Shown piece after piece: positions 1 through 64,000 of a DNA stretch of 64,000 bases; within the stretch, counting starts at the first letter, position 1; the number at the start of each line of letters is the position of its first letter. Location: contig NZ_LR593887.1 in the NCBI RefSeq assembly GCF_901538355.1, forward strand, positions 5,184,920 through 5,248,919, given 5' to 3'. A model generated the notes under the pieces. It was not told where the DNA came from, did not search any database, and saw nothing but the letters and a program-made list of their open reading frames with translations. This stretch comes from Tuwongella immobilis. GTDB taxonomy: Bacteria; Planctomycetota; Planctomycetia; Gemmatales; Gemmataceae. The position numbers were made by a program, and so were the translations under genes.

Positions 1-1
1 T

Positions 2-502
2 CGACAGCGGCAGTTAAGCCCGAAACTGAAACTGTTCTCGAATCGATACCCGTTTATGCGAAGTTCCGAAACCGTGGTCATGATCGGTGGCGCAACCTGG
101 GCAATGACCACGGTGATGTATCCCGATCGGATCAAATCGCAGCGCGTCGAGTTTTCATCCGCCGACATTCGGGAATTCATGGCTCGCGTGGAGGCGGCCA
201 AAGGCGGCTACCCCACCCCACGGTGGGAGCGAATCGACCAGCTCGCCACGAATTCCCCCTTTGCCAAGGAGGATCTCCGCAGCAACGCACAGTCCCAATT
301 GAAGGCCGTTTTCAAAACCTTCACCCCCGAGCAACTCCATGCAGCGGCACTGATTCTGCTCAGTTCCGATGAGCAATTTCGCTTCGATCAAGCGATTCTC
401 GGCAAGAAACGCACGCTGGTGTTTGACCGCGCCGGGCTGAATGCGTGGATGTTCGGAATGGTTCGCACGGCAGTCGAACAACAAGTGACCCGTCAACCCT
501 GA
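2..502 (+). CDS. Ppx/GppA-like phosphatase family protein, 5' end outside window
   Basis: The reading frame is open from base 2 and ends with TGA at 500-502, so only the C-terminal ~166 residues are present. The ATG at 56 is internal. The codons before it (…LSPKLKLFSNRYPF) align with the segment before the same motif in the next gene. The signature is VVMIGGATWAM, the glycine-rich strand of the actin-like ASKHA ATPase fold found in exopolyphosphatase/GppA proteins. The rest (…FTPEQLHAAALILLSS…RAGLNAWMFG) matches the C-terminus of the gene at 583 almost segment by segment, so the two are tandem duplicates 80 nt apart. Activity on polyphosphate or pppGpp is inferred from the family only. The catalytic N-terminal half is not visible. 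Confidence 0.75.
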   Translation, partial: RQRQLSPKLKLFSNRYPFMRSSETVVMIGGATWAMTTVMYPDRIKSQRVEFSSADIREFMARVEAAKGGYPTPRWERIDQLATNSPFAKEDLRSNAQSQLKAVFKTFTPEQLHAAALILLSSDEQFRFDQAILGKKRTLVFDRAGLNAWMFGMVRTAVEQQVTRQP

Positions 503-582
503 TTCGTTCGGGAACCGCATTGGAGTGGGTTCCCGGATTCACCGACCTGATTTCACCGATTCGCATCAACGAAGGAGTTCCC

Positions 583-2010
583 ATGATTCCGATGATTTTG
601 TGGATGTCCCTGACCTCGATCAGCCAAGCAACCCCCGCGCCGGCAGTCACGCCGGGCATCTATGCGGGGATTGAGTGTGGATCGAAGGGCATCAAGGCGA
701 TTGCCGTCCAACTCGATGCCGACCCGGCGGTGCCGGTGAAGGTGCTGGGCCAAAAGGTCATCAACACCACGCTGATGGAAATTGACGCCAACGGCATCCG
801 CCCGCAGGCACTGACGGAAACCGTGCAAGCAATCGATCAATTGCAACAATGGCTGCGGAAGGAACATCAAGTGCCCACCGAGCGGGTGCGCATCATCGCC
901 AGCTCGGCAGTCGCCCAACTGCCCGGATTCGATCGCTTGCAGGCCGCCGTTCAATCCCAATTGAATCGCCCGCTGAGCGGACTCTCCGAACGGGCCGAAG
1001 TGCAATCGCTGCTCGATGGCTTGGCACTGCGAAGCGGCGATGCCCCCGAAGCTAGCATCGACATTGGCAGCGGCAATACCAAAGGTGGATTCTTGGATTC
1101 GACCGGCACGCTGAAGTTCTTCGCCCTGCCCATGGGAAGCGTCTCCACCACCATGGCGTTGCGAGCGATCGAACCGCTGACCCCGCAGACCGTTGCGGAT
1201 TTCCAGAAGGCGGAAATCGCCCCGAAACTCAACGAGGCACTACTCCCGATTCGGAATCAGAAAAATCTGACGGAAATCACGATGACCGGTGGAGCCGTCT
1301 GGGCTATGACCACGATTCTGTTCCCCGAGCAGATTCAACAAGAACGGGTGCGATTCACCGTGGCCGACCTCAACCGCTACGCCGCGGCGATGACCGCCAA
1401 GCCCGGCGAATTGCCCCAGGTGGCGCTGGAATCGATCTCCGACCCCAAAATTCGAGAAGCCGCCCGGAAAGAATTGACGACCGTGCTGCGTGTGTTCACG
1501 CCAGAAAACCTGCTCGCAGGCTCGGTTCTGCTGCAATCGCTGGGCAACTCGCTGCAAGATCGCAACCCGCAGTTCACCTTCCGTCGCAGTGGCTTGAACG
1601 CCTGGATCTTGGCACAAGCGATTCAATCCAGCGGAAAAGCGATTCCGCAAGGATCGTCGAAGCCGCAACCGCAACCGGGGATCTCGTCCCGCTCGCAAAA
1701 ACCGAACGATGCCCCCGCTCCCGCACCGACTCCAGCGCCCGCACCGACTCCAGCGCCCGCACCGACTCCAGTGCCAATGGATCCGATTCCGCACACGGCT
1801 CCTCACGCGATGCCGTGCCCATGTCCCACGCCGATGCTCGGTGGGATGCCGTACTCTCCGCCGATGTTGTGGTATGCCCCGGTTCCGACGAGTGGCCGCA
1901 TCCCCTTCCACTGCCCGCCGACGTTGGTGTGGGTTACTTCGCCTGCGGTCCCGTGCGCTCCGCCGGTGATGTGGACGGTTCGCCCAGTCCGCCCCTGGCA
2001 TTGTCGATAA
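583..2010 (+). CDS. Ppx/GppA-like protein with signal peptide and Pro/Met/Cys-rich tail
   Basis: 475 residues. I start at the ATG at 583, preceded by GAAGGAG with good spacing. The longer open frame from 445 would overlap the previous gene. The N-terminus MIPMILWMSLTSISQA looks like an export signal. The ASKHA-fold motifs are present: GIYAGIECGSKGIKAIAV (phosphate-1-like), ASIDIGSGNTKGGFL (phosphate-2-like) and ITMTGGAVWAM (adenosine-type loop). These place it with exopolyphosphatase/GppA phosphatases. From about residue 375 it changes to a PAPTPAP repeat and then a Met/Pro/Cys/Trp-rich tail ending RPWHCR. Tail and signal suggest a surface or periplasmic location, unusual for a family that is normally cytoplasmic. 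It is a duplicate of the upstream gene. Substrate unknown. Confidence 0.8.
   Translation: MIPMILWMSLTSISQATPAPAVTPGIYAGIECGSKGIKAIAVQLDADPAVPVKVLGQKVINTTLMEIDANGIRPQALTETVQAIDQLQQWLRKEHQVPTERVRIIASSAVAQLPGFDRLQAAVQSQLNRPLSGLSERAEVQSLLDGLALRSGDAPEASIDIGSGNTKGGFLDSTGTLKFFALPMGSVSTTMALRAIEPLTPQTVADFQKAEIAPKLNEALLPIRNQKNLTEITMTGGAVWAMTTILFPEQIQQERVRFTVADLNRYAAAMTAKPGELPQVALESISDPKIREAARKELTTVLRVFTPENLLAGSVLLQSLGNSLQDRNPQFTFRRSGLNAWILAQAIQSSGKAIPQGSSKPQPQPGISSRSQKPNDAPAPAPTPAPAPTPAPAPTPVPMDPIPHTAPHAMPCPCPTPMLGGMPYSPPMLWYAPVPTSGRIPFHCPPTLVWVTSPAVPCAPPVMWTVRPVRPWHCR
1723..1776 (+). repeat. 18-nt tandem repeat, three copies, coding
   Basis: The unit gcaccgactccagcgccc occurs at 1723-1740 and 1741-1758, with a third copy at 1759-1776 carrying a c-to-t change and a different last base. 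It encodes the APTPAP linker of the Ppx/GppA-like protein. Copy number could vary by slippage. Confidence 0.85.
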
Positions 2011-2036
2011 AGTTGCCCGATCGTCCGCAACGATTC

Positions 2037-2076
2037 GCCCCCGATGATCTTCCGCAAGCGGTTGGTCATCGGGGGC
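2037..2076. terminator. Convergent hairpin terminator candidate
   Basis: A perfect 11-bp stem (gcccccgatga / tcatcgggggc) with an 18-nt loop lies in the 99-nt gap between two convergent genes. There is no T-run on either side. Confidence 0.65.
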
Positions 2077-2109
2077 TTCGGTACGTTCAGTTGCAACATG
2101 CCGGAAAGA

Positions 2110-5100
2110 TTATTTCACCGGATTCGCTTCGATGAGTGCCTCCGCGAATGCTTTTCCGATGGGGGCCATGATTTTGGCCGCGCCGAGATAGTGGTACCCA
2201 CCATTGGAAACGCCCGTTTGCAGCCGCTTGAGCTCGTCCGGCTTGAATTCCTTTTCCAGTGCGATCTTCCGGGCGGCCTGCTTCTGCTGCTCCTTGGGCT
2301 GCGGTTTCGCCTTGCGGAATTCCTGCTCCAACTGGTTGAAGACGCGCTCCCGCCGCTCGACGAACGAATCTAACTCATCGTCCCAGAATGCGGCCGTCTC
2401 CACGACGAACACGTTCCCTTGGAATTCGGGGAGCATCGCGGGTTTCCGTTGAGCGGCGCGGAAGTGCATCATCGGCGGCGTCTTGTCCCCACGGCGGCCA
2501 TCGATCCCCATGACACCGATGACGAACGGAAGTTTCGGGGCCGACAGATCCTTCCGCACATCCCGAATGAAATGCGCGAGCAGGTCGGCGTATTGGTCAT
2601 ACCCACCGGCTTGGTTCTGTTTCGGATACACTCCGCCATCCACATAGTCGTTGAACCCCTGGAACCAGACGAACCCGGCCAATTCGTACCCCTGATTCGC
2701 ATCATAATCGGGCACGACCCGCTTGATGTCCTTCAGGACGTGCTTCACATGGGCGATCATCTCGCGGTAGAACATGCCCGTGGCGGCGGCCTTCTCGGCA
2801 TAAAACTTGGGCCGATCCTCCAATTTCGGAACGCCATGGGCCCCCTTGGGATACTTGTCCCAAAGTTCCTGAGTTTCCTTAGCCAAGACGAACGGTCCAC
2901 CACTTGGCGGACGAAAATCGGTGTGCAGGCTCCGACCGCCCCAGGAGGTTTTGATGAGCAGAATCGGCTCGTTCAACTGGTCTTCCAGCGTCAGACCGAA
3001 GGTATATTCCGGCCCGATGCGGTTGCCGCCCACGCCGAATGCACCGTAACCCACGGTCAGCTTGCCGGTTTGCTCGCGGAGATCGGAATAGGCATCGCCC
3101 TGACAGCCAACGGAGGTAATCCACACCTTCTCGCTGACTCGCGGCTTGCCGTTCGCATCCTGCATCTGCTTCAGAAGCGGGGCGGTCTTCGGATCGCTGG
3201 CGAGACTCTCGAAGGTGGTCACACTCGCGTGCCCCTGCATATTCGACTGCCCGGCGAGAATGAACACCTTGAGCGGACGTTTCGCCGGTGCCTTGCTCGA
3301 CTGCTTCGCCGCCGGCTTGGCCTGAATCCGGATCAGTTCCGGGGTCTCCGTCGATGCCTGGATGGCGCGGATGGTATCCCGCACCGACTTGGCCTTTTGT
3401 TTCATCAACTCCCGAGGAAAGTCCGGCTCGTCCTTCTCGAAATAGTTGGCCAGTGCGGTCAATTCCGGGATGACGGCCTTGGCGTGCGTCCCGTAGCTGA
3501 GCAGAATCTTCATCAGCTCCGGCGTGCGTTCTTGGCTATTCCACGGATTCTGTTCCCGCGTGTATTTCACACACGCCTGAATCCCCTCTTCGATTCGGTT
3601 CTTGGCGAAGAGGTGAAGCCCTTCGACACGGATCGAATCCGCGAACATCTCCCCACTCGGGGCCGGCTCCAGAATCGCCCGGTGAATCGCGGGCAACAGC
3701 GGCTTGATTTCGCTGTCGGACAAGTTCCGATACACGGAACCGAAACTCCCACGCGCCCGCCCGTCTTCATTCTTCAGGCCAGCCCGCACGGCCTTGTACA
3801 ACGCCTCGCGGTCCACACCATCGAGCGATCCGCGGAGCATGCCGTTATCGTCGAACAGAGCGAAGGCGAGATACCGCTGTTGCATGCCGCGCGGGTCGTT
3901 GACTGGATCCACTTCGACCAGCAATTCGAGCAGTTTGGGAATCGTCGGTTTGGCGGCCGGTCCGATCGCGGCGAGTGCTTCCGCCGCTTTGACGCGGAGC
4001 CAAAGATCGGATTGCAGCAGGCATTTCCGCAGCGGCTCTACCGCCGACTCACAACGCCTCCCGAGTGCGATCACGGCCTGACAAGCGCCGTACCGCGCCT
4101 CCAGGGTGGGCGAATCGAACCGCTTCACAATCGCCGCAACCGGGACATCCTTGCGACGGGCCAACGCCATGGCCGCCCGCTCCCGCACAATCGGCGACCA
4201 ACTGCCCAGGCGTTCGATGAGTTGTTCGATGGTCATTCGGTCATACGCACCGAAGCGGTTTTTGTTGTCCCACCCGCGACCATCGGCGATCAGCGATTCC
4301 GCAGCGGCGGCATCCAATTGCGGAATGAGTCGTTTCCCGCGACCGGTGATGCGAAGCTTTTGGAGCGGCATCGCATAGGCGAGCAGATAGGTGCCTGTGG
4401 CGTCCCACCCCTCGAAACTGTCCGCATCGTTTTCCGGCGGGCCTTGGTGCGGGTAGCTGCCATCCCATCGGCGGGCCAAGTCGAAATACCAACTGCCAAA
4501 TTCCGTCATCCACGCCCCGGCGGCATTCGCGCCCGACAGCGCCACTCCGGGCATGGCCCACAGCATGTTGAAGTAGTTGCCCGTGTGCCCACAATCCCGC
4601 TCCGCCCCGTGCGCTGCCACACTCATCCGCGAGAAGAATTCGGCACCCGTCGCATCACCCAGCGCATGGAACAGAACCGCCGCCATGCCACACTTGCCGT
4701 TATCTTCGTGCCCTTCCATCCATGGCGCATGATCGCCATACGGAATCGCCCCTTTGCCGATGTAAAAGCGCAGCAGCTTGGCACTTCGTTCGATCGCGGT
4801 GGCAACCGCGGCGTCCTTCACTCCAGCTTCGCGAGCCAGCACCAGCCCCGTCGTCAGCACCAATCCGGGCGAGTTCATCATTCCGTAGCCGCCCAATCGG
4901 CCGTCCGGAATAGCGAAGCCGTGGCCCCACGAGCCGACCGCGCTTTGCCCCCGAGCGGCTTCTCGGGCGAGCCGCTCCAAGCCCGGAACCACCGACGCAT
5001 CCCCAGTCGCCAGAACGTATTCAGACAAAAACAGCATGCAATAGCCGTAATACCACGTCTGCATGCTCTGGGCTTTGAACTGAGACACCCACTCGGCTTC

Positions 5101-5730
5101 CCGTTTCACCAGCGGCAGATAATCGGCATTCCCGCTCGCCAACAACGCCAGCGCGTTGAGCGACCGGGGAATCGCGTCCATCTCCGCATAGTCCGATTGG
5201 GACATACGTTCCGCCAGCCGCTTGCACCCCTGTTCGAGCAGGAGTTTCGACTTGTCGCATTCGAACGGAGCCGTCGCGCCATAACTCCCCAACACGGGAA
5301 GGGTTAGCGTCACGTCTTCCGACTTGCCCGCACGCCAACGGGTCATCGTGAGTTTGCCGCCGCCAGCGCTCGATTCGGCTGCGGTGATGGCTTTGCCCGA
5401 TTCCGTGCGTGGGTCGTACCGGAATGGCTGGCCGCCCACGCCGAGGATCACGTCGCCAATCCGGAACACGCCCGCTGCCGGCGATCCCGGTTCGACTTTC
5501 GTAATCCGAATTTGACGGGCATCAGTCGTCACCAACTTGTCGCAGTAGATCCAGCCACGAAGCCCGGTCGGCCCGAGATTCCAATCGTGTCTGGCACCTT
5601 TCGGAATTTTCGCGCCATTCGTGAAATCGGGCACAGGCGTCTCATCGTTCGGAGCCGCAGTCGCCGTGGATGCGAATATCGCCACGACGAAGACGCTCAC
5701 GATTCGATATGCAAGCGAATCAATGGTCAT
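2110..5730 (-). CDS. Secreted PDZ - DUF6288 - HEAT - sialate O-acetylesterase-like fusion
   Basis: 1206 residues. The start is ATG at 5728-5730, preceded by AAGGA at 8-nt spacing. The frame is open for 64 more codons upstream, but those look non-coding. MTIDSLAYRIVSVFVVAIFA…ATA is a signal peptide. Residues ~60-150 form a PDZ-like domain (ITKVEPGSPAAGVFRIGDVI). Residues ~160-520 resemble the alpha/alpha-barrel DUF6288 region, with MAAVLFHALGD and LSGANAAGAWMTEFGSWYFDL-type helices. HEAT-type repeats follow (~540-780). The last ~390 residues are an SGNH/sialate-acetylesterase domain: nucleophile block FILAGQSNMQG (~820), VWFQGFNDY, and a C-terminal GGYHYLGAAK supplying the catalytic His. Role is probably extracytoplasmic deacetylation of a glycan; the rest is inferred. 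It is divergent from the ThuA fusion gene. Confidence 0.85.
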   Translation of the reverse strand: MTIDSLAYRIVSVFVVAIFASTATAAPNDETPVPDFTNGAKIPKGARHDWNLGPTGLRGWIYCDKLVTTDARQIRITKVEPGSPAAGVFRIGDVILGVGGQPFRYDPRTESGKAITAAESSAGGGKLTMTRWRAGKSEDVTLTLPVLGSYGATAPFECDKSKLLLEQGCKRLAERMSQSDYAEMDAIPRSLNALALLASGNADYLPLVKREAEWVSQFKAQSMQTWYYGYCMLFLSEYVLATGDASVVPGLERLAREAARGQSAVGSWGHGFAIPDGRLGGYGMMNSPGLVLTTGLVLAREAGVKDAAVATAIERSAKLLRFYIGKGAIPYGDHAPWMEGHEDNGKCGMAAVLFHALGDATGAEFFSRMSVAAHGAERDCGHTGNYFNMLWAMPGVALSGANAAGAWMTEFGSWYFDLARRWDGSYPHQGPPENDADSFEGWDATGTYLLAYAMPLQKLRITGRGKRLIPQLDAAAAESLIADGRGWDNKNRFGAYDRMTIEQLIERLGSWSPIVRERAAMALARRKDVPVAAIVKRFDSPTLEARYGACQAVIALGRRCESAVEPLRKCLLQSDLWLRVKAAEALAAIGPAAKPTIPKLLELLVEVDPVNDPRGMQQRYLAFALFDDNGMLRGSLDGVDREALYKAVRAGLKNEDGRARGSFGSVYRNLSDSEIKPLLPAIHRAILEPAPSGEMFADSIRVEGLHLFAKNRIEEGIQACVKYTREQNPWNSQERTPELMKILLSYGTHAKAVIPELTALANYFEKDEPDFPRELMKQKAKSVRDTIRAIQASTETPELIRIQAKPAAKQSSKAPAKRPLKVFILAGQSNMQGHASVTTFESLASDPKTAPLLKQMQDANGKPRVSEKVWITSVGCQGDAYSDLREQTGKLTVGYGAFGVGGNRIGPEYTFGLTLEDQLNEPILLIKTSWGGRSLHTDFRPPSGGPFVLAKETQELWDKYPKGAHGVPKLEDRPKFYAEKAAATGMFYREMIAHVKHVLKDIKRVVPDYDANQGYELAGFVWFQGFNDYVDGGVYPKQNQAGGYDQYADLLAHFIRDVRKDLSAPKLPFVIGVMGIDGRRGDKTPPMMHFRAAQRKPAMLPEFQGNVFVVETAAFWDDELDSFVERRERVFNQLEQEFRKAKPQPKEQQKQAARKIALEKEFKPDELKRLQTGVSNGGYHYLGAAKIMAPIGKAFAEALIEANPVK

Positions 5731-6212
5731 CAACTGATCCTTGTGGGGAGATGGGTCGGTTTGTCGTTCGTTCCCAATGGCACCCATCGGTTCCACTCTT
5801 CCCAAGCGAACCACGGTTGGATTGGTGTCACAATCCTGCCCGCAGCGAACGAGCGATCGAAGTGATTCGAGACACGACGGATTGTCGGTTTCGGACTTCT
5901 GGCTGGTACACTCCTTGGACAATTTACGTTGCCTGTCGCCGATTTACCAGCGCGAAGTTCACAGCATCTTTTCAAAAATCACCGCTGATGCGAAGTTCAA
6001 CACTCCAACCACATCCAGAATGCCCCCATGGCATCAAAATCGTTCACCGACACGCCCATGGGAATGCGGTGGGGGGTCGCCGACCGTCAACGATTGCTCG
6101 CCTTTATGATCGTCCGCAGGTAGCATTCCGGACAAATGGCTTGCGGCCTGGCGAGCATCACGGGATGATGACAGAACTCAGGTTTCTTGTTCTCATCGAC
6201 ATGAGGTTGGGC
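5731..6212. other. 482-nt divergent intergenic region
   Basis: This lies between the starts of two divergent giant genes, so it must hold both promoters. Both flanking frames stay open into it (to 5922 on -, from 5670 on +), but the predicted peptides have biased, non-family composition and lack ribosome sites. I found no convincing -35/-10 pair, hairpin or small RNA. Confidence 0.5.
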
Positions 6213-9200
6213 ATGGTTCGCTTTCTTTTCATGGGATTGCTGGCCCTCTTCGCCAGTTCGGTTACGTCACCGCAGGCGGGTGCACAAACACCCAAACCAC
6301 CAGCCGATTCGCATCGATTGCGGATTCTCTTTCTGGGCGACAATGGCCACCATCGGCCGGCGGATCGCTTCCGGCAATTGCTCCCGGTGATGGAACAGCG
6401 TGGCATTGAATTGGTCTATACCGACCGAGTCGATTCGCTGACACCACAACGACTTGCGAAATTTGATGGGCTGATGGTTTATGCCAATATCGACACCATC
6501 GCCCCCGAACCCGAGCAGGCGATTCTCAACTTCGTCGAACAAGGTCACGGGCTAATTGCGCTGCACTGTGCCTCGTACTGTTTTCGCAATTCGCCGAAGC
6601 TGGTCGCGCTGATGGGCGGCCAGTTTCAGCGTCACGGAACGGGCGTGTTCCGCGTGGAGTCGGCCATCGGTGAGCATCCGCTGCTGCACGATTTCGACAG
6701 CTTTGAAAGCTGGGACGAAACCTATGTGCATACGCTGCATAATGATACGAATCGCACCGTGCTGGAATATCGCCGGGAAGGCAACCAGCGTGAGCCGTGG
6801 ACGTGGGTGCGGACAGAAGGCAAAGGCCGGGTCTTTTACACCGCCTGGGGGCATGATGAACGCACCTGGAGTCATGCCGGGTTTCACAATCTGGTGGAGC
6901 GCGGCGTGCGTTGGGCAGTCGGGGAAGATCTCTCGAAGGTACCCGCGTATCGGGATCGTCCGAAGATGACTCAACCGCAGGCCACCGCCAAGCCGTTTAC
7001 CTATTCCCCCGCGACGATTCCATTTTACCCCAAGAGCGATACCTGGGGCGTTTCTGCACCGCCGATCAAGCAGATGCAAGATCCCCTGTCGGCAACGGAT
7101 TCGATGACGCATCTCGTGCATCCCAACGACTTTGTGGTTCGTCTGTTCGCCTCGGAAGAACAGCTTGGCGGCAAACCACTCTGCATGAATTGGGACCATC
7201 AGGGGCGATTGTGGGCCGCCATCACGGTGGATTACCCCAACGAACTTCAGCCTGCGGGGAAAGGGCGGGATCGCATCGTCATTGCCGAAGACACCACCGG
7301 CGATGGCCTGGCCGATCGCGTGACGACCTTTGCCGACGGGTTGAGCATACCCACGTCCATGACCTTCGCTCGCGGCGGTCTGGTGGTGCATGCGGCCCCG
7401 GATACGCTGCTGCTGACCGACACCAACGGCGACGGCAAAGCCGACAAGCGCGAGGTGCTGTTCACCGGCTGGGGCACCAACGACACCCACGCCGGGCCGA
7501 GCAATCTGCAATACGGGCTGGATAACCAACTGTACGGCATTGTGGGATACAGTGGTTATCATGGCGAAGTACACGGTGAAGCACACGACTTCCGCCAGGG
7601 CTTCTATCGCTTCCAGCCGGATGGCTCGCGGCTCGAATTTCTGCGCAGTACCAACAACAACTCCTGGGGGGTGGGCATCTCGGAAGAAGGGCTGATTTTC
7701 GGCTCCACCGCGAATGGTTGTCCGAGCGTGTTTCTTGGGATTCCGAATCGGGTCTACGAGCGCGTGCGCGGCTGGTCCGCGACGGTGCTGCCGAATATCG
7801 CCCTGGAAAATCGCTATCAGCCGATCACCGACAAAGTGCGGCAAGTCGATTGGCACGGCGGGTTTACGTCGGCGGCAGGGCACGCATTGTACACCGCCCG
7901 CACCTACCCGATGGAATACTGGAATCGCACCGCGTTTGTCAGCGATCCAACCGGGCACCTGACCGCCACGTTTGTGCTGCAACCGGCGGGTTCGAATTTC
8001 ATCGCCCGATACGGCTGGAATCTGCTCGCCTCGCAGGATGAATGGACGGCACCGATTGCGGCCGAAGTTGGGCCGGATGGCTGTGTCTGGGTCATCGATT
8101 GGTACAACTACATTGTGCAGCACAATCCCACGCCGGTGGGCTTCAAGACCGGCAAGGGCAATGCCTATGAGACACCGCTGCGGGACCAAAAACGCGGTCG
8201 CATCTATCGGCTTGTCCCCCGCCAATCGCCGAATCTCCCGGTATCGGATTGGTCGCTGAAGGATGCCACCCCAGAAAAGCTCGTGCAGACGTTGAAGCAC
8301 ACGAATTTCTTCTGGCGACGACATGCCCAACGATTGCTGGTGGAACGCGGCAACCCCGATGTGGCGGCGGCACTGGAAGGGCTGATCGCCGATCAAACGG
8401 TGGATGCCATCGGATTGAATCCGGCCGCGATTCATGCGTTGTGGACGCTCCACGGCCTGAAATTGCTCGACGGTTCGCGGCCGCAATCGCTGCATGCGGT
8501 GGAATCGGCGGTGCAGCATCCCTCGGCGGGGGTCCGTCGCAATGCGGTGCAACTGATTTCGGCGTCACGGCTTACGCACCTGACGAAGCAACGACAACTC
8601 CTGCTCACCGACCGCGATCCCCAGGTGCGATTGGCGGCGTATTTGGCCTTGGCCGAACTCGACCCCAGCGCGGAAATCGCCCAGGAGATTCTCGCCCAAC
8701 TCAATCAAGCCGAAGTCCGAGCCGACCGGCAATGGCGAGATGCGTTGACTGCCGCCGCCGCTCGACACGATGTCCCCTTTCTGAGCGCGGCATTGGGCCA
8801 ATCCACACTCGATCCCGAAGTGCTTGCCATTGTGGGGATTGTGGCAGAACACCTGGCTCGCGGAGGAGACAGCGGGAGCATCAGCCAACTGCTGACCGCC
8901 CTACCCGAAACGCCGAACGCGATGGGGTTAGCCCGATTGGTCAACGGCCTGAATCAGGGCTGGCCACGCGGGAAAGTCCCGCCGTTCACCCCCGAGGCAG
9001 TCGCTCGCCTTCAAAAGATCATCGAACGCGCGCCAGCCACCACGCAAAGCACGCTCGTGCGATTGGCCACCCGTTGGAAAATCCCCGGCATCACCGAGCG
9101 CATCCAGTCGGTCCGCAAGCAGTTGCTGGAATCGATTGTACAGTCCGATCGCCCGGAGGCCGAACGACTTGCGGCAATTCGGGAGTTCATCGGTCTGAGT

Positions 9201-10583
9201 GTCGATGACACGGCCGCGCTCACGGAATTGGTGCAACTGCTGACGCCGAAACTCGAACCCGCGTTGGCCCAAGGGATGATCCAAAGCCTGACGGCCGCAG
9301 AATCGCCCGACTTGGGCCGCACCTTGGCGCAGCGGATTCCGAGTCTGCCGCCCGCAGCGCGGCAATCGGTGTTTCGCACCCTGCTCGCCCGTCCGCAGTG
9401 GACGCCCGCGCTGCTGGAAGCGCTGGAAAAGAACACGGTTCCCAGTAGCGAACTGGCGATCGACCAGAAGCAATCGCTGAGTAACCACCCGCAGGCGGAA
9501 ATCGCCCGCCGCGCGAAGGCGATTTTTGGCCGGGCCGGGGGGCTGCCCAACGCCAATCGCCAGCAAGTGATTGCCGAGTTGTTCCCGAAGGTGAAAGACG
9601 GCGGCGACCCGGTCGCGGGCAAACTCATCTTCACCCAGAATTGCAGCAGTTGCCACCGTCACGGCGACATCGGCCAAGCGATTGGGCCGGAACTCACGGG
9701 CATGGCCGTCCACCCGCGTGAAGAGTTGCTGGTGCATATTCTCGACCCGAACGCATCGGTGGAAGGCAACTTCCGCATGACCACCGTGGCGCTCGAAGAT
9801 GGCCGCTTGCTCTCCGGCCTGATCGCCGGGGAAAGTCGCACGGCCATCGAATTAGTCGATACGCAGGGCAAGCGCTATTCCATTGCCCGAGACGACATCG
9901 AATCGCTGACCGCATCATCGCAATCGCTGATGCCTGAAGGGTTTGAGAAGCAAATCAATCCCGTGCAGATGAAAGACCTGCTGGCGTTCCTGACCCGCCG
10001 CAGCAAGTACATTCCGCTGCGGCTGGACAAGGTGGCCACCGCCGTCAGCACGCGCGGAATGTTCTACGATGCCGATGCCGGAATCGAACGGCTCGTGCTG
10101 TCCGATTGGTCGCCCAAGACCGTCGAAGGCGTGCCGTTTGTGCTGATCGATCCCAAGCAAGACACGGTGCCGAACATCGTCATGCTCAACGGCCCGACGG
10201 GGTATCTGCCGCCGAAGATGCCAAAGTCGGTGACGATTCCGTGTGCCACGACGATTCGCCAACTGCACCTGCTTAGCGGTGTGGGCGGCTGGTCGTTCCC
10301 CGCCAGCCAGCGAAAATCCGTGTCGCTGATTGTGCGGCTGCACTATGCCGATGGCACAACCGAAGATCAATCGTTCCGCAACGGGGAACACTTCGCGGAT
10401 TACATTCGTCGGGTGGATGTGCCCGGATCGAAATTCGCCTTCAGCGCACGGGATGGGCAGCAGATGCGCTATCTGACCGTGACCCCGAAACGCACCGCGC
10501 CGCTCAAGGAAATTGAATTCGTAAAAGGCAACGACGCTACCGCTCCGCTGATTCTCTCCGTCACTGCAGAGCTGCCGGAGTAA
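6213..10583 (+). CDS. ThuA - PVC-type dehydrogenase propeller - HEAT - cytochrome c fusion
   Basis: 1456 residues. I chose ATG at 6213 (GAGG 6 nt upstream), which gives a clean signal peptide MVRFLFMGLLALFASSVTS. ATG 6201 and 6164 are alternatives. Residues ~35-245 are a ThuA-like glutamine-amidotransferase-fold domain (LRILFLGDNGHHRPADRFRQ, GLIALHCASYCF). Residues ~300-660 form the PVC membrane-bound dehydrogenase beta-propeller (LFASEEQLGGKPLCMNWDHQ, DTNGDGKADKREV). HEAT-like helices fill ~690-1110. A haem c site CSSCH is near residue 1144, followed by the family pattern GPELTGMAVHPREELLVHILDPN, and a beta-rich C-terminal domain completes it. The family is thought to oxidise sugars or similar compounds in the periplasm and pass electrons to haem. 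Substrate is unknown. Confidence 0.88.
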   Translation: MVRFLFMGLLALFASSVTSPQAGAQTPKPPADSHRLRILFLGDNGHHRPADRFRQLLPVMEQRGIELVYTDRVDSLTPQRLAKFDGLMVYANIDTIAPEPEQAILNFVEQGHGLIALHCASYCFRNSPKLVALMGGQFQRHGTGVFRVESAIGEHPLLHDFDSFESWDETYVHTLHNDTNRTVLEYRREGNQREPWTWVRTEGKGRVFYTAWGHDERTWSHAGFHNLVERGVRWAVGEDLSKVPAYRDRPKMTQPQATAKPFTYSPATIPFYPKSDTWGVSAPPIKQMQDPLSATDSMTHLVHPNDFVVRLFASEEQLGGKPLCMNWDHQGRLWAAITVDYPNELQPAGKGRDRIVIAEDTTGDGLADRVTTFADGLSIPTSMTFARGGLVVHAAPDTLLLTDTNGDGKADKREVLFTGWGTNDTHAGPSNLQYGLDNQLYGIVGYSGYHGEVHGEAHDFRQGFYRFQPDGSRLEFLRSTNNNSWGVGISEEGLIFGSTANGCPSVFLGIPNRVYERVRGWSATVLPNIALENRYQPITDKVRQVDWHGGFTSAAGHALYTARTYPMEYWNRTAFVSDPTGHLTATFVLQPAGSNFIARYGWNLLASQDEWTAPIAAEVGPDGCVWVIDWYNYIVQHNPTPVGFKTGKGNAYETPLRDQKRGRIYRLVPRQSPNLPVSDWSLKDATPEKLVQTLKHTNFFWRRHAQRLLVERGNPDVAAALEGLIADQTVDAIGLNPAAIHALWTLHGLKLLDGSRPQSLHAVESAVQHPSAGVRRNAVQLISASRLTHLTKQRQLLLTDRDPQVRLAAYLALAELDPSAEIAQEILAQLNQAEVRADRQWRDALTAAAARHDVPFLSAALGQSTLDPEVLAIVGIVAEHLARGGDSGSISQLLTALPETPNAMGLARLVNGLNQGWPRGKVPPFTPEAVARLQKIIERAPATTQSTLVRLATRWKIPGITERIQSVRKQLLESIVQSDRPEAERLAAIREFIGLSVDDTAALTELVQLLTPKLEPALAQGMIQSLTAAESPDLGRTLAQRIPSLPPAARQSVFRTLLARPQWTPALLEALEKNTVPSSELAIDQKQSLSNHPQAEIARRAKAIFGRAGGLPNANRQQVIAELFPKVKDGGDPVAGKLIFTQNCSSCHRHGDIGQAIGPELTGMAVHPREELLVHILDPNASVEGNFRMTTVALEDGRLLSGLIAGESRTAIELVDTQGKRYSIARDDIESLTASSQSLMPEGFEKQINPVQMKDLLAFLTRRSKYIPLRLDKVATAVSTRGMFYDADAGIERLVLSDWSPKTVEGVPFVLIDPKQDTVPNIVMLNGPTGYLPPKMPKSVTIPCATTIRQLHLLSGVGGWSFPASQRKSVSLIVRLHYADGTTEDQSFRNGEHFADYIRRVDVPGSKFAFSARDGQQMRYLTVTPKRTAPLKEIEFVKGNDATAPLILSVTAELPE

Positions 10584-10618
10584 TCCCAATCGCCGCCGTA
10601 ACCGGTGTGCCGCTGACG

Positions 10619-10702
10619 GGCTCGATGACTTCGATCATCGAATGATCGAGCCGCATCACGACGCCGAGCCGCTTCCCCACTCCTGGGCAAAAGCGGCTCG
10701 GC
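10619..10702. terminator. Double hairpin between convergent genes
   Basis: Two hairpins lie in the 228-nt convergent gap. The first (10619-10652) has stem ggctcgat/atcgagcc enclosing a smaller ttcgat/atcgaa stem. The second (10663-10702) has a perfect 12-bp stem gccgagccgctt/aagcggctcggc. No T-run follows on either strand. They probably act as a bidirectional terminator. The remaining ~110 nt up to 10811 show nothing else. Confidence 0.65.
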
Positions 10703-10811
10703 GATTCCATTTCCGAATCATTCCATCACCCCAACAACATCTCAGGCATGCGGTTTGTGGCGGGTGCCATGTCGCGAGTCGTCCCGACTCCCACGCGCAC
10801 CGTAGCCAGGC

Positions 10812-13328
10812 TTAGCTGCGTGGGGTTTTTCCTGAAGTCCCGCTGGCGGAGGGGTTTGCGGTTGCTCCGGTCTTCCGGTAGGCTTGGCGTTGTCGCTGGA
10901 ACCACTCGACCAATGCCTTGCCGAACTGCACTTCCCGATTCGCCCGAGATCGCAAATAGAACCAAGCGATTGACGAAAACACCAGGGCATGCAGCACCAG
11001 CACCAGCCAGGCCACACTGGTGGATGTCTCTTCGATTTTGCCCATCGAAAGATCGCTCGATTTCATCAGGCTCGTCAATGCACGATCCGACCAGAACGAC
11101 GTGGCAAAGATTTTCGAGACCCCTTCAATGAAGCCTTCGAGCGGCGCGATTCGACCCGCGAGGAAAATCTGCGGAATCAAGAAGATTGGCACCATTGTCA
11201 CGGCCAAATCTTCCGTTTTCGCAAACGCCGAAATCGCCAATCCCGCCGATACCCCGGCGATCGAGACCAATCCGAGTGTCACCATCGCACCGAGTATCGA
11301 AATATCCGGCTGACAATAGTTCGCCACCAGAATCCACAGCAAGAACGACTGAATCATGGTCAGTGTGGAAAGCAGAATCCACTTGGAGAGGAAATACGCC
11401 GTCGGTTGCAAATTAAAATCATGCTCGCGACGATAGATGATACTCTCTTTGACAATTTCTTTGGAGGCGTTATTGCAGCCAAACCACAGGCACGAAATAT
11501 GCGTCAACAGCAACATCGCAGTGATTCGCTGCGTGCGCTCCGGGCCGGTCTTTAAGTCGGAGAGGTCGCCGAACACCAAGATCAGCAGAAGCGACACCAG
11601 AATCGATTGCCCCAGCATCGCCAGCCACGACCGATGGTCGGCCTTGAGCATGGTAAATTGCCGATGCAGCAGCACCTTCACTTGGCGCGTGACGCCATTG
11701 AATTGGTCTTGCAAGCTGGTGGGAATGGGTGGATTCGCCGTCACCGCCGATTGAGGATCGGCCGGCAGTCGGGATTCGACATAGCGTTGGTAATACTCGC
11801 TTGTCAGGTAGCGCTTTTGCCAATGTTCCGCCGATTGTTTTTCTAATTCTTCGTAGACATCGCCCAATCGTGCGATTCCGAAATAGCGCAGGGCTTCCTC
11901 GGGTTTGCCGATGAAGGCGAGTCGGCCCCCTTTGGTCAAAATTACGACTAAATGACAGGTACGCTCGACATTCGCCAAACTGTGGGTGATGCACACAACC
12001 GTTTTGCCCGCATCGGCCAGCGAGCGGAACAGGTCCATCATCTCGCGGTCGGTCTGCTCGTCCAACCCGGAAGTCACTTCGTCCAGGAATACCAGCGTTG
12101 GGCCGGAGAGCAATTCACTGGCCAGGCTCGCCCGCTTCAACTGACCGCCGCTGAGATCGCGAATTTTCGTCGCACGATGCTCCGTCATTTTCATGATCGT
12201 GAGCTTTTCGTCGATATACCGCTTCACTTCGTCGTCGGAAGTATCTGGCGGGAGTCGCAATTTGGCGGTGTACCACAATGCCTGATCGACGGTCAGCGAT
12301 TCGTAGAGCGCATCTTTCTGCGGCACCACCACCATATCGCGCTTCAGCGAATCAAAGTCGGCGTACAAATCTTTGGTATTCAGCAGCACCTGACCGGAGT
12401 CCGCCGGCACTCGCGCACTCAATGCGGAAAGCAGCGTCGATTTGCCCGAACCGCTTGGCCCCAAGAGACATACGAATTCATGCGGACGAATCACCAGCGA
12501 GATATCGTCCAGCAAGACACGCAAACGGCCGTCTTTGCGATCGATCACTTGCCGACAGATCTTTCGCCCCGTCAGTTGAATATTGTTTTCCCGGCTTTGC
12601 GGAACCAGCGCGGTCCCCGTGAACACCAGCGTGAACGGGCCGATTTCAATGCGCTCGCCCACTCGCAATCGGGTCGGCTCGGTGATGCGCTTGCCTTGCA
12701 CGAAGGTGCCGTTTGCGCTGCGAAGATCCGTCAGAATCGCGTTGCCACCAGACATAACCAACTGGGCATGGAGTCGCGAGACGTGCGGATGTTGCAGCTT
12801 GATTTGGACCTTGTCATCCTCGCGGCCAATCAGCATGTTTCCGGAGAGCGGAATGCTTTGCGGCAATGCCTCAGCAATGAGTTCCGCGGCTTCTTCGCTA
12901 TCGGCAATAATCGTGCGATCGATGCGGGATGGCGGCGCGGCCGAGGGCGGGAGCGGGGTCTTCGGCTTCGGATCTGCCGCAAGTGGAATCTGCGTCGGCA
13001 TTTCCGGAATGGTGCCCGCCTGGGCTGCGGCATCCGCCCGAACCAGAAAGATGAACCGACAGGTGCCCGCCTGAATCACCGCTTGATGCGCCAGCAGCGT
13101 TTTGCCTTCGATTTGCACGCCATTGACAAACGTCGGGCTAGTGGTTGAGAGCGGCACCAGATGCCACTGGTTCGATTCGCATTGCAGCACAAATTGCCGG
13201 CGAGAACAGGCGACATCGGTCACCTTCAACTGCGACTCTTCCGTCCGACCGACCAAAAACGGTTGCCCTGCGGTGAGGGTATACCGCGTCTTGGTCACAT
13301 CATCCATCAACGCCGGAAATTGAGACAT
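10812..13328 (-). CDS. ABCG-type ABC transporter with two N-terminal FHA domains
   Basis: 838 residues. Two forkhead-associated domains come first. FHA1 (~20-95: FLVGRTEESQL, CSRRQF) has Gln where the usual His lies. FHA2 (~163-240) is canonical (LIGRE, SRLHA, NGTFV). The nucleotide-binding domain follows, with Walker A GPSGSGKST (~290), signature LSGGQLKRA (~392) and Walker B LVFLDEVTSGLD. From ~560 there is an ABC-2 membrane domain with about six helices. The NBD-then-TMD order is that of ABCG half-transporters, so it should dimerise and export a lipophilic or envelope substrate. FHA domains bind phosphothreonine. The gene lies 31 nt downstream of a Ser/Thr kinase, so phosphorylation-controlled export or assembly is a reasonable inference. 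No clear Shine-Dalgarno is visible before the ATG. Confidence 0.92.
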   Translation of the reverse strand: MSQFPALMDDVTKTRYTLTAGQPFLVGRTEESQLKVTDVACSRRQFVLQCESNQWHLVPLSTTSPTFVNGVQIEGKTLLAHQAVIQAGTCRFIFLVRADAAAQAGTIPEMPTQIPLAADPKPKTPLPPSAAPPSRIDRTIIADSEEAAELIAEALPQSIPLSGNMLIGREDDKVQIKLQHPHVSRLHAQLVMSGGNAILTDLRSANGTFVQGKRITEPTRLRVGERIEIGPFTLVFTGTALVPQSRENNIQLTGRKICRQVIDRKDGRLRVLLDDISLVIRPHEFVCLLGPSGSGKSTLLSALSARVPADSGQVLLNTKDLYADFDSLKRDMVVVPQKDALYESLTVDQALWYTAKLRLPPDTSDDEVKRYIDEKLTIMKMTEHRATKIRDLSGGQLKRASLASELLSGPTLVFLDEVTSGLDEQTDREMMDLFRSLADAGKTVVCITHSLANVERTCHLVVILTKGGRLAFIGKPEEALRYFGIARLGDVYEELEKQSAEHWQKRYLTSEYYQRYVESRLPADPQSAVTANPPIPTSLQDQFNGVTRQVKVLLHRQFTMLKADHRSWLAMLGQSILVSLLLILVFGDLSDLKTGPERTQRITAMLLLTHISCLWFGCNNASKEIVKESIIYRREHDFNLQPTAYFLSKWILLSTLTMIQSFLLWILVANYCQPDISILGAMVTLGLVSIAGVSAGLAISAFAKTEDLAVTMVPIFLIPQIFLAGRIAPLEGFIEGVSKIFATSFWSDRALTSLMKSSDLSMGKIEETSTSVAWLVLVLHALVFSSIAWFYLRSRANREVQFGKALVEWFQRQRQAYRKTGATANPSASGTSGKTPRS

Positions 13329-13359
13329 TGTTACACTCGTGAGGCATACTCGAAATCGG

Positions 13360-16300
13360 TTACGTTCGTTTGCGCACCATTAATTCCGAGAAATCGACGA
13401 ACATAAATCCGGCCAAGAACCACCAAATCACCACGAAAATCGCAGTCGGGAACATTCCCAGCACGGGCATGAGTCCCAGGCTGATTCCGCCGACAATCAG
13501 CGAGAACGGCAGACTCACCCGATTGCCGACCACACAGGCGATCATCACCATCACTTGCCCACTGACAACCCACAGAATCTGAGAATCCCACCCGCGTAGA
13601 TCCTGCGAAAACAGCGACAAAAGCCCAAATCCCAGAAAGATTCCGCCCAAGTAAACTGTCAGTTGACGAAGCGTGGACACGATGCCCAACGCCATGCTGA
13701 TTCCAGCACATGCAATTCCTAAGGCGAGAAACCACCCCTGATCACTCCCCAACGCATGCACAAACAAAAACGAGAAGCCGGCGACAATGAAAAAAAGCAA
13801 ACTGGTCAACACCGTCGCTGGCACATCGTCCGGTCCCACCTTCAGCAGACGAAACGCGGCGTTGCCGATGATCCAACCGAGCAGACCGCCGAGGATGGCG
13901 ATCCCCAGCGTACTCGTAACCGTGCTAAACCTCTGATCGGTGCCATTTTGCAGAACACTCTTCGGAATGGGCAGATAGTCCCAAACCCCCACAGTTTCAA
14001 CCGACAACAACAGCAATCCAGACAGAATCAACAGGGCAGGAAAGACCAACAACGACCCCCATCGGGAACTCGATCGGACCTCACCAAGCCATTTCGTGGA
14101 TTGATCGGCCAACCCAATGCCCAGAAACAGGGTCAGCATGGTCGACAGCAGGATCATTCCGGAACTCATCGGAATCTGGATCGAACCAACTGCCATTGGA
14201 AAGATCCGGATCACGATGCGATTGGCGATCAGCGTCACCAGCACCGCAATCAGCAGCCACCCCGCCGCGTTCAGCCAATACCAGTTCCGCAAGCGACAAT
14301 AGTTGCGATACTTGTCCAGATGCGCTTGCAGTCTCTCGTTTAGTCGCACAAATTTCGGTTGGCTCGCCAATTCGGGCACGCTGGCCAGCAGCGTCTCGGC
14401 CTCGCCCCACTTCTCGTCATCCAACGCTTGCTCGGCATTCCGCAGCACGCTTCCCTGTTGATCGAGGATTGCATTCACCCGAGTCCGCAGGGCCAGCGCT
14501 TCGGGATGATCCGAGACATTGGTCAACAGCCCGTTGCAGATCTTCAGGCATTCCTTCAGACGGTTGTTCTGGAATTCTGCTTCCGCCTTCGCATAATCGG
14601 CCCCGGCTCGCTGAAAAATGTTCGTCAGTTGATCCCGCAACTTCGTCAGCTTGTCGGCAGTGAATCCGCGATTCAGAAACCCTTCCACCTTCTGCATTAA
14701 TTCAGAGAACGCCTTGGTCTCCTTCAAGTGTGGCAATTCCTGCTGAAAAAACCGAGTCAGGGCATCAACATTCCCCTCGGCTTCCGTCACCAGGGTCCGC
14801 ACTTCGGCATGATCGGGGAATTTCGTCTGCAATTGGCCCAATAGCTGCCGGGCGAGTTCGCCATTCCCCGCCGCAATCGCTCGACGAACCGCTTGAATGG
14901 AATTGCTGCGGGCTTCGCGAATCTGATTCAACCGCTGTTGAATCGTGGCTTGCGAGGGATCGAGTTCCAAGATCCGAATCGCGAGCAGTTCAAAATTCGC
15001 TTCATCCCGAGATCGAAATACCTGGACGGCTTGATTCAAGAATATCGGGATGGCCAACTTCCGAGATTGGCTGAACAGTTGTTGCGGTTCGGATTCTTGG
15101 GGGAAAATTTGAATGGCATCGGCGGCATCGAGCGCGGCGGCTTCGGCGGCCTCGGCTTGGGGCATTCCGGTCAGCGATTGCGCGGCGAGCAGTTTCTGTT
15201 TCGCCGATTCCACAAGTCGTTGATAGCGTAAGTTTTGTGGCACATCGCAGCCACAATTTGGACAGAACTGCGTTCCCGTTCGTGAAACCGTCTGACACTT
15301 CGGGCAGGTTTGTTTGAGGTCCAGCCCGCATTTGCCACAGAACCGATCCTCCTCGGTGGCCGGGGTGCGACACTGCGGACAGGGGAATGTCGCGGTGGCA
15401 ATCGTGGCAGGCCGGAGAACGGGCTTCGCTTCGGAAACTGGTGCCGATAACGATACGGATTCGATCGCCTCGGCAAATTTCTGCATATCCGAGTAGCGAT
15501 TTTCCGGCTTTGGCTGCAGCGCTTTTAGGCTGATTTCGTCCCAGATCGACGGCAGATCCCGATTCACCAGCGACGGCGGCGAAAACGCTCCCATCGGCCG
15601 CTCGCCGGTGAGCATTTCGTACAGCACCACGCCTAATGAATAGATATCTGCACGATGATCGACCGCGCTGGCGTCTCGGTGCTGCTCCGGGGCCATATAT
15701 CCCACGGTCCCCATCGCCCGGCCTGAAATCGTCAGTTGGCGATCATCTTCCTGCACCGCAGCGATGCCAAAATCGGTCACTTTGGGCAGATCGAACGGAT
15801 CCAAAAGAATATTCGATGGCTTAATATCTCGATGCACGATCTTCTGTTGATGGGCATAGTACAATGCCCGAGCGATTAACCCCACGGTTTTCTGGGTGTA
15901 CGCGATCGGGACTCGCCCCTGGATCAACTTTTTCTGCAGATCCATGGCCCCTTCGCCGGGAACCGCTTCCACGTATTCCATGACGAAGAACAGCACATTG
16001 CCCACGCGACCACGATCGATAATGCTGACGATATTCGGATGGCTCAACCGGGCGAGGGCTTCCGCTTCCAATTCAAATCGCGCGGCAAATCCCGCGCGGG
16101 TGCCCATTTGCTCTTCCAGCACCTTGATCGCAACCCGCCGCTTCAGCGATTGTTGCAGCCCTTCGTAGACGGTCCCCATTCCTCCGCGTCCGATTTCTCG
16201 GATGATGGTGTAGCCGGGAATTTCCAGGGGACTCACTTCAACACCAGTCAGAGCGGGCGACGGTGATGGGACCGGCAACTGCGTCGATTGTTGCAACAAA

Positions 16301-16413
16301 TGTGTTTGGGTCGTATTCAACCGAGGGCAATTCGGTTCCAAACAGGTCATCAACGCATCATCGGTGGAGCGATTACAAACCAAACACGTCTGGGTCAGTC
16401 GTGGTTGCGTCAT
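13360..16413 (-). CDS. Membrane Ser/Thr protein kinase with zinc ribbons
   Basis: 1017 residues. A short N-terminal Cys cluster (CLVCNRS…CLEPNCP) is followed by a Hanks-type kinase at ~68-330: glycine loop IGRGGMGTVYEG, catalytic Lys in VAIKV, catalytic loop HRDIKPSNIL, DFG and GTVGYMAPEQ. Then come two zinc-ribbon units (CPQCRTP…CGKCG and CPKCQTV…CPNCG, ~345-395). A long helical region with TPR-like character (~400-690) leads to about nine hydrophobic membrane segments at the C-terminus. Kinase catalytic residues are complete. It is the first gene of an operon with the FHA-ABC exporter, a likely target or reader. The ~290 nt upstream (16414-16706) is AT-richer than its surroundings and should hold the promoter. 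Confidence 0.9.
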   Translation of the reverse strand: MTQPRLTQTCLVCNRSTDDALMTCLEPNCPRLNTTQTHLLQQSTQLPVPSPSPALTGVEVSPLEIPGYTIIREIGRGGMGTVYEGLQQSLKRRVAIKVLEEQMGTRAGFAARFELEAEALARLSHPNIVSIIDRGRVGNVLFFVMEYVEAVPGEGAMDLQKKLIQGRVPIAYTQKTVGLIARALYYAHQQKIVHRDIKPSNILLDPFDLPKVTDFGIAAVQEDDRQLTISGRAMGTVGYMAPEQHRDASAVDHRADIYSLGVVLYEMLTGERPMGAFSPPSLVNRDLPSIWDEISLKALQPKPENRYSDMQKFAEAIESVSLSAPVSEAKPVLRPATIATATFPCPQCRTPATEEDRFCGKCGLDLKQTCPKCQTVSRTGTQFCPNCGCDVPQNLRYQRLVESAKQKLLAAQSLTGMPQAEAAEAAALDAADAIQIFPQESEPQQLFSQSRKLAIPIFLNQAVQVFRSRDEANFELLAIRILELDPSQATIQQRLNQIREARSNSIQAVRRAIAAGNGELARQLLGQLQTKFPDHAEVRTLVTEAEGNVDALTRFFQQELPHLKETKAFSELMQKVEGFLNRGFTADKLTKLRDQLTNIFQRAGADYAKAEAEFQNNRLKECLKICNGLLTNVSDHPEALALRTRVNAILDQQGSVLRNAEQALDDEKWGEAETLLASVPELASQPKFVRLNERLQAHLDKYRNYCRLRNWYWLNAAGWLLIAVLVTLIANRIVIRIFPMAVGSIQIPMSSGMILLSTMLTLFLGIGLADQSTKWLGEVRSSSRWGSLLVFPALLILSGLLLLSVETVGVWDYLPIPKSVLQNGTDQRFSTVTSTLGIAILGGLLGWIIGNAAFRLLKVGPDDVPATVLTSLLFFIVAGFSFLFVHALGSDQGWFLALGIACAGISMALGIVSTLRQLTVYLGGIFLGFGLLSLFSQDLRGWDSQILWVVSGQVMVMIACVVGNRVSLPFSLIVGGISLGLMPVLGMFPTAIFVVIWWFLAGFMFVDFSELMVRKRT

Positions 16414-16706
16414 GAGGGATCAGCATGTCACAATGGTGGTACGGTAAAGTCTGAGTTATGGTAATCGATCAGGATGTGAAATCAACTAAATTGATGCGAA
16501 GAATCGATCGAAAATCACAATATCCACATCGTTTCATGACGATGGAAACCGTGAATCGACCGAGATGCGAGCGATGATGAACGCAACAACACCGCATCAA
16601 GGGGTGCCGTTGCGCCAATTGAACATCGATAGGAACATCGATTGACGAGCCGATTGCGTTCGTTCGCTTGCTCCAAGTCGGAGCTGCATTCGCGTGATGA
16701 CGGCGA

Positions 16707-17312
16707 TTACCCCTCCGACCGCTCCACGCCGATTGCGGGAATGTCGGGTTTCGTGGCGGAATGTTTCTCCCACATCAATGCCACGAGTTGCTCTAATAGC
16801 GGCAAGAATTCCGAGTCGGCGAGTTGCCGCACCTGTTCGCAGATTTTGCTACGACGTTCGATCAGATCGACACAGGCATCGACTCCCAGGCGGAGCATCG
16901 GCCCGTTTGGTCCCTGCATTTGCAGCAGTTCTTCGGCCTGTTCGGGTCGTAACTGGCTGGCACGTTGTCGGTTGCGCTCCAGCCAGTCGAGCAGAATCTG
17001 ATGTCGGGCTTGGTCGTACAGCGTTTCCCAGACATCGGCATCGGGTTCGACCTTGCCATGAATCCGGGCCAAGAGCCGTTCCAGCGGCCAATTCCGCAGT
17101 TCGGAAACGGTCAGCCCAAAGGCATCTGCACAATGGCTGACGGTGGCATTTCGCAAGCGACGATGTTCGCCGCCGTGCAAAATCAGTCGCACGGTGTGCC
17201 GATTGAGCTGAGCAAACCGCGCGAAATCTTCCTGATTCCACCCTTTTTCTTCCACCAATCGGGCGATTTTGTGGGCAAGATCGGGATTGCGAACAGGCGA
17301 ACGGTTCGACAT
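16707..17312 (-). CDS. XRE-family helix-turn-helix protein
   Basis: 201 residues. I start at the ATG at 17310-17312, 4 nt after the stop of the upstream M24-like gene. The longer open frame to 17414 would overlap that gene. Residues ~10-65 form a Cro/cI-type helix-turn-helix (KIARLVEEKGWNQEDFARFA, NRHTVRLILHGG, ADAFGLTVSEL). The remainder is alpha-helical, Gln/Leu/Arg-rich and without a recognised ligand domain. It could be a transcriptional repressor or an RNA/DNA-binding accessory factor. The 4-nt gap implies translation coupled to the M24-like protein. Target genes are unknown. Confidence 0.75.
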   Translation of the reverse strand: MSNRSPVRNPDLAHKIARLVEEKGWNQEDFARFAQLNRHTVRLILHGGEHRRLRNATVSHCADAFGLTVSELRNWPLERLLARIHGKVEPDADVWETLYDQARHQILLDWLERNRQRASQLRPEQAEELLQMQGPNGPMLRLGVDACVDLIERRSKICEQVRQLADSEFLPLLEQLVALMWEKHSATKPDIPAIGVERSEG

Positions 17313-17316
17313 TGTC

Positions 17317-18498
17317 TCAACGTCCCCGGTTGGGAGATCCCAGCGTCGCCGAATGGTCAATCCAATCCGGGCGACGCACTTCGATGCCTTGGATCCGAAA
17401 ATTCCGGACGGCACTGGCCTCGCAGCAGGTCACCACATCGGCGGCCTGCTCGGTGACCAGCACGGTATCGCTGACAACCACCCCAGCCAGCCGGGTTTGC
17501 CAGTTAATCACCTGCCCGGCCTGAAAGACTTCATCGCGTCGGATTCCCAGCGGACGAGCGACGGAGTCCCACCCGGTGACGAACCCAGGTGGACTGCGAC
17601 GCCAATCGGCGATCTGGTCGGAATCGCCCAGGAACCGCGCAGCATTGTCTAACAATTGTAACACCGGCACCCCGGGTCGGGTACCGCAAATCAGAATGGC
17701 GTTCAATCGCAGGGCTTGATCGAATGCCGTCCGCACCGCATCGCTGGGGGGTTGGAAGCAGACCATCCGCGAAGCCATCACGTGCAACCCCTGTTTCCGG
17801 GCAATCACCTGAACGGCTGCCCAGCGTTCCACGGGTTGATCGGTATAGCGGGCGCGTCGGTAGGTATCGCCGCGTCCATCGGCCAGCACTTCGATGCAGA
17901 CGGGTTCCACACCGCGATGCAGCAGCCGATGCCCCAATTGGCCAGCCAGTTGTTCTTCGCGGCACCCCGGCTCGATATTCCGGGCGGTGGCTTCGAGTGC
18001 ATGGGCCACGGATTGCCCCAATTGTCGCAACGAATCGCATTCCAAGGGGGTAAGCCGTTGACGCCATTCGCTGAGAGTCGGGCCGACGCAAATTCGCTCG
18101 GGGTGTGGAAAATCGCCGGCCAAGCGTCGCCCTCGGGTCAGATCCCCCAAGAGCGATTCGCGGCCAAATTGCCACATCCATTCTTTGAGCTGGAAACCGA
18201 GTTCGCTCAATTCTTCATCGAACAAGCGTTGACTATCGACGCTGGAAGCAATCAACCAACGCTGTTGGGGGGTGAAATACAAAAGCGGGCGTTCTTCCCA
18301 AGAGGCGAACGCAGAAGGAGTTGCGCCGGCGGTAAGCCAGGCAAACCCGGCAGGATCGTGCACCAACAGTCCTTCGCAGGAATGGGTAGCCAATAATTCG
18401 GCAATGCGATCCTGTTTGGCATCAACATCCGCCCGCCGCGGGGACGGAATCGGTCCACCACGGCACCAATCGACGGAGTCGGCAGCGTCCAAACCCAT
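17317..18498 (-). CDS. M24 'pita-bread' family protein lacking metal ligands
   Basis: 393 residues. The N-terminal half resembles the creatinase N-domain (EGLLVHDPAGFAWLTAGAT). The C-terminal half has the M24 aminopeptidase frame, including TRPGVPVLQLLDNAARF and VVVSDTVLVTE. None of the five metal ligands of active M24 enzymes is where expected: the usual V-D-x-G-A strand reads VQVIA, D-x-T-R-T reads MASRM, the G-H-G-I-G site reads PGFVTGW, and the two Glu positions read NW and VS. I infer a non-catalytic pseudo-peptidase, perhaps a peptide or nucleotide sensor. It lies 28 nt downstream of rho and 4 nt upstream of an XRE regulator. Conventional annotation would be 'Xaa-Pro peptidase family'. 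Confidence 0.75.
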   Translation of the reverse strand: MGLDAADSVDWCRGGPIPSPRRADVDAKQDRIAELLATHSCEGLLVHDPAGFAWLTAGATPSAFASWEERPLLYFTPQQRWLIASSVDSQRLFDEELSELGFQLKEWMWQFGRESLLGDLTRGRRLAGDFPHPERICVGPTLSEWRQRLTPLECDSLRQLGQSVAHALEATARNIEPGCREEQLAGQLGHRLLHRGVEPVCIEVLADGRGDTYRRARYTDQPVERWAAVQVIARKQGLHVMASRMVCFQPPSDAVRTAFDQALRLNAILICGTRPGVPVLQLLDNAARFLGDSDQIADWRRSPPGFVTGWDSVARPLGIRRDEVFQAGQVINWQTRLAGVVVSDTVLVTEQAADVVTCCEASAVRNFRIQGIEVRRPDWIDHSATLGSPNRGR

Positions 18499-18526
18499 GA
18501 TTGGTTCATCCGATGCAAAACGGGCC

Positions 18527-19648
18527 TTAACGAACCGATGGTCCCAATCGATCCAGAAATTCCGCGTTGCTGGCCGTCTTTCCCATTTGAGTCAGCAGCG
18601 ATTCCATGGCGGGAATTGGCGGCATTCCCAAAATGCTGCGACGCAACAGGATGGCCTTGGCGAGCACCTCGGGGGCGAGAATGCGTTCTTCCTTCCGCGT
18701 CCCGGATTCCGCGAGATTGATGGCCGGGTAGATTCGGCGATCTGCCAGTTTGCGGTCCAGCACCAATTCCATGTTGCCGGTGCCTTTGAACTCCTGGAAG
18801 ATCACATCATCCATCCGCGATCCGGTTTCAATCAATGCCGTTCCCAAGACGGTCAGCGAACCGCCTTCTTCAAAGACACGGGCCGCACCGAATAGCCGTT
18901 TGGGCACGTCCAGCGCTCGGGAATCGACCCCGCCGGAGAGTGTCCGCCCGGAATTCCCGTTTTGTTTATTGTACGCTCGTGCCAGCCGAGTCAAGCTGTC
19001 AAGCAGCACAAACACGGGACGCCCCTGCTCCGCCAAGCGTTTGGCGCGTTCCATCACCAGTTCGGCGGTTCGCACATGGCTGGAAGCGTCGCGGTCGCTG
19101 CTGGAGGCAATCACCTCGCCTCGGATGGTGCGGCGCATTTCCGTCACTTCTTCCGGTCGCTCGTCAATGAGCAGCACAATCAGGTGCATTTCCGGGTGGT
19201 TGGTGGCGACGGCGGCGGCGATATGTTGCAGCAGAACGGTCTTGCCGGTTCGCGGCGGTGCCACAATCAAGCCGCGCTGCCCTTTGCCAATGGGGGTGAG
19301 CAGGTCCATCACCCGCGTGGTCAAGGGCTGTGCCCCGGTCTCCAGACGAATCTGCTCGTGGGGATCGATCGGGGTCAGTTCGTTCCAATCCCGACGGGGG
19401 AACGTCTCGACGGCGGCCCCTTCGATGGATTCGATTTTCGTCAGTCGGGGTCCGGTTCCCTTGCGGGGCGGCTCCAAGGTGCCGCTGACCAACAACCCTT
19501 CCCGCAGGGCAAAGCGTTGCACCAACGGCGCGGGAACATACGGATCCCCCGGTTGGGCCACGTAATGTCGGGCGGGGTTTCGCAGAAAGCCAAAACCCTT
19601 GGGATGGATTTCAAGAATCCCTTGGGTGGTTAATTGCTCATCAATCAT
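18527..19648 (-). CDS. rho: Transcription termination factor Rho, compact form
   Basis: 373 residues from ATG 19646-19648, with GGA 7 nt upstream. It has the Rho cold-shock RNA-binding domain (GILEIHPKGFGFLR; primary site), Walker A APPRTGKT (~130), an ATPase core with LIDERPEEVTEM, the Q-loop segment, SLTRLARAYN, the R-loop SGGVDSRAL and PKRLFGAAR. ATP-driven hexameric helicase function is expected. It is shorter than E. coli Rho (419) because the N-terminal helical subdomain is missing: the RNA-binding fold begins almost at residue 10. A second, longer rho elsewhere in the genome is possible. The M24-like gene follows 28 nt downstream. Confidence 0.93.
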   Translation of the reverse strand: MIDEQLTTQGILEIHPKGFGFLRNPARHYVAQPGDPYVPAPLVQRFALREGLLVSGTLEPPRKGTGPRLTKIESIEGAAVETFPRRDWNELTPIDPHEQIRLETGAQPLTTRVMDLLTPIGKGQRGLIVAPPRTGKTVLLQHIAAAVATNHPEMHLIVLLIDERPEEVTEMRRTIRGEVIASSSDRDASSHVRTAELVMERAKRLAEQGRPVFVLLDSLTRLARAYNKQNGNSGRTLSGGVDSRALDVPKRLFGAARVFEEGGSLTVLGTALIETGSRMDDVIFQEFKGTGNMELVLDRKLADRRIYPAINLAESGTRKEERILAPEVLAKAILLRRSILGMPPIPAMESLLTQMGKTASNAEFLDRLGPSVR

Positions 19649-20069
19649 GCGGAAATCCACTGGAATTTCTGATTCGTGGGATATCGAATCGGACGACCTC
19701 GGCAGACGGGATTCCGTCGGCGATCCCCAGGGGCAAGTCACCCCAGGGTGGGTCTCCCGGCGATGCCGGAATCAGGTCACGATCATCACAACGTGCGAAC
19801 GCATCACCTTGCGAGCGGGGCACAACCTCGATCGGCAATCATGGAGCCAAATGCATCGACGCATGCGGCTACCCGAACGACTGCACCTTCGAGATTGGCT
19901 CTTCGAAGCGAACCAGTCTGGGCAAGACCCTGCTCGATTTCAAGCAAGGACAAGGAAGAATCGAACATCTCCCCATCCGTTGGAATCCCATGCGAGTTGG
20001 GGAGAGTCTTATCAGAAGCGATTTCAGAGTCGCAATCAACAAGAAAAATCAACGACTCGAAAAAAAGGT
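19649..20069 (-). other. 421-nt leader/intergenic region before rho
   Basis: This lies between the thyX stop and the rho start, both on -. A short open frame (19804-20052 -) has no recognisable product. Otherwise only GC-rich stretches with weak inverted repeats are visible. Rho genes are often autoregulated through a long leader, so a regulatory role is possible but not shown. Confidence 0.4.
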
Positions 20070-20897
20070 TCAGACTTTTCGGTAAACCGTGCGAATTTCA
20101 ACGGTGCCATCGGGCAGCGGGTCGCGTTCGTAATCCCCAAACAGATTGGGGGAATGACTTTGCAGCCGATCGAGCAAGCGATTCGCCAGCAGTCGGATTT
20201 CCGGCTCGGCGAATCGACTCCCCCGCTGTTCCACGAAATGACGCAGTGCCCGCGCGTTGGCCGTGATGAAAATTTTGGTTTCGGTCGCATTCGGCAACAC
20301 CGACCGCGCGGCTTGTCGGGCATTCTTGCGGCGTGCGGTTTTATCCGGCTCGTCCGCCATTTTCGCATTCAACTTCTCGGCCAACTGCACATAGGCGGAA
20401 TGCGCGTGCTGCATGGCGTTCTGCCAGATTGCGTGCAATTCCGGATCGTTGGCGATAATCGCAGGCTCGATATATTCGGCCACCGACTCATCGACATAGC
20501 GTTGGGATAGCTGCGAGAACCCGAACCCCGCGCGGTGGCGGATCAGTTCGTGGGTCAACGATCGAGAAACGCCGGTGATTAGGATATTCCAAACACCGTG
20601 CTCAAATACCGATCCATGCCCGGATTCTTTGATGTGTTCCAAATAGGCGGAATTCCCCCCCGGACGCGGGCGAGCGAACGACATGTAGCAAACTCGACCG
20701 GCGGTTTCGGTCAGCACTTCCGCAGGAATTTCGCTATCCGAATGCCAACTCACCCCGTGATCGGTCAGAAAGCGGCTCAATTCCGATTGATCCACCACCT
20801 GCATGCCCAGCACATAAATGCCCGGTTCATGGATGATCCGAATGGAGGCATCGGTTGATGCGTGTGCCGGGTTTGAAGAGGTGTTGGATTGATCCAT
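20070..20897 (-). CDS. thyX: Flavin-dependent thymidylate synthase ThyX
   Basis: 275 residues. The start is ATG 20895-20897, with AAGGA 8 nt upstream. The ThyX signature is seen as RHRAGFGFSQLSQRY (family pattern RHR-x7-S-x-R-Y), with a preceding ESGHGSVFEH block that binds FAD and substrate. It makes dTMP from dUMP using methylene-tetrahydrofolate and NADPH through FAD. A ~30-residue Ser/Thr/Asn-rich N-terminal extension precedes the core. It is monocistronic, with a divergent gene at 21161. Confidence 0.95.
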   Translation of the reverse strand: MDQSNTSSNPAHASTDASIRIIHEPGIYVLGMQVVDQSELSRFLTDHGVSWHSDSEIPAEVLTETAGRVCYMSFARPRPGGNSAYLEHIKESGHGSVFEHGVWNILITGVSRSLTHELIRHRAGFGFSQLSQRYVDESVAEYIEPAIIANDPELHAIWQNAMQHAHSAYVQLAEKLNAKMADEPDKTARRKNARQAARSVLPNATETKIFITANARALRHFVEQRGSRFAEPEIRLLANRLLDRLQSHSPNLFGDYERDPLPDGTVEIRTVYRKV

Positions 20898-21160
20898 ACC
20901 AGAAATTCCTTGCGAAAGCTCGAGCAATCATCCTGAATGCCCTCAGCGGTGAGCATATAACCCGCAAACTCCGCACGTCAATTGCAAATTGCCCTCGTTA
21001 TAGCCGATGCAAATGCGAGATTGGGTAAAATATCGGTAACTGGGCAGAGATTTCGGATTGAATCGACGCACGGACGATTGGCACTCGGTATATTAAAGAC
21101 AACTGCGGCGGTCGGCCGATTGTCGGGCGATGCCTCGTCTCCATCTGGGAGCTTTCCGCG

Positions 21161-24100
21161 ATGCTAGCGATGGCTCAACGCACCCGGTTGATGACGCTGC
21201 TTGGGCTGTTGCTATGCGGCAGTCCGGGATTCGCCCAACCGCGCCCGATGCCGATGCCCGAAGGTGGCCCCACCGCCACGCAGCCCGCCTCTGGAATTGG
21301 CACGGGGACCAACCCGGGAAATCCGCCCATTCCCATGCCCACCAGCGGCAACGGCACCGATAACCGCCCCTGGCAGGCGCTCAAACTCCCCACCGGCACG
21401 ATTATTTTCGTCAGCCGCGACGCCAAAGAACTGCAGCAAAAACTCGACGCGGTGGTGCTAACGCCCGAACAGTTCAAAGAACTCACCGACCAAATCGATA
21501 CGCTGAAACGGCAATCGGCCACCGAACCGCCCCAACCGCCGAGCATTGCCCAAATTCATGGCCGACTCGAACAATTGGGCCAACAAAGCATCATCCGTCT
21601 GAGCATTCGCTTCGATTTCGAGACGGCTCGGCCTCGCTCCACCATCTTCCTGGGCTGCCAAAAGGCGCAGCCGTCGGCGATCACACTCGATGATGGCCGA
21701 TTGCCGCTGTTATTCAGCAGCGAAGAAGGCTTGAGCGTGCTGATCGATACCCCCGGTCGGCATCGCGTGCAGTTGGAATTGGAAGTTCCGCTGACCACCC
21801 GCGACCCCAAGGGCAACGAAGTCGGATTTCAACTGGGATTGCCCGGATCGCCCATCACGCGATTGACCTTTGATGCGATACCGAAAATTTCCAGCGTGCA
21901 AGTCGGCTCCCACCGGGTGGATGCCGCTCCACGGCCGGAGATGCCGCCGCTGGCCCGATTGCTCGACTCCCAACGGATGGATATTCAACGGCTGATCCCA
22001 CAGGCCGATCGAGAACCGTTGGCGCTGGGCCCCATCGACTATCTGGAAGTGAGTTGGGAGCCGCCCGCACTCGAGCAGAAAGCCCCATCCCCGAACGCTG
22101 ATCCGTTATTATCGGTGCAGAATGACATTTCCGTTCAGGTGCGCGAAAACGAAATTCTCACCACCGCCCAAATGCGATTGCGTGGCCCGGCGAAGGAATG
22201 GCAGATTTTCGCGCCACTGGTCGCCGATTTTACCGTCGAGCGCATCAGCAACACGCCCGGCGACGATTTAGCCCCCCGTCGCCCCGCGTCGGAATTGCCG
22301 ATCGAACAAGCTCCGGTCGTCATTCGACCTACCGATCGCAATCAACCGCCGATCTGGAAGATTCAGTTCCGCGAACGGGCTACCAGCGACTTACTCGTGA
22401 CGATTGCCGTGCGAACGGTGCGGCCCGCCAGCGAACGCGAACGCAGTACCGCATCGGTTGGGCCATTCGTCGCGTTGGGAGTGCCGATGCAATCCGGGAA
22501 TATCCGGGTGGTTGCCCCCAATAATCTGCGGGTGACGTTCACGCCGCGCGGCGATGTCCGCCGAGTGGATCGCCCGATTGTGCCGCGCTCGCCGAATCCT
22601 TCGGAAGCCGAATCGACGAATTTCGAGGCCGCGTTCCGGTATGCGGTCCCGCCGCTCCGTCCCGGCCAACTGCCGACGCCGCCACTGGAAATGGAAATCC
22701 GCCCAATTCAGGGGAACGTGCAAACGCAAGTTCAACATCAACTGTTGCTCAGCGACAACGGTTGGCGGGTGATTAGCACCATCGAAGTAACACCGTTTCG
22801 CATGGAAGTGGATCGGCTGGATTTGGCCGTGCCGCCTGAATTGCAGAATCCCGAAGCGACCTCGCCGGAACGCGAGTTGGTCGAAAGTGTCACCCCCGTG
22901 GCCGATGCTCCCAAAGGCGAACGCTGGTTGACGATCCGCTTGGCACAGGCGCGACGCACACCGTTCAAACTCGTATTCGAAGGATATTACCCGCTGCCGT
23001 TGACCGCACAAGACGCCGTTCTGAAACTGCCGCGGGTGCTGCGCACCATCGACCGATCGGGCGAAGTGAGCGTGCAAGTCCCCGATGGGGTCGATCTGCG
23101 TGGCTCCGTCGCGGAGTGGGAAATCGACCGCGTCGCCGCCTGGACGTATCCGCTGATTCCGCAGAACGATCTGGAAGCCCCCATCGCCATGGCCCTGCCC
23201 GGCGCGGTGCTGTCCGGCTCACGCTCCCCGCGCAGCAATCGCTTGACCGCCAGCGTGCGGCGCTCTCCCGCTCAGGTCGATCTCAGTTGGCGACCGTTGC
23301 GAAGCGATCTGATTGTGGACACGCAAACCGAATTGACGCTCAAAGATCGCCAAGCGGTGATTCTGCAACAACTGCGCATTCAGCCTGGCGAGCCTGCCCC
23401 GCGACTACTGCGGCTGCGGGGGCCAGCCAATGTCGCCGGAGTGCGACTGCTTTCCGGCGGACGATCCCTGGAGCCGACCGGCGCGGGCGAGTGGACGATT
23501 CCACTCCTGGAACCCGTGGGGCGAGAAATCAATCTGTCGTTGACGTATGTATTCACACTGCCGGAATCGACCAATCCGAATGTCCCCGTCCCGCTGCTGT
23601 GGATCGACAACGCCACCCAGACCGAGACCCGCCTGCGCATCTGGCGGGATGGCTCATCGGCCATTCATCTGATTCCCCGCCTGGCGGATGGCCCCTGGCA
23701 GGAGCAGCCGACCGAATTCGTCCCGGATCGTGATGTGCTCCCCGCCCTGGTGCTCAGTGGCAGTGGCAATAACCTGCCGTTGACGCTGTCGCTGACCGAA
23801 ATGGCTGGCTCGACCTTCGCCAATCTGTGGGTCGATCGCATGCTCGTGCAGGTGCGTCATGCCGATACCGGCACGCAAGATTACCGCGTTCGCATGCTCG
23901 TCCGACGCTGGCTGAGTAGTTCACTCGATTGCTTCCTGCCCGCGACACCGGAATTGAAGAATTTTGAATGTTATTTGGATGATCGCCGCATCGACAATTG
24001 GGAAATGCTTCCCGATGCCCCGCCTGGCATGTCCAATTTGCGGATGTTTCGGATTCCCATGCCCAGCGTGCGGAACAATCGCCCCATGCTGGTGGAATTG

Positions 24101-24943
24101 CGCTACCAACTCTCCACCGCTCGCCGGGATGGAGTCCTCGCCCGACTCACGCGGTGGGAACTCCCGCTCACACCTCCGAAATTGGAAGATGGCGTATTCT
24201 TGGGCACGGTCCGCTGGCAAATCGCCATGCCGGATCGCTGGGTGCCGCTAAGCCTGAGCGATTCCTTGGTGCCCGAACAGCGTTGGATGTGGAACAATGG
24301 GCTATTCACGGTTCAACCCATCCGCAGCACGGCGGAATTGGATCGCTGGTTTACCGGCGGGATTGAAAACTCACCCACCCCGTTGCCGATGACATTGGGT
24401 GAAGCCAACGCCGTCATTCTCACCGGTCGCCAACCGATCCTGGAAGAATTGCGGATTGTGACGATGCCGCGGACAGCGTGGCTGCTGATCTGCTCGCTGA
24501 CGACGCTGCTGGGCGGTCTGCTGCTGGTGCGCTTGCCGCGAGGACTGGGCTGGGTGCTGGCGTTGCTGGTAGCCGTGGGGATGGTGATGGTGGGAATCAT
24601 CTGGCCGCAAGTGGCGATGCAGATTCTCTTTGGGATGCAGCCGGGCTTTCTGGCGCTGGTGGCGGTTCTGGGACTGTTCGCCCTGCTGGATGCGCGTTAT
24701 CGGCAGCGGCGTGCGAACCTGCCGGGATTCAGTCGCGCGGTGCCAGCTTCCGCCCCAGTTCCGGTGCCTGTGCCGGTTGCGGTGCCGGCGGCGGTGCCGG
24801 CGAGTCATCCGCCAGGGGTTTCCAGCTCGAAGGTCCGCCGGGGTTCTCGGGAGCCCTCGACTGTCGATTCGCCCAAGCCGCCCGAACCATGGGCCAACGG
24901 TAGCGAATCGCCACCGACGAAAATTACCCACGATCCCTCGTGA
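21161..24943 (+). CDS. Large beta-rich envelope protein, module A
   Basis: 1260 residues. ATG 21161 follows GGGAG. The first ~26 residues (MLAMAQRTRLMTLLGLLLCG…FAQ) form a signal peptide. A Pro/Gly-rich linker leads to a very long predominantly beta ectodomain. About three hydrophobic segments (~1104-1180: LLICSLTTLLGGLLLV…VLALLVAVGMVMVGII…) then lead to a basic, Pro/Ala-Val-rich C-terminal tail. Two blocks recur in the next gene: RVQLELEVPL…SPITRLTFD (~200-240) and ILTTAQMRLRG…FTVERI (~325-365). It is therefore a paralogue of both halves of the downstream protein. I recognise no characterised domain. Probably a periplasm-facing inner-membrane scaffold. The 13-nt gap to the next gene implies an operon. 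Confidence 0.8.
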   Translation: MLAMAQRTRLMTLLGLLLCGSPGFAQPRPMPMPEGGPTATQPASGIGTGTNPGNPPIPMPTSGNGTDNRPWQALKLPTGTIIFVSRDAKELQQKLDAVVLTPEQFKELTDQIDTLKRQSATEPPQPPSIAQIHGRLEQLGQQSIIRLSIRFDFETARPRSTIFLGCQKAQPSAITLDDGRLPLLFSSEEGLSVLIDTPGRHRVQLELEVPLTTRDPKGNEVGFQLGLPGSPITRLTFDAIPKISSVQVGSHRVDAAPRPEMPPLARLLDSQRMDIQRLIPQADREPLALGPIDYLEVSWEPPALEQKAPSPNADPLLSVQNDISVQVRENEILTTAQMRLRGPAKEWQIFAPLVADFTVERISNTPGDDLAPRRPASELPIEQAPVVIRPTDRNQPPIWKIQFRERATSDLLVTIAVRTVRPASERERSTASVGPFVALGVPMQSGNIRVVAPNNLRVTFTPRGDVRRVDRPIVPRSPNPSEAESTNFEAAFRYAVPPLRPGQLPTPPLEMEIRPIQGNVQTQVQHQLLLSDNGWRVISTIEVTPFRMEVDRLDLAVPPELQNPEATSPERELVESVTPVADAPKGERWLTIRLAQARRTPFKLVFEGYYPLPLTAQDAVLKLPRVLRTIDRSGEVSVQVPDGVDLRGSVAEWEIDRVAAWTYPLIPQNDLEAPIAMALPGAVLSGSRSPRSNRLTASVRRSPAQVDLSWRPLRSDLIVDTQTELTLKDRQAVILQQLRIQPGEPAPRLLRLRGPANVAGVRLLSGGRSLEPTGAGEWTIPLLEPVGREINLSLTYVFTLPESTNPNVPVPLLWIDNATQTETRLRIWRDGSSAIHLIPRLADGPWQEQPTEFVPDRDVLPALVLSGSGNNLPLTLSLTEMAGSTFANLWVDRMLVQVRHADTGTQDYRVRMLVRRWLSSSLDCFLPATPELKNFECYLDDRRIDNWEMLPDAPPGMSNLRMFRIPMPSVRNNRPMLVELRYQLSTARRDGVLARLTRWELPLTPPKLEDGVFLGTVRWQIAMPDRWVPLSLSDSLVPEQRWMWNNGLFTVQPIRSTAELDRWFTGGIENSPTPLPMTLGEANAVILTGRQPILEELRIVTMPRTAWLLICSLTTLLGGLLLVRLPRGLGWVLALLVAVGMVMVGIIWPQVAMQILFGMQPGFLALVAVLGLFALLDARYRQRRANLPGFSRAVPASAPVPVPVPVAVPAAVPASHPPGVSSSKVRRGSREPSTVDSPKPPEPWANGSESPPTKITHDPS

Positions 24944-24956
24944 AAGGATGCCGAGC

Positions 24957-27900
24957 ATGACCACGCCAAGCCGCTGTGCCACCCTCGGGTTGCTCGCGCT
25001 GCTGGGGATTCTGGGCGTTGGGTTGTCCCCCTCGGCACACGGGCAATCGCCGCCGAATTCGCCGCAACCCGTTGCCATGACGGATGATCCGATTCCGCTG
25101 CAACGATTGCTGCTCGCTCCAGAACAACTCGTCCCCGAACTCGACCGAGTGCGGCGCGGCATCCTCGTGCAAATGCCACTCGCCGATTGGGAGAAACGCC
25201 TCCGCGATCTGGCACGCAAGCAAGTCGAAGCCGCATCCCCACCCCGATTGATCGAGGCGAAGTATCGCGCCAAACTCATCGACGATCACCTCGCCGGTAC
25301 CGCCGAATGGAAACTCCATCTCCCCGGCAAACGCGCGGGCTACCTGTCGGTAGAACCGTTGCAGTTGGCCTTGCGATCGGCCCAATGGGGAGACAAACGA
25401 TCGGCCATTCTCGACCGATTTCCGCAATTCGATGGCACACCCGGCGATTTGCGACTCCTCGTCGAAGACGATGTCCCGCCGTTGGTGCAGTTGGAATGGT
25501 CCGCGCGGGGTGTCCCGGAGCCGGGCGAATTGCGGTTCAGTCTGCGAGTCCCGGCCGCGCCGTTGGCCCAACTCGAACTCGAACTCCCGGCTGATCGTTC
25601 GCCCGTGTTGGGGCAATCCGATTTATTGCTGACCGGCCCGTTTCCGGCGGAATCTCCCCAGACACGACTCTGGCGAATCGCCTTCGGCAGTCGAACGCAG
25701 TTGGATCTGTCGCTGAGCCGACGCGATGCCCCCGATCAACCCAAACCGTTGATTCGGACTCGCGGATTTTCTCGAATCGAACTGCTCCCCGGTCGCTGTC
25801 AGACCAGCTACGAATTGGACATCGAGACGCTCCACGGCCCGATTTCGCAACTGACCTTGGAATGCGATCCCCGGCTGCAACCGTATGATGTTCGCATCAA
25901 TCAGCGAGAAAGTTGGGAGATTCTCCCCAACCCGGATCCCAGTCAACCCTCGCGGCTGGTCATTAAGATGGCCACGCCGTTTCAAGGCGGTCGGCTGGAA
26001 GTGCTGGCGTTTGCCCCGATGCCGATGACGCCGGATGCCCCGCGCTGGTCGCTGCCCGAAATTCAGATTCCCGACTGCATCGACCGCGGCGAGACAATCG
26101 AACTGCGTGTCCACCCAGAATTGCAACTGGAAGCCTGGAATCCCGGCGGATATCGTCTGTCGCGGAGCGATGTTGGCCGCGAGAACGAGCAGATTCTCAC
26201 CCTGCTGCCCAGCTTGAGCGACACTCCGAATCGTCGGCCGCGACCCAGTGCCGTTCCACGCCTACTGGGAACCGAAGTGCATGTGCAACAGCAGTTGGAT
26301 TGGCAGATTGAGGCCGATCGAACCACGCTGACCACCCGCATGCGCTGCGATGTGCGTCGCGGGGTGCTGTCGCAATTTCCGGTGATGATTCCTCCCGGTT
26401 GGCTGGTCGATTCGATCGAAGTCACGCCGCGCGAGTTAGCCCCCACGTTCACCGTGCAGAATGGCCCCGCGCCGCTGGTCAACATCGAATTGCAACGGCC
26501 GCTGGGACCGGGGCAACCCAACGAATGGCGCATCACGCTGCGGGCACCGGGACCGCGCTTCCCGAATCTGCCGCTGGGATCACGAGAACTGCCGCGTGTG
26601 GTGATTCCGCTGGTTGATGTGATCCCGCTGGCCGCGCGAGTGCGAGAAGCCACGCTGAGCATTCGCGTCAACGGCGTGTTTCAAGCGACCCTGCTCAACC
26701 GCCCCGATGGCAGTAGTTTGGCACCGCTTCCGACATTGGGTGGGGTGCTGGGGTCGCTGGGCATCGCGGCGATTCTCCCCGAAGTGCCGCCGGGTGGCAC
26801 CAGTTTTCGGGTTCCCTATCGCGGAGTCGGCCCGACGACCGATGCCAAACTGCTGCTCCGCCCGCGTCCGCTGCGGCTCGAAATTCAGTGCGATCAAACC
26901 GTGGAGCGAATCCTCCCCACGCCGCGAGTCGCCGTCCGATTGGACGTCTTTCCCGAAAGTGGCAGCGTCCCCAGTTTGTTGATTGGCAGCACATCCCCCT
27001 TGCAGGGCAGCGTCGATTGGCAAGTTCGCCAGGGGAGTAACCGCATTGCCGAAGTGCAGCCCATCCCCGCGGGCATGATGTTTGCATGGGGCAATGTGCT
27101 GGCGGCGGGCAATCCGCTCAGCGCTGCCGCCCGCATCTCCACCGTGGCGGATCTTCGCGGTCCCTGGTGGCGACTGCGGCTCACGCGACCGATTCAAGAA
27201 CCGCTGCGAATCGAGGCCAAACTCACCGCCAAGCCGACCAGTACGACCCGCGATCGCTCGCATTCCGTCCCGCTGATTTGGGTTGCCGGCGTGGAATCCT
27301 CCCGTGGGCGCATCGAAATTACCGATCCGGATCGTGACGATTATCGGGTGCTGACGCGCGGGTTGCAGACGATTTCCTCAGATGTCATCACCTCGAATGC
27401 GCCGGGTGTCGATCGCGTCTGGTCGGTTGCGCCGCTGCCGCTGCAAATGCAGTTGCTGCCGGATGATGCGCCGACGGGTGCGGGGAGTCCGGCGCGTCTC
27501 GATTCGCCGTCGCTGCTGACGATTTTCGATCAACGTCGGATGCTCTTGGCGTTTCGGGTGCGGCTGCGAAATTGGAACCAACGCGAACTCGCCGCCAAAC
27601 TTCCGGAAGGTGCCCGCCTGCAAGTCGCGGTGCTGAACGGTCGCCGCATCGACACCCCCGACTTGGTGTTGGCCAACGATCCCCGCACGGTCCGCTTTTC
27701 GCTGCCGCGATCGCTGGCGCAATCGGATCATCACCTGGAATTGGTGTACGAAATCCCGGTTCGTTCCTGGTGGTTTAGCATTCCTGCCGAAGCGCCGGTG
27801 CCGGAATTTGTGTTGTCGATGCCGATTGTCCAACGCGAATGGCGACTGGCTCCGGGGTTGGCACCGATGCATCCGCGTGGGTGGTTGGCGAGTCCGGCGG

Positions 27901-30900
27901 ATCCTCTGCCGCAGGATTGGCCGCCGCTGATGCCGTCAAGTCTGCGATCCTGGATCGATCCGCCCACACCGGAACGCCTGCCTCCCGGATTAACGCCGTT
28001 GCTGGAGGCTGCCTCTCCATGGACGCCATCCACCGAAGGCCGCCCGAAATTGAGCAGTTCCCCCGCCACCTCCCCGGGCACGCTGGGCGAATGGCTGGCA
28101 CGCACCTGGACACAAGGAACCGGGGCCGAGCGAGTGGGGCTGGTGGTGGATACCCAGGCATTGGCGGAAGCCGGTCTCAGTCCGCAATCGCCGCTGACGC
28201 TGGTCGGCCCGGCCCCGTCGCCGGTGTGGGATGCGCTCGGTCTGGCGATTTTGCCCTGCGATACGGCGGTGTTGCTCACCACGCCCCGACAACGCGCATT
28301 TTGGGAGACACTCCGGGATCGCCCCGATGCCCCGCTCCCACCGCAACTCCAACAAGCCGCACGCGATGCGCTCGAACAGGGCCAAGACGCGACCGGCCGA
28401 TTCCAACAGGTGGGCCAATGGTTGGAATCGACCCACCGCGACGATCATGTCCCGTCAAGCCCAGTGCGGGAGTGGCTGGCACCGCTGCTCGCACCAGATT
28501 GGACGAGCTGGTACCCGCTGCCAAATCAATCGGCCGATGCGATGCGGATCATCGCCCCCAGTCGGCTGCGGATTCTGGCGTGGGGAATCGCGCTGGTGGT
28601 GCTGCTCACTGGCTGCACCTGGTCGCTGGCCGAAAGCCGACTGCAACGGCTCGCGTTTCTGATTGGCATTCTCACTCTGGGATTGGTGTTGCAGTTCGGG
28701 CCACTGGTCGCTCAATTGCTGGTCCGCCCCGTATTTTTCGTGATGCTTGGCATCATAGTCGTGAGTCTGATTCGCCACCGGATGCGTGCCCCCCGAGTCG
28801 GGCCGTTCCCCAATCTGCGGCTCGGTTCCAGTGCGCGAGGCAGCCGCGATGCGCGGGGCAGTCAACGCCGGATTCTGGGCATTGGATTCGTGCTGATGCT
28901 CACCCTGGGCAGTGTTGCCCAGCCGCTCGAACCGGCGATTGTCTATCTGGTTCCGCCGACCGAGCAAGAAACCGTCCCCACTCGGGTGCTGGTGCCGCGC
29001 TCGTTGCTGCAGCAGATCGACGCCATGGAACAGCGACTGCTGCCCAATCCCGGAGTGGTGATCGAATCGGTTCACTACGAAGGTCAGCCGAGCGAGGGGA
29101 TTGCCCTGTTCGATGCCCAATTCCGACTGCGCTGTTTCCGGGATGAATCCGTGACCTTGCAATTGCCGCTTTCCGGCGTGCAACTGCGCGAAACTCGGTT
29201 GGACGGCGTGCAAGCCTTTCCGACGCGACCGATCGAGAACCGAGCCGACCCGATGAACGACCGCTACGCGCTGGAAATTCGCGGCAAGGGCGTGCATCAA
29301 CTGATCGTCCGATTCGCGGTGCCGATTCTGGGAGCCGAAATTGACCGCGAAGTCCGCTTTGGCGTGCCCGAACTGCCGCTCAGCCGACTCACGTTCGACG
29401 TTTCCGGCAATCCCAAGCAATTGCAGGCAATGACCTGGCGCGGTGCCCAACAGTTGTTCCCGCTTCCGAATGGGCAGCGGCTGGAAACCGACCTGGGCCG
29501 CACCCGAACGGTACAAATTCGCTGGCGGCAAGATCGTGCCATCCCCACCACGGCCTTGGTCCGCGTGCAGGAAGTCTCGCAGTGGGAAATCGACGAATCG
29601 ACCGCGCGACTGGTGACATCGATGCTGTACCGCATTACACAGGGGAGTATCACCTCGTTCAAAATCGCGTTGCCGCCGGGTACCGAAGTGGGCCGCATCG
29701 AAATTCAGCCGCAATCGACGGTCTTGGCAAGTTCGCCCACTTCGTGGTTGCGGGATTGGAGCGTGACCACCCCGCCGGGATCGACTCGACCGATCCTCAC
29801 CGGCTCGCTGCAAAGTCCGCTGTCGGGGGTGGTTCGGGTGCATCTGGAACTGCTACCCCGCGCGCCGCTGACCAATCGCCCCGAATTGGAATTCCCCACG
29901 GCGGTCGAAGCCGCGGAGACGGATAGCTATCTGGCATTCCGATTAACGGGAATCGCGCTCGGCCAAGTGCGCACGCAGGGACTGAGCGACTTTTCCGCCG
30001 ATACATTCGCCCGCGATCTTTGGCAGCCCGGCTCGTTCGTGAAATCACAAGGTGCCCCAACGCGCGCCTTTCAGCGGATTCGCGGCCAACAGGCCAAAAT
30101 TCTGCCGACACTGGTGCCCATCAGCGCCCCAATTCGCGGGACGCAGTCGTTGCGCTGGGGCGTTGGCATCAATCGTGCGACGGTCATTGCGACGGCCGAA
30201 TGGGTCACCAGCAATCCGAAACTGATGTTCGTGGAATGGGACATCCCGGCGGAAATTTCCATCCGCGAAGTCACCGGCCCCGGACTTCGCAGTTGGACCC
30301 GCTCGCAAAATCGACTGCAAATCTGGCTGCAAGAGCCGCAAAATCGCGTGCAGATGCAAGTCCGTGGGACAGTGGGATTTGCGCCGATGCCGCCATCCGG
30401 ACTGCCAACGCGGCTGGATCTGCCGTGCATCACGCTGCCAGGCGTCAACCCGATTGACAGCCAAATCGAAATCCGCCCGCAAGACGGCATTGCCCTGCAA
30501 AATGAGCAGCTCACGCAATTGGCGGAAGATCCCCAATCGGATTCCCCGGCGACGCTGCACTATCGCACGCAAACGCCGACCTACACGGGCCGATTCACCG
30601 TCTGGGGTCCGCAATCGGGGGCCCAATATCGCATGGGGCAATCGCTCCAATGCCAAGATCGCACCCGCACCCATGACTTCCGCCTGGACGTGAAGCTCGC
30701 CCCGGAGCGACCGCACCGATTCCGACTGGAAATCCGCGATTCCCAACGTGCGGCCCCGGTCAGCTATCAATTGACCGCCCCGCCCGACGTTCGGGTAATT
30801 CGCCGGGAATCGTTCGATCGATCGCTGATGTGGGAAATCGAAGTTCCCATTCGCAGCAAACCCCTGCCCGCCGGCGATGGCGAATCGCGCCCGGAATCGC

Positions 30901-32315
30901 AGGTCGCGCTTCCATTCCAGATCGTTGGCAGCGAACCAATCGATCCGCGCGAACGGGAATTGCCGCAACTGCACCTGTTGGATACCGACGACGCCTGGGA
31001 TCGTTCGTCCGCGGTGCTGCTGCTATGCGGCCCGGAATGCCGCATGCTCGATGGTTACGGCATCCGTGGACTGCCACCCCAAGCGATTGCCGAACAGTTC
31101 CCCGAATGGCGCGAACGGTCCCTCCGCCCTGGCAGCAGCGCATGGCGATTCCGTTCCGATGATTGGAATATGCGAATCCTTTCCGGTCCATCGGCCACCG
31201 CTCCCAGTCAACGCATTCAGTTGGGATTGATGGAGATGGAAGCCGCGTTGGATTCCACGGGCTGGGTCTATCGTGCCCGAATGGAATGCTTCCACCGCGA
31301 ACGCATGCCGTTGGAATTGCAACTGCCGCCGTCTGCGGAATTGCTCGGATTCGCGATCGATGGCGTGGAGCGATCGGAAAGCGATCTGCCGAACTCGCCC
31401 ATCCCCATTCCGTTGCCGGATGAGCCGGGCATTCGCTTGATTCAAATCGTTTGGCGAATCGCCGCCCCGCAGTTTGGCAACGCCCTACCCGACTTGCGAC
31501 GGCCGGAGTTGATCGTCGCCGATGGCATTCTCGACGGTCCCAGTTTGGTGACAGTGTTGCAACCCGCTGGCGAGCGCATCAGCCGATGGAGCACGAATAC
31601 GGGGGCCATCCCCGTGCCGATTTCGCTGGCCAAACAACAAATCCATCGGGCGGAATCGCAATTGCGACTGACCGAAGCGATGCAAAGCCTGCCACTATCG
31701 CGGTTGGACAGCGATTCGCCGCGACTGATTCCCACGTTGGTGCCGTTGTTGCGTGCGGAGCGGCTGTTGCGACTGGCGGAGTTTCAGCGCATCGGCCGCC
31801 GACCCACGCCCGGCGACCCGCAGGGCGAAGATCGCGCCATCCAAGATGCACTCACCACCGCGAAATCGCAATTGGCCCTGATGCGCGGCGCTCCCAGCAG
31901 CACCGCCCCGCTGAGTTTGGCGACCCCGCTGGGGTTGGCCGCCATTGTCGGCATGGATAGCGCGGAACGAACCTGGACCCGACTCCCCGAAAGCGCCGCC
32001 TTTGAACGCGGCCTACCAATCACCTGGGATACGCCCGCCACGCTGCGAATCGAGCGATTCACCCCGCAATCGTTCGATGAATCGCGAACGGCCCGCTCCC
32101 GGATTCCACTGTTGATCGGTGCTGGAATTCTGGGGATTCTCGCTTGGTTGGTGCTGGGGCAACGCGGCTGGCCGGAACAACTCGCCGCACTGGGCATGAT
32201 CGCCGTCGCCAGCTTGGGCGATCTCGATGGCCTGTGGTTCTGGTCGCTCCCGGCCGTTGCCCTCATCGCTCGGTTGGTCATTCTGGTGCGATATCTGCGA
32301 CGGGCACCACGCTAA
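24957..32315 (+). CDS. Giant envelope protein, fusion of two related modules (B1-B2)
   Basis: 2452 residues. I use ATG 24957, which has AAGGA 8 nt upstream; ATG 24948 touches that site. Order: signal peptide (MTTPSRCATLGLLALLGILG…AHG); beta-rich ectodomain B1 to ~1200; three membrane segments (~1205-1280); a basic stretch; an internal signal-peptide-like segment RRILGIGFVLMLTLGSVAQP (~1304-1323); a second beta-rich ectodomain B2; and terminal membrane segments (~2381-2450) with RRAPR at the end. B1, B2 and the upstream gene share recurring blocks such as LTTRMRCDVRRG…IPPGWLVDSIEV (B1) and LVTSMLYRITQG…LPPGTEVGRIEI (B2). I infer an in-frame fusion of two former genes. No known domain or activity is recognised. 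fdhD begins 12 nt downstream. Confidence 0.85.
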   Translation: MTTPSRCATLGLLALLGILGVGLSPSAHGQSPPNSPQPVAMTDDPIPLQRLLLAPEQLVPELDRVRRGILVQMPLADWEKRLRDLARKQVEAASPPRLIEAKYRAKLIDDHLAGTAEWKLHLPGKRAGYLSVEPLQLALRSAQWGDKRSAILDRFPQFDGTPGDLRLLVEDDVPPLVQLEWSARGVPEPGELRFSLRVPAAPLAQLELELPADRSPVLGQSDLLLTGPFPAESPQTRLWRIAFGSRTQLDLSLSRRDAPDQPKPLIRTRGFSRIELLPGRCQTSYELDIETLHGPISQLTLECDPRLQPYDVRINQRESWEILPNPDPSQPSRLVIKMATPFQGGRLEVLAFAPMPMTPDAPRWSLPEIQIPDCIDRGETIELRVHPELQLEAWNPGGYRLSRSDVGRENEQILTLLPSLSDTPNRRPRPSAVPRLLGTEVHVQQQLDWQIEADRTTLTTRMRCDVRRGVLSQFPVMIPPGWLVDSIEVTPRELAPTFTVQNGPAPLVNIELQRPLGPGQPNEWRITLRAPGPRFPNLPLGSRELPRVVIPLVDVIPLAARVREATLSIRVNGVFQATLLNRPDGSSLAPLPTLGGVLGSLGIAAILPEVPPGGTSFRVPYRGVGPTTDAKLLLRPRPLRLEIQCDQTVERILPTPRVAVRLDVFPESGSVPSLLIGSTSPLQGSVDWQVRQGSNRIAEVQPIPAGMMFAWGNVLAAGNPLSAAARISTVADLRGPWWRLRLTRPIQEPLRIEAKLTAKPTSTTRDRSHSVPLIWVAGVESSRGRIEITDPDRDDYRVLTRGLQTISSDVITSNAPGVDRVWSVAPLPLQMQLLPDDAPTGAGSPARLDSPSLLTIFDQRRMLLAFRVRLRNWNQRELAAKLPEGARLQVAVLNGRRIDTPDLVLANDPRTVRFSLPRSLAQSDHHLELVYEIPVRSWWFSIPAEAPVPEFVLSMPIVQREWRLAPGLAPMHPRGWLASPADPLPQDWPPLMPSSLRSWIDPPTPERLPPGLTPLLEAASPWTPSTEGRPKLSSSPATSPGTLGEWLARTWTQGTGAERVGLVVDTQALAEAGLSPQSPLTLVGPAPSPVWDALGLAILPCDTAVLLTTPRQRAFWETLRDRPDAPLPPQLQQAARDALEQGQDATGRFQQVGQWLESTHRDDHVPSSPVREWLAPLLAPDWTSWYPLPNQSADAMRIIAPSRLRILAWGIALVVLLTGCTWSLAESRLQRLAFLIGILTLGLVLQFGPLVAQLLVRPVFFVMLGIIVVSLIRHRMRAPRVGPFPNLRLGSSARGSRDARGSQRRILGIGFVLMLTLGSVAQPLEPAIVYLVPPTEQETVPTRVLVPRSLLQQIDAMEQRLLPNPGVVIESVHYEGQPSEGIALFDAQFRLRCFRDESVTLQLPLSGVQLRETRLDGVQAFPTRPIENRADPMNDRYALEIRGKGVHQLIVRFAVPILGAEIDREVRFGVPELPLSRLTFDVSGNPKQLQAMTWRGAQQLFPLPNGQRLETDLGRTRTVQIRWRQDRAIPTTALVRVQEVSQWEIDESTARLVTSMLYRITQGSITSFKIALPPGTEVGRIEIQPQSTVLASSPTSWLRDWSVTTPPGSTRPILTGSLQSPLSGVVRVHLELLPRAPLTNRPELEFPTAVEAAETDSYLAFRLTGIALGQVRTQGLSDFSADTFARDLWQPGSFVKSQGAPTRAFQRIRGQQAKILPTLVPISAPIRGTQSLRWGVGINRATVIATAEWVTSNPKLMFVEWDIPAEISIREVTGPGLRSWTRSQNRLQIWLQEPQNRVQMQVRGTVGFAPMPPSGLPTRLDLPCITLPGVNPIDSQIEIRPQDGIALQNEQLTQLAEDPQSDSPATLHYRTQTPTYTGRFTVWGPQSGAQYRMGQSLQCQDRTRTHDFRLDVKLAPERPHRFRLEIRDSQRAAPVSYQLTAPPDVRVIRRESFDRSLMWEIEVPIRSKPLPAGDGESRPESQVALPFQIVGSEPIDPRERELPQLHLLDTDDAWDRSSAVLLLCGPECRMLDGYGIRGLPPQAIAEQFPEWRERSLRPGSSAWRFRSDDWNMRILSGPSATAPSQRIQLGLMEMEAALDSTGWVYRARMECFHRERMPLELQLPPSAELLGFAIDGVERSESDLPNSPIPIPLPDEPGIRLIQIVWRIAAPQFGNALPDLRRPELIVADGILDGPSLVTVLQPAGERISRWSTNTGAIPVPISLAKQQIHRAESQLRLTEAMQSLPLSRLDSDSPRLIPTLVPLLRAERLLRLAEFQRIGRRPTPGDPQGEDRAIQDALTTAKSQLALMRGAPSSTAPLSLATPLGLAAIVGMDSAERTWTRLPESAAFERGLPITWDTPATLRIERFTPQSFDESRTARSRIPLLIGAGILGILAWLVLGQRGWPEQLAALGMIAVASLGDLDGLWFWSLPAVALIARLVILVRYLRRAPR

Positions 32316-32327
32316 CGGGAATCGACC

Positions 32328-33191
32328 ATGCCAGACGATCAACCGATGCTTCGGATTCCGATTCGGTCATTCCGGCAGACGGATTCCGGATTCGCCTCGC
32401 ACATTCGGGATGACCTTCTCGCGGTGGAAGAGCCGCTGGAGATTCGCCTCGGGTTCGGCCCGCGCGCCGCTCGCCAGAGCGCGGCCATCAGCGTCACCAT
32501 GCGCACGCCCGGCCACGACCGCGAATTGGCATTGGGATTTCTCTTCAATGAAGCGGTGCTAACCAATGCGCAATCGGTGGAGGATTGGCATTCCCCGACG
32601 CGCGGCGTGATTCAAGCGGAACTCGCTCCCGACGTGCGGGTCGATCTCAACCGATTGCACCGAAATGTCTACACCACTTCCAGTTGCGGCGTTTGCGGCA
32701 AGGCAAGCCTGGATGCGGTCGCAGTCGCCCTGCCGGACTTGCTCGATGAATCCGGCCCGACGATCGCACCGGAATTGCTGCTGGAATTGCCCGCCAAACT
32801 GCGCCAAGCCCAAGCCGTATTCGAGCAGACCGGCGGACTCCACGCATCGGCGCTCTTCGATTCATCTGGCCAATTGCTGGCCATGCGCGAAGATGTGGGC
32901 CGACATAACGCCTTGGATAAACTCATCGGCTGGGCCTTGGAATCTGGTCAAATTCCCCTGCGGAATTCGGTGCTTTTAGTCAGCGGACGTGTTAGTTTTG
33001 AGTTGACGCAAAAAGCGCTGATGGCTGGCATTCCGATTCTGGCGGCCGTGGGTGCGCCGTCGAGTTTGGCCGTGGAGCTGGCCGATTCGCAGGGGCAAAC
33101 GCTGGTCGGCTTTCTGCGAGATGGTCGCTATAATGTCTACACCGGAGCCGCAAGGTTGGGCGGTCTCTCCTCTCTCGGAGCGGATTCATGA
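32328..33191 (+). CDS. fdhD: FdhD, sulfur carrier for formate-dehydrogenase-type enzymes
   Basis: 287 residues. The conserved pair SSCGVCGK (~117-124) holds the persulfide cysteines, and EDVGRHNALDKLIG is the family's nucleotide/cofactor loop. FdhD takes sulfur from the IscS desulfurase and sulfurates the bis-MGD molybdenum cofactor of formate-dehydrogenase-like enzymes. Its ATGA overlap with the following oxidoreductase gene (start 33188, stop 33191) means translational coupling with its client. A GGGA site lies before ATG 32328. It begins 12 nt after the giant envelope gene, so it may share that transcript. Confidence 0.95.
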   Translation: MPDDQPMLRIPIRSFRQTDSGFASHIRDDLLAVEEPLEIRLGFGPRAARQSAAISVTMRTPGHDRELALGFLFNEAVLTNAQSVEDWHSPTRGVIQAELAPDVRVDLNRLHRNVYTTSSCGVCGKASLDAVAVALPDLLDESGPTIAPELLLELPAKLRQAQAVFEQTGGLHASALFDSSGQLLAMREDVGRHNALDKLIGWALESGQIPLRNSVLLVSGRVSFELTQKALMAGIPILAAVGAPSSLAVELADSQGQTLVGFLRDGRYNVYTGAARLGGLSSLGADS

Positions 33192-35554
33192 GCAATAAGC
33201 CACACTCCCCGACGATTCCCCTCGACCCCGCCCGCGAATCGTCTGCCCCGCGTGCTGTTCCCCCCGAGACGTTCACCGGCCTGGAAATCAGCGAACCGCA
33301 CACCACCGCCGCGGGAATTCCGGCGGTCGTCAACTCGATGGACCACGTCTTTCGGCAGATGGGGCTTCTGCGGGGTGCCCGAGCGCTGACGCTGCTCAAT
33401 CAGTCCGGCGGCATCGACTGCATGAGTTGCGCGTGGCCCGATCCCGACTCGCATCGATCGTCTGCCGAATTTTGCGAGAATGGTGCCAAAGCCGTTGCCT
33501 GGGAAGGGGATACGCGCAAATGCGGGCCCGAATTCTTTCGCGCCTGGAGCATTTCCGCGCTGGCCGAGCAATCCGATTACTGGCATGGCCAACAGGGGCG
33601 CCTGACGCAGCCGATGATTCTGCGACCCGGAACGCAGCACTACGCACCGATCGAATGGGACGCCGCGTTTGAGTTGATCGCCGCCCATCTCAACGCATTG
33701 GCGACGCCGGATGAGGCGATTTTCTATACCTCGGGCCGCACCAGCAACGAAGCGGCATTTCTGTATCAATTATTTGTGCGACAATTCGGCACCAACAATC
33801 TGCCCGATTGCTCGAACATGTGTCATGAATCGAGCGGAGTCGCACTCGGCGAGAGCATCGGGTTGGGCAAAGGCACGGTCACGCTCGACGATATTCACGA
33901 TACCGATGTCCTGGTGATTATCGGGCAGAATCCCGGCACCAACCATCCGCGCATGCTCACCTCGCTGCAAGTTGCGAAAGAACGCGGCGCGAAGATCATC
34001 GCCATCAATCCGTTGCCCGAGGCGGGGTTCATCCGCTTCAAGCATCCGCAGCGAGTCGGCGATTTACTCGGCAGCGGCACCGCACTGATGGACCTGTTCT
34101 TGCAGGTGAAAATCGGCGGGGACGAAGCACTGCTCAAAGGGATCGGCAAAGCGTTGTTGGAACGCGAAGCCAGCGCGCCCGGCAGTGTCGTCGATCGCGG
34201 ATTCATCGCCGAGCAAACTGCGGGATGGGACGCCTACGAAGCCAGCTTGCGCGATGCCGATTGGGGCACGCTGGTCGACCAATCCGGCGTGAGCGAATCC
34301 GAAATCCGTCAAGCCGCCGAGCTGCTCGCGGGCACCTCGCGCTTCATCACTTGCTGGGCGATGGGGCTCACGCAACACCCCAATAGTGTGGCGATTATTC
34401 AGGAAATTGCCAACATTCATTTGATGCGCGGTGCAATCGGCAAGCCCGGCGCGGGTCTCTGCCCGGTGCGGGGCCACTCCAACGTGCAGGGCGATCGCAC
34501 GATGGGCATTTACGAGAAACCCAGCGAGCAATTTCTGAATCGTCTCGCGGCGAGTTTCGATTTTCAGCCACCGCGCGCGCCCGGTTTCGACACCGTGGAA
34601 GCGATTCAAGCCATGCACGACGGCAAGGGGAAAGTCTTCTTCGCGCTGGGGGGGAATTTCCTCTCGGCGACACCCGACACGGAGTTCACCGCCGCCGCAC
34701 TGCGACGCTGCCAACTGACGGTGCATGTTTCCACCAAGTTGAACCGCTCGCATTTGGTGACGGGCGAAACCGCGCTGATTCTCCCCTGCCTGGGTCGCAC
34801 CGAAATCGACGATCAGGCCAGCGGGCCGCAACTGGTCACCTGCGAAAATTCGATGGGCGTGGTGCAAACCAGTCAGGGGCGGCTCTCCCCCGCATCGGGC
34901 TATTTGCTAAGCGAAATTGCGATTGTCTGCCGATTGGCCCGCGCCACACTCGGCGCAACCAATCCCGTGGATTGGGAAGGCTTTACGGACAATTACGATC
35001 GCATCCGCGATGCCATCGAACGCACCATCCCCGGCTTCGACCGCTACAACGAGCGCGTACGGCACAAGGGCGGCTTCTACCTGCCCAATGGCCCACGCGA
35101 AGGGCGATTCACCACCGTCAGCGGCAAAGCCCAATTCACCACGCACGAGCTGCCCATTCGTCGGCTCAACCCCGGCGAACTCGTGATGATGACCATCCGC
35201 ACACACGATCAATTCAACACCACAATCTACGGATTGGACGACCGCTACCGAGGCATCCACAACGAACGGCGGGTGATTCTCATGCACGCCGACGATATCG
35301 CCGAGCGCGGCCTGTCTGCGGGGACCGTGGTGGACATTCACAGCCACTTTGACGGCGTTCGACGCACGGCCATTCGCTTGATCGTCGTGCCGTATGCCAT
35401 TCCGCGCGGCAACGTCGCCACCTATTTTCCGGAAACCAACGTGCTGGTACCGCTGCATAGCACCGCGAAACGCAGCAATACGCCGACCTCGAAATTCGTG
35501 ATCGTCACCGTTGAGCCATCGGCCAATCCGGTGCCAACCACCGCCAACGACTGA
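33188..35554 (+). CDS. FdhF/YdeP-type molybdopterin oxidoreductase
   Basis: 788 residues. The N-terminal Cys set IDCMSCAWPDP…EFCENGAK has C-x2-C and a third Cys but not the full four-Cys set of formate dehydrogenases, which is typical of the YdeP branch. The expected Mo-ligand site reads CSNMCHESSG, with Cys-His in place of Sec/Cys-His of FdhF. Further family blocks are VIIGQNPGTNHPRML, INPLPEAGFIRF and GLCPVRGHSNVQGDRTMG (MGD binding). The C-terminal molydop-binding barrel has RTHDQFNTTIYGLDDRYRG. It probably oxidises or reduces a small formate-like or acid-stress-related substrate in the cytoplasm; substrate unassigned. Overlap with fdhD supports a sulfurated cofactor. Confidence 0.9.
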   Translation: MSNKPHSPTIPLDPARESSAPRAVPPETFTGLEISEPHTTAAGIPAVVNSMDHVFRQMGLLRGARALTLLNQSGGIDCMSCAWPDPDSHRSSAEFCENGAKAVAWEGDTRKCGPEFFRAWSISALAEQSDYWHGQQGRLTQPMILRPGTQHYAPIEWDAAFELIAAHLNALATPDEAIFYTSGRTSNEAAFLYQLFVRQFGTNNLPDCSNMCHESSGVALGESIGLGKGTVTLDDIHDTDVLVIIGQNPGTNHPRMLTSLQVAKERGAKIIAINPLPEAGFIRFKHPQRVGDLLGSGTALMDLFLQVKIGGDEALLKGIGKALLEREASAPGSVVDRGFIAEQTAGWDAYEASLRDADWGTLVDQSGVSESEIRQAAELLAGTSRFITCWAMGLTQHPNSVAIIQEIANIHLMRGAIGKPGAGLCPVRGHSNVQGDRTMGIYEKPSEQFLNRLAASFDFQPPRAPGFDTVEAIQAMHDGKGKVFFALGGNFLSATPDTEFTAAALRRCQLTVHVSTKLNRSHLVTGETALILPCLGRTEIDDQASGPQLVTCENSMGVVQTSQGRLSPASGYLLSEIAIVCRLARATLGATNPVDWEGFTDNYDRIRDAIERTIPGFDRYNERVRHKGGFYLPNGPREGRFTTVSGKAQFTTHELPIRRLNPGELVMMTIRTHDQFNTTIYGLDDRYRGIHNERRVILMHADDIAERGLSAGTVVDIHSHFDGVRRTAIRLIVVPYAIPRGNVATYFPETNVLVPLHSTAKRSNTPTSKFVIVTVEPSANPVPTTAND

Positions 35555-35608
35555 TGCCCCGCCGACTTGCCAATTCGCGCCACGGGGCGTAGAATCACGA
35601 GACGAACC

Positions 35609-35656
35609 CACCGGGGAGGACGACCTCTCCGGTGTCTGCAATTTGGGGACGACCCC
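35609..35656 (+). ncRNA. Guanidine-II (mini-ykkC) riboswitch
   Basis: Two hairpins, each capped by the diagnostic ACGA tetraloop closed by G-C pairs. P1 (35609-35634) has an 11-bp stem with one G-U pair and loop ACGA at 35620-35623. P2 is ggggACGAcccc (35645-35656), and a 10-nt linker joins them. This is the known guanidine-II layout, in which ligand binding makes the two ACGR loops kiss. It lies 21 nt before the gdx start codon. GGGGAC of P2 (35645-35650) can also pair with GTCCCC (35668-35673), which touches the GGAG ribosome site (35665-35668). A switch that frees the ribosome site when guanidinium is bound is therefore plausible. Confidence 0.93.
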
Positions 35657-35677
35657 GCCATTTCGGAGTCCCCGATC

Positions 35678-35998
35678 ATGGCATGGATTACCCTGGTGGT
35701 GGCTGGCATTTTCGAGATTGGTTGGGCCATCGGCCTGAAATACTCGCAAGGCTTCACCCGCCCACTTCCCACGACGCTCACCATTTTGTCGATGATTATC
35801 AGCATGGGCTTGCTGGGCATGGCCGCACGGACATTACCCGTGGGCACTGCCTACGCCGTCTGGACTGGCATTGGTGCCATCGGTACCGCACTGCTGGGCA
35901 TCTACCTATTCGAGGAACCGGCCACCACGGCGCGGCTGGTCTGTCTGGTGCTGATCGCAGCGGGAATTGTCGGCCTGAAAATCGTCACACCGACATGA
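35678..35998 (+). CDS. gdx: Guanidinium exporter Gdx (SugE), SMR family
   Basis: 106 residues, four transmembrane helices. ATG 35678 has GGAG 9 nt upstream. The essential Glu13 is present ([14 protein letters not shown]). The Gdx-type signature [14 protein letters not shown] separates it from the multidrug EmrE subgroup. It functions as an antiparallel dimer exchanging guanidinium for protons. The guanidine-II riboswitch directly upstream confirms the substrate assignment. It is unlinked in function to the upstream oxidoreductase and likely has its own transcript. Confidence 0.95.
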
Positions 35999-36026
35999 TG
36001 AATTCGCCAGCTATGGCAAGCGCACT

Positions 36027-36065
36027 CGGCCAGAATGGACGGAGTGATTCCGCCGATTCTGGCCG
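36027..36065. terminator. Convergent hairpin terminator candidate
   Basis: A perfect 10-bp stem cggccagaat/attctggccg with a 19-nt loop sits between gdx (+) and the LRR kinase (-). No T-run. Confidence 0.65.
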
Positions 36066-36103
36066 ATGGAATATCTGCTGAACATCGGGAAATGCGCGAG
36101 CGG

Positions 36104-38770
36104 TCAAGGTGCCGGTGGTGGCACGGGCGACTTCCAAAACTGCTCAGCCGGCACGCCATTGATATGCGTTAGCGTCGGAATCTTCTTCAGAATCGCCGCA
36201 TCGCGATCCGGCACCACATCCGCAACGAGTGCCTGCAGGGGCACGCCCACCAAGGGGGAAAAATCCGTTACCGGCGTCACATCGCAGCGCAACACCCGCA
36301 GCGACGAAACATTCCGCAGCGGCTCCAGACTCGCCACTTTCGTATCTCGGAACGATAGATTCCACACATTCTTTAATGTGGCGACCGGGGCGAGGTCGTT
36401 CACCCCCGATGAATTCATGTGCAAGATGCGAAGTTCTGGCATTGATTCCACACAGGCAATCGAATCGAAGACGGGATTGCCCCCCAGATTCAAGAATCGC
36501 AGGTCCAATCCCCGAAGTGGGTCGAGTGTGGAGTTATCGCCTTTCCAATACCACAAATCCAATTCGGTAATTTTCAACCCGCGAAGCGCCCGCAATTCGG
36601 GTTGGGCAGCTCGCAACGCCAAGGACTGCAATGTCTTCTGATCGTACAACGGAGTAAGCGAAATCGTCGGATCATGTCGCAGAGAAAGATTCAGCAACTG
36701 CGGCATATTCCGAGTCCATTCCAGATCCGGACAATACGCGGAACTGAAGTCAACGATGACGGTCGCGGTCGAGGCCAAGCTATCCCATCCCATGATTTTC
36801 ACGAAATTGGGAGCCCCCAGCGAGCGGATTCGCAAATCGCGGACCACTTCCAGATCGAGCGTGTGCGCGACGGGCGGCCTCGAATCGATCGTCAGTTCAC
36901 CAATGGGCAGCACCAGATGCAAAGGACCGAAATTGAGCCCCTCATCGAATGGCAAGGTGATGCTTGGCAGACCATTGGGCTGAATTTTACAGTAATAGAT
37001 CTTTTCGAGCGATGGATTGCAGGCCCAGAATTCGGCGTGGAACCGATCGACTAACTGCGTCATCGTCGCGCCGAACATCGCTTCGCGCATCTGCTGATAT
37101 TTGAATCGCTCGGCGGCCACCCAATCCCGATACTCGGCCGTACCGGGAATCCGCTTTGGAGTTCCCGGTGTCGGCTGCGGAATCGAAGGCAGTTGCGGCA
37201 AATTCTCGTAGGGATTGCGAATAATCGGCCGATGATCTGTCGGCAGCGGCACCAATTGCGGCAGCGATGCCACATCCGGTTCGTTGGGGTTGCCCCCCTC
37301 CTGGCGGGTGGTTGACCGCGGAATGCGCGTACCCATCAATCCAGCCAGCAGGAACGCACCGGCCAAACTTGCCACCAAAATGATTCCGCCGGTGAGTGCG
37401 AATCGACTCCAGCGGCGGCGTGCCCCTTCTCGACGGACCAACTGCGTATTTTCATCCGGCGGCAGCACCGTTCCCGGCTTGATCGGCGTCAGCCGTCGCA
37501 CCGACACGTTCATATGCCCGTTGGATTCGGATTCTGCTCGTTTGAAATCGGCCCACAATTCCTCGAATACGGCGACCATTTCTTGCGAATTGGCAAAGCG
37601 GTCTTCCGGTCGTTTGGCCATCAGTTTATCGATGAGCCACGCCAACCAATCGGGCACTTCGGAGCGCAGTTCGGCCAGCGGGCGATGATTTTCCGTCGCC
37701 ACGCTCATCAGCACGGCCAGCGTGTTGGATGCCTGGAACGGCGGCGTCCCCGCGACCATCGTGTACAGCACACTGCCCAAGCTGAACTGATCCGCACGGG
37801 TATCGACGGCAATTCCTTGCGCTTGCTCGGGGGCCATGAACATGGGTGTGCCCACGACAAACCCGCTTTGGGTGATGCTGGCATCATCGATTTTTCGAGC
37901 CAACCCGAAATCGGTGATCTTCACCCGTGGCTCGACCCCTTGATCCAGCAGGATATTCGCCGGCTTGATATCGCGGTGAATCATGCCGATGGCATGGGCG
38001 GCGGCGATTCCGCGGGCGATTTGCATCCCCAGCCGCAGCACTTCGCCAATGGGCAACGGGCCGCGTTGCTGAATACGTTGATGCAGGGTTTGCCCCTGAA
38101 TGCATTCCATCACCAGAAACGGCACGGGATTTTCTTCGACAGCGTAGATCACCACCACATTCTCTTGGTGGATGGCCGCTGCCGCCCGAGCCTCGCGGAC
38201 GAACCGATCGCGTGCTTCCGCCGTCACCGCCAGCGTGGGATGCATCGCCTTGATCGCCACCATGCGGTGGAGCTTTTCGTCAAAGGCGCGAAAGACGACG
38301 CCGAATCCGCCCGCACCGATAATCGACAAAATTTCGTAGCTTCCCAATCGGCCCAAGGCATCGGCTCGCGATGCTGGCCCAAGATAGGGGTGATCTTTGG
38401 GCGGGGATTTGGAATCCGACTGCCCCACGCCGGGCAGGAGCGTAATCATTTCGCTGGGGGTAGCGACCGATTCTTCTGGTGAGAGCGTAGGTTTATGCCC
38501 ACGCAAGAATCGGACAAAGGTAGACTCTCCGTGCGGTTCAATGGCGTGTTCTGGTAGCAGATCAATGCCCGCGTCGAGCGTCTTGGGAGCTGGCGCGGCA
38601 GCACGCGGACTCGCAGGGGGAGTTTTCGCGTCCTTCAGGAGTTGTTCTACTTGGCGTTGAAGCTCCAAGTCTCCTTGGCAAAGCTGCACCAACAGGGCGG
38701 CGCGATCGCCACCCATTTGTTGTCGGGCCACCTCGGCAATCGCCTGGGCGATGCTTACCCGATCAGACAT
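36104..38770 (-). CDS. Membrane Ser/Thr kinase with C-terminal leucine-rich repeats
   Basis: 888 residues from ATG 38768-38770, with GGAGG 6 nt upstream. A short N-terminal helical region and a Pro/Ala linker precede the kinase (~145-405): glycine loop GAGGFGVVFRAF, VAIKAM, catalytic loop HRDIKPANIL, DFG and GTPMFMAPEQ. One transmembrane helix (GGIILVASLAGAFLLAG, ~465-482) puts the C-terminal part outside. After a Pro-rich spacer, leucine-rich repeats fill ~690-870 (LTPLYDQKTLQSLAL, LRFLNLGGNPVFDSI, LRVLRCDVTPVTDFSPL). The architecture is that of a receptor kinase with an external LRR sensor. All catalytic residues are present. Ligand unknown. It is divergent from hslV. Confidence 0.9.
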   Translation of the reverse strand: MSDRVSIAQAIAEVARQQMGGDRAALLVQLCQGDLELQRQVEQLLKDAKTPPASPRAAAPAPKTLDAGIDLLPEHAIEPHGESTFVRFLRGHKPTLSPEESVATPSEMITLLPGVGQSDSKSPPKDHPYLGPASRADALGRLGSYEILSIIGAGGFGVVFRAFDEKLHRMVAIKAMHPTLAVTAEARDRFVREARAAAAIHQENVVVIYAVEENPVPFLVMECIQGQTLHQRIQQRGPLPIGEVLRLGMQIARGIAAAHAIGMIHRDIKPANILLDQGVEPRVKITDFGLARKIDDASITQSGFVVGTPMFMAPEQAQGIAVDTRADQFSLGSVLYTMVAGTPPFQASNTLAVLMSVATENHRPLAELRSEVPDWLAWLIDKLMAKRPEDRFANSQEMVAVFEELWADFKRAESESNGHMNVSVRRLTPIKPGTVLPPDENTQLVRREGARRRWSRFALTGGIILVASLAGAFLLAGLMGTRIPRSTTRQEGGNPNEPDVASLPQLVPLPTDHRPIIRNPYENLPQLPSIPQPTPGTPKRIPGTAEYRDWVAAERFKYQQMREAMFGATMTQLVDRFHAEFWACNPSLEKIYYCKIQPNGLPSITLPFDEGLNFGPLHLVLPIGELTIDSRPPVAHTLDLEVVRDLRIRSLGAPNFVKIMGWDSLASTATVIVDFSSAYCPDLEWTRNMPQLLNLSLRHDPTISLTPLYDQKTLQSLALRAAQPELRALRGLKITELDLWYWKGDNSTLDPLRGLDLRFLNLGGNPVFDSIACVESMPELRILHMNSSGVNDLAPVATLKNVWNLSFRDTKVASLEPLRNVSSLRVLRCDVTPVTDFSPLVGVPLQALVADVVPDRDAAILKKIPTLTHINGVPAEQFWKSPVPPPAP

Positions 38771-39108
38771 CTGCAACCTCCATGCAACCGGCACGGACAC
38801 TCACACGGATGGGCCAACCGAGCGATGGCGAGAACCAATCGTTCCCAGGTGGAATCGAATCCAAATGATTCAATCACCACGATACCATTCCCAAATCACC
38901 ATCGCAAGAGACGCACGAACATTCCTTCGGGCACCATGACAGTGCCAGACGCTGTCGTCGAATCGCATCTCGGGTAGCCGAACCGTTCGCGCCGCAGAAT
39001 TATGACGGGATTCTGCGAGCGAACCGCGCGAGTTTGTCCATCTTGGATTACAATAACTCGCAACCGGGACTTGCGAAACTGGATTTTCTCGAAGCAAGGA
39101 AGATTATG
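38771..39108. other. 338-nt divergent intergenic region
   Basis: Lies between the LRR kinase and hslV and should contain both promoters. A TACAAT at 39049-39054 resembles a -10 box for hslV, but I see no matching -35. No small gene or RNA is evident. Confidence 0.4.
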
Positions 39109-39645
39109 ATGCCACGGCTTCGCGCCACAACCATTCTAGCCGTTCGGCACCAAGGACGCATCGCCATTGGCGGCGATGGCCAAGTGACGCTGGGCAATAT
39201 CGTCATGAAGGCGGATGCCCACAAGATTCGCCGCTTAGCCGAGGGGAAAGTTCTGGCCGGATTCGCCGGGTCCGCCGCCGATGCATTTGCCCTGCTCGAG
39301 CGATTCGAATCGAAACTGCGCGATTTTGGCGGCAGTGTCCCCCGCGCTGCCACCGAACTGGCCAAAGATTGGCGCACCGATCGCGCCTTGCGACGGCTCG
39401 AAGCGATGCTGATTGTCGCGGATCGGCAACATTTGCTGCTGTTGAGCGGGACCGGGGATGTCATTCAACCCACCGACGATATTTTGGCCATTGGTTCCGG
39501 TGGTCCGTATGCACTCGCAGCGGCACGAGCGTTGAAACAACATTCGCAACTGTCCGCCCCGGACATTGTTCGCGCGGGGCTGGAGATTGCGGGCGACCTG
39601 TGCATTTACACCAATCGAAACATTGACGTTCAAGAACTCGCCTGA
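39109..39645 (+). CDS. hslV: ATP-dependent protease subunit HslV
   Basis: 178 residues from ATG 39109 (AAGGA 8 nt upstream; ATG 39106 is also possible). The proteasome-beta-type N-terminus [14 protein letters not shown] contains the catalytic Thr, exposed after removal of a short propeptide. Other hallmarks are [27 protein letters not shown] and the C-terminal AGDLCIYTN. Two hexameric rings form the peptidase core that works with HslU. The hslU ribosome site overlaps the end of this gene region (16-nt gap). Confidence 0.95.
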
Positions 39646-39661
39646 ATCAGGAGCGGCCACC

Positions 39662-41002
39662 ATGTCGCAAGCCCATACGCCCCGCCAGATTGTGGCGGAA
39701 CTCGATCAGTTCATCGTCGGGCAAGCCGCCGCCAAGCGGGCCGTCGCCATCGCCATGCGCAACCGCTGGCGCCGCTTGCAATTACCGCCAGAATTGCGCA
39801 AAGATGTCACTCCCAAGAACATCCTGATGATCGGGCCGACCGGCGTTGGCAAAACCGAAATCGCCCGCCGACTTGCCCAACTGGTTGGAGCGCCATTTCT
39901 GAAGGTGGAAGCCACCAAGTACACCGAGGTGGGTTACCACGGCCGCGACGTGGAGAGCATGGTGCGCGACCTGGCCGAAGTCGCCGCCGGGATGATCCGC
40001 AACCAACTCCGGCAGGAAGTGCAATCCAAAGCCGCCGATCGCGTGAATGATCGTCTGTTGGATCTGCTCATGCCCGCCCCCAAAGGTTGGGAACCCGAAG
40101 ACGCCGCCGACCAGGAACGCAAACAACGCACCCGCGAAAAACTCAAAGCACGACTCATCGCCGGGGATCTCGAAGATCGCATGGTCGAAGTGGCTGTTGA
40201 GCAAAAGACCGCATCCCCCGTTGCCATGTTCGGCGCTCCCAACATGGAGAATCTCGACGGCGATTTGCAGTCGTTCATGGAAAAGTTGATGCCGAAATCC
40301 ACGCAGAATCGCAGCATGACCATCCGCGAAGCTCGGCAAGTGCTGATGGATCAAGAAGCCGATGCCCTGATCGACCGCAGTATTGTCAGCGAAAAGGCGG
40401 TGGAACTCGTCGAAAACAGCGGCATCATCTTCATTGATGAGATCGACAAAGTCAGCAGTCCGCAATCGTCCCACGGGCCGGATGTCTCCCGGCAAGGCGT
40501 GCAGCGCGACCTGTTGCCGATTGTGGAAGGCACCACCGTCAACACCCGTCAAGGAGCCGTCCGCACGGATCATATTTTGTTCATCGCCGCCGGGGCATTC
40601 CACCAATCGAAACCGTCGGATCTGATGCCCGAACTGCAAGGCCGCTTCCCGATTCGGGTGGAACTCACCGACCTCACTCGCGAGGATTTCCTGCGAATTC
40701 TGACCGAGCCGAAGCATTCCCTGACGCGGCAATACACAGAACTGCTGCAAACCGAAGGCGTGACTCTGGAATTCACCGCCGACGGGCTGGACGCCATGGC
40801 GGAAATCGCCTTCCAGGTGAACCGCACCACCGCAAACATCGGCGCTCGCCGACTGCACACCATTCTGGAACGCGTCGTGGAAGAGGTGAGCTACCAAGCC
40901 CCGGAATTGGACTCCAAGACCTACCGCATCGACGCCGCCTACGTCCACGACAAACTCGGCCCGATCGCCCAACAAGAAGACCTCAGCCGCTTCATTCTGT
41001 GA
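39662..41002 (+). CDS. hslU: HslU, ATPase subunit of the HslVU protease
   Basis: 446 residues from ATG 39662, with AGGAG 8 nt upstream. It has the N-terminal HslU block TPRQIVAELDQFIVGQ, Walker A GPTGVGKTE, the pore-region motif KYTEVGYHGRDVE, a helical I-domain (~110-240), Walker B IIFIDEIDKV, sensor-type residues in GRFPIRVEL, and the C-terminal tail DLSRFIL that inserts into HslV. It unfolds substrates with ATP and feeds them to HslV. Operon order hslV-hslU is standard. Confidence 0.96.
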   Translation: MSQAHTPRQIVAELDQFIVGQAAAKRAVAIAMRNRWRRLQLPPELRKDVTPKNILMIGPTGVGKTEIARRLAQLVGAPFLKVEATKYTEVGYHGRDVESMVRDLAEVAAGMIRNQLRQEVQSKAADRVNDRLLDLLMPAPKGWEPEDAADQERKQRTREKLKARLIAGDLEDRMVEVAVEQKTASPVAMFGAPNMENLDGDLQSFMEKLMPKSTQNRSMTIREARQVLMDQEADALIDRSIVSEKAVELVENSGIIFIDEIDKVSSPQSSHGPDVSRQGVQRDLLPIVEGTTVNTRQGAVRTDHILFIAAGAFHQSKPSDLMPELQGRFPIRVELTDLTREDFLRILTEPKHSLTRQYTELLQTEGVTLEFTADGLDAMAEIAFQVNRTTANIGARRLHTILERVVEEVSYQAPELDSKTYRIDAAYVHDKLGPIAQQEDLSRFIL

Positions 41003-41016
41003 AGCCCGCTCCCCCG

Positions 41017-41049
41017 CCCTCCCCGAATCCCACCCAGAATCGGCGAGGG
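41017..41049 (+). terminator. Hairpin after hslVU
   Basis: The stem ccctc-c-ccga / tcgg-c-gaggg (9 bp around one C/C mismatch) begins 14 nt after the hslU stop. No T-run. Confidence 0.5.
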
Positions 41050-41276
41050 CAATGGGATCAACATATCGCTTGGAAAACCGAATGTTCGCCCATCGATCAC
41101 TTCGAATTGGGTAGACCAGGCGTGCCCCCGTACAAACCGCGTTTCGACGATCACCCATTCCGCCTGGCAAAATTTCAGTTGCGGTCTGGTGGACGAGTGG
41201 ATACAGTAGACCGCATCTCGCCTGGGGTTGGGTTGGTTTCACGCTCTCCGGTTGGAACGGTTCGGAGGAACGACAG

Positions 41277-42718
41277 ATGGGGCATGTCCATCATCGCCAT
41301 GCGTTTGAGTCGTTGAATCCACTGGTGCCGGAAGGGCTGACGGTCTTGAGCCGTCGAAATCTGCTCAAGTCGTCGCTTGCGGGGATGGCGGGGATTTCGC
41401 TGCCGGGGTTGCTGCGGCAAAAGGCGTTGGCCAATCGCACGGGTGGCAGTTCGCCATCGGGCAAGAGCATTATCCTCTTGTGGATGACCGGCGGGCCTAG
41501 TCATATCGATACGCTCGATCCCAAGCCGGATCGTCCGATCGAAAATCGCGGGCCGTTTGGCACCATTTCCACCAAGCTGCCCGGAGTGCGGGTGTGCGAA
41601 TATCTGCCGAAATTGGCGGGGATGCTCGACCGATTCACGGTCATTCGCTCGGTTGATGCGCGGGGTAGCAATCACGAGCCGAACACGGTGTTTCAGACGG
41701 CGAATCGGACGGCAGAACCACGCGAAAATCGAGAGGCATCGTTGTATCCCGCGATTGCCTCAGTAGTTGCGAAACATCACGGGGCGAATCAGCCGGGCAT
41801 GCCGCCGTATGTGGCGTTTATGAAATCGCGGTCGCATCTGGCGTTTGGTGGCTATCTCGGGAAAGCCTACGATCCATTCATCGCAGATACCGCCGCGAAG
41901 TTGCCGTTGGTCGATGTTGTGGGCAAACCCACGGGCCGCACCTCGCAGGGAGACATTTTCCGACTTGCCAAGGGACTTTCCTACGAACGCATGCAAGATC
42001 GCCGGAGTTTGGCCAGTCAATTCGATTCGCTGCGGCGGGATCTCGATACCAACGGCTCGATGGCGTTGATGGATCGCTACGAGCAAGAAGCCGTCGACAT
42101 GCTCGTGGGGGGTCGCATGCAGGCCGCCTTCGATTTGTCCAAAGAACCGCAGTCGGTGCGGGATCGATATGGCAGCCATCTGTGGTGTCAGCAAGCGTTG
42201 ATTGCTCGCCGATTGGTGGAGGCGGGTAGCACGTTCGTGACCTTGGATTTGAGCTACCACCCAGCATCCGGCACCTGGGACACGCACGGGGACAACATCC
42301 CCCGTATGGCGGCATCTGGAACGGGTTACGCCCGCTGTTACCCACCTTCGATCATTTAGTGACCACGCTGGTAGCGGATTTGGAACAACGCGGGCAATTG
42401 GATCGCACGTTGGTGATTGCCATGGGCGAGTTTGGCCGAACACCGCAAACCGGCACGCAGGCCAGTAGCGATGGCCGCAATCATTGGCCGGTGGTGATGT
42501 CGATGCTGATGGCCGGCGGCGGCTTGCGACACGGCCAGGTCATCGGTGCAACCGAGAAAGACGGCGGCCACATTCTGGAACGTCCCGTGACACCGGGCGA
42601 TCTCGCCGCGACGATGCTTCGCTATTTCGGCATGCCGCTGGACCTCACCTACCAGGACAATACCGGACGGCCGCGCATGGTGTTGGACCATGGCGAGCCA
42701 CTTCGGGAAATGTGGTAA
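41277..42718 (+). pseudogene. DUF1501 family protein, interrupted by a one-base frameshift
   Basis: ATG 41277 has GGAGG upstream. The first frame runs to a stop at 42357-42359. It contains a Tat-like signal (SRRNLLKSSLAGMAG), LLWMTGGPSHIDTLDPKPD, and up to YHPASGTWDTHGDNIP the standard DUF1501 sequence. After IP the family's usual continuation (PYGGIWNGLRPLLPTFDHL) is found in the -1 frame, which then runs to 42718 with TLVIAMGEFGRTPQ and DLAATMLRYFGMP. A C-run of five at 42299-42303 would need six to restore one 481-residue protein. Nothing else is damaged, so this is either a recent mutation or a sequencing error. DUF1501 proteins have an alkaline-phosphatase/sulfatase-like fold; in planctomycetes they are abundant exported proteins, often paired with DUF1549/1553 cytochrome proteins, which are absent here. 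Confidence 0.88.
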
Positions 42719-42760
42719 ATTCTCATCGCTGATTCACTTCGACATCCGAAGAATCGATCC

Positions 42761-42792
42761 GTTCGCGCGAGTTTTGCGAAATTCGCGCGAAC
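42761..42792 (+). terminator. Hairpin after the DUF1501 gene
   Basis: A perfect 10-bp stem gttcgcgcga/tcgcgcgaac with a 12-nt loop, 42 nt after the DUF1501 stop. It is followed by A-rich rather than T-rich sequence. Confidence 0.6.
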
Positions 42793-42947
42793 AAACGAAT
42801 TCCTCTTGACTCCTTGCTTGACAGATCGTCTGGATTTCGGCAATCTGCATTTGTTCACGCGATCGACTCCCGATGCAATCCGGGACTCGGCCAATCGAAT
42901 GATCCAATCAGGTAGCTGTTGGCAGTTCGGCTCAAGGAGTGTCAGGA

Positions 42948-43838
42948 ATGACGTGGCGTAACCTTGCTGGTTTGGCTCTGTTCGGGATGATTCTTGCCCC
43001 CACCTCGGTGGTTGCCCAACCGGCGGGTGAACCCGGCGAGGGCGGTGGCGGCGTGTTGGCACAAATGATGTCCCTCTCCAAGCCGGGGCCGATGAAAGCG
43101 ACCCTGCGCGACATTGCAACCATTGATATTCCCAAGGGATATCGCTTTGTTCCCGAATCGAACATGCGGGCCTTCAACTCGCTGTTCCAAAACACGACTT
43201 CGGGTAGCGAACTGGGCGCGATTCTGCCCGACCCCAAGGAAACCTTCTGGTTCCTGGTGTTCGATTGGACTGGCGATGGCTACGTCAAAGACGATGAACG
43301 CGACAAGCTCGACGCCGCCGCCATTCTGAAATCCCGTCAAGAAATGCAAGAAGCCGACAACAACAACCGCGCCAAACAAGGCTGGGCCAAGTTGGAAATC
43401 CCCGGCTGGTCCAAAGAGCCGTTCTACGATCCGGAAACCAACAACCTCACCTGGGGTCTGCGGGTGCGGGATCTCGGTGCCCCGGTTTCGGAAGAATCGG
43501 TGAACTACGAATCGAAGCTGCTTGGTCGTCGGGGCTACGTTTCGGCGGTGCTCGTCGGGTCGGCCGAAGAAGTCAACCAAGCGATTCCGGCCTACAAATC
43601 GCTGCTCAAGAACTTCTCGTACAACGGTGGCCAACGCTACACCGACTTCCAATCGGGCGATAAAATCGCCGAGTATGGATTGACCGCGCTGGCAGCGGGT
43701 GGGATTCTGGCACTGGCCGCCAAGAGCGGGCTGCTGGGCAAACTGCTCAAGCCGTTGATTGCCGTGGGTGTCCTCATCATCGCGGGCATCAGTAGCGTGT
43801 TTAAGAAGATTTTTGGCGGCGGAAACCGAGACGCCTAA
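42948..43838 (+). CDS. DUF2167 family membrane-anchored protein
   Basis: 296 residues from ATG 42948, with AAGGAG 8 nt upstream. It has a signal peptide (MTWRNLAGLALFGMILA…VVAQ). The DUF2167 core follows: IDIPKGYRFVPESNMRAFNS, FWFLVFDWTGDGYVKDDE, AKQGWAKLEIPGW, NLTWGLRVRD, ESVNYESKLLGRRGYVS and KIAEYGLTALAAGG. Two C-terminal hydrophobic helices anchor it in the membrane, ending in a short basic GGGNRDA tail. Length is normal for the family, whose function is uncharacterised. It is flanked by its own hairpins, so probably monocistronic. A TTGACA at 42818 could be a -35 element, but no good -10 matches it. Confidence 0.9.
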   Translation: MTWRNLAGLALFGMILAPTSVVAQPAGEPGEGGGGVLAQMMSLSKPGPMKATLRDIATIDIPKGYRFVPESNMRAFNSLFQNTTSGSELGAILPDPKETFWFLVFDWTGDGYVKDDERDKLDAAAILKSRQEMQEADNNNRAKQGWAKLEIPGWSKEPFYDPETNNLTWGLRVRDLGAPVSEESVNYESKLLGRRGYVSAVLVGSAEEVNQAIPAYKSLLKNFSYNGGQRYTDFQSGDKIAEYGLTALAAGGILALAAKSGLLGKLLKPLIAVGVLIIAGISSVFKKIFGGGNRDA

Positions 43839-43888
43839 TCGCGTCGATGATGGAAGTTCCGGCTCACCGATTTTCAGACTGACTTTGC

Positions 43889-43925
43889 CAACGGAGTCGA
43901 GAGCGATTCGCTCTTGACTCCGTTG
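43889..43925 (+). terminator. Hairpin after the DUF2167 gene
   Basis: The stem caacggagtc/gactccgttg (10 bp) extends inward through gagagc/gctctt, followed by ttg. It lies between two co-directional genes, separating their transcripts. Confidence 0.65.
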
Positions 43926-43948
43926 TTGCATCCTTCAAGGACGAGTGT

Positions 43949-45367
43949 ATGAGCGATGTCGAACAGATTCTCCTCGTCGTCGGATTCTTCTATCTGATCG
44001 AAGGTCTCTATTGGGCCCGACTGACCGGGGTAGTTTTCGTCGCACAATGCTTCAATTCGGCTCGTCCCAAGGTCGCGGTGCGTCATTCGTGGTTGGTCAA
44101 CGAATCGGGCGGATTGTTGTTCGGCAACCTGCTCCCATTGGGTTGGTCCACTGCCGCTCAGCCGTTGCCATTCGCCATTTCTCCAATTGGAATCACCGCA
44201 TTCGTTCGTGGCGGCTACCCAGACGACATCCGCGACGCTCGTCCCGATCGCTGCATTCGCTGGGATGAAATTCAATCGATCGAAGCCGACACGATTCGCA
44301 TTCGCATCAACGGTCGCTTGTTCGCAACCGTCGGCTCCCCCACTCTGGCGAAGCTCCTGGTCGCACACTTGGAGCAGCTTCGCATCACGCCGGAGGCCGA
44401 GCGCGAAGCCCGCATTCAGGAATTCCTGGGCGGATTTTGTAGCGTCCCCATCGTCCGGCAAAAAGCCCGCGAACTCTGGCGAGAAACTCGCTTTCTGCGA
44501 ATTCTCGCGCTCAGCATGTTCGTCTTTGGCTTTGTCGTCATCCCCATTCGCATCTACGGCAAAGATTCCATCAATTGGCTGCAAATGGCCTGGGTGTATC
44601 TGGCGATTCTGCTCGCAACGATGCTGGAATTCTTCATCGTTCACCGCCGATTGCGACGCAAACACGGGGCCGATCGCTCCAAGCAGCTTTGGACAATGTT
44701 GATTTCCCCGGCGGATACCATGCACGCGGCGGATCATCTGATGCGGGAAGTGCTGGAAGAATCGCACCCGCTCGCCGTCGGTGCTGTGGCGTGTCGCCCG
44801 GCCGCCGCAGCGGAGTTGGCCCGACAAATCCTGCTGGATTTACGACACCCGCGAGCGCAAGTGGAAGCCCCATCAGGAGATGCCGCGGAAATCGAACAGT
44901 GGTATTCCACCCGACTCGAAGGTTGGCTGCTGGCCGCCACTCGCGATGCCGGTCACGATCCCGCCACGTTGCTGACTCCACCCGCGAAATCCGATTCGCA
45001 GACCGTCGCCTATTGCGAACGCTGCTGGGGCCAATACGTGCAGGCCGACGCCCGATGCACCCGCTGCGAACGCCGACTGATTCCATTTGGCGAAACGCCG
45101 CCGACCGCCCCGGAACTGCCGCCCATCCCCGCATCGATCCAGCCATCCGCCCCCGCTCCGGCATCCGCTGCGGATCCAAAGCCCGAGCCGAAGTCCGCTC
45201 CCGAATCGTCCCCCGTCGCTGCACCGGCGTCGGCATCGCCATCGGCACCGGCACCGGCATCGCCGCCCACAGTTGGTTCGGGCACCGCTGCCGGTTCGTC
45301 GGCAACCGCCGCTCCACATAACCCGAATAAATCGAACAAATCGAAGAAGAAAAAGAAGAACCGATAA
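43949..45367 (+). CDS. Membrane protein with zinc ribbon and Pro/Ala-Lys tail
   Basis: 472 residues. ATG 43949 follows AAGGA. There is an N-terminal hydrophobic segment (ILLVVGFFYLIEGLYW) and two further helices in the middle (LRILALSMFVFGFVVIPI, WVYLAILLATMLEFFIV, ~190-235). Then comes a soluble helical part, and a zinc ribbon CERCWGQYVQADARCTRCER (~356-375). The last ~90 residues are Pro/Ala-rich, ending in the lysine-rich SNKSKKKKKNR. The alternating Pro-Ala tract and polybasic end suggest a flexible arm binding an acidic partner such as nucleic acid or phospholipid. No family recognised. Confidence 0.75.
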   Translation: MSDVEQILLVVGFFYLIEGLYWARLTGVVFVAQCFNSARPKVAVRHSWLVNESGGLLFGNLLPLGWSTAAQPLPFAISPIGITAFVRGGYPDDIRDARPDRCIRWDEIQSIEADTIRIRINGRLFATVGSPTLAKLLVAHLEQLRITPEAEREARIQEFLGGFCSVPIVRQKARELWRETRFLRILALSMFVFGFVVIPIRIYGKDSINWLQMAWVYLAILLATMLEFFIVHRRLRRKHGADRSKQLWTMLISPADTMHAADHLMREVLEESHPLAVGAVACRPAAAAELARQILLDLRHPRAQVEAPSGDAAEIEQWYSTRLEGWLLAATRDAGHDPATLLTPPAKSDSQTVAYCERCWGQYVQADARCTRCERRLIPFGETPPTAPELPPIPASIQPSAPAPASAADPKPEPKSAPESSPVAAPASASPSAPAPASPPTVGSGTAAGSSATAAPHNPNKSNKSKKKKKNR

Positions 45368-45405
45368 GCTCCGCGAACTTTCCGACTGACCACCACCAAC
45401 GCAAG

Positions 45406-45439
45406 CGGCCCAAGCGAGGATTGCTCCCTGCTTGGGCCG
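45406..45439. terminator. Convergent hairpin terminator candidate
   Basis: A perfect 10-bp stem cggcccaagc/gcttgggccg with a 14-nt loop lies between convergent genes. No T-run. Confidence 0.65.
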
Positions 45440-45466
45440 ATGTCGATTCAATCTTGCGGAAATCGG

Positions 45467-45946
45467 TTAATTTCGTCCCGGCACGCCTTGCACCTTCGGC
45501 GGCGGTCCGGTCACGATCGGCAAGTTGAACGGCGGAAGCTCGTTGTTGCCCGTCTTCACGATCGCATTCAGCTTCGAGTGATACAGATCGTACCACCCCC
45601 AGAGCCGTTCTTCGGACATTTCGCCCCGTTCCTTGGATTCATCCGGTGGCCAGTTGAGCAACACCTGATAATTCCCTTCCGGAGCGCCGTCCCCTTGCTT
45701 GTAGGTGGTCAACTCGAAGTACCCGCCGGCATCGGTCACGCCTCGCGGATTCATCGCTCCGTCAACCGGAGTGGTTCCGCCCGTCGGCATGAAAAAGACA
45801 TTCACACCGACTGCGGGCTTGCCACCGTACATAATTTTGCCACGCACGGGATAAACGGGCTGGGGGGCATCCGCAGAATCACCGCCACACCCAACCAGCA
45901 GGAGCATGGAACACGCCAATCCCGTGGCTGCAATCCATCGTTGCAT
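45467..45946 (-). CDS. Lipoprotein with carboxypeptidase-regulatory-like fold
   Basis: 159 residues from ATG 45944-45946, with AGAGG about 7 nt upstream. The lipobox is LLLVGCGGDS (Cys ~20). The mature part has the transthyretin-like pattern PVRGKIMYGGKPAVGVNVFFMP, GYFELTTYKQGDGAPEGNYQV and a C-terminal PFNLPIV strand. It lies 10 nt downstream of a DUF1559 gene. The same pairing recurs at 60396-61758, so the two products probably act together at the cell surface. Function unknown. Confidence 0.85.
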   Translation of the reverse strand: MQRWIAATGLACSMLLLVGCGGDSADAPQPVYPVRGKIMYGGKPAVGVNVFFMPTGGTTPVDGAMNPRGVTDAGGYFELTTYKQGDGAPEGNYQVLLNWPPDESKERGEMSEERLWGWYDLYHSKLNAIVKTGNNELPPFNLPIVTGPPPKVQGVPGRN

Positions 45947-45956
45947 GATTGGCCTC

Positions 45957-46904
45957 TTAGAAATCGGAGACAATATCTTCACCCGAGCGGGTCAACAGCT
46001 TCACCATGATGCGAATATCCAGCGAGTTGCGAATAAATCGCACCGAGCCATCCGCCAGGATGTGATTCGCTCCACCCGTATGGAAACTGTAGACTTCGTT
46101 ATTATTCGAGCAGTTGGTATGGCACGGTCCGGGGCTGGTCAAACCGTCGTTGGTGTAACCGTGAATGATATAGGCATTGTCATAATCGGCCCAGCCGCCG
46201 TCGGTTTGCGTTCCGGCGCTGGTCATCCGGCCAGCCTCCCAACGATCGGGACGCCCGGCATCTTCGGAGACCAAAATCGTATTGGAAGTGCCGTCCCGAA
46301 TTTCCGGGATGGAAATCAACACGTTCGGCTGCAGCACCGAGTTGCGGTTAATCGTCGGATCGGCCAACCCCGCGCTTTCCAACCCCGAGCTGTAGCCCGA
46401 GTTGGCACCATAATCGCTCGGGGCAAGCATGACCGTGGCACCCAGCGCCGTCTTGGTGGTCATCCGATTTCCACCTGGGGCAGATGGGCAGACGAAAATC
46501 GAAACATTCGTTTCCCGAACGGCTTGATTCGCAGCCGAAGCCCAGTGTGCGTTGATGTTGTACTGCGACCACAGGGCATTCTGTTCCACGAACGGCAGCA
46601 GGAATACCAGATAGCTATGCGCCACCGAATACGACGTGATTCCCAATCGCGTCGCGGCGGCATTGATATTGCCACTGGCGGGAGTCGAGACGCCGCCCGG
46701 CGGGAAATAGCCGTTCTGCGTTTGGAAATTGTGCAACGCCAAGCCGATCTGCTTGAGGTTGTTTTGGCACTTCATGCGGGCGGCGGCTTCGCGCACTTTT
46801 TGCACCGCCGGCAGCAGCAAGCCGATGAGGATTGCAATAATCGCAATCACCACCAACAATTCGATCAGAGTAAACGCCGAGCGACGGCGGTTGAGACTCA
46901 ACAT
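45957..46904 (-). CDS. DUF1559 protein with type IV pilin-like N-terminus
   Basis: 315 residues. The start is ATG 46902-46904, with AAGGA about 10 nt upstream; an open frame to 46964 is discounted. The N-terminal [20 protein letters not shown] is a class III (prepilin-type) signal with the conserved Glu at +5. It is followed by the family's [20 protein letters not shown] and NNLKQIGLALHN. The C-terminal H-x-GG-A-N block ([18 protein letters not shown]) is the DUF1559 hallmark. Planctomycetes carry many such proteins, presumed pseudopilin-derived envelope or pilus components. Middle gene of a three-gene - operon. Confidence 0.93.
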   Translation of the reverse strand: MLSLNRRRSAFTLIELLVVIAIIAILIGLLLPAVQKVREAAARMKCQNNLKQIGLALHNFQTQNGYFPPGGVSTPASGNINAAATRLGITSYSVAHSYLVFLLPFVEQNALWSQYNINAHWASAANQAVRETNVSIFVCPSAPGGNRMTTKTALGATVMLAPSDYGANSGYSSGLESAGLADPTINRNSVLQPNVLISIPEIRDGTSNTILVSEDAGRPDRWEAGRMTSAGTQTDGGWADYDNAYIIHGYTNDGLTSPGPCHTNCSNNNEVYSFHTGGANHILADGSVRFIRNSLDIRIMVKLLTRSGEDIVSDF

Positions 46905-46956
46905 GGGGATTCGATCCTTATGCTTTTCGATTCCGATACGATTCTTCCACCGGCGA

Positions 46957-47835
46957 TCAGTCAACGTTCAGCACTTCACCATCGGCAATGAGGCAATAGC
47001 GGGCCCAGTTGGCCGAATCGATGCCATAACGCACGAAGCGCACCGAGCCATCGCCCAGCGCGGCGTTGAATCCGCCGGTATGCGAGCTACCGAAGCGAAC
47101 CGACCAGAAGGTGGCAGCAGTCGATTTGGGATGCAGCGAATCGTCTTGCGGCACCAATTCCCCGAATCGGACGTGGTCTTGATCCCAACCGGAGTTGTTC
47201 CAACGTTCGTTATCGCCACCTGCGGAGCCAAGGGTGGTATGGTGGACTTGCTTTTCCCCCACCATGATCGTGTTGGTCAATCCATCGCTGACATCGGTCA
47301 TGCGACGACGTTGTTCAATGGGGGCATCAATCGGCTTGGCACTGGTGGGATTCCGCCATTGCCGCACGAGCATCCCACGGGTGCCTTCTTCGCCCATCGT
47401 CCAGCCACCGTTGCCGGCGTAGTCGGATCGAGCGCCGTTGCTGTACACGGTCGGCTGACGACGCGACGGGCAATAGTAGGTGCGAATGGCTGCGTTGGCG
47501 ACAACGGTGTCGTTCGTATTGTTGAAGACGTTTTCTTGTTCAATATACGGCAGAATGTAATACATCCAGGTCCAGCCGACGCGGGTGTTGGCCGAGCAGC
47601 AGTTCGTGTTGGGACCATCGGAACCGGCGGGCGGGAAGAACTGATTGGCGTCGTGGTAGTTGTGGAAGGCCAGGCCAATTTGCTTGAGGTTATTCTGGCA
47701 CTGCATGCGGGCTGCGGCTTCTCGCACCTTTTGCACCGCTGGCAGCAGCAAGCCGATCAAAATTGCGATGATGGCAATCACCACCAACAACTCAATCAAC
47801 GTAAATGCCGAGCGCCGCGAAAGAGGCTGTCGCAT
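46957..47835 (-). CDS. DUF1559 protein with type IV pilin-like N-terminus
   Basis: 292 residues. I start at ATG 47833-47835 (GGAG upstream), which puts the signal [20 protein letters not shown] near the N-terminus. It contains [40 protein letters not shown], paired Cys in TNCCSANTRVG, and the terminal SSHTGGFNAALGDGSVRFVR. First gene of the operon, 52 nt upstream of its paralogue. The first ~50 residues are nearly identical to the next gene while the rest has diverged. Confidence 0.93.
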   Translation of the reverse strand: MRQPLSRRSAFTLIELLVVIAIIAILIGLLLPAVQKVREAAARMQCQNNLKQIGLAFHNYHDANQFFPPAGSDGPNTNCCSANTRVGWTWMYYILPYIEQENVFNNTNDTVVANAAIRTYYCPSRRQPTVYSNGARSDYAGNGGWTMGEEGTRGMLVRQWRNPTSAKPIDAPIEQRRRMTDVSDGLTNTIMVGEKQVHHTTLGSAGGDNERWNNSGWDQDHVRFGELVPQDDSLHPKSTAATFWSVRFGSSHTGGFNAALGDGSVRFVRYGIDSANWARYCLIADGEVLNVD

Positions 47836-48000
47836 GAATACTCCATTCATCGGAGAAAATAAACAAAATGGCCCTCCAATCGGAGGGAACAAATCGCGGG
47901 CCACCGAAACTTTTTCAAGTCTGGCGGGTTAACGAAAAACTTATGAGACGTGAATGGGAGATTCGTGTAGGCGGAATGAAGATTCCAAGAAGAACAGTCT

Positions 48001-48030
48001 GGGACATGTCTCGATATCCAGACATGCCCC
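48001..48030 (-). terminator. Hairpin after the beta-helix gene
   Basis: The stem ggg-a-catgtct / agacatg-c-cccc (10 bp, one mismatch) with an 8-nt loop lies 58 nt past the stop of the beta-helix gene on -. The surrounding 47836-48087 shows nothing else. Confidence 0.55.
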
Positions 48031-48087
48031 AATCCCTACGCCAGGAACGGCTGCGTGAGTTACGAATGAATTGCCTGTGAAACGACC

Positions 48088-49449
48088 TCAACTTCCTCGA
48101 AGATCTTGAATCGCTTGAAGAACTCCCTGAATCCGATTGTCTTTCAACGTCAGGCGTTGCGTTGATTTCCCGAGGCGAATTCCGATTCGATTCATCTTGC
48201 CTCGTGTTTCTTCGATCCGATTTTGAATGATTCGAATTTCTTCGGTTCCGCCTTGGACGTCGATGGCGATTCCGGCGTCTCCGCCACTGTCAACAATTTC
48301 ATTTTCGAGGATCAAATTGCGGTGGCCTGCGAAACTCGGGCCACGCTCGGGGCGGAACAGGATGCCCACTTCGCCACTGGATTCGATCCGATTTTTGCGG
48401 ATCAGGTTATCGGTATCGCGATGGCCAATCGAAATTCCGCTGCCACGATTGCCAATGCAGCGATTCTCTTCAGCGATGCCGTTCTTCACGCCCCAGCAAA
48501 AAAAAATCCCGATCTGATTTCGTTCCAAGCGGTTCCGTCGCATCACCGGCCGCTGCGACCCGCTGCCGGGGTGCATCCCCAGGCCGGAATGATCGTGACT
48601 ATAACATTCCTCGACATGCACGTCATGACAAATCTGGAAAGAAATACCATCACCATGGTAATTGCCTGCGTCCACACGTTCGATGCGAATCCCACGGCAA
48701 TCTTGGAGAAAGATACACCCGGCATAGTTGCCATCGAGTTCCGCATTCTTCGATCGATTGCCATCCAGCGTGAGATTGTCGATTTTCACCTGTTCCAGGA
48801 ATTCGCCGGTGAGAATCGGAAAAAGTGTTTCGACCGTGCTATTGCCCAATTGCCAGAAATTCTCACGAACAGCGCGATCCAATTTGAATCGATTTCCACT
48901 CCGGGCCACGAGCGTGCGTTTGACCACCTGCATCGCCCCGCTGTGCGGTGATTTCGCCCGCAGACAGATCCCGTCGCCCACCCGAAATCCGCTGGCATCG
49001 GCCAAGGTAATCTCTTGATCGTACCAGTCGGTATCCGCCACCAACTTGGTGCCAATCGATGGCTCTTTGATGAGCACCGAATCGGCCCCACTCCCCTGCA
49101 ATCGGATATTCGATGCCAGCGTGACGGCATTTCGCAATCGATAGACGCCGGGCAGAATTTTCACCGTGCCGCCACCGCGACGCGCCACCAGATCCACGGC
49201 CGCCTGAATGACCTTCTCATTGGTGCCGACAAGATCCGCGTCTTTGGTGCCGACCGTAATGGTCAAGCGTTCGTCCCAATTCGGCTCGATCGGATCGCCG
49301 GAAACCGCACGCGGAGCGGCCCGAGTCGGTTCCTCCGCATCCGCAGCGCGAATGCCTGCGAAGGCTGCCCCGGCTGCAAGCGATGCTCGAAGAAACTGCC
49401 GACGATGCGACAATTCCGATTGCGGGATGGAAGGATTTGAATTGGACAC
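48088..49449 (-). CDS. Tat-exported right-handed beta-helix protein
   Basis: 453 residues. No ATG fits. GTG 49447-49449 has GGGAG at 7-nt spacing, whereas GTG 49456-49458 lies directly against that site. SHRRQFLRASLAAGAAFAG is a twin-arginine signal. Residues ~75-125 are pectate-lyase-superfamily-like (VIQAAVDLVARRGGGTVKILPGV). The rest is a parallel beta-helix of repeated coils (NYAGCIFLQDCRGIRIERVD, HGDGISFQICHDVHVEECYS, NLIRKNRIESSGEVGILF). Probably a secreted polysaccharide lyase, hydrolase or epimerase. Catalytic residues cannot be assigned by eye. Confidence 0.85.
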   Translation of the reverse strand: MSNSNPSIPQSELSHRRQFLRASLAAGAAFAGIRAADAEEPTRAAPRAVSGDPIEPNWDERLTITVGTKDADLVGTNEKVIQAAVDLVARRGGGTVKILPGVYRLRNAVTLASNIRLQGSGADSVLIKEPSIGTKLVADTDWYDQEITLADASGFRVGDGICLRAKSPHSGAMQVVKRTLVARSGNRFKLDRAVRENFWQLGNSTVETLFPILTGEFLEQVKIDNLTLDGNRSKNAELDGNYAGCIFLQDCRGIRIERVDAGNYHGDGISFQICHDVHVEECYSHDHSGLGMHPGSGSQRPVMRRNRLERNQIGIFFCWGVKNGIAEENRCIGNRGSGISIGHRDTDNLIRKNRIESSGEVGILFRPERGPSFAGHRNLILENEIVDSGGDAGIAIDVQGGTEEIRIIQNRIEETRGKMNRIGIRLGKSTQRLTLKDNRIQGVLQAIQDLRGS

Positions 49450-49616
49450 GAGATGCACTCCCGGAGAGACATGGGAAATCGGCGAGCGTGCCGATCATGC
49501 CACATCGGGAGTTCATCTGCAAGAATGTTCCGCGAAATGGAATTGCTGATCGCTCGACAGGCGATTCGCGGATCGCCCCACTCACGTCAAGCGATCACGA
49601 ATCAATGACAAGGCGA

Positions 49617-50564
49617 TCACACGGCCAACGGACCATCCAACGGATTAACGGGTGAGGCCGGTTGCGTCAGGCGGGCTTCCAGCTTGCGGATTTCCACCCA
49701 CAGGGCATCCAAGGTTGGGGGCCGCTCGGCGGGATTCTTCGCCATCATGCGACGGACCAACTTCACAATGGAATCCGGGATTTCGGGTGCCGCATATTCC
49801 AAGGGTGGCGGTTCCGATTCGCGATGCAGCCGGATCATCTCCTTGGAGCTAATCGCGTGATACGGCATATGACCGGCCAACACATGGTAAAACACCACGC
49901 CGAGCGAATAGATGTCTGCCCGCGAATCAATATCGGAGTGGGGGTTGGCCTGTTCGGGGGCCATGTACGCTGCCGTGCCAATCGGGGCATCATCGTCGCA
50001 TTCGGGGTCGCGCGCGTGGTTGCGATTCAGAGCCAGCCCCAAATCCGTGAGTTTGATCGCGCCATCCCGACCAATCAAGATATTCGCCGGCTTGACATCC
50101 CGATGCACCAGCCCAACTCGGGCAATTGCGTGCAGCCCCAGCGTCACCTGGCGAATCATCCGCAGGGCATTATCCCAGCGCATTCGTCCCGATTGCCGCA
50201 GCAAATCATCCAATGTCACCCCTTTGATGTATTCCATCACGAGGTACGGCCAATCGCCATGTTCTTCAAAGTCGTGAATCCGCACGACGTGGGGGTGATC
50301 CACCAGCGCCATCAATCGGGCCTCCATGCGAAAGTGATCGGCATAGAGTTGACGCTGGGTTGGATCTTCCGTGAGCGGAATCTTAATGGCCACATTGCGT
50401 TGCAGTTCGAGGTGAACCGCTTGGAACACAATGCTCGACGAACCGCGACCAATTTCGTTGAGCATCAAATAGCGGCCCCAGCGTTCACCGATGGCCGGAA
50501 TCGTCCGTGGCCGTGATGTCGGAGTACCCGCTTGGTCAATCGACCTTGAGGAAGTTGGGAGCAT
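49617..50564 (-). CDS. Soluble Ser/Thr protein kinase with atypical glycine loop
   Basis: 315 residues from ATG 50562-50564; a further 49 codons upstream are open but AT-rich and non-family. It is a kinase domain only, without a membrane helix. The glycine loop reads IGRGSSSIVFQA (GxGxxG lost after the second Gly). Lys is in VAIKIPL, the catalytic loop HRDVKPANIL is intact, the metal site is DLG instead of DFG, and the activation end is GTAAYMAPEQ. Likely active (DLG is tolerated in bacterial kinases) but its ATP loop is unusual. Short Pro-rich C-terminal tail. Divergent from the DUF2760 gene. Confidence 0.88.
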   Translation of the reverse strand: MLPTSSRSIDQAGTPTSRPRTIPAIGERWGRYLMLNEIGRGSSSIVFQAVHLELQRNVAIKIPLTEDPTQRQLYADHFRMEARLMALVDHPHVVRIHDFEEHGDWPYLVMEYIKGVTLDDLLRQSGRMRWDNALRMIRQVTLGLHAIARVGLVHRDVKPANILIGRDGAIKLTDLGLALNRNHARDPECDDDAPIGTAAYMAPEQANPHSDIDSRADIYSLGVVFYHVLAGHMPYHAISSKEMIRLHRESEPPPLEYAAPEIPDSIVKLVRRMMAKNPAERPPTLDALWVEIRKLEARLTQPASPVNPLDGPLAV

Positions 50565-50902
50565 AGTCCGCTCAATTCGGTCTTCAGGGTACGGATCGAT
50601 GGGCAATTCAATGCGACCCAGTATTTTCAACAATGATTTGATTCTATCCCATTCATTTCTATTTTGGAAACGAGATTTCCCACTTCCCGCAAAAAATTCT
50701 GCTATCAGCAATATTTTATGCTCTCATCGAACATTCGGAGACAATCCATACAATCATCGCCAGAATGCTTGCCAGGAATTCTCGGCGGCGGCGAGACAAT
50801 TGGGAATCCGCCTCCTATCTAAGGAGCAAGCAACAAGCGAAGTCCGGCAGCCTCATCCGCCGCCGCAGGATTCATCCATACCACACCGTGGGGGGAAGCG
50901 CG
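50565..50902. other. 338-nt divergent intergenic region, AT-rich
   Basis: Lies between the kinase and DUF2760 genes. 50640-50740 is clearly richer in A/T than its surroundings and probably holds the promoters. No conserved box, hairpin or small gene could be assigned. Confidence 0.4.
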
Positions 50903-51490
50903 ATGCAGTTCGATCTGGTATCGGCTCTGCTGGGATTGGTCGTCGGCGTGTCCAGTGTGATCGCCGTCATGATGGCGCAAAGTGGAGGCAACGTGGGCCA
51001 GGGACTCCGCCTGGGGCGTCGCGTCAAGACCGACCCCGAATTCGCCCGCAAACTGGAAGCGCTGCTGAATCCCCCGCCACCGCCGCCACCGGCTCCGGTA
51101 AAGCCGGACGGCACCCCCGTGCGATTGCTCGGTATCTTGCAGCGGGAAGCGCGGCTGGTCGATTTCTTGCTCGAAGATATTGCGCCGTATTCGGATGACC
51201 AAATCGGCTCCTCCGTGCGGGATATTCACCGCAAGGCCCAAGCGGCGCTCAAGGAATCGCTGACCTTTGAGCCGGTCATCACAGGCGAAGAAGGTGCGAG
51301 CGTGACCGTCGCCACCGGATTCGACCCCGCCGCCATTCGCTTGCTGGGCAATGTCGCGGGCAAACCCCCGTTCCAAGGAACGCTCCAACATCACGGCTGG
51401 CGTGTGAAAGTCGTCAAACTCCCGGCTCCTGCCGAAGGCCAAGACGAATTCGTCATCCATCCCGCCGAAGTCGAACTTCCCGGCGCATGA
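50903..51490 (+). CDS. DUF2760 domain protein
   Basis: 195 residues from ATG 50903 behind GGGGGA. An N-terminal hydrophobic helix (LVSALLGLVVGVSSVIAVMM) and a Pro-rich spacer (NPPPPPPPAP) precede the DUF2760 domain: VRLLGILQREARLVDFLLED, YSDDQIGSSVRDIHRK, GASVTVATGFDPAAIRLLGN, PPFQGTLQHHGWRVK and a terminal IHPAEVEL. In other bacteria this family sits beside DnaK/Hsp70-like genes; that partner is not adjacent here. Function unknown. Confidence 0.92.
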   Translation: MQFDLVSALLGLVVGVSSVIAVMMAQSGGNVGQGLRLGRRVKTDPEFARKLEALLNPPPPPPPAPVKPDGTPVRLLGILQREARLVDFLLEDIAPYSDDQIGSSVRDIHRKAQAALKESLTFEPVITGEEGASVTVATGFDPAAIRLLGNVAGKPPFQGTLQHHGWRVKVVKLPAPAEGQDEFVIHPAEVELPGA

Positions 51491-51538
51491 TCGCCCGCAC
51501 GATCGTGCGAAACCTCGCTAGTCGCTGACATCGACAGC

Positions 51539-51575
51539 AATCCCCACCGAATCCATCACCGATTCGGCGGGGATT
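51539..51575. terminator. Convergent hairpin terminator candidate
   Basis: The stem aatcccc-a-ccgaatc / gattcgg-c-ggggatt (14 bp with one mismatch) with a 7-nt loop and tt following lies between convergent genes. Confidence 0.7.
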
Positions 51576-51600
51576 TCGCATTTCGGAACACCTGCGCCAA

Positions 51601-53658
51601 TCAATCATCTTGTTGCCGCGCCGGAGCCTCGTGGCCGAAACTCGACCTCACGAACAACCCCGCGTTATTGGCCTGCGACACCGTCACCGCCCGACCCAAC
51701 GGCGGGACCCAGATCACCGATTCCCCCGGCTCGATTTTCGCAAACGACCGTACCGCCAACACTTGCGGCGGATTCCGCCCCTGGCCCGGCTTGAACAGCC
51801 CCACCCGAACGCCGACCAGTGGCAGCTTCGAAACATTCGTCAATCGCACCTGCATGGGCGGGCTGACGCGAAGATTGAACGGACCGCGTTCCCCATCCAC
51901 AAATTCCCACATCAGACTGCCCTTGAGTGCCCGTTCAAAATCCTTCTTCCAAACTCGACGAAATTCGTCAAAGTGCGGATCGGCTCGGGCTTCCCGCTCG
52001 GTGACCTCTCCGGTCACGCCCATGGCAATCGTCAGCCATTTGAGCGTATCCTTTTTGATTGCTGGCACTTGCGAACAGAGCCGTGCCATATTGATGGCGA
52101 ATCCCGGTGCTGATTCCAACCGCGTCGCCACCCGATTGGCCTCCGCCACCGCCGCCGATGAGCTACTGGCCTGGAACAGACACCACGCCTTCAGCGCAGT
52201 CAGCTTGCCTTGCGTCTCGCCGGATGCCCGCAGCGCTTCGCATTCGGCGATCAGTCGCGTCGCATAGGCCGCCGCCGGGTGCGGATACCGGCTCCAGATT
52301 TTGCCTTGGAAATCGAGTTTCGCCGCCTCGTGTGCCACCTGAGCCGCCACCGACAACAACAAAATGCGTTCCTGATTGTACGCCTCGGCATCCGGCAACA
52401 ATCGCAGGTCGGCCACAATGTCATCCGCCAGCTTCAGCATCGCAAACGCGGAATTCGTCGTATCCGCTTCCTGCCCCAGGACTTGGCACCGCGCCAAGGC
52501 CAGCTTCACACGCAGATACGGATTCTTCTGCCCATCGGGATGCTTCAGCCGACTGGCGTATTCCTTCTCCAGCCCGTTCCAATCCGGCATCGGACGATCC
52601 GACGACTTCATCAACCGAGCCGTGCGATCGATCACCTCATCGAATTCATACGCATTCATCTGCAATGCCGCTTGACAATGCTGGGCCAACTTGCCTTGCA
52701 CCCGCTTCAGCCCGCGCAGCAGATCCGACTTGGTCCCTTCCGCCGCCGCTGCCAACTTGTCTTCCAACTCCCGACGCACGGCCATCGCCTTCTTGCGAAC
52801 CGCGAGATTCTCTTCGGCCAACTGGATGTATTTCTCCACATCTACCGAATCGTCATCGCGTTGCAGCTTTAACCGAACATCATTCGCCAGGTAAATTCCG
52901 GTCTTGGTATCAATGGTGCGAAGTTCGGCCTGCATGGTGGTATGCGCGGTGGCCAGATCCGCATTCACCTCGGCGAGCGTAGCGACCCACCGACGTTCGT
53001 AGCCTTCAAACTCCTCGGCCAACTCGACAATACTGCTGAAGCCGTTCACGCGCTCCGCATCCACAGTCCGCCGACTCAGCAGGCTCAGCCAGCGTTTCGC
53101 ATCCTGTTTGAGCATTGGCATCCGGGGCGGAAACATGACCTGATTGACCGGGAGTTTCTCGACAAACCGTTGCGACTGACGCAGCGACAGGATGAATTCC
53201 TCGAACGCAAAGCCGATCAACTGATCTTCCGTGGGCCGATTCGCAGCCGGGGCCGACGCCAAATCAATCGTCGGGGGCGGCACAAACGCCCCGACAAAGC
53301 GCTTGGGCTTGCGCTCCTCGGTCGCCACATGCTGCCAAGTCGTCACGCGATCGCCTTGCCGAATTTGAATCGATTCGATCTTGCTCGTCGGATCATCCGC
53401 ACGAATATCTCGCCAACTGGTGGTGATCTTGCCGCGCCGATTCGGATCGTATTCCCGGTAGACAAGCCGCGTGGGGGTCAGCCACATCAACAGCACCGGA
53501 TTTCGCTTGATCTCGCCATCGTGGTTGGTCGCAATCGTCGCTTCGATCGGGCCAAAGCAGAGCACATCCGCAAACGGCGTTGGCTCATCAGCCCGAATCA
53601 TTCCGGGAGACAGAATCGCCAGCACCATCGGCACCGCGTATCGCATCCAAGTTCGCAT
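51601..53658 (-). CDS. Secreted protein of unknown function
   Basis: 685 residues from ATG 53656-53658. Signal peptide MRTWMRYAVPMVLAILSPGMIRA. The N-terminal part has a small beta domain (VLMWLTPTRLVYREYDP) and a Pro spacer. Residues ~180-480 are strongly helical with charged Lys/Glu/Gln repeats suggesting TPR- or coiled-coil-like packing. The C-terminal ~130 residues are beta-rich (LRVSPPMQVRLTNVSKLPLV), resembling an immunoglobulin-like fold. I recognise no named family. Large scaffold or adaptor protein in the periplasm is the best guess. Confidence 0.7.
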   Translation of the reverse strand: MRTWMRYAVPMVLAILSPGMIRADEPTPFADVLCFGPIEATIATNHDGEIKRNPVLLMWLTPTRLVYREYDPNRRGKITTSWRDIRADDPTSKIESIQIRQGDRVTTWQHVATEERKPKRFVGAFVPPPTIDLASAPAANRPTEDQLIGFAFEEFILSLRQSQRFVEKLPVNQVMFPPRMPMLKQDAKRWLSLLSRRTVDAERVNGFSSIVELAEEFEGYERRWVATLAEVNADLATAHTTMQAELRTIDTKTGIYLANDVRLKLQRDDDSVDVEKYIQLAEENLAVRKKAMAVRRELEDKLAAAAEGTKSDLLRGLKRVQGKLAQHCQAALQMNAYEFDEVIDRTARLMKSSDRPMPDWNGLEKEYASRLKHPDGQKNPYLRVKLALARCQVLGQEADTTNSAFAMLKLADDIVADLRLLPDAEAYNQERILLLSVAAQVAHEAAKLDFQGKIWSRYPHPAAAYATRLIAECEALRASGETQGKLTALKAWCLFQASSSSAAVAEANRVATRLESAPGFAINMARLCSQVPAIKKDTLKWLTIAMGVTGEVTEREARADPHFDEFRRVWKKDFERALKGSLMWEFVDGERGPFNLRVSPPMQVRLTNVSKLPLVGVRVGLFKPGQGRNPPQVLAVRSFAKIEPGESVIWVPPLGRAVTVSQANNAGLFVRSSFGHEAPARQQDD

Positions 53659-53914
53659 GGTTCGCTTCCATAAGAATCAATCAAGTCGAACACAAACGAC
53701 CATTCATTTGTCTTCTCCTCGGTCCCCAAAATACGGTCGAGGGTTCCGCAAGTGACAGGAATGGGCCAAAATTGCGGAACCTGCCGTGAAAACGCAGATT
53801 CGGGGGAGGTGCGGCCGTCGAATTGGCCCAGTTCGGACGAACTGGCATAGATTTTTCCGCCGACTCCGCGTAGAGATCCCACTTGGACTGGGCGTTCCTC
53901 GCGGAGGATGAGCC

Positions 53915-54922
53915 GTGACGACGGAGTTGGTCAGCGAAAAAATTATCGAGACAGACCATCTCACCAAGATCTATCAGAATCGCCAGATCGCCCTCAACGA
54001 TGTCACCTTGACCATCGAAAAGGGTTGGATTCTGGGCCTGCTAGGTCCCAATGGGGCGGGAAAAACCACGTTTCTGCGGCTGGTGCTGGGATTGCACCGG
54101 CCGACAGCGGGGACCGTCCGCGTCTTCGGCCAACCGATGACTCCGAACGCCGCCATGCTGCGACGCCGCATCGGCTACATCCCCACCAATCCCAAATTTC
54201 CACCGGGGATGACGCCGATTACCTACTTGGACTACATTGCCCGACTCTTCGGCCTCCCCAGTTCGATTCGCAAACCGCGACTGGCATCGCTGATTCGTGC
54301 AGTCGATCTGCTGCGACACTCCGGAGAGCCGATTGCGAACTTTTCCGTGGGCATGAACGCCCGACTCGCCGTCGCCGCCAGCCTCATCAACAAGCCCGAC
54401 TTGCTGATCTGGGACGAACCGACGCACGGGTTGGACATCGAAGCGCGTCGTGGCATGCTCGAATTGATCAAAACATTAGCAGACGACAAGACCATCATCC
54501 TCTCCAGCCACAATCTGAGCGATGTCGATGAAGTCTGCAACCACGCCGCCGTGCTCAGCCAAGGGCAACTCATCTTCAGCGATTCGCTGCAAGAACTGAA
54601 GGGCCGCATTCGCAAGAATCACTACGAATTGGACCTGGACGGCGAGCAAAAAGCGATCACCAAGGTGATGACGCAACTCAAGACCATCGGCGACTTTAAG
54701 CTTGTCAACCTTCGGGGCCGACGTTTGGAATTGCGACTCTCCGACGATGCCTCCAATACCGGACTATTGGGCCAACTGTTCCAAATGCTGCACGATAGCA
54801 AAGTGTCGTTGATTAGCATTCGCAGCGTGGGCCAGCAGACCGAACAGGCGTTCCTGGATTTGGTCGAGAAGGAAGAATCTCGCGGATTTATCCGACTATA
54901 CGATCAATCGGAAGCGGCATAA
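53915..54922 (+). CDS. ABC transporter ATP-binding protein (ABC-2 type exporter)
   Basis: 335 residues starting at GTG 53915, with GGAGG 8 nt upstream. Walker A GPNGAGKTT (~45), the signature region NFSVGMNARLAVAASL (degenerate from LSGGQ to FSVGM), Walker B LLIWDEPTHGLD and the H-loop SSHNLSDVDE are present. The ~90-residue C-terminal extension is typical of CcmA/NatA-like exporters. The permease follows 21 nt later. Exported substrate unknown. Confidence 0.92.
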   Translation: MTTELVSEKIIETDHLTKIYQNRQIALNDVTLTIEKGWILGLLGPNGAGKTTFLRLVLGLHRPTAGTVRVFGQPMTPNAAMLRRRIGYIPTNPKFPPGMTPITYLDYIARLFGLPSSIRKPRLASLIRAVDLLRHSGEPIANFSVGMNARLAVAASLINKPDLLIWDEPTHGLDIEARRGMLELIKTLADDKTIILSSHNLSDVDEVCNHAAVLSQGQLIFSDSLQELKGRIRKNHYELDLDGEQKAITKVMTQLKTIGDFKLVNLRGRRLELRLSDDASNTGLLGQLFQMLHDSKVSLISIRSVGQQTEQAFLDLVEKEESRGFIRLYDQSEAA

Positions 54923-54943
54923 TCCCATCAAAGGAATTCTGTC

Positions 54944-55723
54944 ATGGAATCGACTTCACCGGTGACGTTGCCGATGCCTCGTTATCATCGGTGGCTGCCG
55001 TATTTCGCCGTCTTGCAAACGGATATTCGTCAGACGCTCCGCAGTTGGATTTTCCGTCTTTGGCTGCTCGTAACCGTTGGTGCAGCCGTGGGTTACATTC
55101 TGTACAAACTCGGCATCTACCGCGAAGCCGGGCTGATTCAGAAAGCCTCGATTCTCACCACCGACTTGATTCGCGGCATCATCTACGGCAGCATGGCGAT
55201 GATTGCCATGCTCACCGTCTCCAGCATCGCCTCGGAGCGCGGCACGCTCGCCGATAGCGTCCTTTGCCGTGGCATCAGTCGCTCGCAATACTATCTCGCC
55301 AAGTGGCACGCACGTCTGATTGTCATCCTCGGCACATTTTCGCTCATTAGCCTAGGCGTCTTTGTTAGTGCCATCACCTTCATCAACGAAGAATTGTCCT
55401 GGCGCGGCGGACTGACGGCGATCTTACTGTTGACGATGCTGCTGGCCTCGATGGTCTCCATGGGCGTGGCGATTAGCGGCATGTGCCATTCGTCCATCAT
55501 GGGAATCAGCATTTTATTGTTGATCCTCTACGGCGGCAGCTTCGCCCTGCAATTGCTCCCCGACTCGGTCCCGTCCCCGGATCGACTTCTGGCCATGATG
55601 CCCACTCTGCTTCGTGGGCAGATGGATTCCAACATGATTACCACCGTGCTCACCAGTTCGCTCGTGCTGTCACTGGCGACGGGGTTCGGTGGGTTGATCG
55701 GGTTCACCCGCCGCGATTTGTGA
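54944..55723 (+). CDS. ABC-2 type permease
   Basis: 259 residues, ATG 54944 with AAAGGA upstream. About six transmembrane helices, starting at ~38 (WIFRLWLLVTVGAAVGYILY). MIAMLTVSSIASERGTLADS is the usual ABC-2 cytoplasmic connector, after which SQYYLAKWHARLIVI leads into the next helix. It forms the membrane part of the exporter with the ATPase at 53915. Substrate unknown. Confidence 0.9.
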   Translation: MESTSPVTLPMPRYHRWLPYFAVLQTDIRQTLRSWIFRLWLLVTVGAAVGYILYKLGIYREAGLIQKASILTTDLIRGIIYGSMAMIAMLTVSSIASERGTLADSVLCRGISRSQYYLAKWHARLIVILGTFSLISLGVFVSAITFINEELSWRGGLTAILLLTMLLASMVSMGVAISGMCHSSIMGISILLLILYGGSFALQLLPDSVPSPDRLLAMMPTLLRGQMDSNMITTVLTSSLVLSLATGFGGLIGFTRRDL

Positions 55724-55747
55724 TTCCAATCGGTTTGTTGGAATTTT
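55723..55747 (+). terminator. Rho-independent terminator at ABC operon end
   Basis: The stem attccaa/ttggaat (7 bp, 8-nt loop), starting at the last base of the permease stop codon and followed by a short T-run (tttt including the stem end). This is one of the few hairpins here with T residues following. Confidence 0.6.
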
Positions 55748-55819
55748 CGCTAGTCAGCATCGGTTCTGCTCCGTATCCTGTGTACAGATTATCCGTGCAG
55801 GGCGGGGGCAATTGCTGGC

Positions 55820-56890
55820 ATGAGCGAAATTACGTATCGGGACGCGGGACTTAATCTGGACACCTACGAGGAAACCCTCGAAGGCATTCGCCCGCTGATG
55901 CTTCGCACCCAGGATCGCACGCGGGTGCTTGATGGCTTTGGTGGCTTTGCCAGCCTATTTGACCTCGATCCCAATCGCTGGCTGTTCAACCGCAAATATC
56001 GTAAGCCCGTCCTGGTCACCTGCACCGACGGCGTCGGCACCAAGCTGAAAATCGCCACGATGATGGACCGCTACGAAACGGTCGGCATCGACCTCGTCGC
56101 CATGTCCGTCAACGACGCGCTCTGCACCGGGGCCGAGCCGCTCGTCTTCCTCGACTACCTCGCCATGCCCAAAGACGATCCCACGCTCACCAAGCGGCTG
56201 ATGGTCGGCATGAGCGAAGGCTGCATGCAGGCCCAATGCTCACTTACGGGCGGCGAGACGGCCATTCTGCCCGATTTCTATGCACCCGGCGATTTTGACA
56301 TGGCCGGCTTCTGCGTCGGCGTCGTGGACAAAGACCGCATCATCGACGGCAAACAAATCCAAGTCGGCGACGCCGTCATCGGCCTGGAATCCAGCGGCAT
56401 TCATTCCAACGGTTACAGCCTCGTTCGCAAGCTCGCTTTCGACATCGCCAAACTCGGCGTTCACGATCGCGTCCCCGAACTCAGTCAAACCGTGGGCGAA
56501 ACGCTGCTCACCCCCACCCGAATCTACGTTCAAGCAGTGCATGCCATCCTGCGGAATTACCCCGTGAAAAAACGGGTCGTTCGTGGCTTGGCCCACATCA
56601 CCGGCGGCGGATTGGTGGACAACGTCCCCCGAATCCTCCCCCCCGGTCGCCGCGTCTTCCTGAAGCGCGGCTCGTGGCCCATTCCGCCAGTCTTCACCTG
56701 GCTGCAAGGCATCGGCAATGTTCCGCAGGCCGAAATGGACCGCGTTTTCAATATGGGCATCGGGTTTGTCATGGTCGTCGCCCCCTATTTCGCGGAGAGC
56801 ATCATCCGCCAACTCGCCGCCGAGGGAGTCCCTGCTCACCTCATCGGCGAAGTCCGAGAAGGCGAACCGGCCGTGGAATGGGTCAGCTAA
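55820..56890 (+). CDS. purM: Phosphoribosylformylglycinamidine cyclo-ligase PurM
   Basis: 356 residues. PurM/AIRS fold: ITYRDAGLNLDTYEETL at the N-terminus, VTCTDGVGTKLKIA, the ATP/Mg site VDLVAMSVNDALCTGAEPL-like block, GGETAILPDFYAPGDFDMAG, IGLESSGIHSNGYSLVRKL and ITGGGLVDNVPRILP. It converts FGAM to AIR with ATP, step five of purine synthesis. No other pur gene is adjacent. The upstream 96 nt carries the ABC operon terminator, so it has its own promoter. Confidence 0.97.
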   Translation: MSEITYRDAGLNLDTYEETLEGIRPLMLRTQDRTRVLDGFGGFASLFDLDPNRWLFNRKYRKPVLVTCTDGVGTKLKIATMMDRYETVGIDLVAMSVNDALCTGAEPLVFLDYLAMPKDDPTLTKRLMVGMSEGCMQAQCSLTGGETAILPDFYAPGDFDMAGFCVGVVDKDRIIDGKQIQVGDAVIGLESSGIHSNGYSLVRKLAFDIAKLGVHDRVPELSQTVGETLLTPTRIYVQAVHAILRNYPVKKRVVRGLAHITGGGLVDNVPRILPPGRRVFLKRGSWPIPPVFTWLQGIGNVPQAEMDRVFNMGIGFVMVVAPYFAESIIRQLAAEGVPAHLIGEVREGEPAVEWVS

Positions 56891-57124
56891 TTGCTTGGTT
56901 TACTTGCACTCCGTGCCTCATTCTGAACAGTCGCCAAAGTGGGGTTGGCCGCCTTCTGTGCCAAACCCCGTTCAATTCTACGGGATTGTTCCGGATTCTG
57001 CCGAAATTTGTGATTCCGGCCTGAAAATTGCACGGCATGACGCCAGGTGAATCGAATCAACCAGACGGCACGTTCTGCCCCCTCTCCCGGGTTGTCGGGC
57101 GGATCGATGGACCTTGAGGTTCTT

Positions 57125-58657
57125 ATGCCCAGCTTGCAAGCGATGGCGACTCGCACGAGTTTATTTCGCAACTACTCCATGGTGGGATTCGATGAGATGT
57201 TTGACCAATTCGGTCAAACCCGTCCCCACTATTTTCCGATGCTCGAACAACTTGAGCAACTCGGACGCAGCAGCCTGGAAGAACAGGCGCGACTTGCCGA
57301 CAACATGATGCGGCAACAAGGGATTACCTTCACCGTCTACGGCCGAAGCCAAGGCGTCGATCGCATCATCCCCTTCGACCCCATCCCCCGCATCATCCCG
57401 CACGATGAGTGGGCGATGATCGAAGCCGGGCTGAAACAACGAGTCCACGCCCTCAATCTGTTCGTCCACGACGTTTACCACGATCGTCGCATTCTGAAAG
57501 ATGGCTGGGTGCCAGCCGACCTCGTCCTCGGTGCCTCCGGGTATCGCCGCGAGATGAACGGCATTCAAGTGCCACAGGATATTTATATCCACATCTCCGG
57601 AATCGACCTGATTCGCGGTGCCGACGGTCAGTACATGGTGCTGGAAGACAATTGCCGCACCCCCTCCGGCGTGAGCTATGTGCTCAAAAACCGCGAGCTG
57701 ATGAAGCAGGCCTTCCCGTCGCTGTTTGAATCGTACAGCGTGCAGCCGGTGGATGATTACGCCGCCAATCTGCTCGACGTGCTGCGATTTGCCGCGCCAC
57801 CCGATAAAGCCGATCCGAATATCGTCATCCTCACGCCCGGTGTCTACAACTCCGCCTATTACGAACACAGCTTCCTTGCCCGACAAATGGGCATCGAGCT
57901 GGTCGAAGGCCGCGACTTGGTGCTCGACAACGGCAACGTGTTCATGCGAACGACCCGCGGCTTGGAACGCGTCGATGTCATCTACCGCCGCGTCGATGAT
58001 GACTTCCTCGACCCGCTTAACTTCCGCCGTGATAGCCAGTTAGGCGTCGCCGGCCTCATGGGTGCCTATCGCGCCGGTCGAATCGGCCTGGCCAACGCCG
58101 TCGGCCCCGGCGTCGTCGATGACAAGGGCATCTACCCGTTTGTCCCCGACATTATCCGCTATTATCTGGGCGAAGATCCGATTCTCCCGAATGTCGAAAC
58201 ATTCCGACCGCTGATCCCCAGCCATCGCTCGCATATTCTGGCGAACCTCGACAAACTGGTCGTCAAGGCGGTCGATGCCTCGGGTGGTTATGGCATGCTC
58301 ATCGGCCCCGCTTCGACCCGCGAACAGCAAGACGAATTTGCCCGCAAGATCGAAGCCAACCCGCGAGGCTACATCGCCCAACCGACGATTTCGCTCAGCC
58401 AACACCCCACACTCGTGGACGGCGGGAAACTCGAAGGCCGACATATCGACCTGCGCCCCTTCGTGCTCTACGGCCGCGAAATCAAAGTCCTCCAAGGCGG
58501 CCTGACCCGAGTCGCGCTCCCCAAAGGAAGCCTCGTCGTCAACAGCTCTCAAGGCGGCGGCACCAAAGATACCTGGGTTCTCCGCGGCCCCCGCAGCGAA
58601 TCCCCATCCACCGCCGTCACCATGATGCAACAACAATCCCAAACCCAATCCACCTAA
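57125..58657 (+). CDS. Circularly permuted ATP-grasp type 2 protein (DUF404/DUF407)
   Basis: 510 residues from ATG 57125 (GAGG 5 nt upstream); ATG 57107 and GTG 57047 are alternatives. Family blocks: GFDEMFDQ, FTVYGRSQGVDRIIPFDPIP, FVHDVYHDRRILKDG, GADGQYMVLEDNCRTPSGVS, ILTPGVYNSAYYEHSFLARQ, VIYRRVDDDFLDPL and the ATP-binding VKAVDASGGYGMLIGP. It probably makes a peptide-like bond on an unknown substrate. Elsewhere this gene is followed by an 'alpha-E' protein and a transglutaminase-like protease. Neither is here, so the gene is an orphan. Downstream sequence is the noncoding repeat element. Confidence 0.92.
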   Translation: MPSLQAMATRTSLFRNYSMVGFDEMFDQFGQTRPHYFPMLEQLEQLGRSSLEEQARLADNMMRQQGITFTVYGRSQGVDRIIPFDPIPRIIPHDEWAMIEAGLKQRVHALNLFVHDVYHDRRILKDGWVPADLVLGASGYRREMNGIQVPQDIYIHISGIDLIRGADGQYMVLEDNCRTPSGVSYVLKNRELMKQAFPSLFESYSVQPVDDYAANLLDVLRFAAPPDKADPNIVILTPGVYNSAYYEHSFLARQMGIELVEGRDLVLDNGNVFMRTTRGLERVDVIYRRVDDDFLDPLNFRRDSQLGVAGLMGAYRAGRIGLANAVGPGVVDDKGIYPFVPDIIRYYLGEDPILPNVETFRPLIPSHRSHILANLDKLVVKAVDASGGYGMLIGPASTREQQDEFARKIEANPRGYIAQPTISLSQHPTLVDGGKLEGRHIDLRPFVLYGREIKVLQGGLTRVALPKGSLVVNSSQGGGTKDTWVLRGPRSESPSTAVTMMQQQSQTQST

Positions 58658-58672
58658 TCCCTTCCATTCAGT

Positions 58673-59429
58673 AGGTGTGTCGGTGTGTGGGTCGCGGTCT
58701 GTGGGAGTGGAGTGGGACGCGGTCTGTGGGAGTGATGGAAGGGGCTCTGCCCCTGGCCCCCGGCCAAGGGACTTGAAAGCCCCTTGGCAATCCCCAGCTT
58801 CGCTCCGATCATTTTTCGGGGCGATCGATTGACTGCGTCACCTCGCTCACCCCGAAAAATGCTCCTCGCGGGGGGCCACCTCTGGGGCTTTTAGGCGAGG
58901 AACTACCGCTGGCTGACGCCCCTTTTTCAGGTACTCTTCAGCCAACTTTGGCGATGTCACGGATTGGGCAAGTGGGGTGGATTTATCCATTTCCGCGAAT
59001 GGGCTGCCGACAGGATTTCGTCACGCCCATCGGCGACCGACTCAATTCCATCCATTGAAGCATCATCGACAGCCCGCATGGGAGTGGGATCCATCCACCC
59101 CAATGACCACTCCGCATCATGAACCATTCCGCCTCATGGACCATTCGGCTGAGGAACGCCCGAAGAGGGGGCGTCAGCCAGCGAGCGCTCCCCGCCAGCA
59201 AGCCCAAAGTGGCCACCGCGACGAGCATTTTCGGGGCGGCTTTTTGACAATGTCAAAAAACGTCCCGAAAATGACCGGAGCGAAGACGGGGATTGCCAAG
59301 GGGACCACGTTCCCTTGGCCAGGGCGTGGGACAGCGTCCCACACTCCACCAACAGCGTCCCACACTCCACCAACAGCGTCCCACACTCCACCAACAGCGT
59401 CCCACACTCCACCAACAGCGTCCCACACT
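58673..59429. repeat. Structured noncoding inverted repeat element
   Basis: Two arms of ~165 nt in opposite orientation (58760-58925 and 59157-59325) align along their length, about 230 nt apart. Shared features: a hairpin ccaaggg…cccttgg with unrelated loops in the two arms, then gcaatcccc, cttcgctccg, a hairpin cattttcggg…cccgaaaatg-type, ctcgcgg, ggccac and ctggctgacgcccc. Outside each arm lie related G/T-rich repeats: two copies of a cgcggtctgtgggagtg unit on the left, and a 21-nt array on the right. Stems are kept while loops vary, which suggests selection on RNA or cruciform structure. I see no coding sequence; the open frame 58977-59819 is a shadow. Confidence 0.75.
59331..59429. repeat. 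21-nt tandem repeat array, 4.7 copies
   Basis: The unit acagcgtcccacactccacca starts at 59331, 59352, 59373 and 59394, with a 15-nt partial copy at 59415-59429. Copies appear identical. The array abuts the right arm of the inverted repeat and ends 27 nt before the pdxH stop. Confidence 0.9.
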
Positions 59430-59456
59430 GACGCACACACATCTCCAAACCGCGGG

Positions 59457-60098
59457 TCATGGGGCGAGGCGTTCGATGATCCATGCGTGGGTGGTGGGGC
59501 ATTTTCGGTAGCGGATTCGGTCGTGGAGGCGGGATGGGCGGCCTTGCCAGAATTCGATTTGCGTGGGGATGACGCGAGTGCCGCCCCAGTGGGGTGGGCG
59601 GGGGACGTTGCCATCGGCGTACTGGCGTTGCAGCTCGGCCATTTTCTCTTCCAATGGCGTGCGGCTGGGGATCACCTGGCTTTGCGGGGAGGCGATCGCT
59701 CCGAGTCGGCTTCCGAGTGGTCGGCTGGCGAAGTAGGTATCGGAATCGGCCGCATCGACGCGTTCGGTGGTCCCTTCGATCCGGACTTGGCGTTCCAATT
59801 CTGCCCAGAAGAAGAGTAACGCGGCGTGTGGATTTTCGTCGATTTCATGGGCCTTGCGACTGAGATAGTTGCTGAAGAAAACAAATCCACGCTCGTCGAA
59901 TCCTTTGAGCAGAACGATTCGGGCGGAGACTTCCCCGCTGGGCAATGCGGTGGCCAGCGTCATGGCGTTGGGTTCCAGCAATTGGCTGGTCAGCGCTTGG
60001 TCGAACCAGAGGCGAAACTGGCGAATCGGGTCGCTATCGACGCTGGATTCGCTGAGTTCGCCTTGGGTGTAATCTTTGCGAAGGTTTGCGATACTCAT
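59457..60098 (-). CDS. pdxH: Pyridoxamine 5'-phosphate oxidase PdxH
   Basis: 213 residues from ATG 60096-60098 (AGGA 11 nt upstream); a longer open frame to 60146 is less likely. FMN-binding and catalytic blocks: RIVLLKGFDERGFVFFSNY, SRKAHEIDENPHAALLFFW, ELERQVRIEGTTERV, SRPLGSRLGAIASPQSQVI and C-terminal FWQGRPSRLHDRIRYR. It oxidises PNP/PMP to PLP with FMN and O2. Its downstream end faces the tandem repeat array. Confidence 0.96.
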   Translation of the reverse strand: MSIANLRKDYTQGELSESSVDSDPIRQFRLWFDQALTSQLLEPNAMTLATALPSGEVSARIVLLKGFDERGFVFFSNYLSRKAHEIDENPHAALLFFWAELERQVRIEGTTERVDAADSDTYFASRPLGSRLGAIASPQSQVIPSRTPLEEKMAELQRQYADGNVPRPPHWGGTRVIPTQIEFWQGRPSRLHDRIRYRKCPTTHAWIIERLAP

Positions 60099-60395
60099 GG
60101 GCAAGGCATCCTGAATTCGGTCATTTGCTGAGAGCGATTCGGCCATTGGGCACCAACCGATCGAATCCGACCGCCTTCACGCTCCAATCGACGACTCGTC
60201 CATTTCGTTTTACGCATTCGGCCGTCGGGCACCAAGCATCTCCTCCGTTATCGAATCAGTCACAGTTCGAACAAATATTCTTCCGATTCGTTAATACCCA
60301 GACATACCGCAGCTTGTTGATGCGACATCTGGGAAGGCGAATAATCACTCAGGTTAATGTGGCCGAAATGGACGTTTTATTCGGAGTCCGAATCA

Positions 60396-61301
60396 ATGCC
60401 TCTCCCCCAGCGCATGGATTCTCGGCGTGGGTTCACGCTGATTGAATTGCTTGTGGTGATCGCGATTATCGCAATCCTGATCGGATTGTTATTGCCTGCG
60501 GTCCAGAAAGTTCGCGAAGCCGCCGCTCGAATGCGGTGTCAGAATAATTTGAAGCAGTTGGTTTTGGGATGCCACAACTATCAAGACAGTTTCAGTGCGT
60601 TACCGCCGGGCTGGGCAACGAACCAGCTCACCGCTCCGAATCCGGGGTGGACTTGGGGATCGCTGACGTTGCCGTTTATTGAACAAGCGGCACTGTTTCA
60701 ACAATTGAACCCGTTGCCGACCTCGAACATGCCGACGGCGGCAGCGCAACCGCTGTTGCAGCAATCGCTTAGCGTGCATACCTGCCCCTCGGATAGTGGC
60801 CAACGGCTGAACGTCGCTTATGCCAACTATGCCAAGTCGAACTACATCATCAATCGTCAGGTGGCTGGGCCGAATGCGGCGGGGCGACCGGTGGCATTGA
60901 GCATTCAAACGATTGCCGATGGCTCGAGCAATACGATTCTGCTCGGCGAACGGGATTACACCTTCAACACGGGTGCGATTTGGTGTGGGATCATCAATTC
61001 CAGTGGCTCGTTTGAAGGGCGTGCGGGCCGTGGCATGAATCAACGGATGGCCGCGAATGGGCCACCGCCGGTGAATTTCGCCAGCGATGGCGACTGTCGC
61101 CGATTGGGCTTTGCCAGTCTGCACACGGGTGGCTGCAACTTTGCGCTGGCGGATGGCTCGGTGCGGTTCATTCGCCAGAATATCGAAGCAAACCCGGCGG
61201 AGAGCTGGTGTACCTTCCCGCCGCCAGCGGCTCCGGCGAGCTTCCTGTTCCAAAATCTGATGAACCCCAGCGATGGGTTCCCCCTGGTGGGCGATTTCTA
61301 A
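60396..61301 (+). CDS. DUF1559 protein with type IV pilin-like N-terminus
   Basis: 301 residues. ATG 60396 (GGAG ~10 nt upstream) gives [18 protein letters not shown] with the prepilin-type signal. The conserved [20 protein letters not shown] and [17 protein letters not shown] follow, and [20 protein letters not shown] closes the domain. It differs from the two at 45957-47835 in the middle. Followed 22 nt later by a lipoprotein gene. The 297 nt upstream (60099-60395), between it and pdxH, shows no other feature. Confidence 0.93.
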
Positions 61302-61323
61302 TCATCCCGTTGGAGGCAACCTC

Positions 61324-61758
61324 ATGCGAACCATGCGATGGACCCCGCTCCTCATGCTGGGCATGCTCATTGGATTGTGCGGATGTGGCGACAGTGGCGG
61401 CGGAATTGCCGTGCGTGGCAAGGTCACATTCGATGGCAAGCCGGTCGAAGATGGCGTGATTCTCTTCATTCCCGAAGGAGCGTCCAATTCCGGGGCGGAT
61501 TCGTATCGTCCGAAGGTCGGCACGCAAATTCTCAACGGCGAATATGCGATGGAAGCCGATCGCGGCCCGCAGACCGGTACCTATCAGGTTTCGATTACCT
61601 GGGAACAAAAAACCGGGCGGAAAATCCCCAGTGGCGATCTGATTCCGAAGGAAGAAACGAAGCAGATTCTTCCTGAACGCTACAATACCAAGACGACGCT
61701 AAAAGCGACGATCAGCCTTAGCGACAATGTTCACAATTTCGATCTCAAATCGAAGTGA
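61324..61758 (+). CDS. Lipoprotein with carboxypeptidase-regulatory-like fold
   Basis: 144 residues from ATG 61324, with GGAGG upstream. The lipobox is MLIGLCGCGDS. The mature domain has VRGKVTFDGKPVEDGVILFIP, GTYQVSITW and a terminal NVHNFDLKSK strand, the same fold as the lipoprotein at 45467. It is the second gene of a DUF1559-lipoprotein pair. Function unknown. Confidence 0.87.
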   Translation: MRTMRWTPLLMLGMLIGLCGCGDSGGGIAVRGKVTFDGKPVEDGVILFIPEGASNSGADSYRPKVGTQILNGEYAMEADRGPQTGTYQVSITWEQKTGRKIPSGDLIPKEETKQILPERYNTKTTLKATISLSDNVHNFDLKSK

Positions 61759-61771
61759 CCCGAACGAGCCG

Positions 61772-61809
61772 CCCCCACGACGATCCCAATTGCGGGACAA
61801 TCGTGGGGG
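61772..61809. terminator. Convergent hairpin terminator candidate
   Basis: A perfect 9-bp stem cccccacga/tcgtggggg enclosing a smaller tccc/ggga pair, between convergent genes. No T-run. Confidence 0.65.
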
Positions 61810-61826
61810 GTGCCGTTTCATCGAAG

Positions 61827-62873
61827 TTATTCACTGGGCGGGGTGAAATCGGCGATGTACAGTTGCGTGGGAGACCGGCCATCGCGGCTGGAGGTCCACA
61901 TGATCTTTTTGAAATCTGGACTGAACACCGGCAGCACGTCTTGGCCGGGTGCGTGGGTCAATCGCGCGGTTTTGCCAGTTTCGATGTTCATCCAATACAA
62001 ATCATAATTCGGGCGGGCCATCGGGTTGGAGTGATCGGCGGCCGTGTAGATGATGTGCTTGCTATCGCGGTACCAATAGGGTGCCCAATAGATCCATTGA
62101 TCGTCATTGGTGAGTGCTTTTTCGCCGGTGCCATCCGTATTGATGACATACAGTTGCAGCCGTTCCTTTTCCTTGCGGTCGCTGCGGAAAATGACTTTCT
62201 TGCCATCGGGGGAGAAGAACGGGCCGCCGTTGTAGCATCCGGGTGCGTTGGTCAATTTTCGCACCTGGCTGCCATCCGAATTCATGATGTACAGCTCCAG
62301 ATTGCCATCGCGATTGGAGCAGAAGACAATCTGCTTGCCATCGGGCGAGAACGAACCTTCCGCGTCGTAGCCTTTGGTGTTGGTGATATTGCGCAGGTTC
62401 CCACCATCGGGATCGCCCACGAAAATGTCCATATACGGGTCGAAGTCCCAGCTATATCGGCGACGGACGCCCTTCTTGCGGTCGTCTTCGCGCTGAACGT
62501 ACTCGGCTTGCTGCTGCTTCTTGGCTTCCGGGTCGAGGTGCGAGCTGGCAAACATGACCTGCTTGCCGTCCGGCGTGAAGTAGGCGCAGGTCGTGCGACC
62601 GATTCCGGGGCTGATTCGGCGAGCGCGACCATTCGCTAAATCTTGCACGAAAATCTGATAGAACGGATTCCCCGTTCCCTTCTCTTCGGCCTGGTAGACG
62701 ATCTGCTTTCCGTCTGGCGAAAAATATCCTTCCCCGGCGCGGAGATAATCGCTGGTCAACTGGCGGATATTGGTGAGGTGCTTGGCCTCGTCTTTGGTCC
62801 ATGGCCCTTCAGGTGTCGGAAGTCCGACGGGATCAGCGGCAATGGCGAGGCTGAGGATCATCATTGGGAGCAT
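61827..62873 (-). CDS. Exported TolB-like beta-propeller protein
   Basis: 348 residues from ATG 62871-62873 (AGGAG 9 nt upstream). A short signal peptide (MLPMMILSLAIAA) is followed by about six PD40/WD40-like blades, each with F-SPDGK (YFSPDGKQIVYQA, YFTPDGKQVMFAS, SFSPDGKQIVFCS, FFSPDGKKVIFRS). The pattern LYIMNSDGSQVRKLT is that of TolB. No N-terminal TolB domain or Tol/Pal neighbour is present, so it is a TolB-like propeller rather than TolB. Probably binds a periplasmic partner. Confidence 0.88.
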   Translation of the reverse strand: MLPMMILSLAIAADPVGLPTPEGPWTKDEAKHLTNIRQLTSDYLRAGEGYFSPDGKQIVYQAEEKGTGNPFYQIFVQDLANGRARRISPGIGRTTCAYFTPDGKQVMFASSHLDPEAKKQQQAEYVQREDDRKKGVRRRYSWDFDPYMDIFVGDPDGGNLRNITNTKGYDAEGSFSPDGKQIVFCSNRDGNLELYIMNSDGSQVRKLTNAPGCYNGGPFFSPDGKKVIFRSDRKEKERLQLYVINTDGTGEKALTNDDQWIYWAPYWYRDSKHIIYTAADHSNPMARPNYDLYWMNIETGKTARLTHAPGQDVLPVFSPDFKKIMWTSSRDGRSPTQLYIADFTPPSE

Positions 62874-62966
62874 GAAACGAGACTCCTGCCTACGGGATGC
62901 TTGTGTGCAAGCGGTTCATGAATTAGTGTAGTCGAAACCGATCCGTGAATCGCGGAGAATTTCGCC

Positions 62967-63614
62967 ATGCTATTCGCCCAAGATGCGCTAAAACAAAGTT
63001 CTGAACTGCTCAACGAGGGCAGTGAGAAGCTAAAAGAGTTGACCGGCAGTTCGTTCGATCTGGCGGTATTGATTTTCGGCGTGCTGGTCGTGGGCGTGGG
63101 TGCCCTGATTCTGCGGCGGTTTCTGTATCGCCGCGAGGTGATGCCCGATCTGCAAAAGGGACTGCGCGAAGACCTGCGGGAATATCCGCCCGCGCCGCCG
63201 GCAGGATCACGCACGCTTCACTATCAGAACGAACCGACGCGATTGCGGCTGGTGGTGGTCGCCCCGCAAGGCAAGAATGGCGAGCCAATTACCGCCGACG
63301 ATGTCCCCGCGCTGTTGGATGAAGTCTGTCGCGGATTGGGGGCCATGGTGCGGCTGGATAAGCCGCGAATCAAGGTGTGGCCACCGCAACTGTCGATTCC
63401 AGGCTTCGCGCCGACATTTCATCGCCTGATTACCACCGGCGATGATGCCAAAAGCCCCACCAAGTGGATTCTGACCGCTGGCCCCGCCAAGGCAGGCAAG
63501 CGGCCGATTCTGTTGGCCATGGCACTCAAGGCCGACGATGCGATGGAGCGCGACTTGGAGATTGTCACCCAACCGGCCGAATGGAACGACCGGCTGCGGA
63601 TTGTCAGTGAATGA
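62967..63614 (+). CDS. Small membrane-anchored protein of unknown function
   Basis: 215 residues from ATG 62967, with GGAGA upstream. One transmembrane segment near the N-terminus (FDLAVLIFGVLVVGVGALIL, ~30-50) is followed by a basic RRFLYRR stretch (inside) and a soluble ~150-residue domain with beta strands (TRLRLVVVAPQGKNGEPI, WILTAGPAKAGKRPILLAMA). Not recognised as a known family. Divergent from the propeller gene by 93 nt. Confidence 0.75.
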   Translation: MLFAQDALKQSSELLNEGSEKLKELTGSSFDLAVLIFGVLVVGVGALILRRFLYRREVMPDLQKGLREDLREYPPAPPAGSRTLHYQNEPTRLRLVVVAPQGKNGEPITADDVPALLDEVCRGLGAMVRLDKPRIKVWPPQLSIPGFAPTFHRLITTGDDAKSPTKWILTAGPAKAGKRPILLAMALKADDAMERDLEIVTQPAEWNDRLRIVSE

Positions 63615-63639
63615 CGTGCAAGCGTTGGTTGCCCGTATC

Positions 63640-63672
63640 GCGGTCAGATTCCGAGCTGTGAAATCTGACTGC
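63640..63672. terminator. Convergent hairpin terminator candidate
   Basis: An 11-bp stem gcggtcagatt/aatctgactgc (one G-T pair) with an 11-nt loop, between convergent genes. No T-run. Confidence 0.65.
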
Positions 63673-63688
63673 GATGCCGCAGCGGCGA

Positions 63689-64000
63689 TTAGGCCAACGT
63701 GGAGAATGTGGGTTGCAAGAACACGGCGGTGAGCAGATCGCGCAGGCTCGCGTCTTGCAGCTTCTCAATCGCTTCCGGGATGCTCACCCAAATTCGGGAA
63801 CGCTTCCCCTGCTCCGGCCACGTGACCGACTCTTCATGGACTTGCATGAGAAACACAACGACGTGATTGATTCGGTTGTCTTTTTCGTACAGGTAACTGC
63901 CCACCGGTTCCGGTTGAATGCTGCCGACCAGCCCCGCTTCTTCCCAGGCTTCAATGAGTGCGGTCTGCCCGGCGGTGTGGCCCAACTCAATGGCGCCCTT
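63689..64000 (-). CDS. NUDIX hydrolase, 5' end outside window
   Basis: The frame is open from the last base of the window to the stop at 63689, so the C-terminal 103 residues are seen. The visible NUDIX box KGAIELGHTAGQTALIEAW…EEAGLVG keeps the metal-binding EE pair. It has His where the first conserved Glu is usual and Ile where Arg is usual, so the box is degenerate. QPEPVGSYLYEKDNR and RIWVSIPEAIEKL match NUDIX strands and helix. Substrate (nucleoside diphosphate derivative or similar) cannot be assigned. Confidence 0.8.
   Translation of the reverse strand, partial: KGAIELGHTAGQTALIEAWEEAGLVGSIQPEPVGSYLYEKDNRINHVVVFLMQVHEESVTWPEQGKRSRIWVSIPEAIEKLQDASLRDLLTAVFLQPTFSTLA

What the first reader, a model, noticed from the sequence alone, without database searches (positions are those of the whole stretch)
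35609..35673. Guanidine-II riboswitch controlling gdx in a planctomycete
Two hairpins with ACGA tetraloops (loops at 35620-35623 and 35649-35652) and a 10-nt linker lie 21 nt before a Gdx guanidinium exporter. The P2 hairpin ggggACGAcccc matches the known consensus exactly. P2's GGGGAC can alternatively pair with GTCCCC at 35668-35673 beside the ribosome site, giving a simple translational switch. As far as I know this class is described mainly from Proteobacteria, so its presence here would extend its range or indicate transfer with gdx.
Basis: partly seen in the sequence, partly recalled or inferred. Interest (0 to 1): 0.75.

Follow-up and report, generated by a model that had tools for sequence, protein, structure and literature searches.

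The report
Guanidine riboswitch before planctomycete exporter gene
A short RNA switch that senses the toxic nitrogen compound guanidine sits just before a guanidine-pump gene in what looks like a planctomycete bacterium; it is a clear member of a known switch family, and following it up showed the same kind of switch before a different family of pumps whose natural job is still debated.

Summary
Confirmed. Window 35612-35656 matches Rfam RF01068 (Guanidine-II) at 45 bits (gathering score 32), the window's only match at that threshold and the genome's only match. It lies 21 nt before a SugE/Gdx-type exporter (129.2 bits, cut-off 126), behind a promoter-like site and without a terminator-like one. 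It recurs: 27 of 392 sampled genomes of the phylum match, 22 over cut-off. P1 and P2 covary across 19 leaders. Of 51 over-cut-off hits in 37 genomes, 22 (window included) precede gdx, 18 guanidine import/breakdown genes, one a creatininase-like gene, one a PACE transporter, 9 no marker. Verdict: new member of a known kind, in a host group not named in the papers I could search. Side result: in one alphaproteobacterial family 39 of 74 PACE loci carry a paired-ACGR leader (23 of 70 scanned pass Rfam); with plasmid and G152 rows, 45 of 64 inside one PACE branch have it, 0 of 19 outside.

The parts
35567..35595 (+). sigma-70-like promoter: TTGCCA, 17 nt, TAGAAT; would start the RNA a few nt before P1
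   Evidence: 10 of 12 consensus positions; 1 found in 35450-36150, mean 0.3 in shuffles; a consensus match only
35609..35634 (+). P1 hairpin, 11 pairs, ACGA loop 35620-35623
   Evidence: RF01068 hit; P1 covariation in relatives
35612..35656 (+). Rfam Guanidine-II aptamer match (RF01068, 45 bits, model 1-48 of 48)
35635..35644 (+). 10-nt linker between P1 and P2
35645..35656 (+). P2 hairpin, GGGG-ACGA-CCCC, loop 35649-35652
   Evidence: P2 covariation in relatives
35643..35650 (+). 5' strand of a possible OFF helix (UUGGGGAC) that excludes P2
   Evidence: not conserved in relatives
35665..35668 (+). Shine-Dalgarno GGAG
   Evidence: 9 nt lie between it and the ATG
35668..35675 (+). 3' strand of the possible OFF helix (GUCCCCGA)
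35657..35682 (+). rival ribosome-site hairpin (35657-35661 with 35678-35682; 35663-35666 with 35672-35675), compatible with P1+P2
35678..35998 (+). gdx: SMR exporter of the SugE/Gdx type, 106 aa
   Evidence: NF008512 129.2 bits, cut-off 126; PF00893; 6wk5 122.5 bits; EmrE chains about 42

Best explanation
A Guanidine-II (mini-ykkC) riboswitch in the 5' leader of gdx that raises translation of the exporter when guanidinium is present. Its own promoter probably starts the RNA just before P1. Guanidinium binding to the two ACGA loops lets P1 and P2 kiss, which holds P2 closed; in the favoured but uncertain version (about even odds) P2's 5' strand is then no longer free to pair with GUCCCCGA beside the Shine-Dalgarno. 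Shown here: the aptamer, its covariation in relatives, the gene, no terminator-like site. Inferred from the family: ligand, kissing, ON direction. The OFF structure is inferred from folding only. The confidence given is for aptamer plus ON control of gdx, not for the OFF helix.
For: RF01068 45 bits, eighth by bits of the 40 places listed for the phylum sample; SugE equivalog directly downstream, with E13, W16, S42, Y59 and W62 present (that these residues matter in Gdx is recalled); promoter-like site and no terminator-like site; the same arrangement before gdx in 22 of 51 over-cut-off hits, window included; covariation score 0.446 against 0.190 shuffled and at most 0.147 when slid, 28 two-sided cells against 8.3; OFF helix 8 bp, P1+OFF -33.9 against P1+P2 -28.1 kcal/mol for these helices alone; P2-segment pairing to the ribosome-site region beats 97.8% of 500 single-base shuffles; forming P1+P2 lowers the predicted cost of opening the ribosome site from 12.7 to 8.2 kcal/mol with 9 nt from the start of gdx.
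Against: That 4.5 kcal/mol effect has shuffle p 0.10 and shrinks to 0.4 when 30 nt from the start of gdx are folded. With all other pairs allowed in 35605-35690, the P1+P2 state (-40.4) beats the P1+OFF state (-38.4) because a hairpin over Shine-Dalgarno and AUG joins it, so the ligand-bound state is also predicted to be closed. The OFF helix is significant in 1 of 22 leaders of related genomes, the window's own. In one search the number of pairs with a two-sided change (6) is not unusual (4.5 shuffled, 76 of 500 as high). [quoted passage not shown] PMC7544219 (passages) gives 7-40. No binding or expression data.
Confidence: 0.9

Rival explanations
1. Same Guanidine-II aptamer but another expression platform (not exclusive with the class assignment): the ribosome site is held in its own hairpin (35657-35682), or paired to P1 and linker, and ligand binding acts through that or through RNA stability, not through the P2/GUCCCC helix.
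For: The hairpin is part of the predicted optimum once the start codon is included. Eight leaders of the window's family show ribosome-site hairpins of different sequence (by inspection); local folding beats 80% of shuffles in 10 of 22 leaders. In 14 of 33 named leaders, but 1 of 22 of related genomes, pairing of P1 plus linker with the ribosome-site region has p<0.05; the window has p 0.072.
Against: Only 3 of 22 leaders pass p<0.05 for the local hairpin; it can coexist with P1+P2, so no switching logic follows from it.
Confidence: 0.3
2. A decayed or inactive remnant of a transferred riboswitch-gdx unit.
For: Gdx tree unresolved, Guanidine-II exporters of related genomes scattered among proteobacterial ones; best identity in the capped list of named relatives is to alphaproteobacteria, 72-74%.
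Against: Both loops and the GG/CC closing pairs are intact, the score is well over cut-off, gdx is intact, and P1/P2 covary in relatives.
Confidence: 0.04
3. Chance hairpins in a GC-rich leader.
For: The window is 59% GC, and other loosely defined pairs of ACGR hairpins occur in it. The small model does give false hits: over-cut-off matches inside coding frames in G403 and G511.
Against: E 1.1e-5, position before gdx, recurrence before gdx in relatives, covariation.
Confidence: 0.01

Closest known systems
Guanidine-II riboswitch (mini-ykkC, Rfam RF01068) before sugE/gdx
   Same: Two ACGR hairpins with GG/CC closing pairs, short linker, directly before the ribosome site of gdx; full-length model match.
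   Different: Host looks like a planctomycete; the review read in passages says mostly Proteobacteria (PMC12186494). P1 is long (11 pairs), the linker short (10 nt). Predicted coupling to the ribosome site: 4.5 kcal/mol in the window (shuffled 1.4), mean 2.4 in 22 leaders of related genomes (shuffled 1.1), mean 5.1 in 33 named leaders (shuffled 1.5).
Guanidine-III riboswitch (ykkC-III, RF01763) before gdx
   Same: Same gene family: 19 of 196 genomes of the window's class match, 18 over cut-off, and the 10 loci fetched all have Gdx downstream.
   Different: Different fold (an H-type pseudoknot, abstract of PMC5696562 in the listing); no match in the window's genome. All 11 Guanidine-III Gdx rows fall in one 13-row branch.
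Gdx-type SMR transporters with solved structure (6wk5 and others)
   Same: 122.5 bits over 103 residues. That 6wk5 is a guanidinium exporter of the Gdx type is recalled; the record says 'Multidrug resistance protein, SMR family'.
   Different: Different organism; no transport data for this protein.

Membership tests
Guanidine-II riboswitch (RF01068) | Covariance model score over the gathering score | tested here: met
   45 against 32 bits, model 1-48 of 48
Guanidine-II riboswitch (RF01068) | Two hairpins with ACGR loops and GG/CC closing pairs | tested here: met
   GGACGACC at P1 and P2
Guanidine-II riboswitch (RF01068) | Helices conserved by compensatory change in relatives | tested here: met
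   19 leaders: 95.6% of cells paired (82.5 shuffled), 28 two-sided cells (8.3 shuffled), score 0.446 (0.190); 6 of 12 pairs with two-sided changes, which 76 of 500 shuffles also reach
Guanidine-II riboswitch (RF01068) | Next to the ribosome site of a guanidine-related gene | tested here: met
   21 nt before gdx
Guanidine-II riboswitch (RF01068) | Binds two guanidinium ions cooperatively; loops kiss | not testable with these tools
   needs in-line probing or calorimetry
Guanidine-II riboswitch (RF01068) | Translational ON switch through ribosome-site access | tested here: inconclusive
   direction fits, strength depends on the length folded, shuffle p 0.10
Gdx guanidinium exporter (SMR) | Over the curated SugE cut-off (NF008512) | tested here: met
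   129.2 against 126 bits
Gdx guanidinium exporter (SMR) | E13, W16, S42, Y59, W62 (set recalled from the literature) | tested here: met
   all five present in the window protein
Gdx guanidinium exporter (SMR) | Exports guanidinium against protons | not testable with these tools
   needs a transport assay

The most novel reading that the evidence does not exclude
Following the switch out of the window: Guanidine-II riboswitches also control a clade of PACE transporters (PF05232), in one genome of the window's class (G152) and widely in the alphaproteobacterial family sampled. That clade would be a second family of small guanidinium exporters, and guanidinium (or close relatives) would be its physiological substrate. 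Whether older gene-association tables already list this pairing could not be checked.
Probability: 0.6. Interest if true: 0.75.

Novelty: new member of a known kind. Interest (0 to 1): 0.42.

Why it matters
For the finding itself: guanidine sensing by the smallest guanidine riboswitch, with exporters and degradation operons, recurs in a phylum that the papers I could search do not mention for it. The side result matters more: PACE pumps are known for expelling chlorhexidine (a biguanide; chemistry recalled), and their physiological substrates are treated as open, with short-chain diamines proposed (PMC9045395, passages). A guanidine sensor in front of one PACE clade names a testable substrate.

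Tried and rejected
Naming the organism: the genome is 6,690,754 bp in one contig; Tuwongella immobilis is given as 6.7 Mb (PMC8567305, passage), but identity was not shown and is not claimed. Gdx tree for transfer: 122 rows, 106 columns, quick method; 54 of 119 inner branches open, no starred set holds the window's row; not usable for the direction of transfer. The OFF helix as a conserved mechanism: rejected, p<0.05 in 1 of 22 leaders of related genomes and 7 of 33 named ones. One search used a wrong constraint (it barred the P2 strands from any pairing); its 'forbidden' column is void and was replaced. The 9 of 51 hits without a marker gene: two of G403 and one of G511 lie inside long coding frames and are taken as false; G162, G431, G553 and three of G271 were left unexplained. 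In one search the distance for L118 is off because its locus is cut by the contig end; one search gives 20 nt. A creatininase gene behind a Guanidine-II hit was seen in one genome only (G113). A DNA search of the leader against plasmids gave only short matches at E 0.3 or worse. PACE survey limits: the nine plasmid loci were picked from the 25 best rows of 183, not at random; 30 loci came and 44 were fetched by place, 74 loci in 73 of the 76 genomes with a match. Of the other three, G598's own PACE (L204) was looked at apart and has no leader, and G679 and G733 had no place listed and were not examined. L278 was too short for the PACE tree and was dropped (it has no leader).

Full report
What is there. 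The RF01068 covariance model finds it at 45 bits (gathering score 32, E 1.1e-5), the only match at the gathering threshold in the 64-kb window and the only match in the 6.69-Mb genome. The paired GGACGRCC core occurs once in the window; loosely defined pairs of ACGR hairpins occur four times, against 0.175 on average in simulated windows.

Its setting. The downstream gene is a 106-residue SMR protein over the curated SugE cut-off (129.2 against 126 bits), closest among solved structures to 6wk5 (122.5 bits), with EmrE chains at about 42 bits. A promoter-like TTGCCA-17-TAGAAT (10 of 12) ends at 35595, a few bases before P1, and no terminator-like site was found in 35450-36150. This fits translational rather than transcriptional control. 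Upstream on the same strand lie an FdhF/YdeP-type oxidoreductase and FdhD.

Is it conserved? In an even sample of the phylum 27 of 392 genomes match at E<=0.001, 22 over the cut-off; in the class 24 of 198, 22 over; in the family 10 of 95, all over. These scans used stricter filters that lose some weak matches. So it is widespread but patchy. Pooling the over-cut-off hits gives 51 in 37 genomes: 22 precede Gdx (window included), 18 have genes of guanidine import or breakdown downstream (eight substrate-binding proteins, three permeases, seven UAAP1, two of these about 600 nt away), one a creatininase-like gene, one a PACE transporter, and 9 no marker gene; three of the 9 lie inside coding frames. 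RNAalifold on 19 gdx leaders recovers P1 and P2. The pair counts exceed all 500 shuffles for cells paired (95.6% against 82.5%), two-sided cells (28 against 8.3), further pair types (20 against 13.3) and covariation (0.446 against 0.190); slid versions reach at most 0.147. The number of pairs with a two-sided change does not stand out (6 against 4.5; 76 of 500 shuffles as high).

How it works. From 35684 on, a hairpin over Shine-Dalgarno and AUG (35657-35682), compatible with P1+P2, enters, and the P1+P2 state is then predicted slightly better (-40.4 against -38.4 kcal/mol for 35605-35690). This is the main doubt, because the ligand-bound state would then be closed too. Scored against 500 single-base shuffles of the ribosome-site region, the P2 segment's pairing has p 0.022 in the window, but the window is the only one of 22 leaders of related genomes to pass 0.05, against 7 of 33 named leaders; pairing of P1 plus linker passes in 1 of 22 and 14 of 33 (window p 0.072). 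A second test asked whether holding P1 and P2 closed makes the ribosome site easier to open. In the window the cost drops from 12.7 to 8.2 kcal/mol with 9 nt from the start of gdx, but only from 9.9 to 9.5 with 30. With 9 nt, closing P1+P2 helps by at least 1 kcal/mol in 14 of 22 leaders of related genomes and 30 of 33 named ones, and hurts in 0 and 1. Part of this is expected of any sequence: against shuffled ribosome-site regions the effect is 4.5 against 1.4 in the window (p 0.10), 2.4 against 1.1 on average in the 22 (none at p<0.05) and 5.1 against 1.5 in the 33 (11 at p<0.05). So the ON direction fits the class, clearly in the named, mostly proteobacterial leaders and weakly here. Published models place the anti-Shine-Dalgarno in the linker (PMC9094411, PMC9300104, passages) or in a stem overlapping P2 and the ribosome site (PMC5486947, passages); the window resembles the latter.

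Origin. In a capped list of 80 named relatives the nearest Gdx proteins are alphaproteobacterial, 72-74% identity (records near the window may be left out there), and 33 of the 80 loci hold a paired-ACGR pattern within 400 nt of gdx, one of them an armatimonadete (L099, origin printed). The tree of 122 Gdx proteins does not place the window's protein firmly; Guanidine-II exporters of related genomes need 12 changes of label, the Guanidine-III ones 3. Co-transfer is possible, not shown. In the same class 19 of 196 genomes match Guanidine-III, 18 over cut-off, and in the 10 loci fetched Gdx follows. One genus holds Guanidine-II in one genome and Guanidine-III in two; their Gdx proteins sit in different branches, so this looks like different gene-switch pairs rather than a swap of switch.

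Degradation operons. In one family elsewhere in the phylum (f15) Guanidine-II copies, often two facing away from each other, stand before an ABC importer and before UAAP1, UAAP2, a urea-type carboxylase and allophanate hydrolase. This matches the guanidine carboxylase pathway described in PMC12186494 (passages).

The PACE lead. In G152 the switch (35.2 bits) ends 22 nt by its core, 19 nt by the model's end, before a PACE transporter (143.2 bits, cut-off 80); G152 is the only one of 198 genomes of the class with PF05232. Of 183 plasmid records with a relative, nine of the best 25 were fetched: four have RF01068 over the cut-off directly upstream, one at 31.4, just under, and four none. In 345 genomes of the family of G598, reached through a locus titled Rhodobacteraceae, 76 carry PF05232. 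Of 74 loci examined in 73 of these genomes, 39 have the paired core within 110 nt of the start; of the 70 scanned with Rfam, 23 are over the cut-off, so 16 of the 39 rest on the pattern alone. In a quick tree of 83 PACE proteins all 45 with the leader fall on one side of a branch (64 rows, SH-aLRT 99), and 0 of the 19 rows on the other side have it; the tree is rooted at its midpoint. Shuffled leaders show the pattern in 6 of 16,800. The leaders share a short P1 and a C-rich start of the linker (by inspection). Covariation is weak because the stems hardly vary: 2 of 8 pairs with two-sided changes in 37 of the 45 leaders. On print: three searches (10 of 17 papers listed, 6 papers listed, 25 of 547 listed) and passages of five papers show no statement of this link, but most of the listed papers were seen only as listings and the founding papers of the class were not held, so priority is open.

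Literature limits. No held paper combines guanidine, riboswitch and Planctomycet*, or Guanidine-II riboswitch and Planctomycet*. That covers open-access text only; Rfam's own member list could not be read and may already include planctomycetes. All papers cited were seen as passages or listings, none in full.

Verdict. The finding is real and correctly named. It is a new member of a known riboswitch class before its usual gene, in a host group not named in the papers searched. The most interesting thing reached from it is the PACE association.

Noticed in passing
L186:5919-5967 (-), L195, L197, L200, L202; L206-L270: Guanidine-II leaders before PACE efflux transporters: 39 of 74 loci of one alphaproteobacterial family by pattern (23 of 70 over the Rfam cut-off); with plasmid and G152 rows, 45 of 64 inside one PACE branch and 0 of 19 outside.
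   Followed up: yes
L158-L167, L137, L146, L152, L153, L157: Guanidine-III riboswitches before gdx in the window's class, 19 of 196 genomes; the 11 Gdx rows tested fall in one 13-row branch.
   Followed up: partly
L183:5057-15939: Guanidine catabolic cluster elsewhere in the phylum: two Guanidine-II copies, ABC importer genes, UAAP1, UAAP2, carboxylase, allophanate hydrolase.
   Followed up: partly
L179:651-1461 (-): Guanidine-II directly before a creatininase-family gene (PF02633, 214 bits), facing away from a switch before a substrate-binding protein; seen in one genome.
   Followed up: partly
L144:1403-1515 and L150:1402-1515: Paired-ACGR leaders before gdx with long linkers (36 and 34 nt) that seem to hold an extra hairpin.
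   Followed up: no
L111-L114, L116, L118, L126, L156, just before the gdx ATG: Ribosome-site hairpins of differing sequence but similar shape (for example AACGC/GCGUU, CACGC/GCGUG) in the window's family (by inspection).
   Followed up: partly
L187:3776-6652 (-): Repeats in a 958-aa coding frame that imitate tandem Guanidine-II hits over the gathering score; a source of false positives for this small model.
   Followed up: partly
window 35577-35590: A further ACGG-loop hairpin overlapping the promoter-like site, upstream of the likely RNA start; probably chance.
   Followed up: no
G000:C1:4469849-4470160: A second, weaker SMR gene in the window's genome (78.7 bits, below the SugE cut-off); the genome shows no Guanidine-II match besides the window's and no Guanidine-III match.
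   Followed up: no
L099 (Fimbriimonadaceae, Armatimonadota): A paired-ACGR leader before gdx in an armatimonadete; by pattern only, not scanned with Rfam.
   Followed up: no
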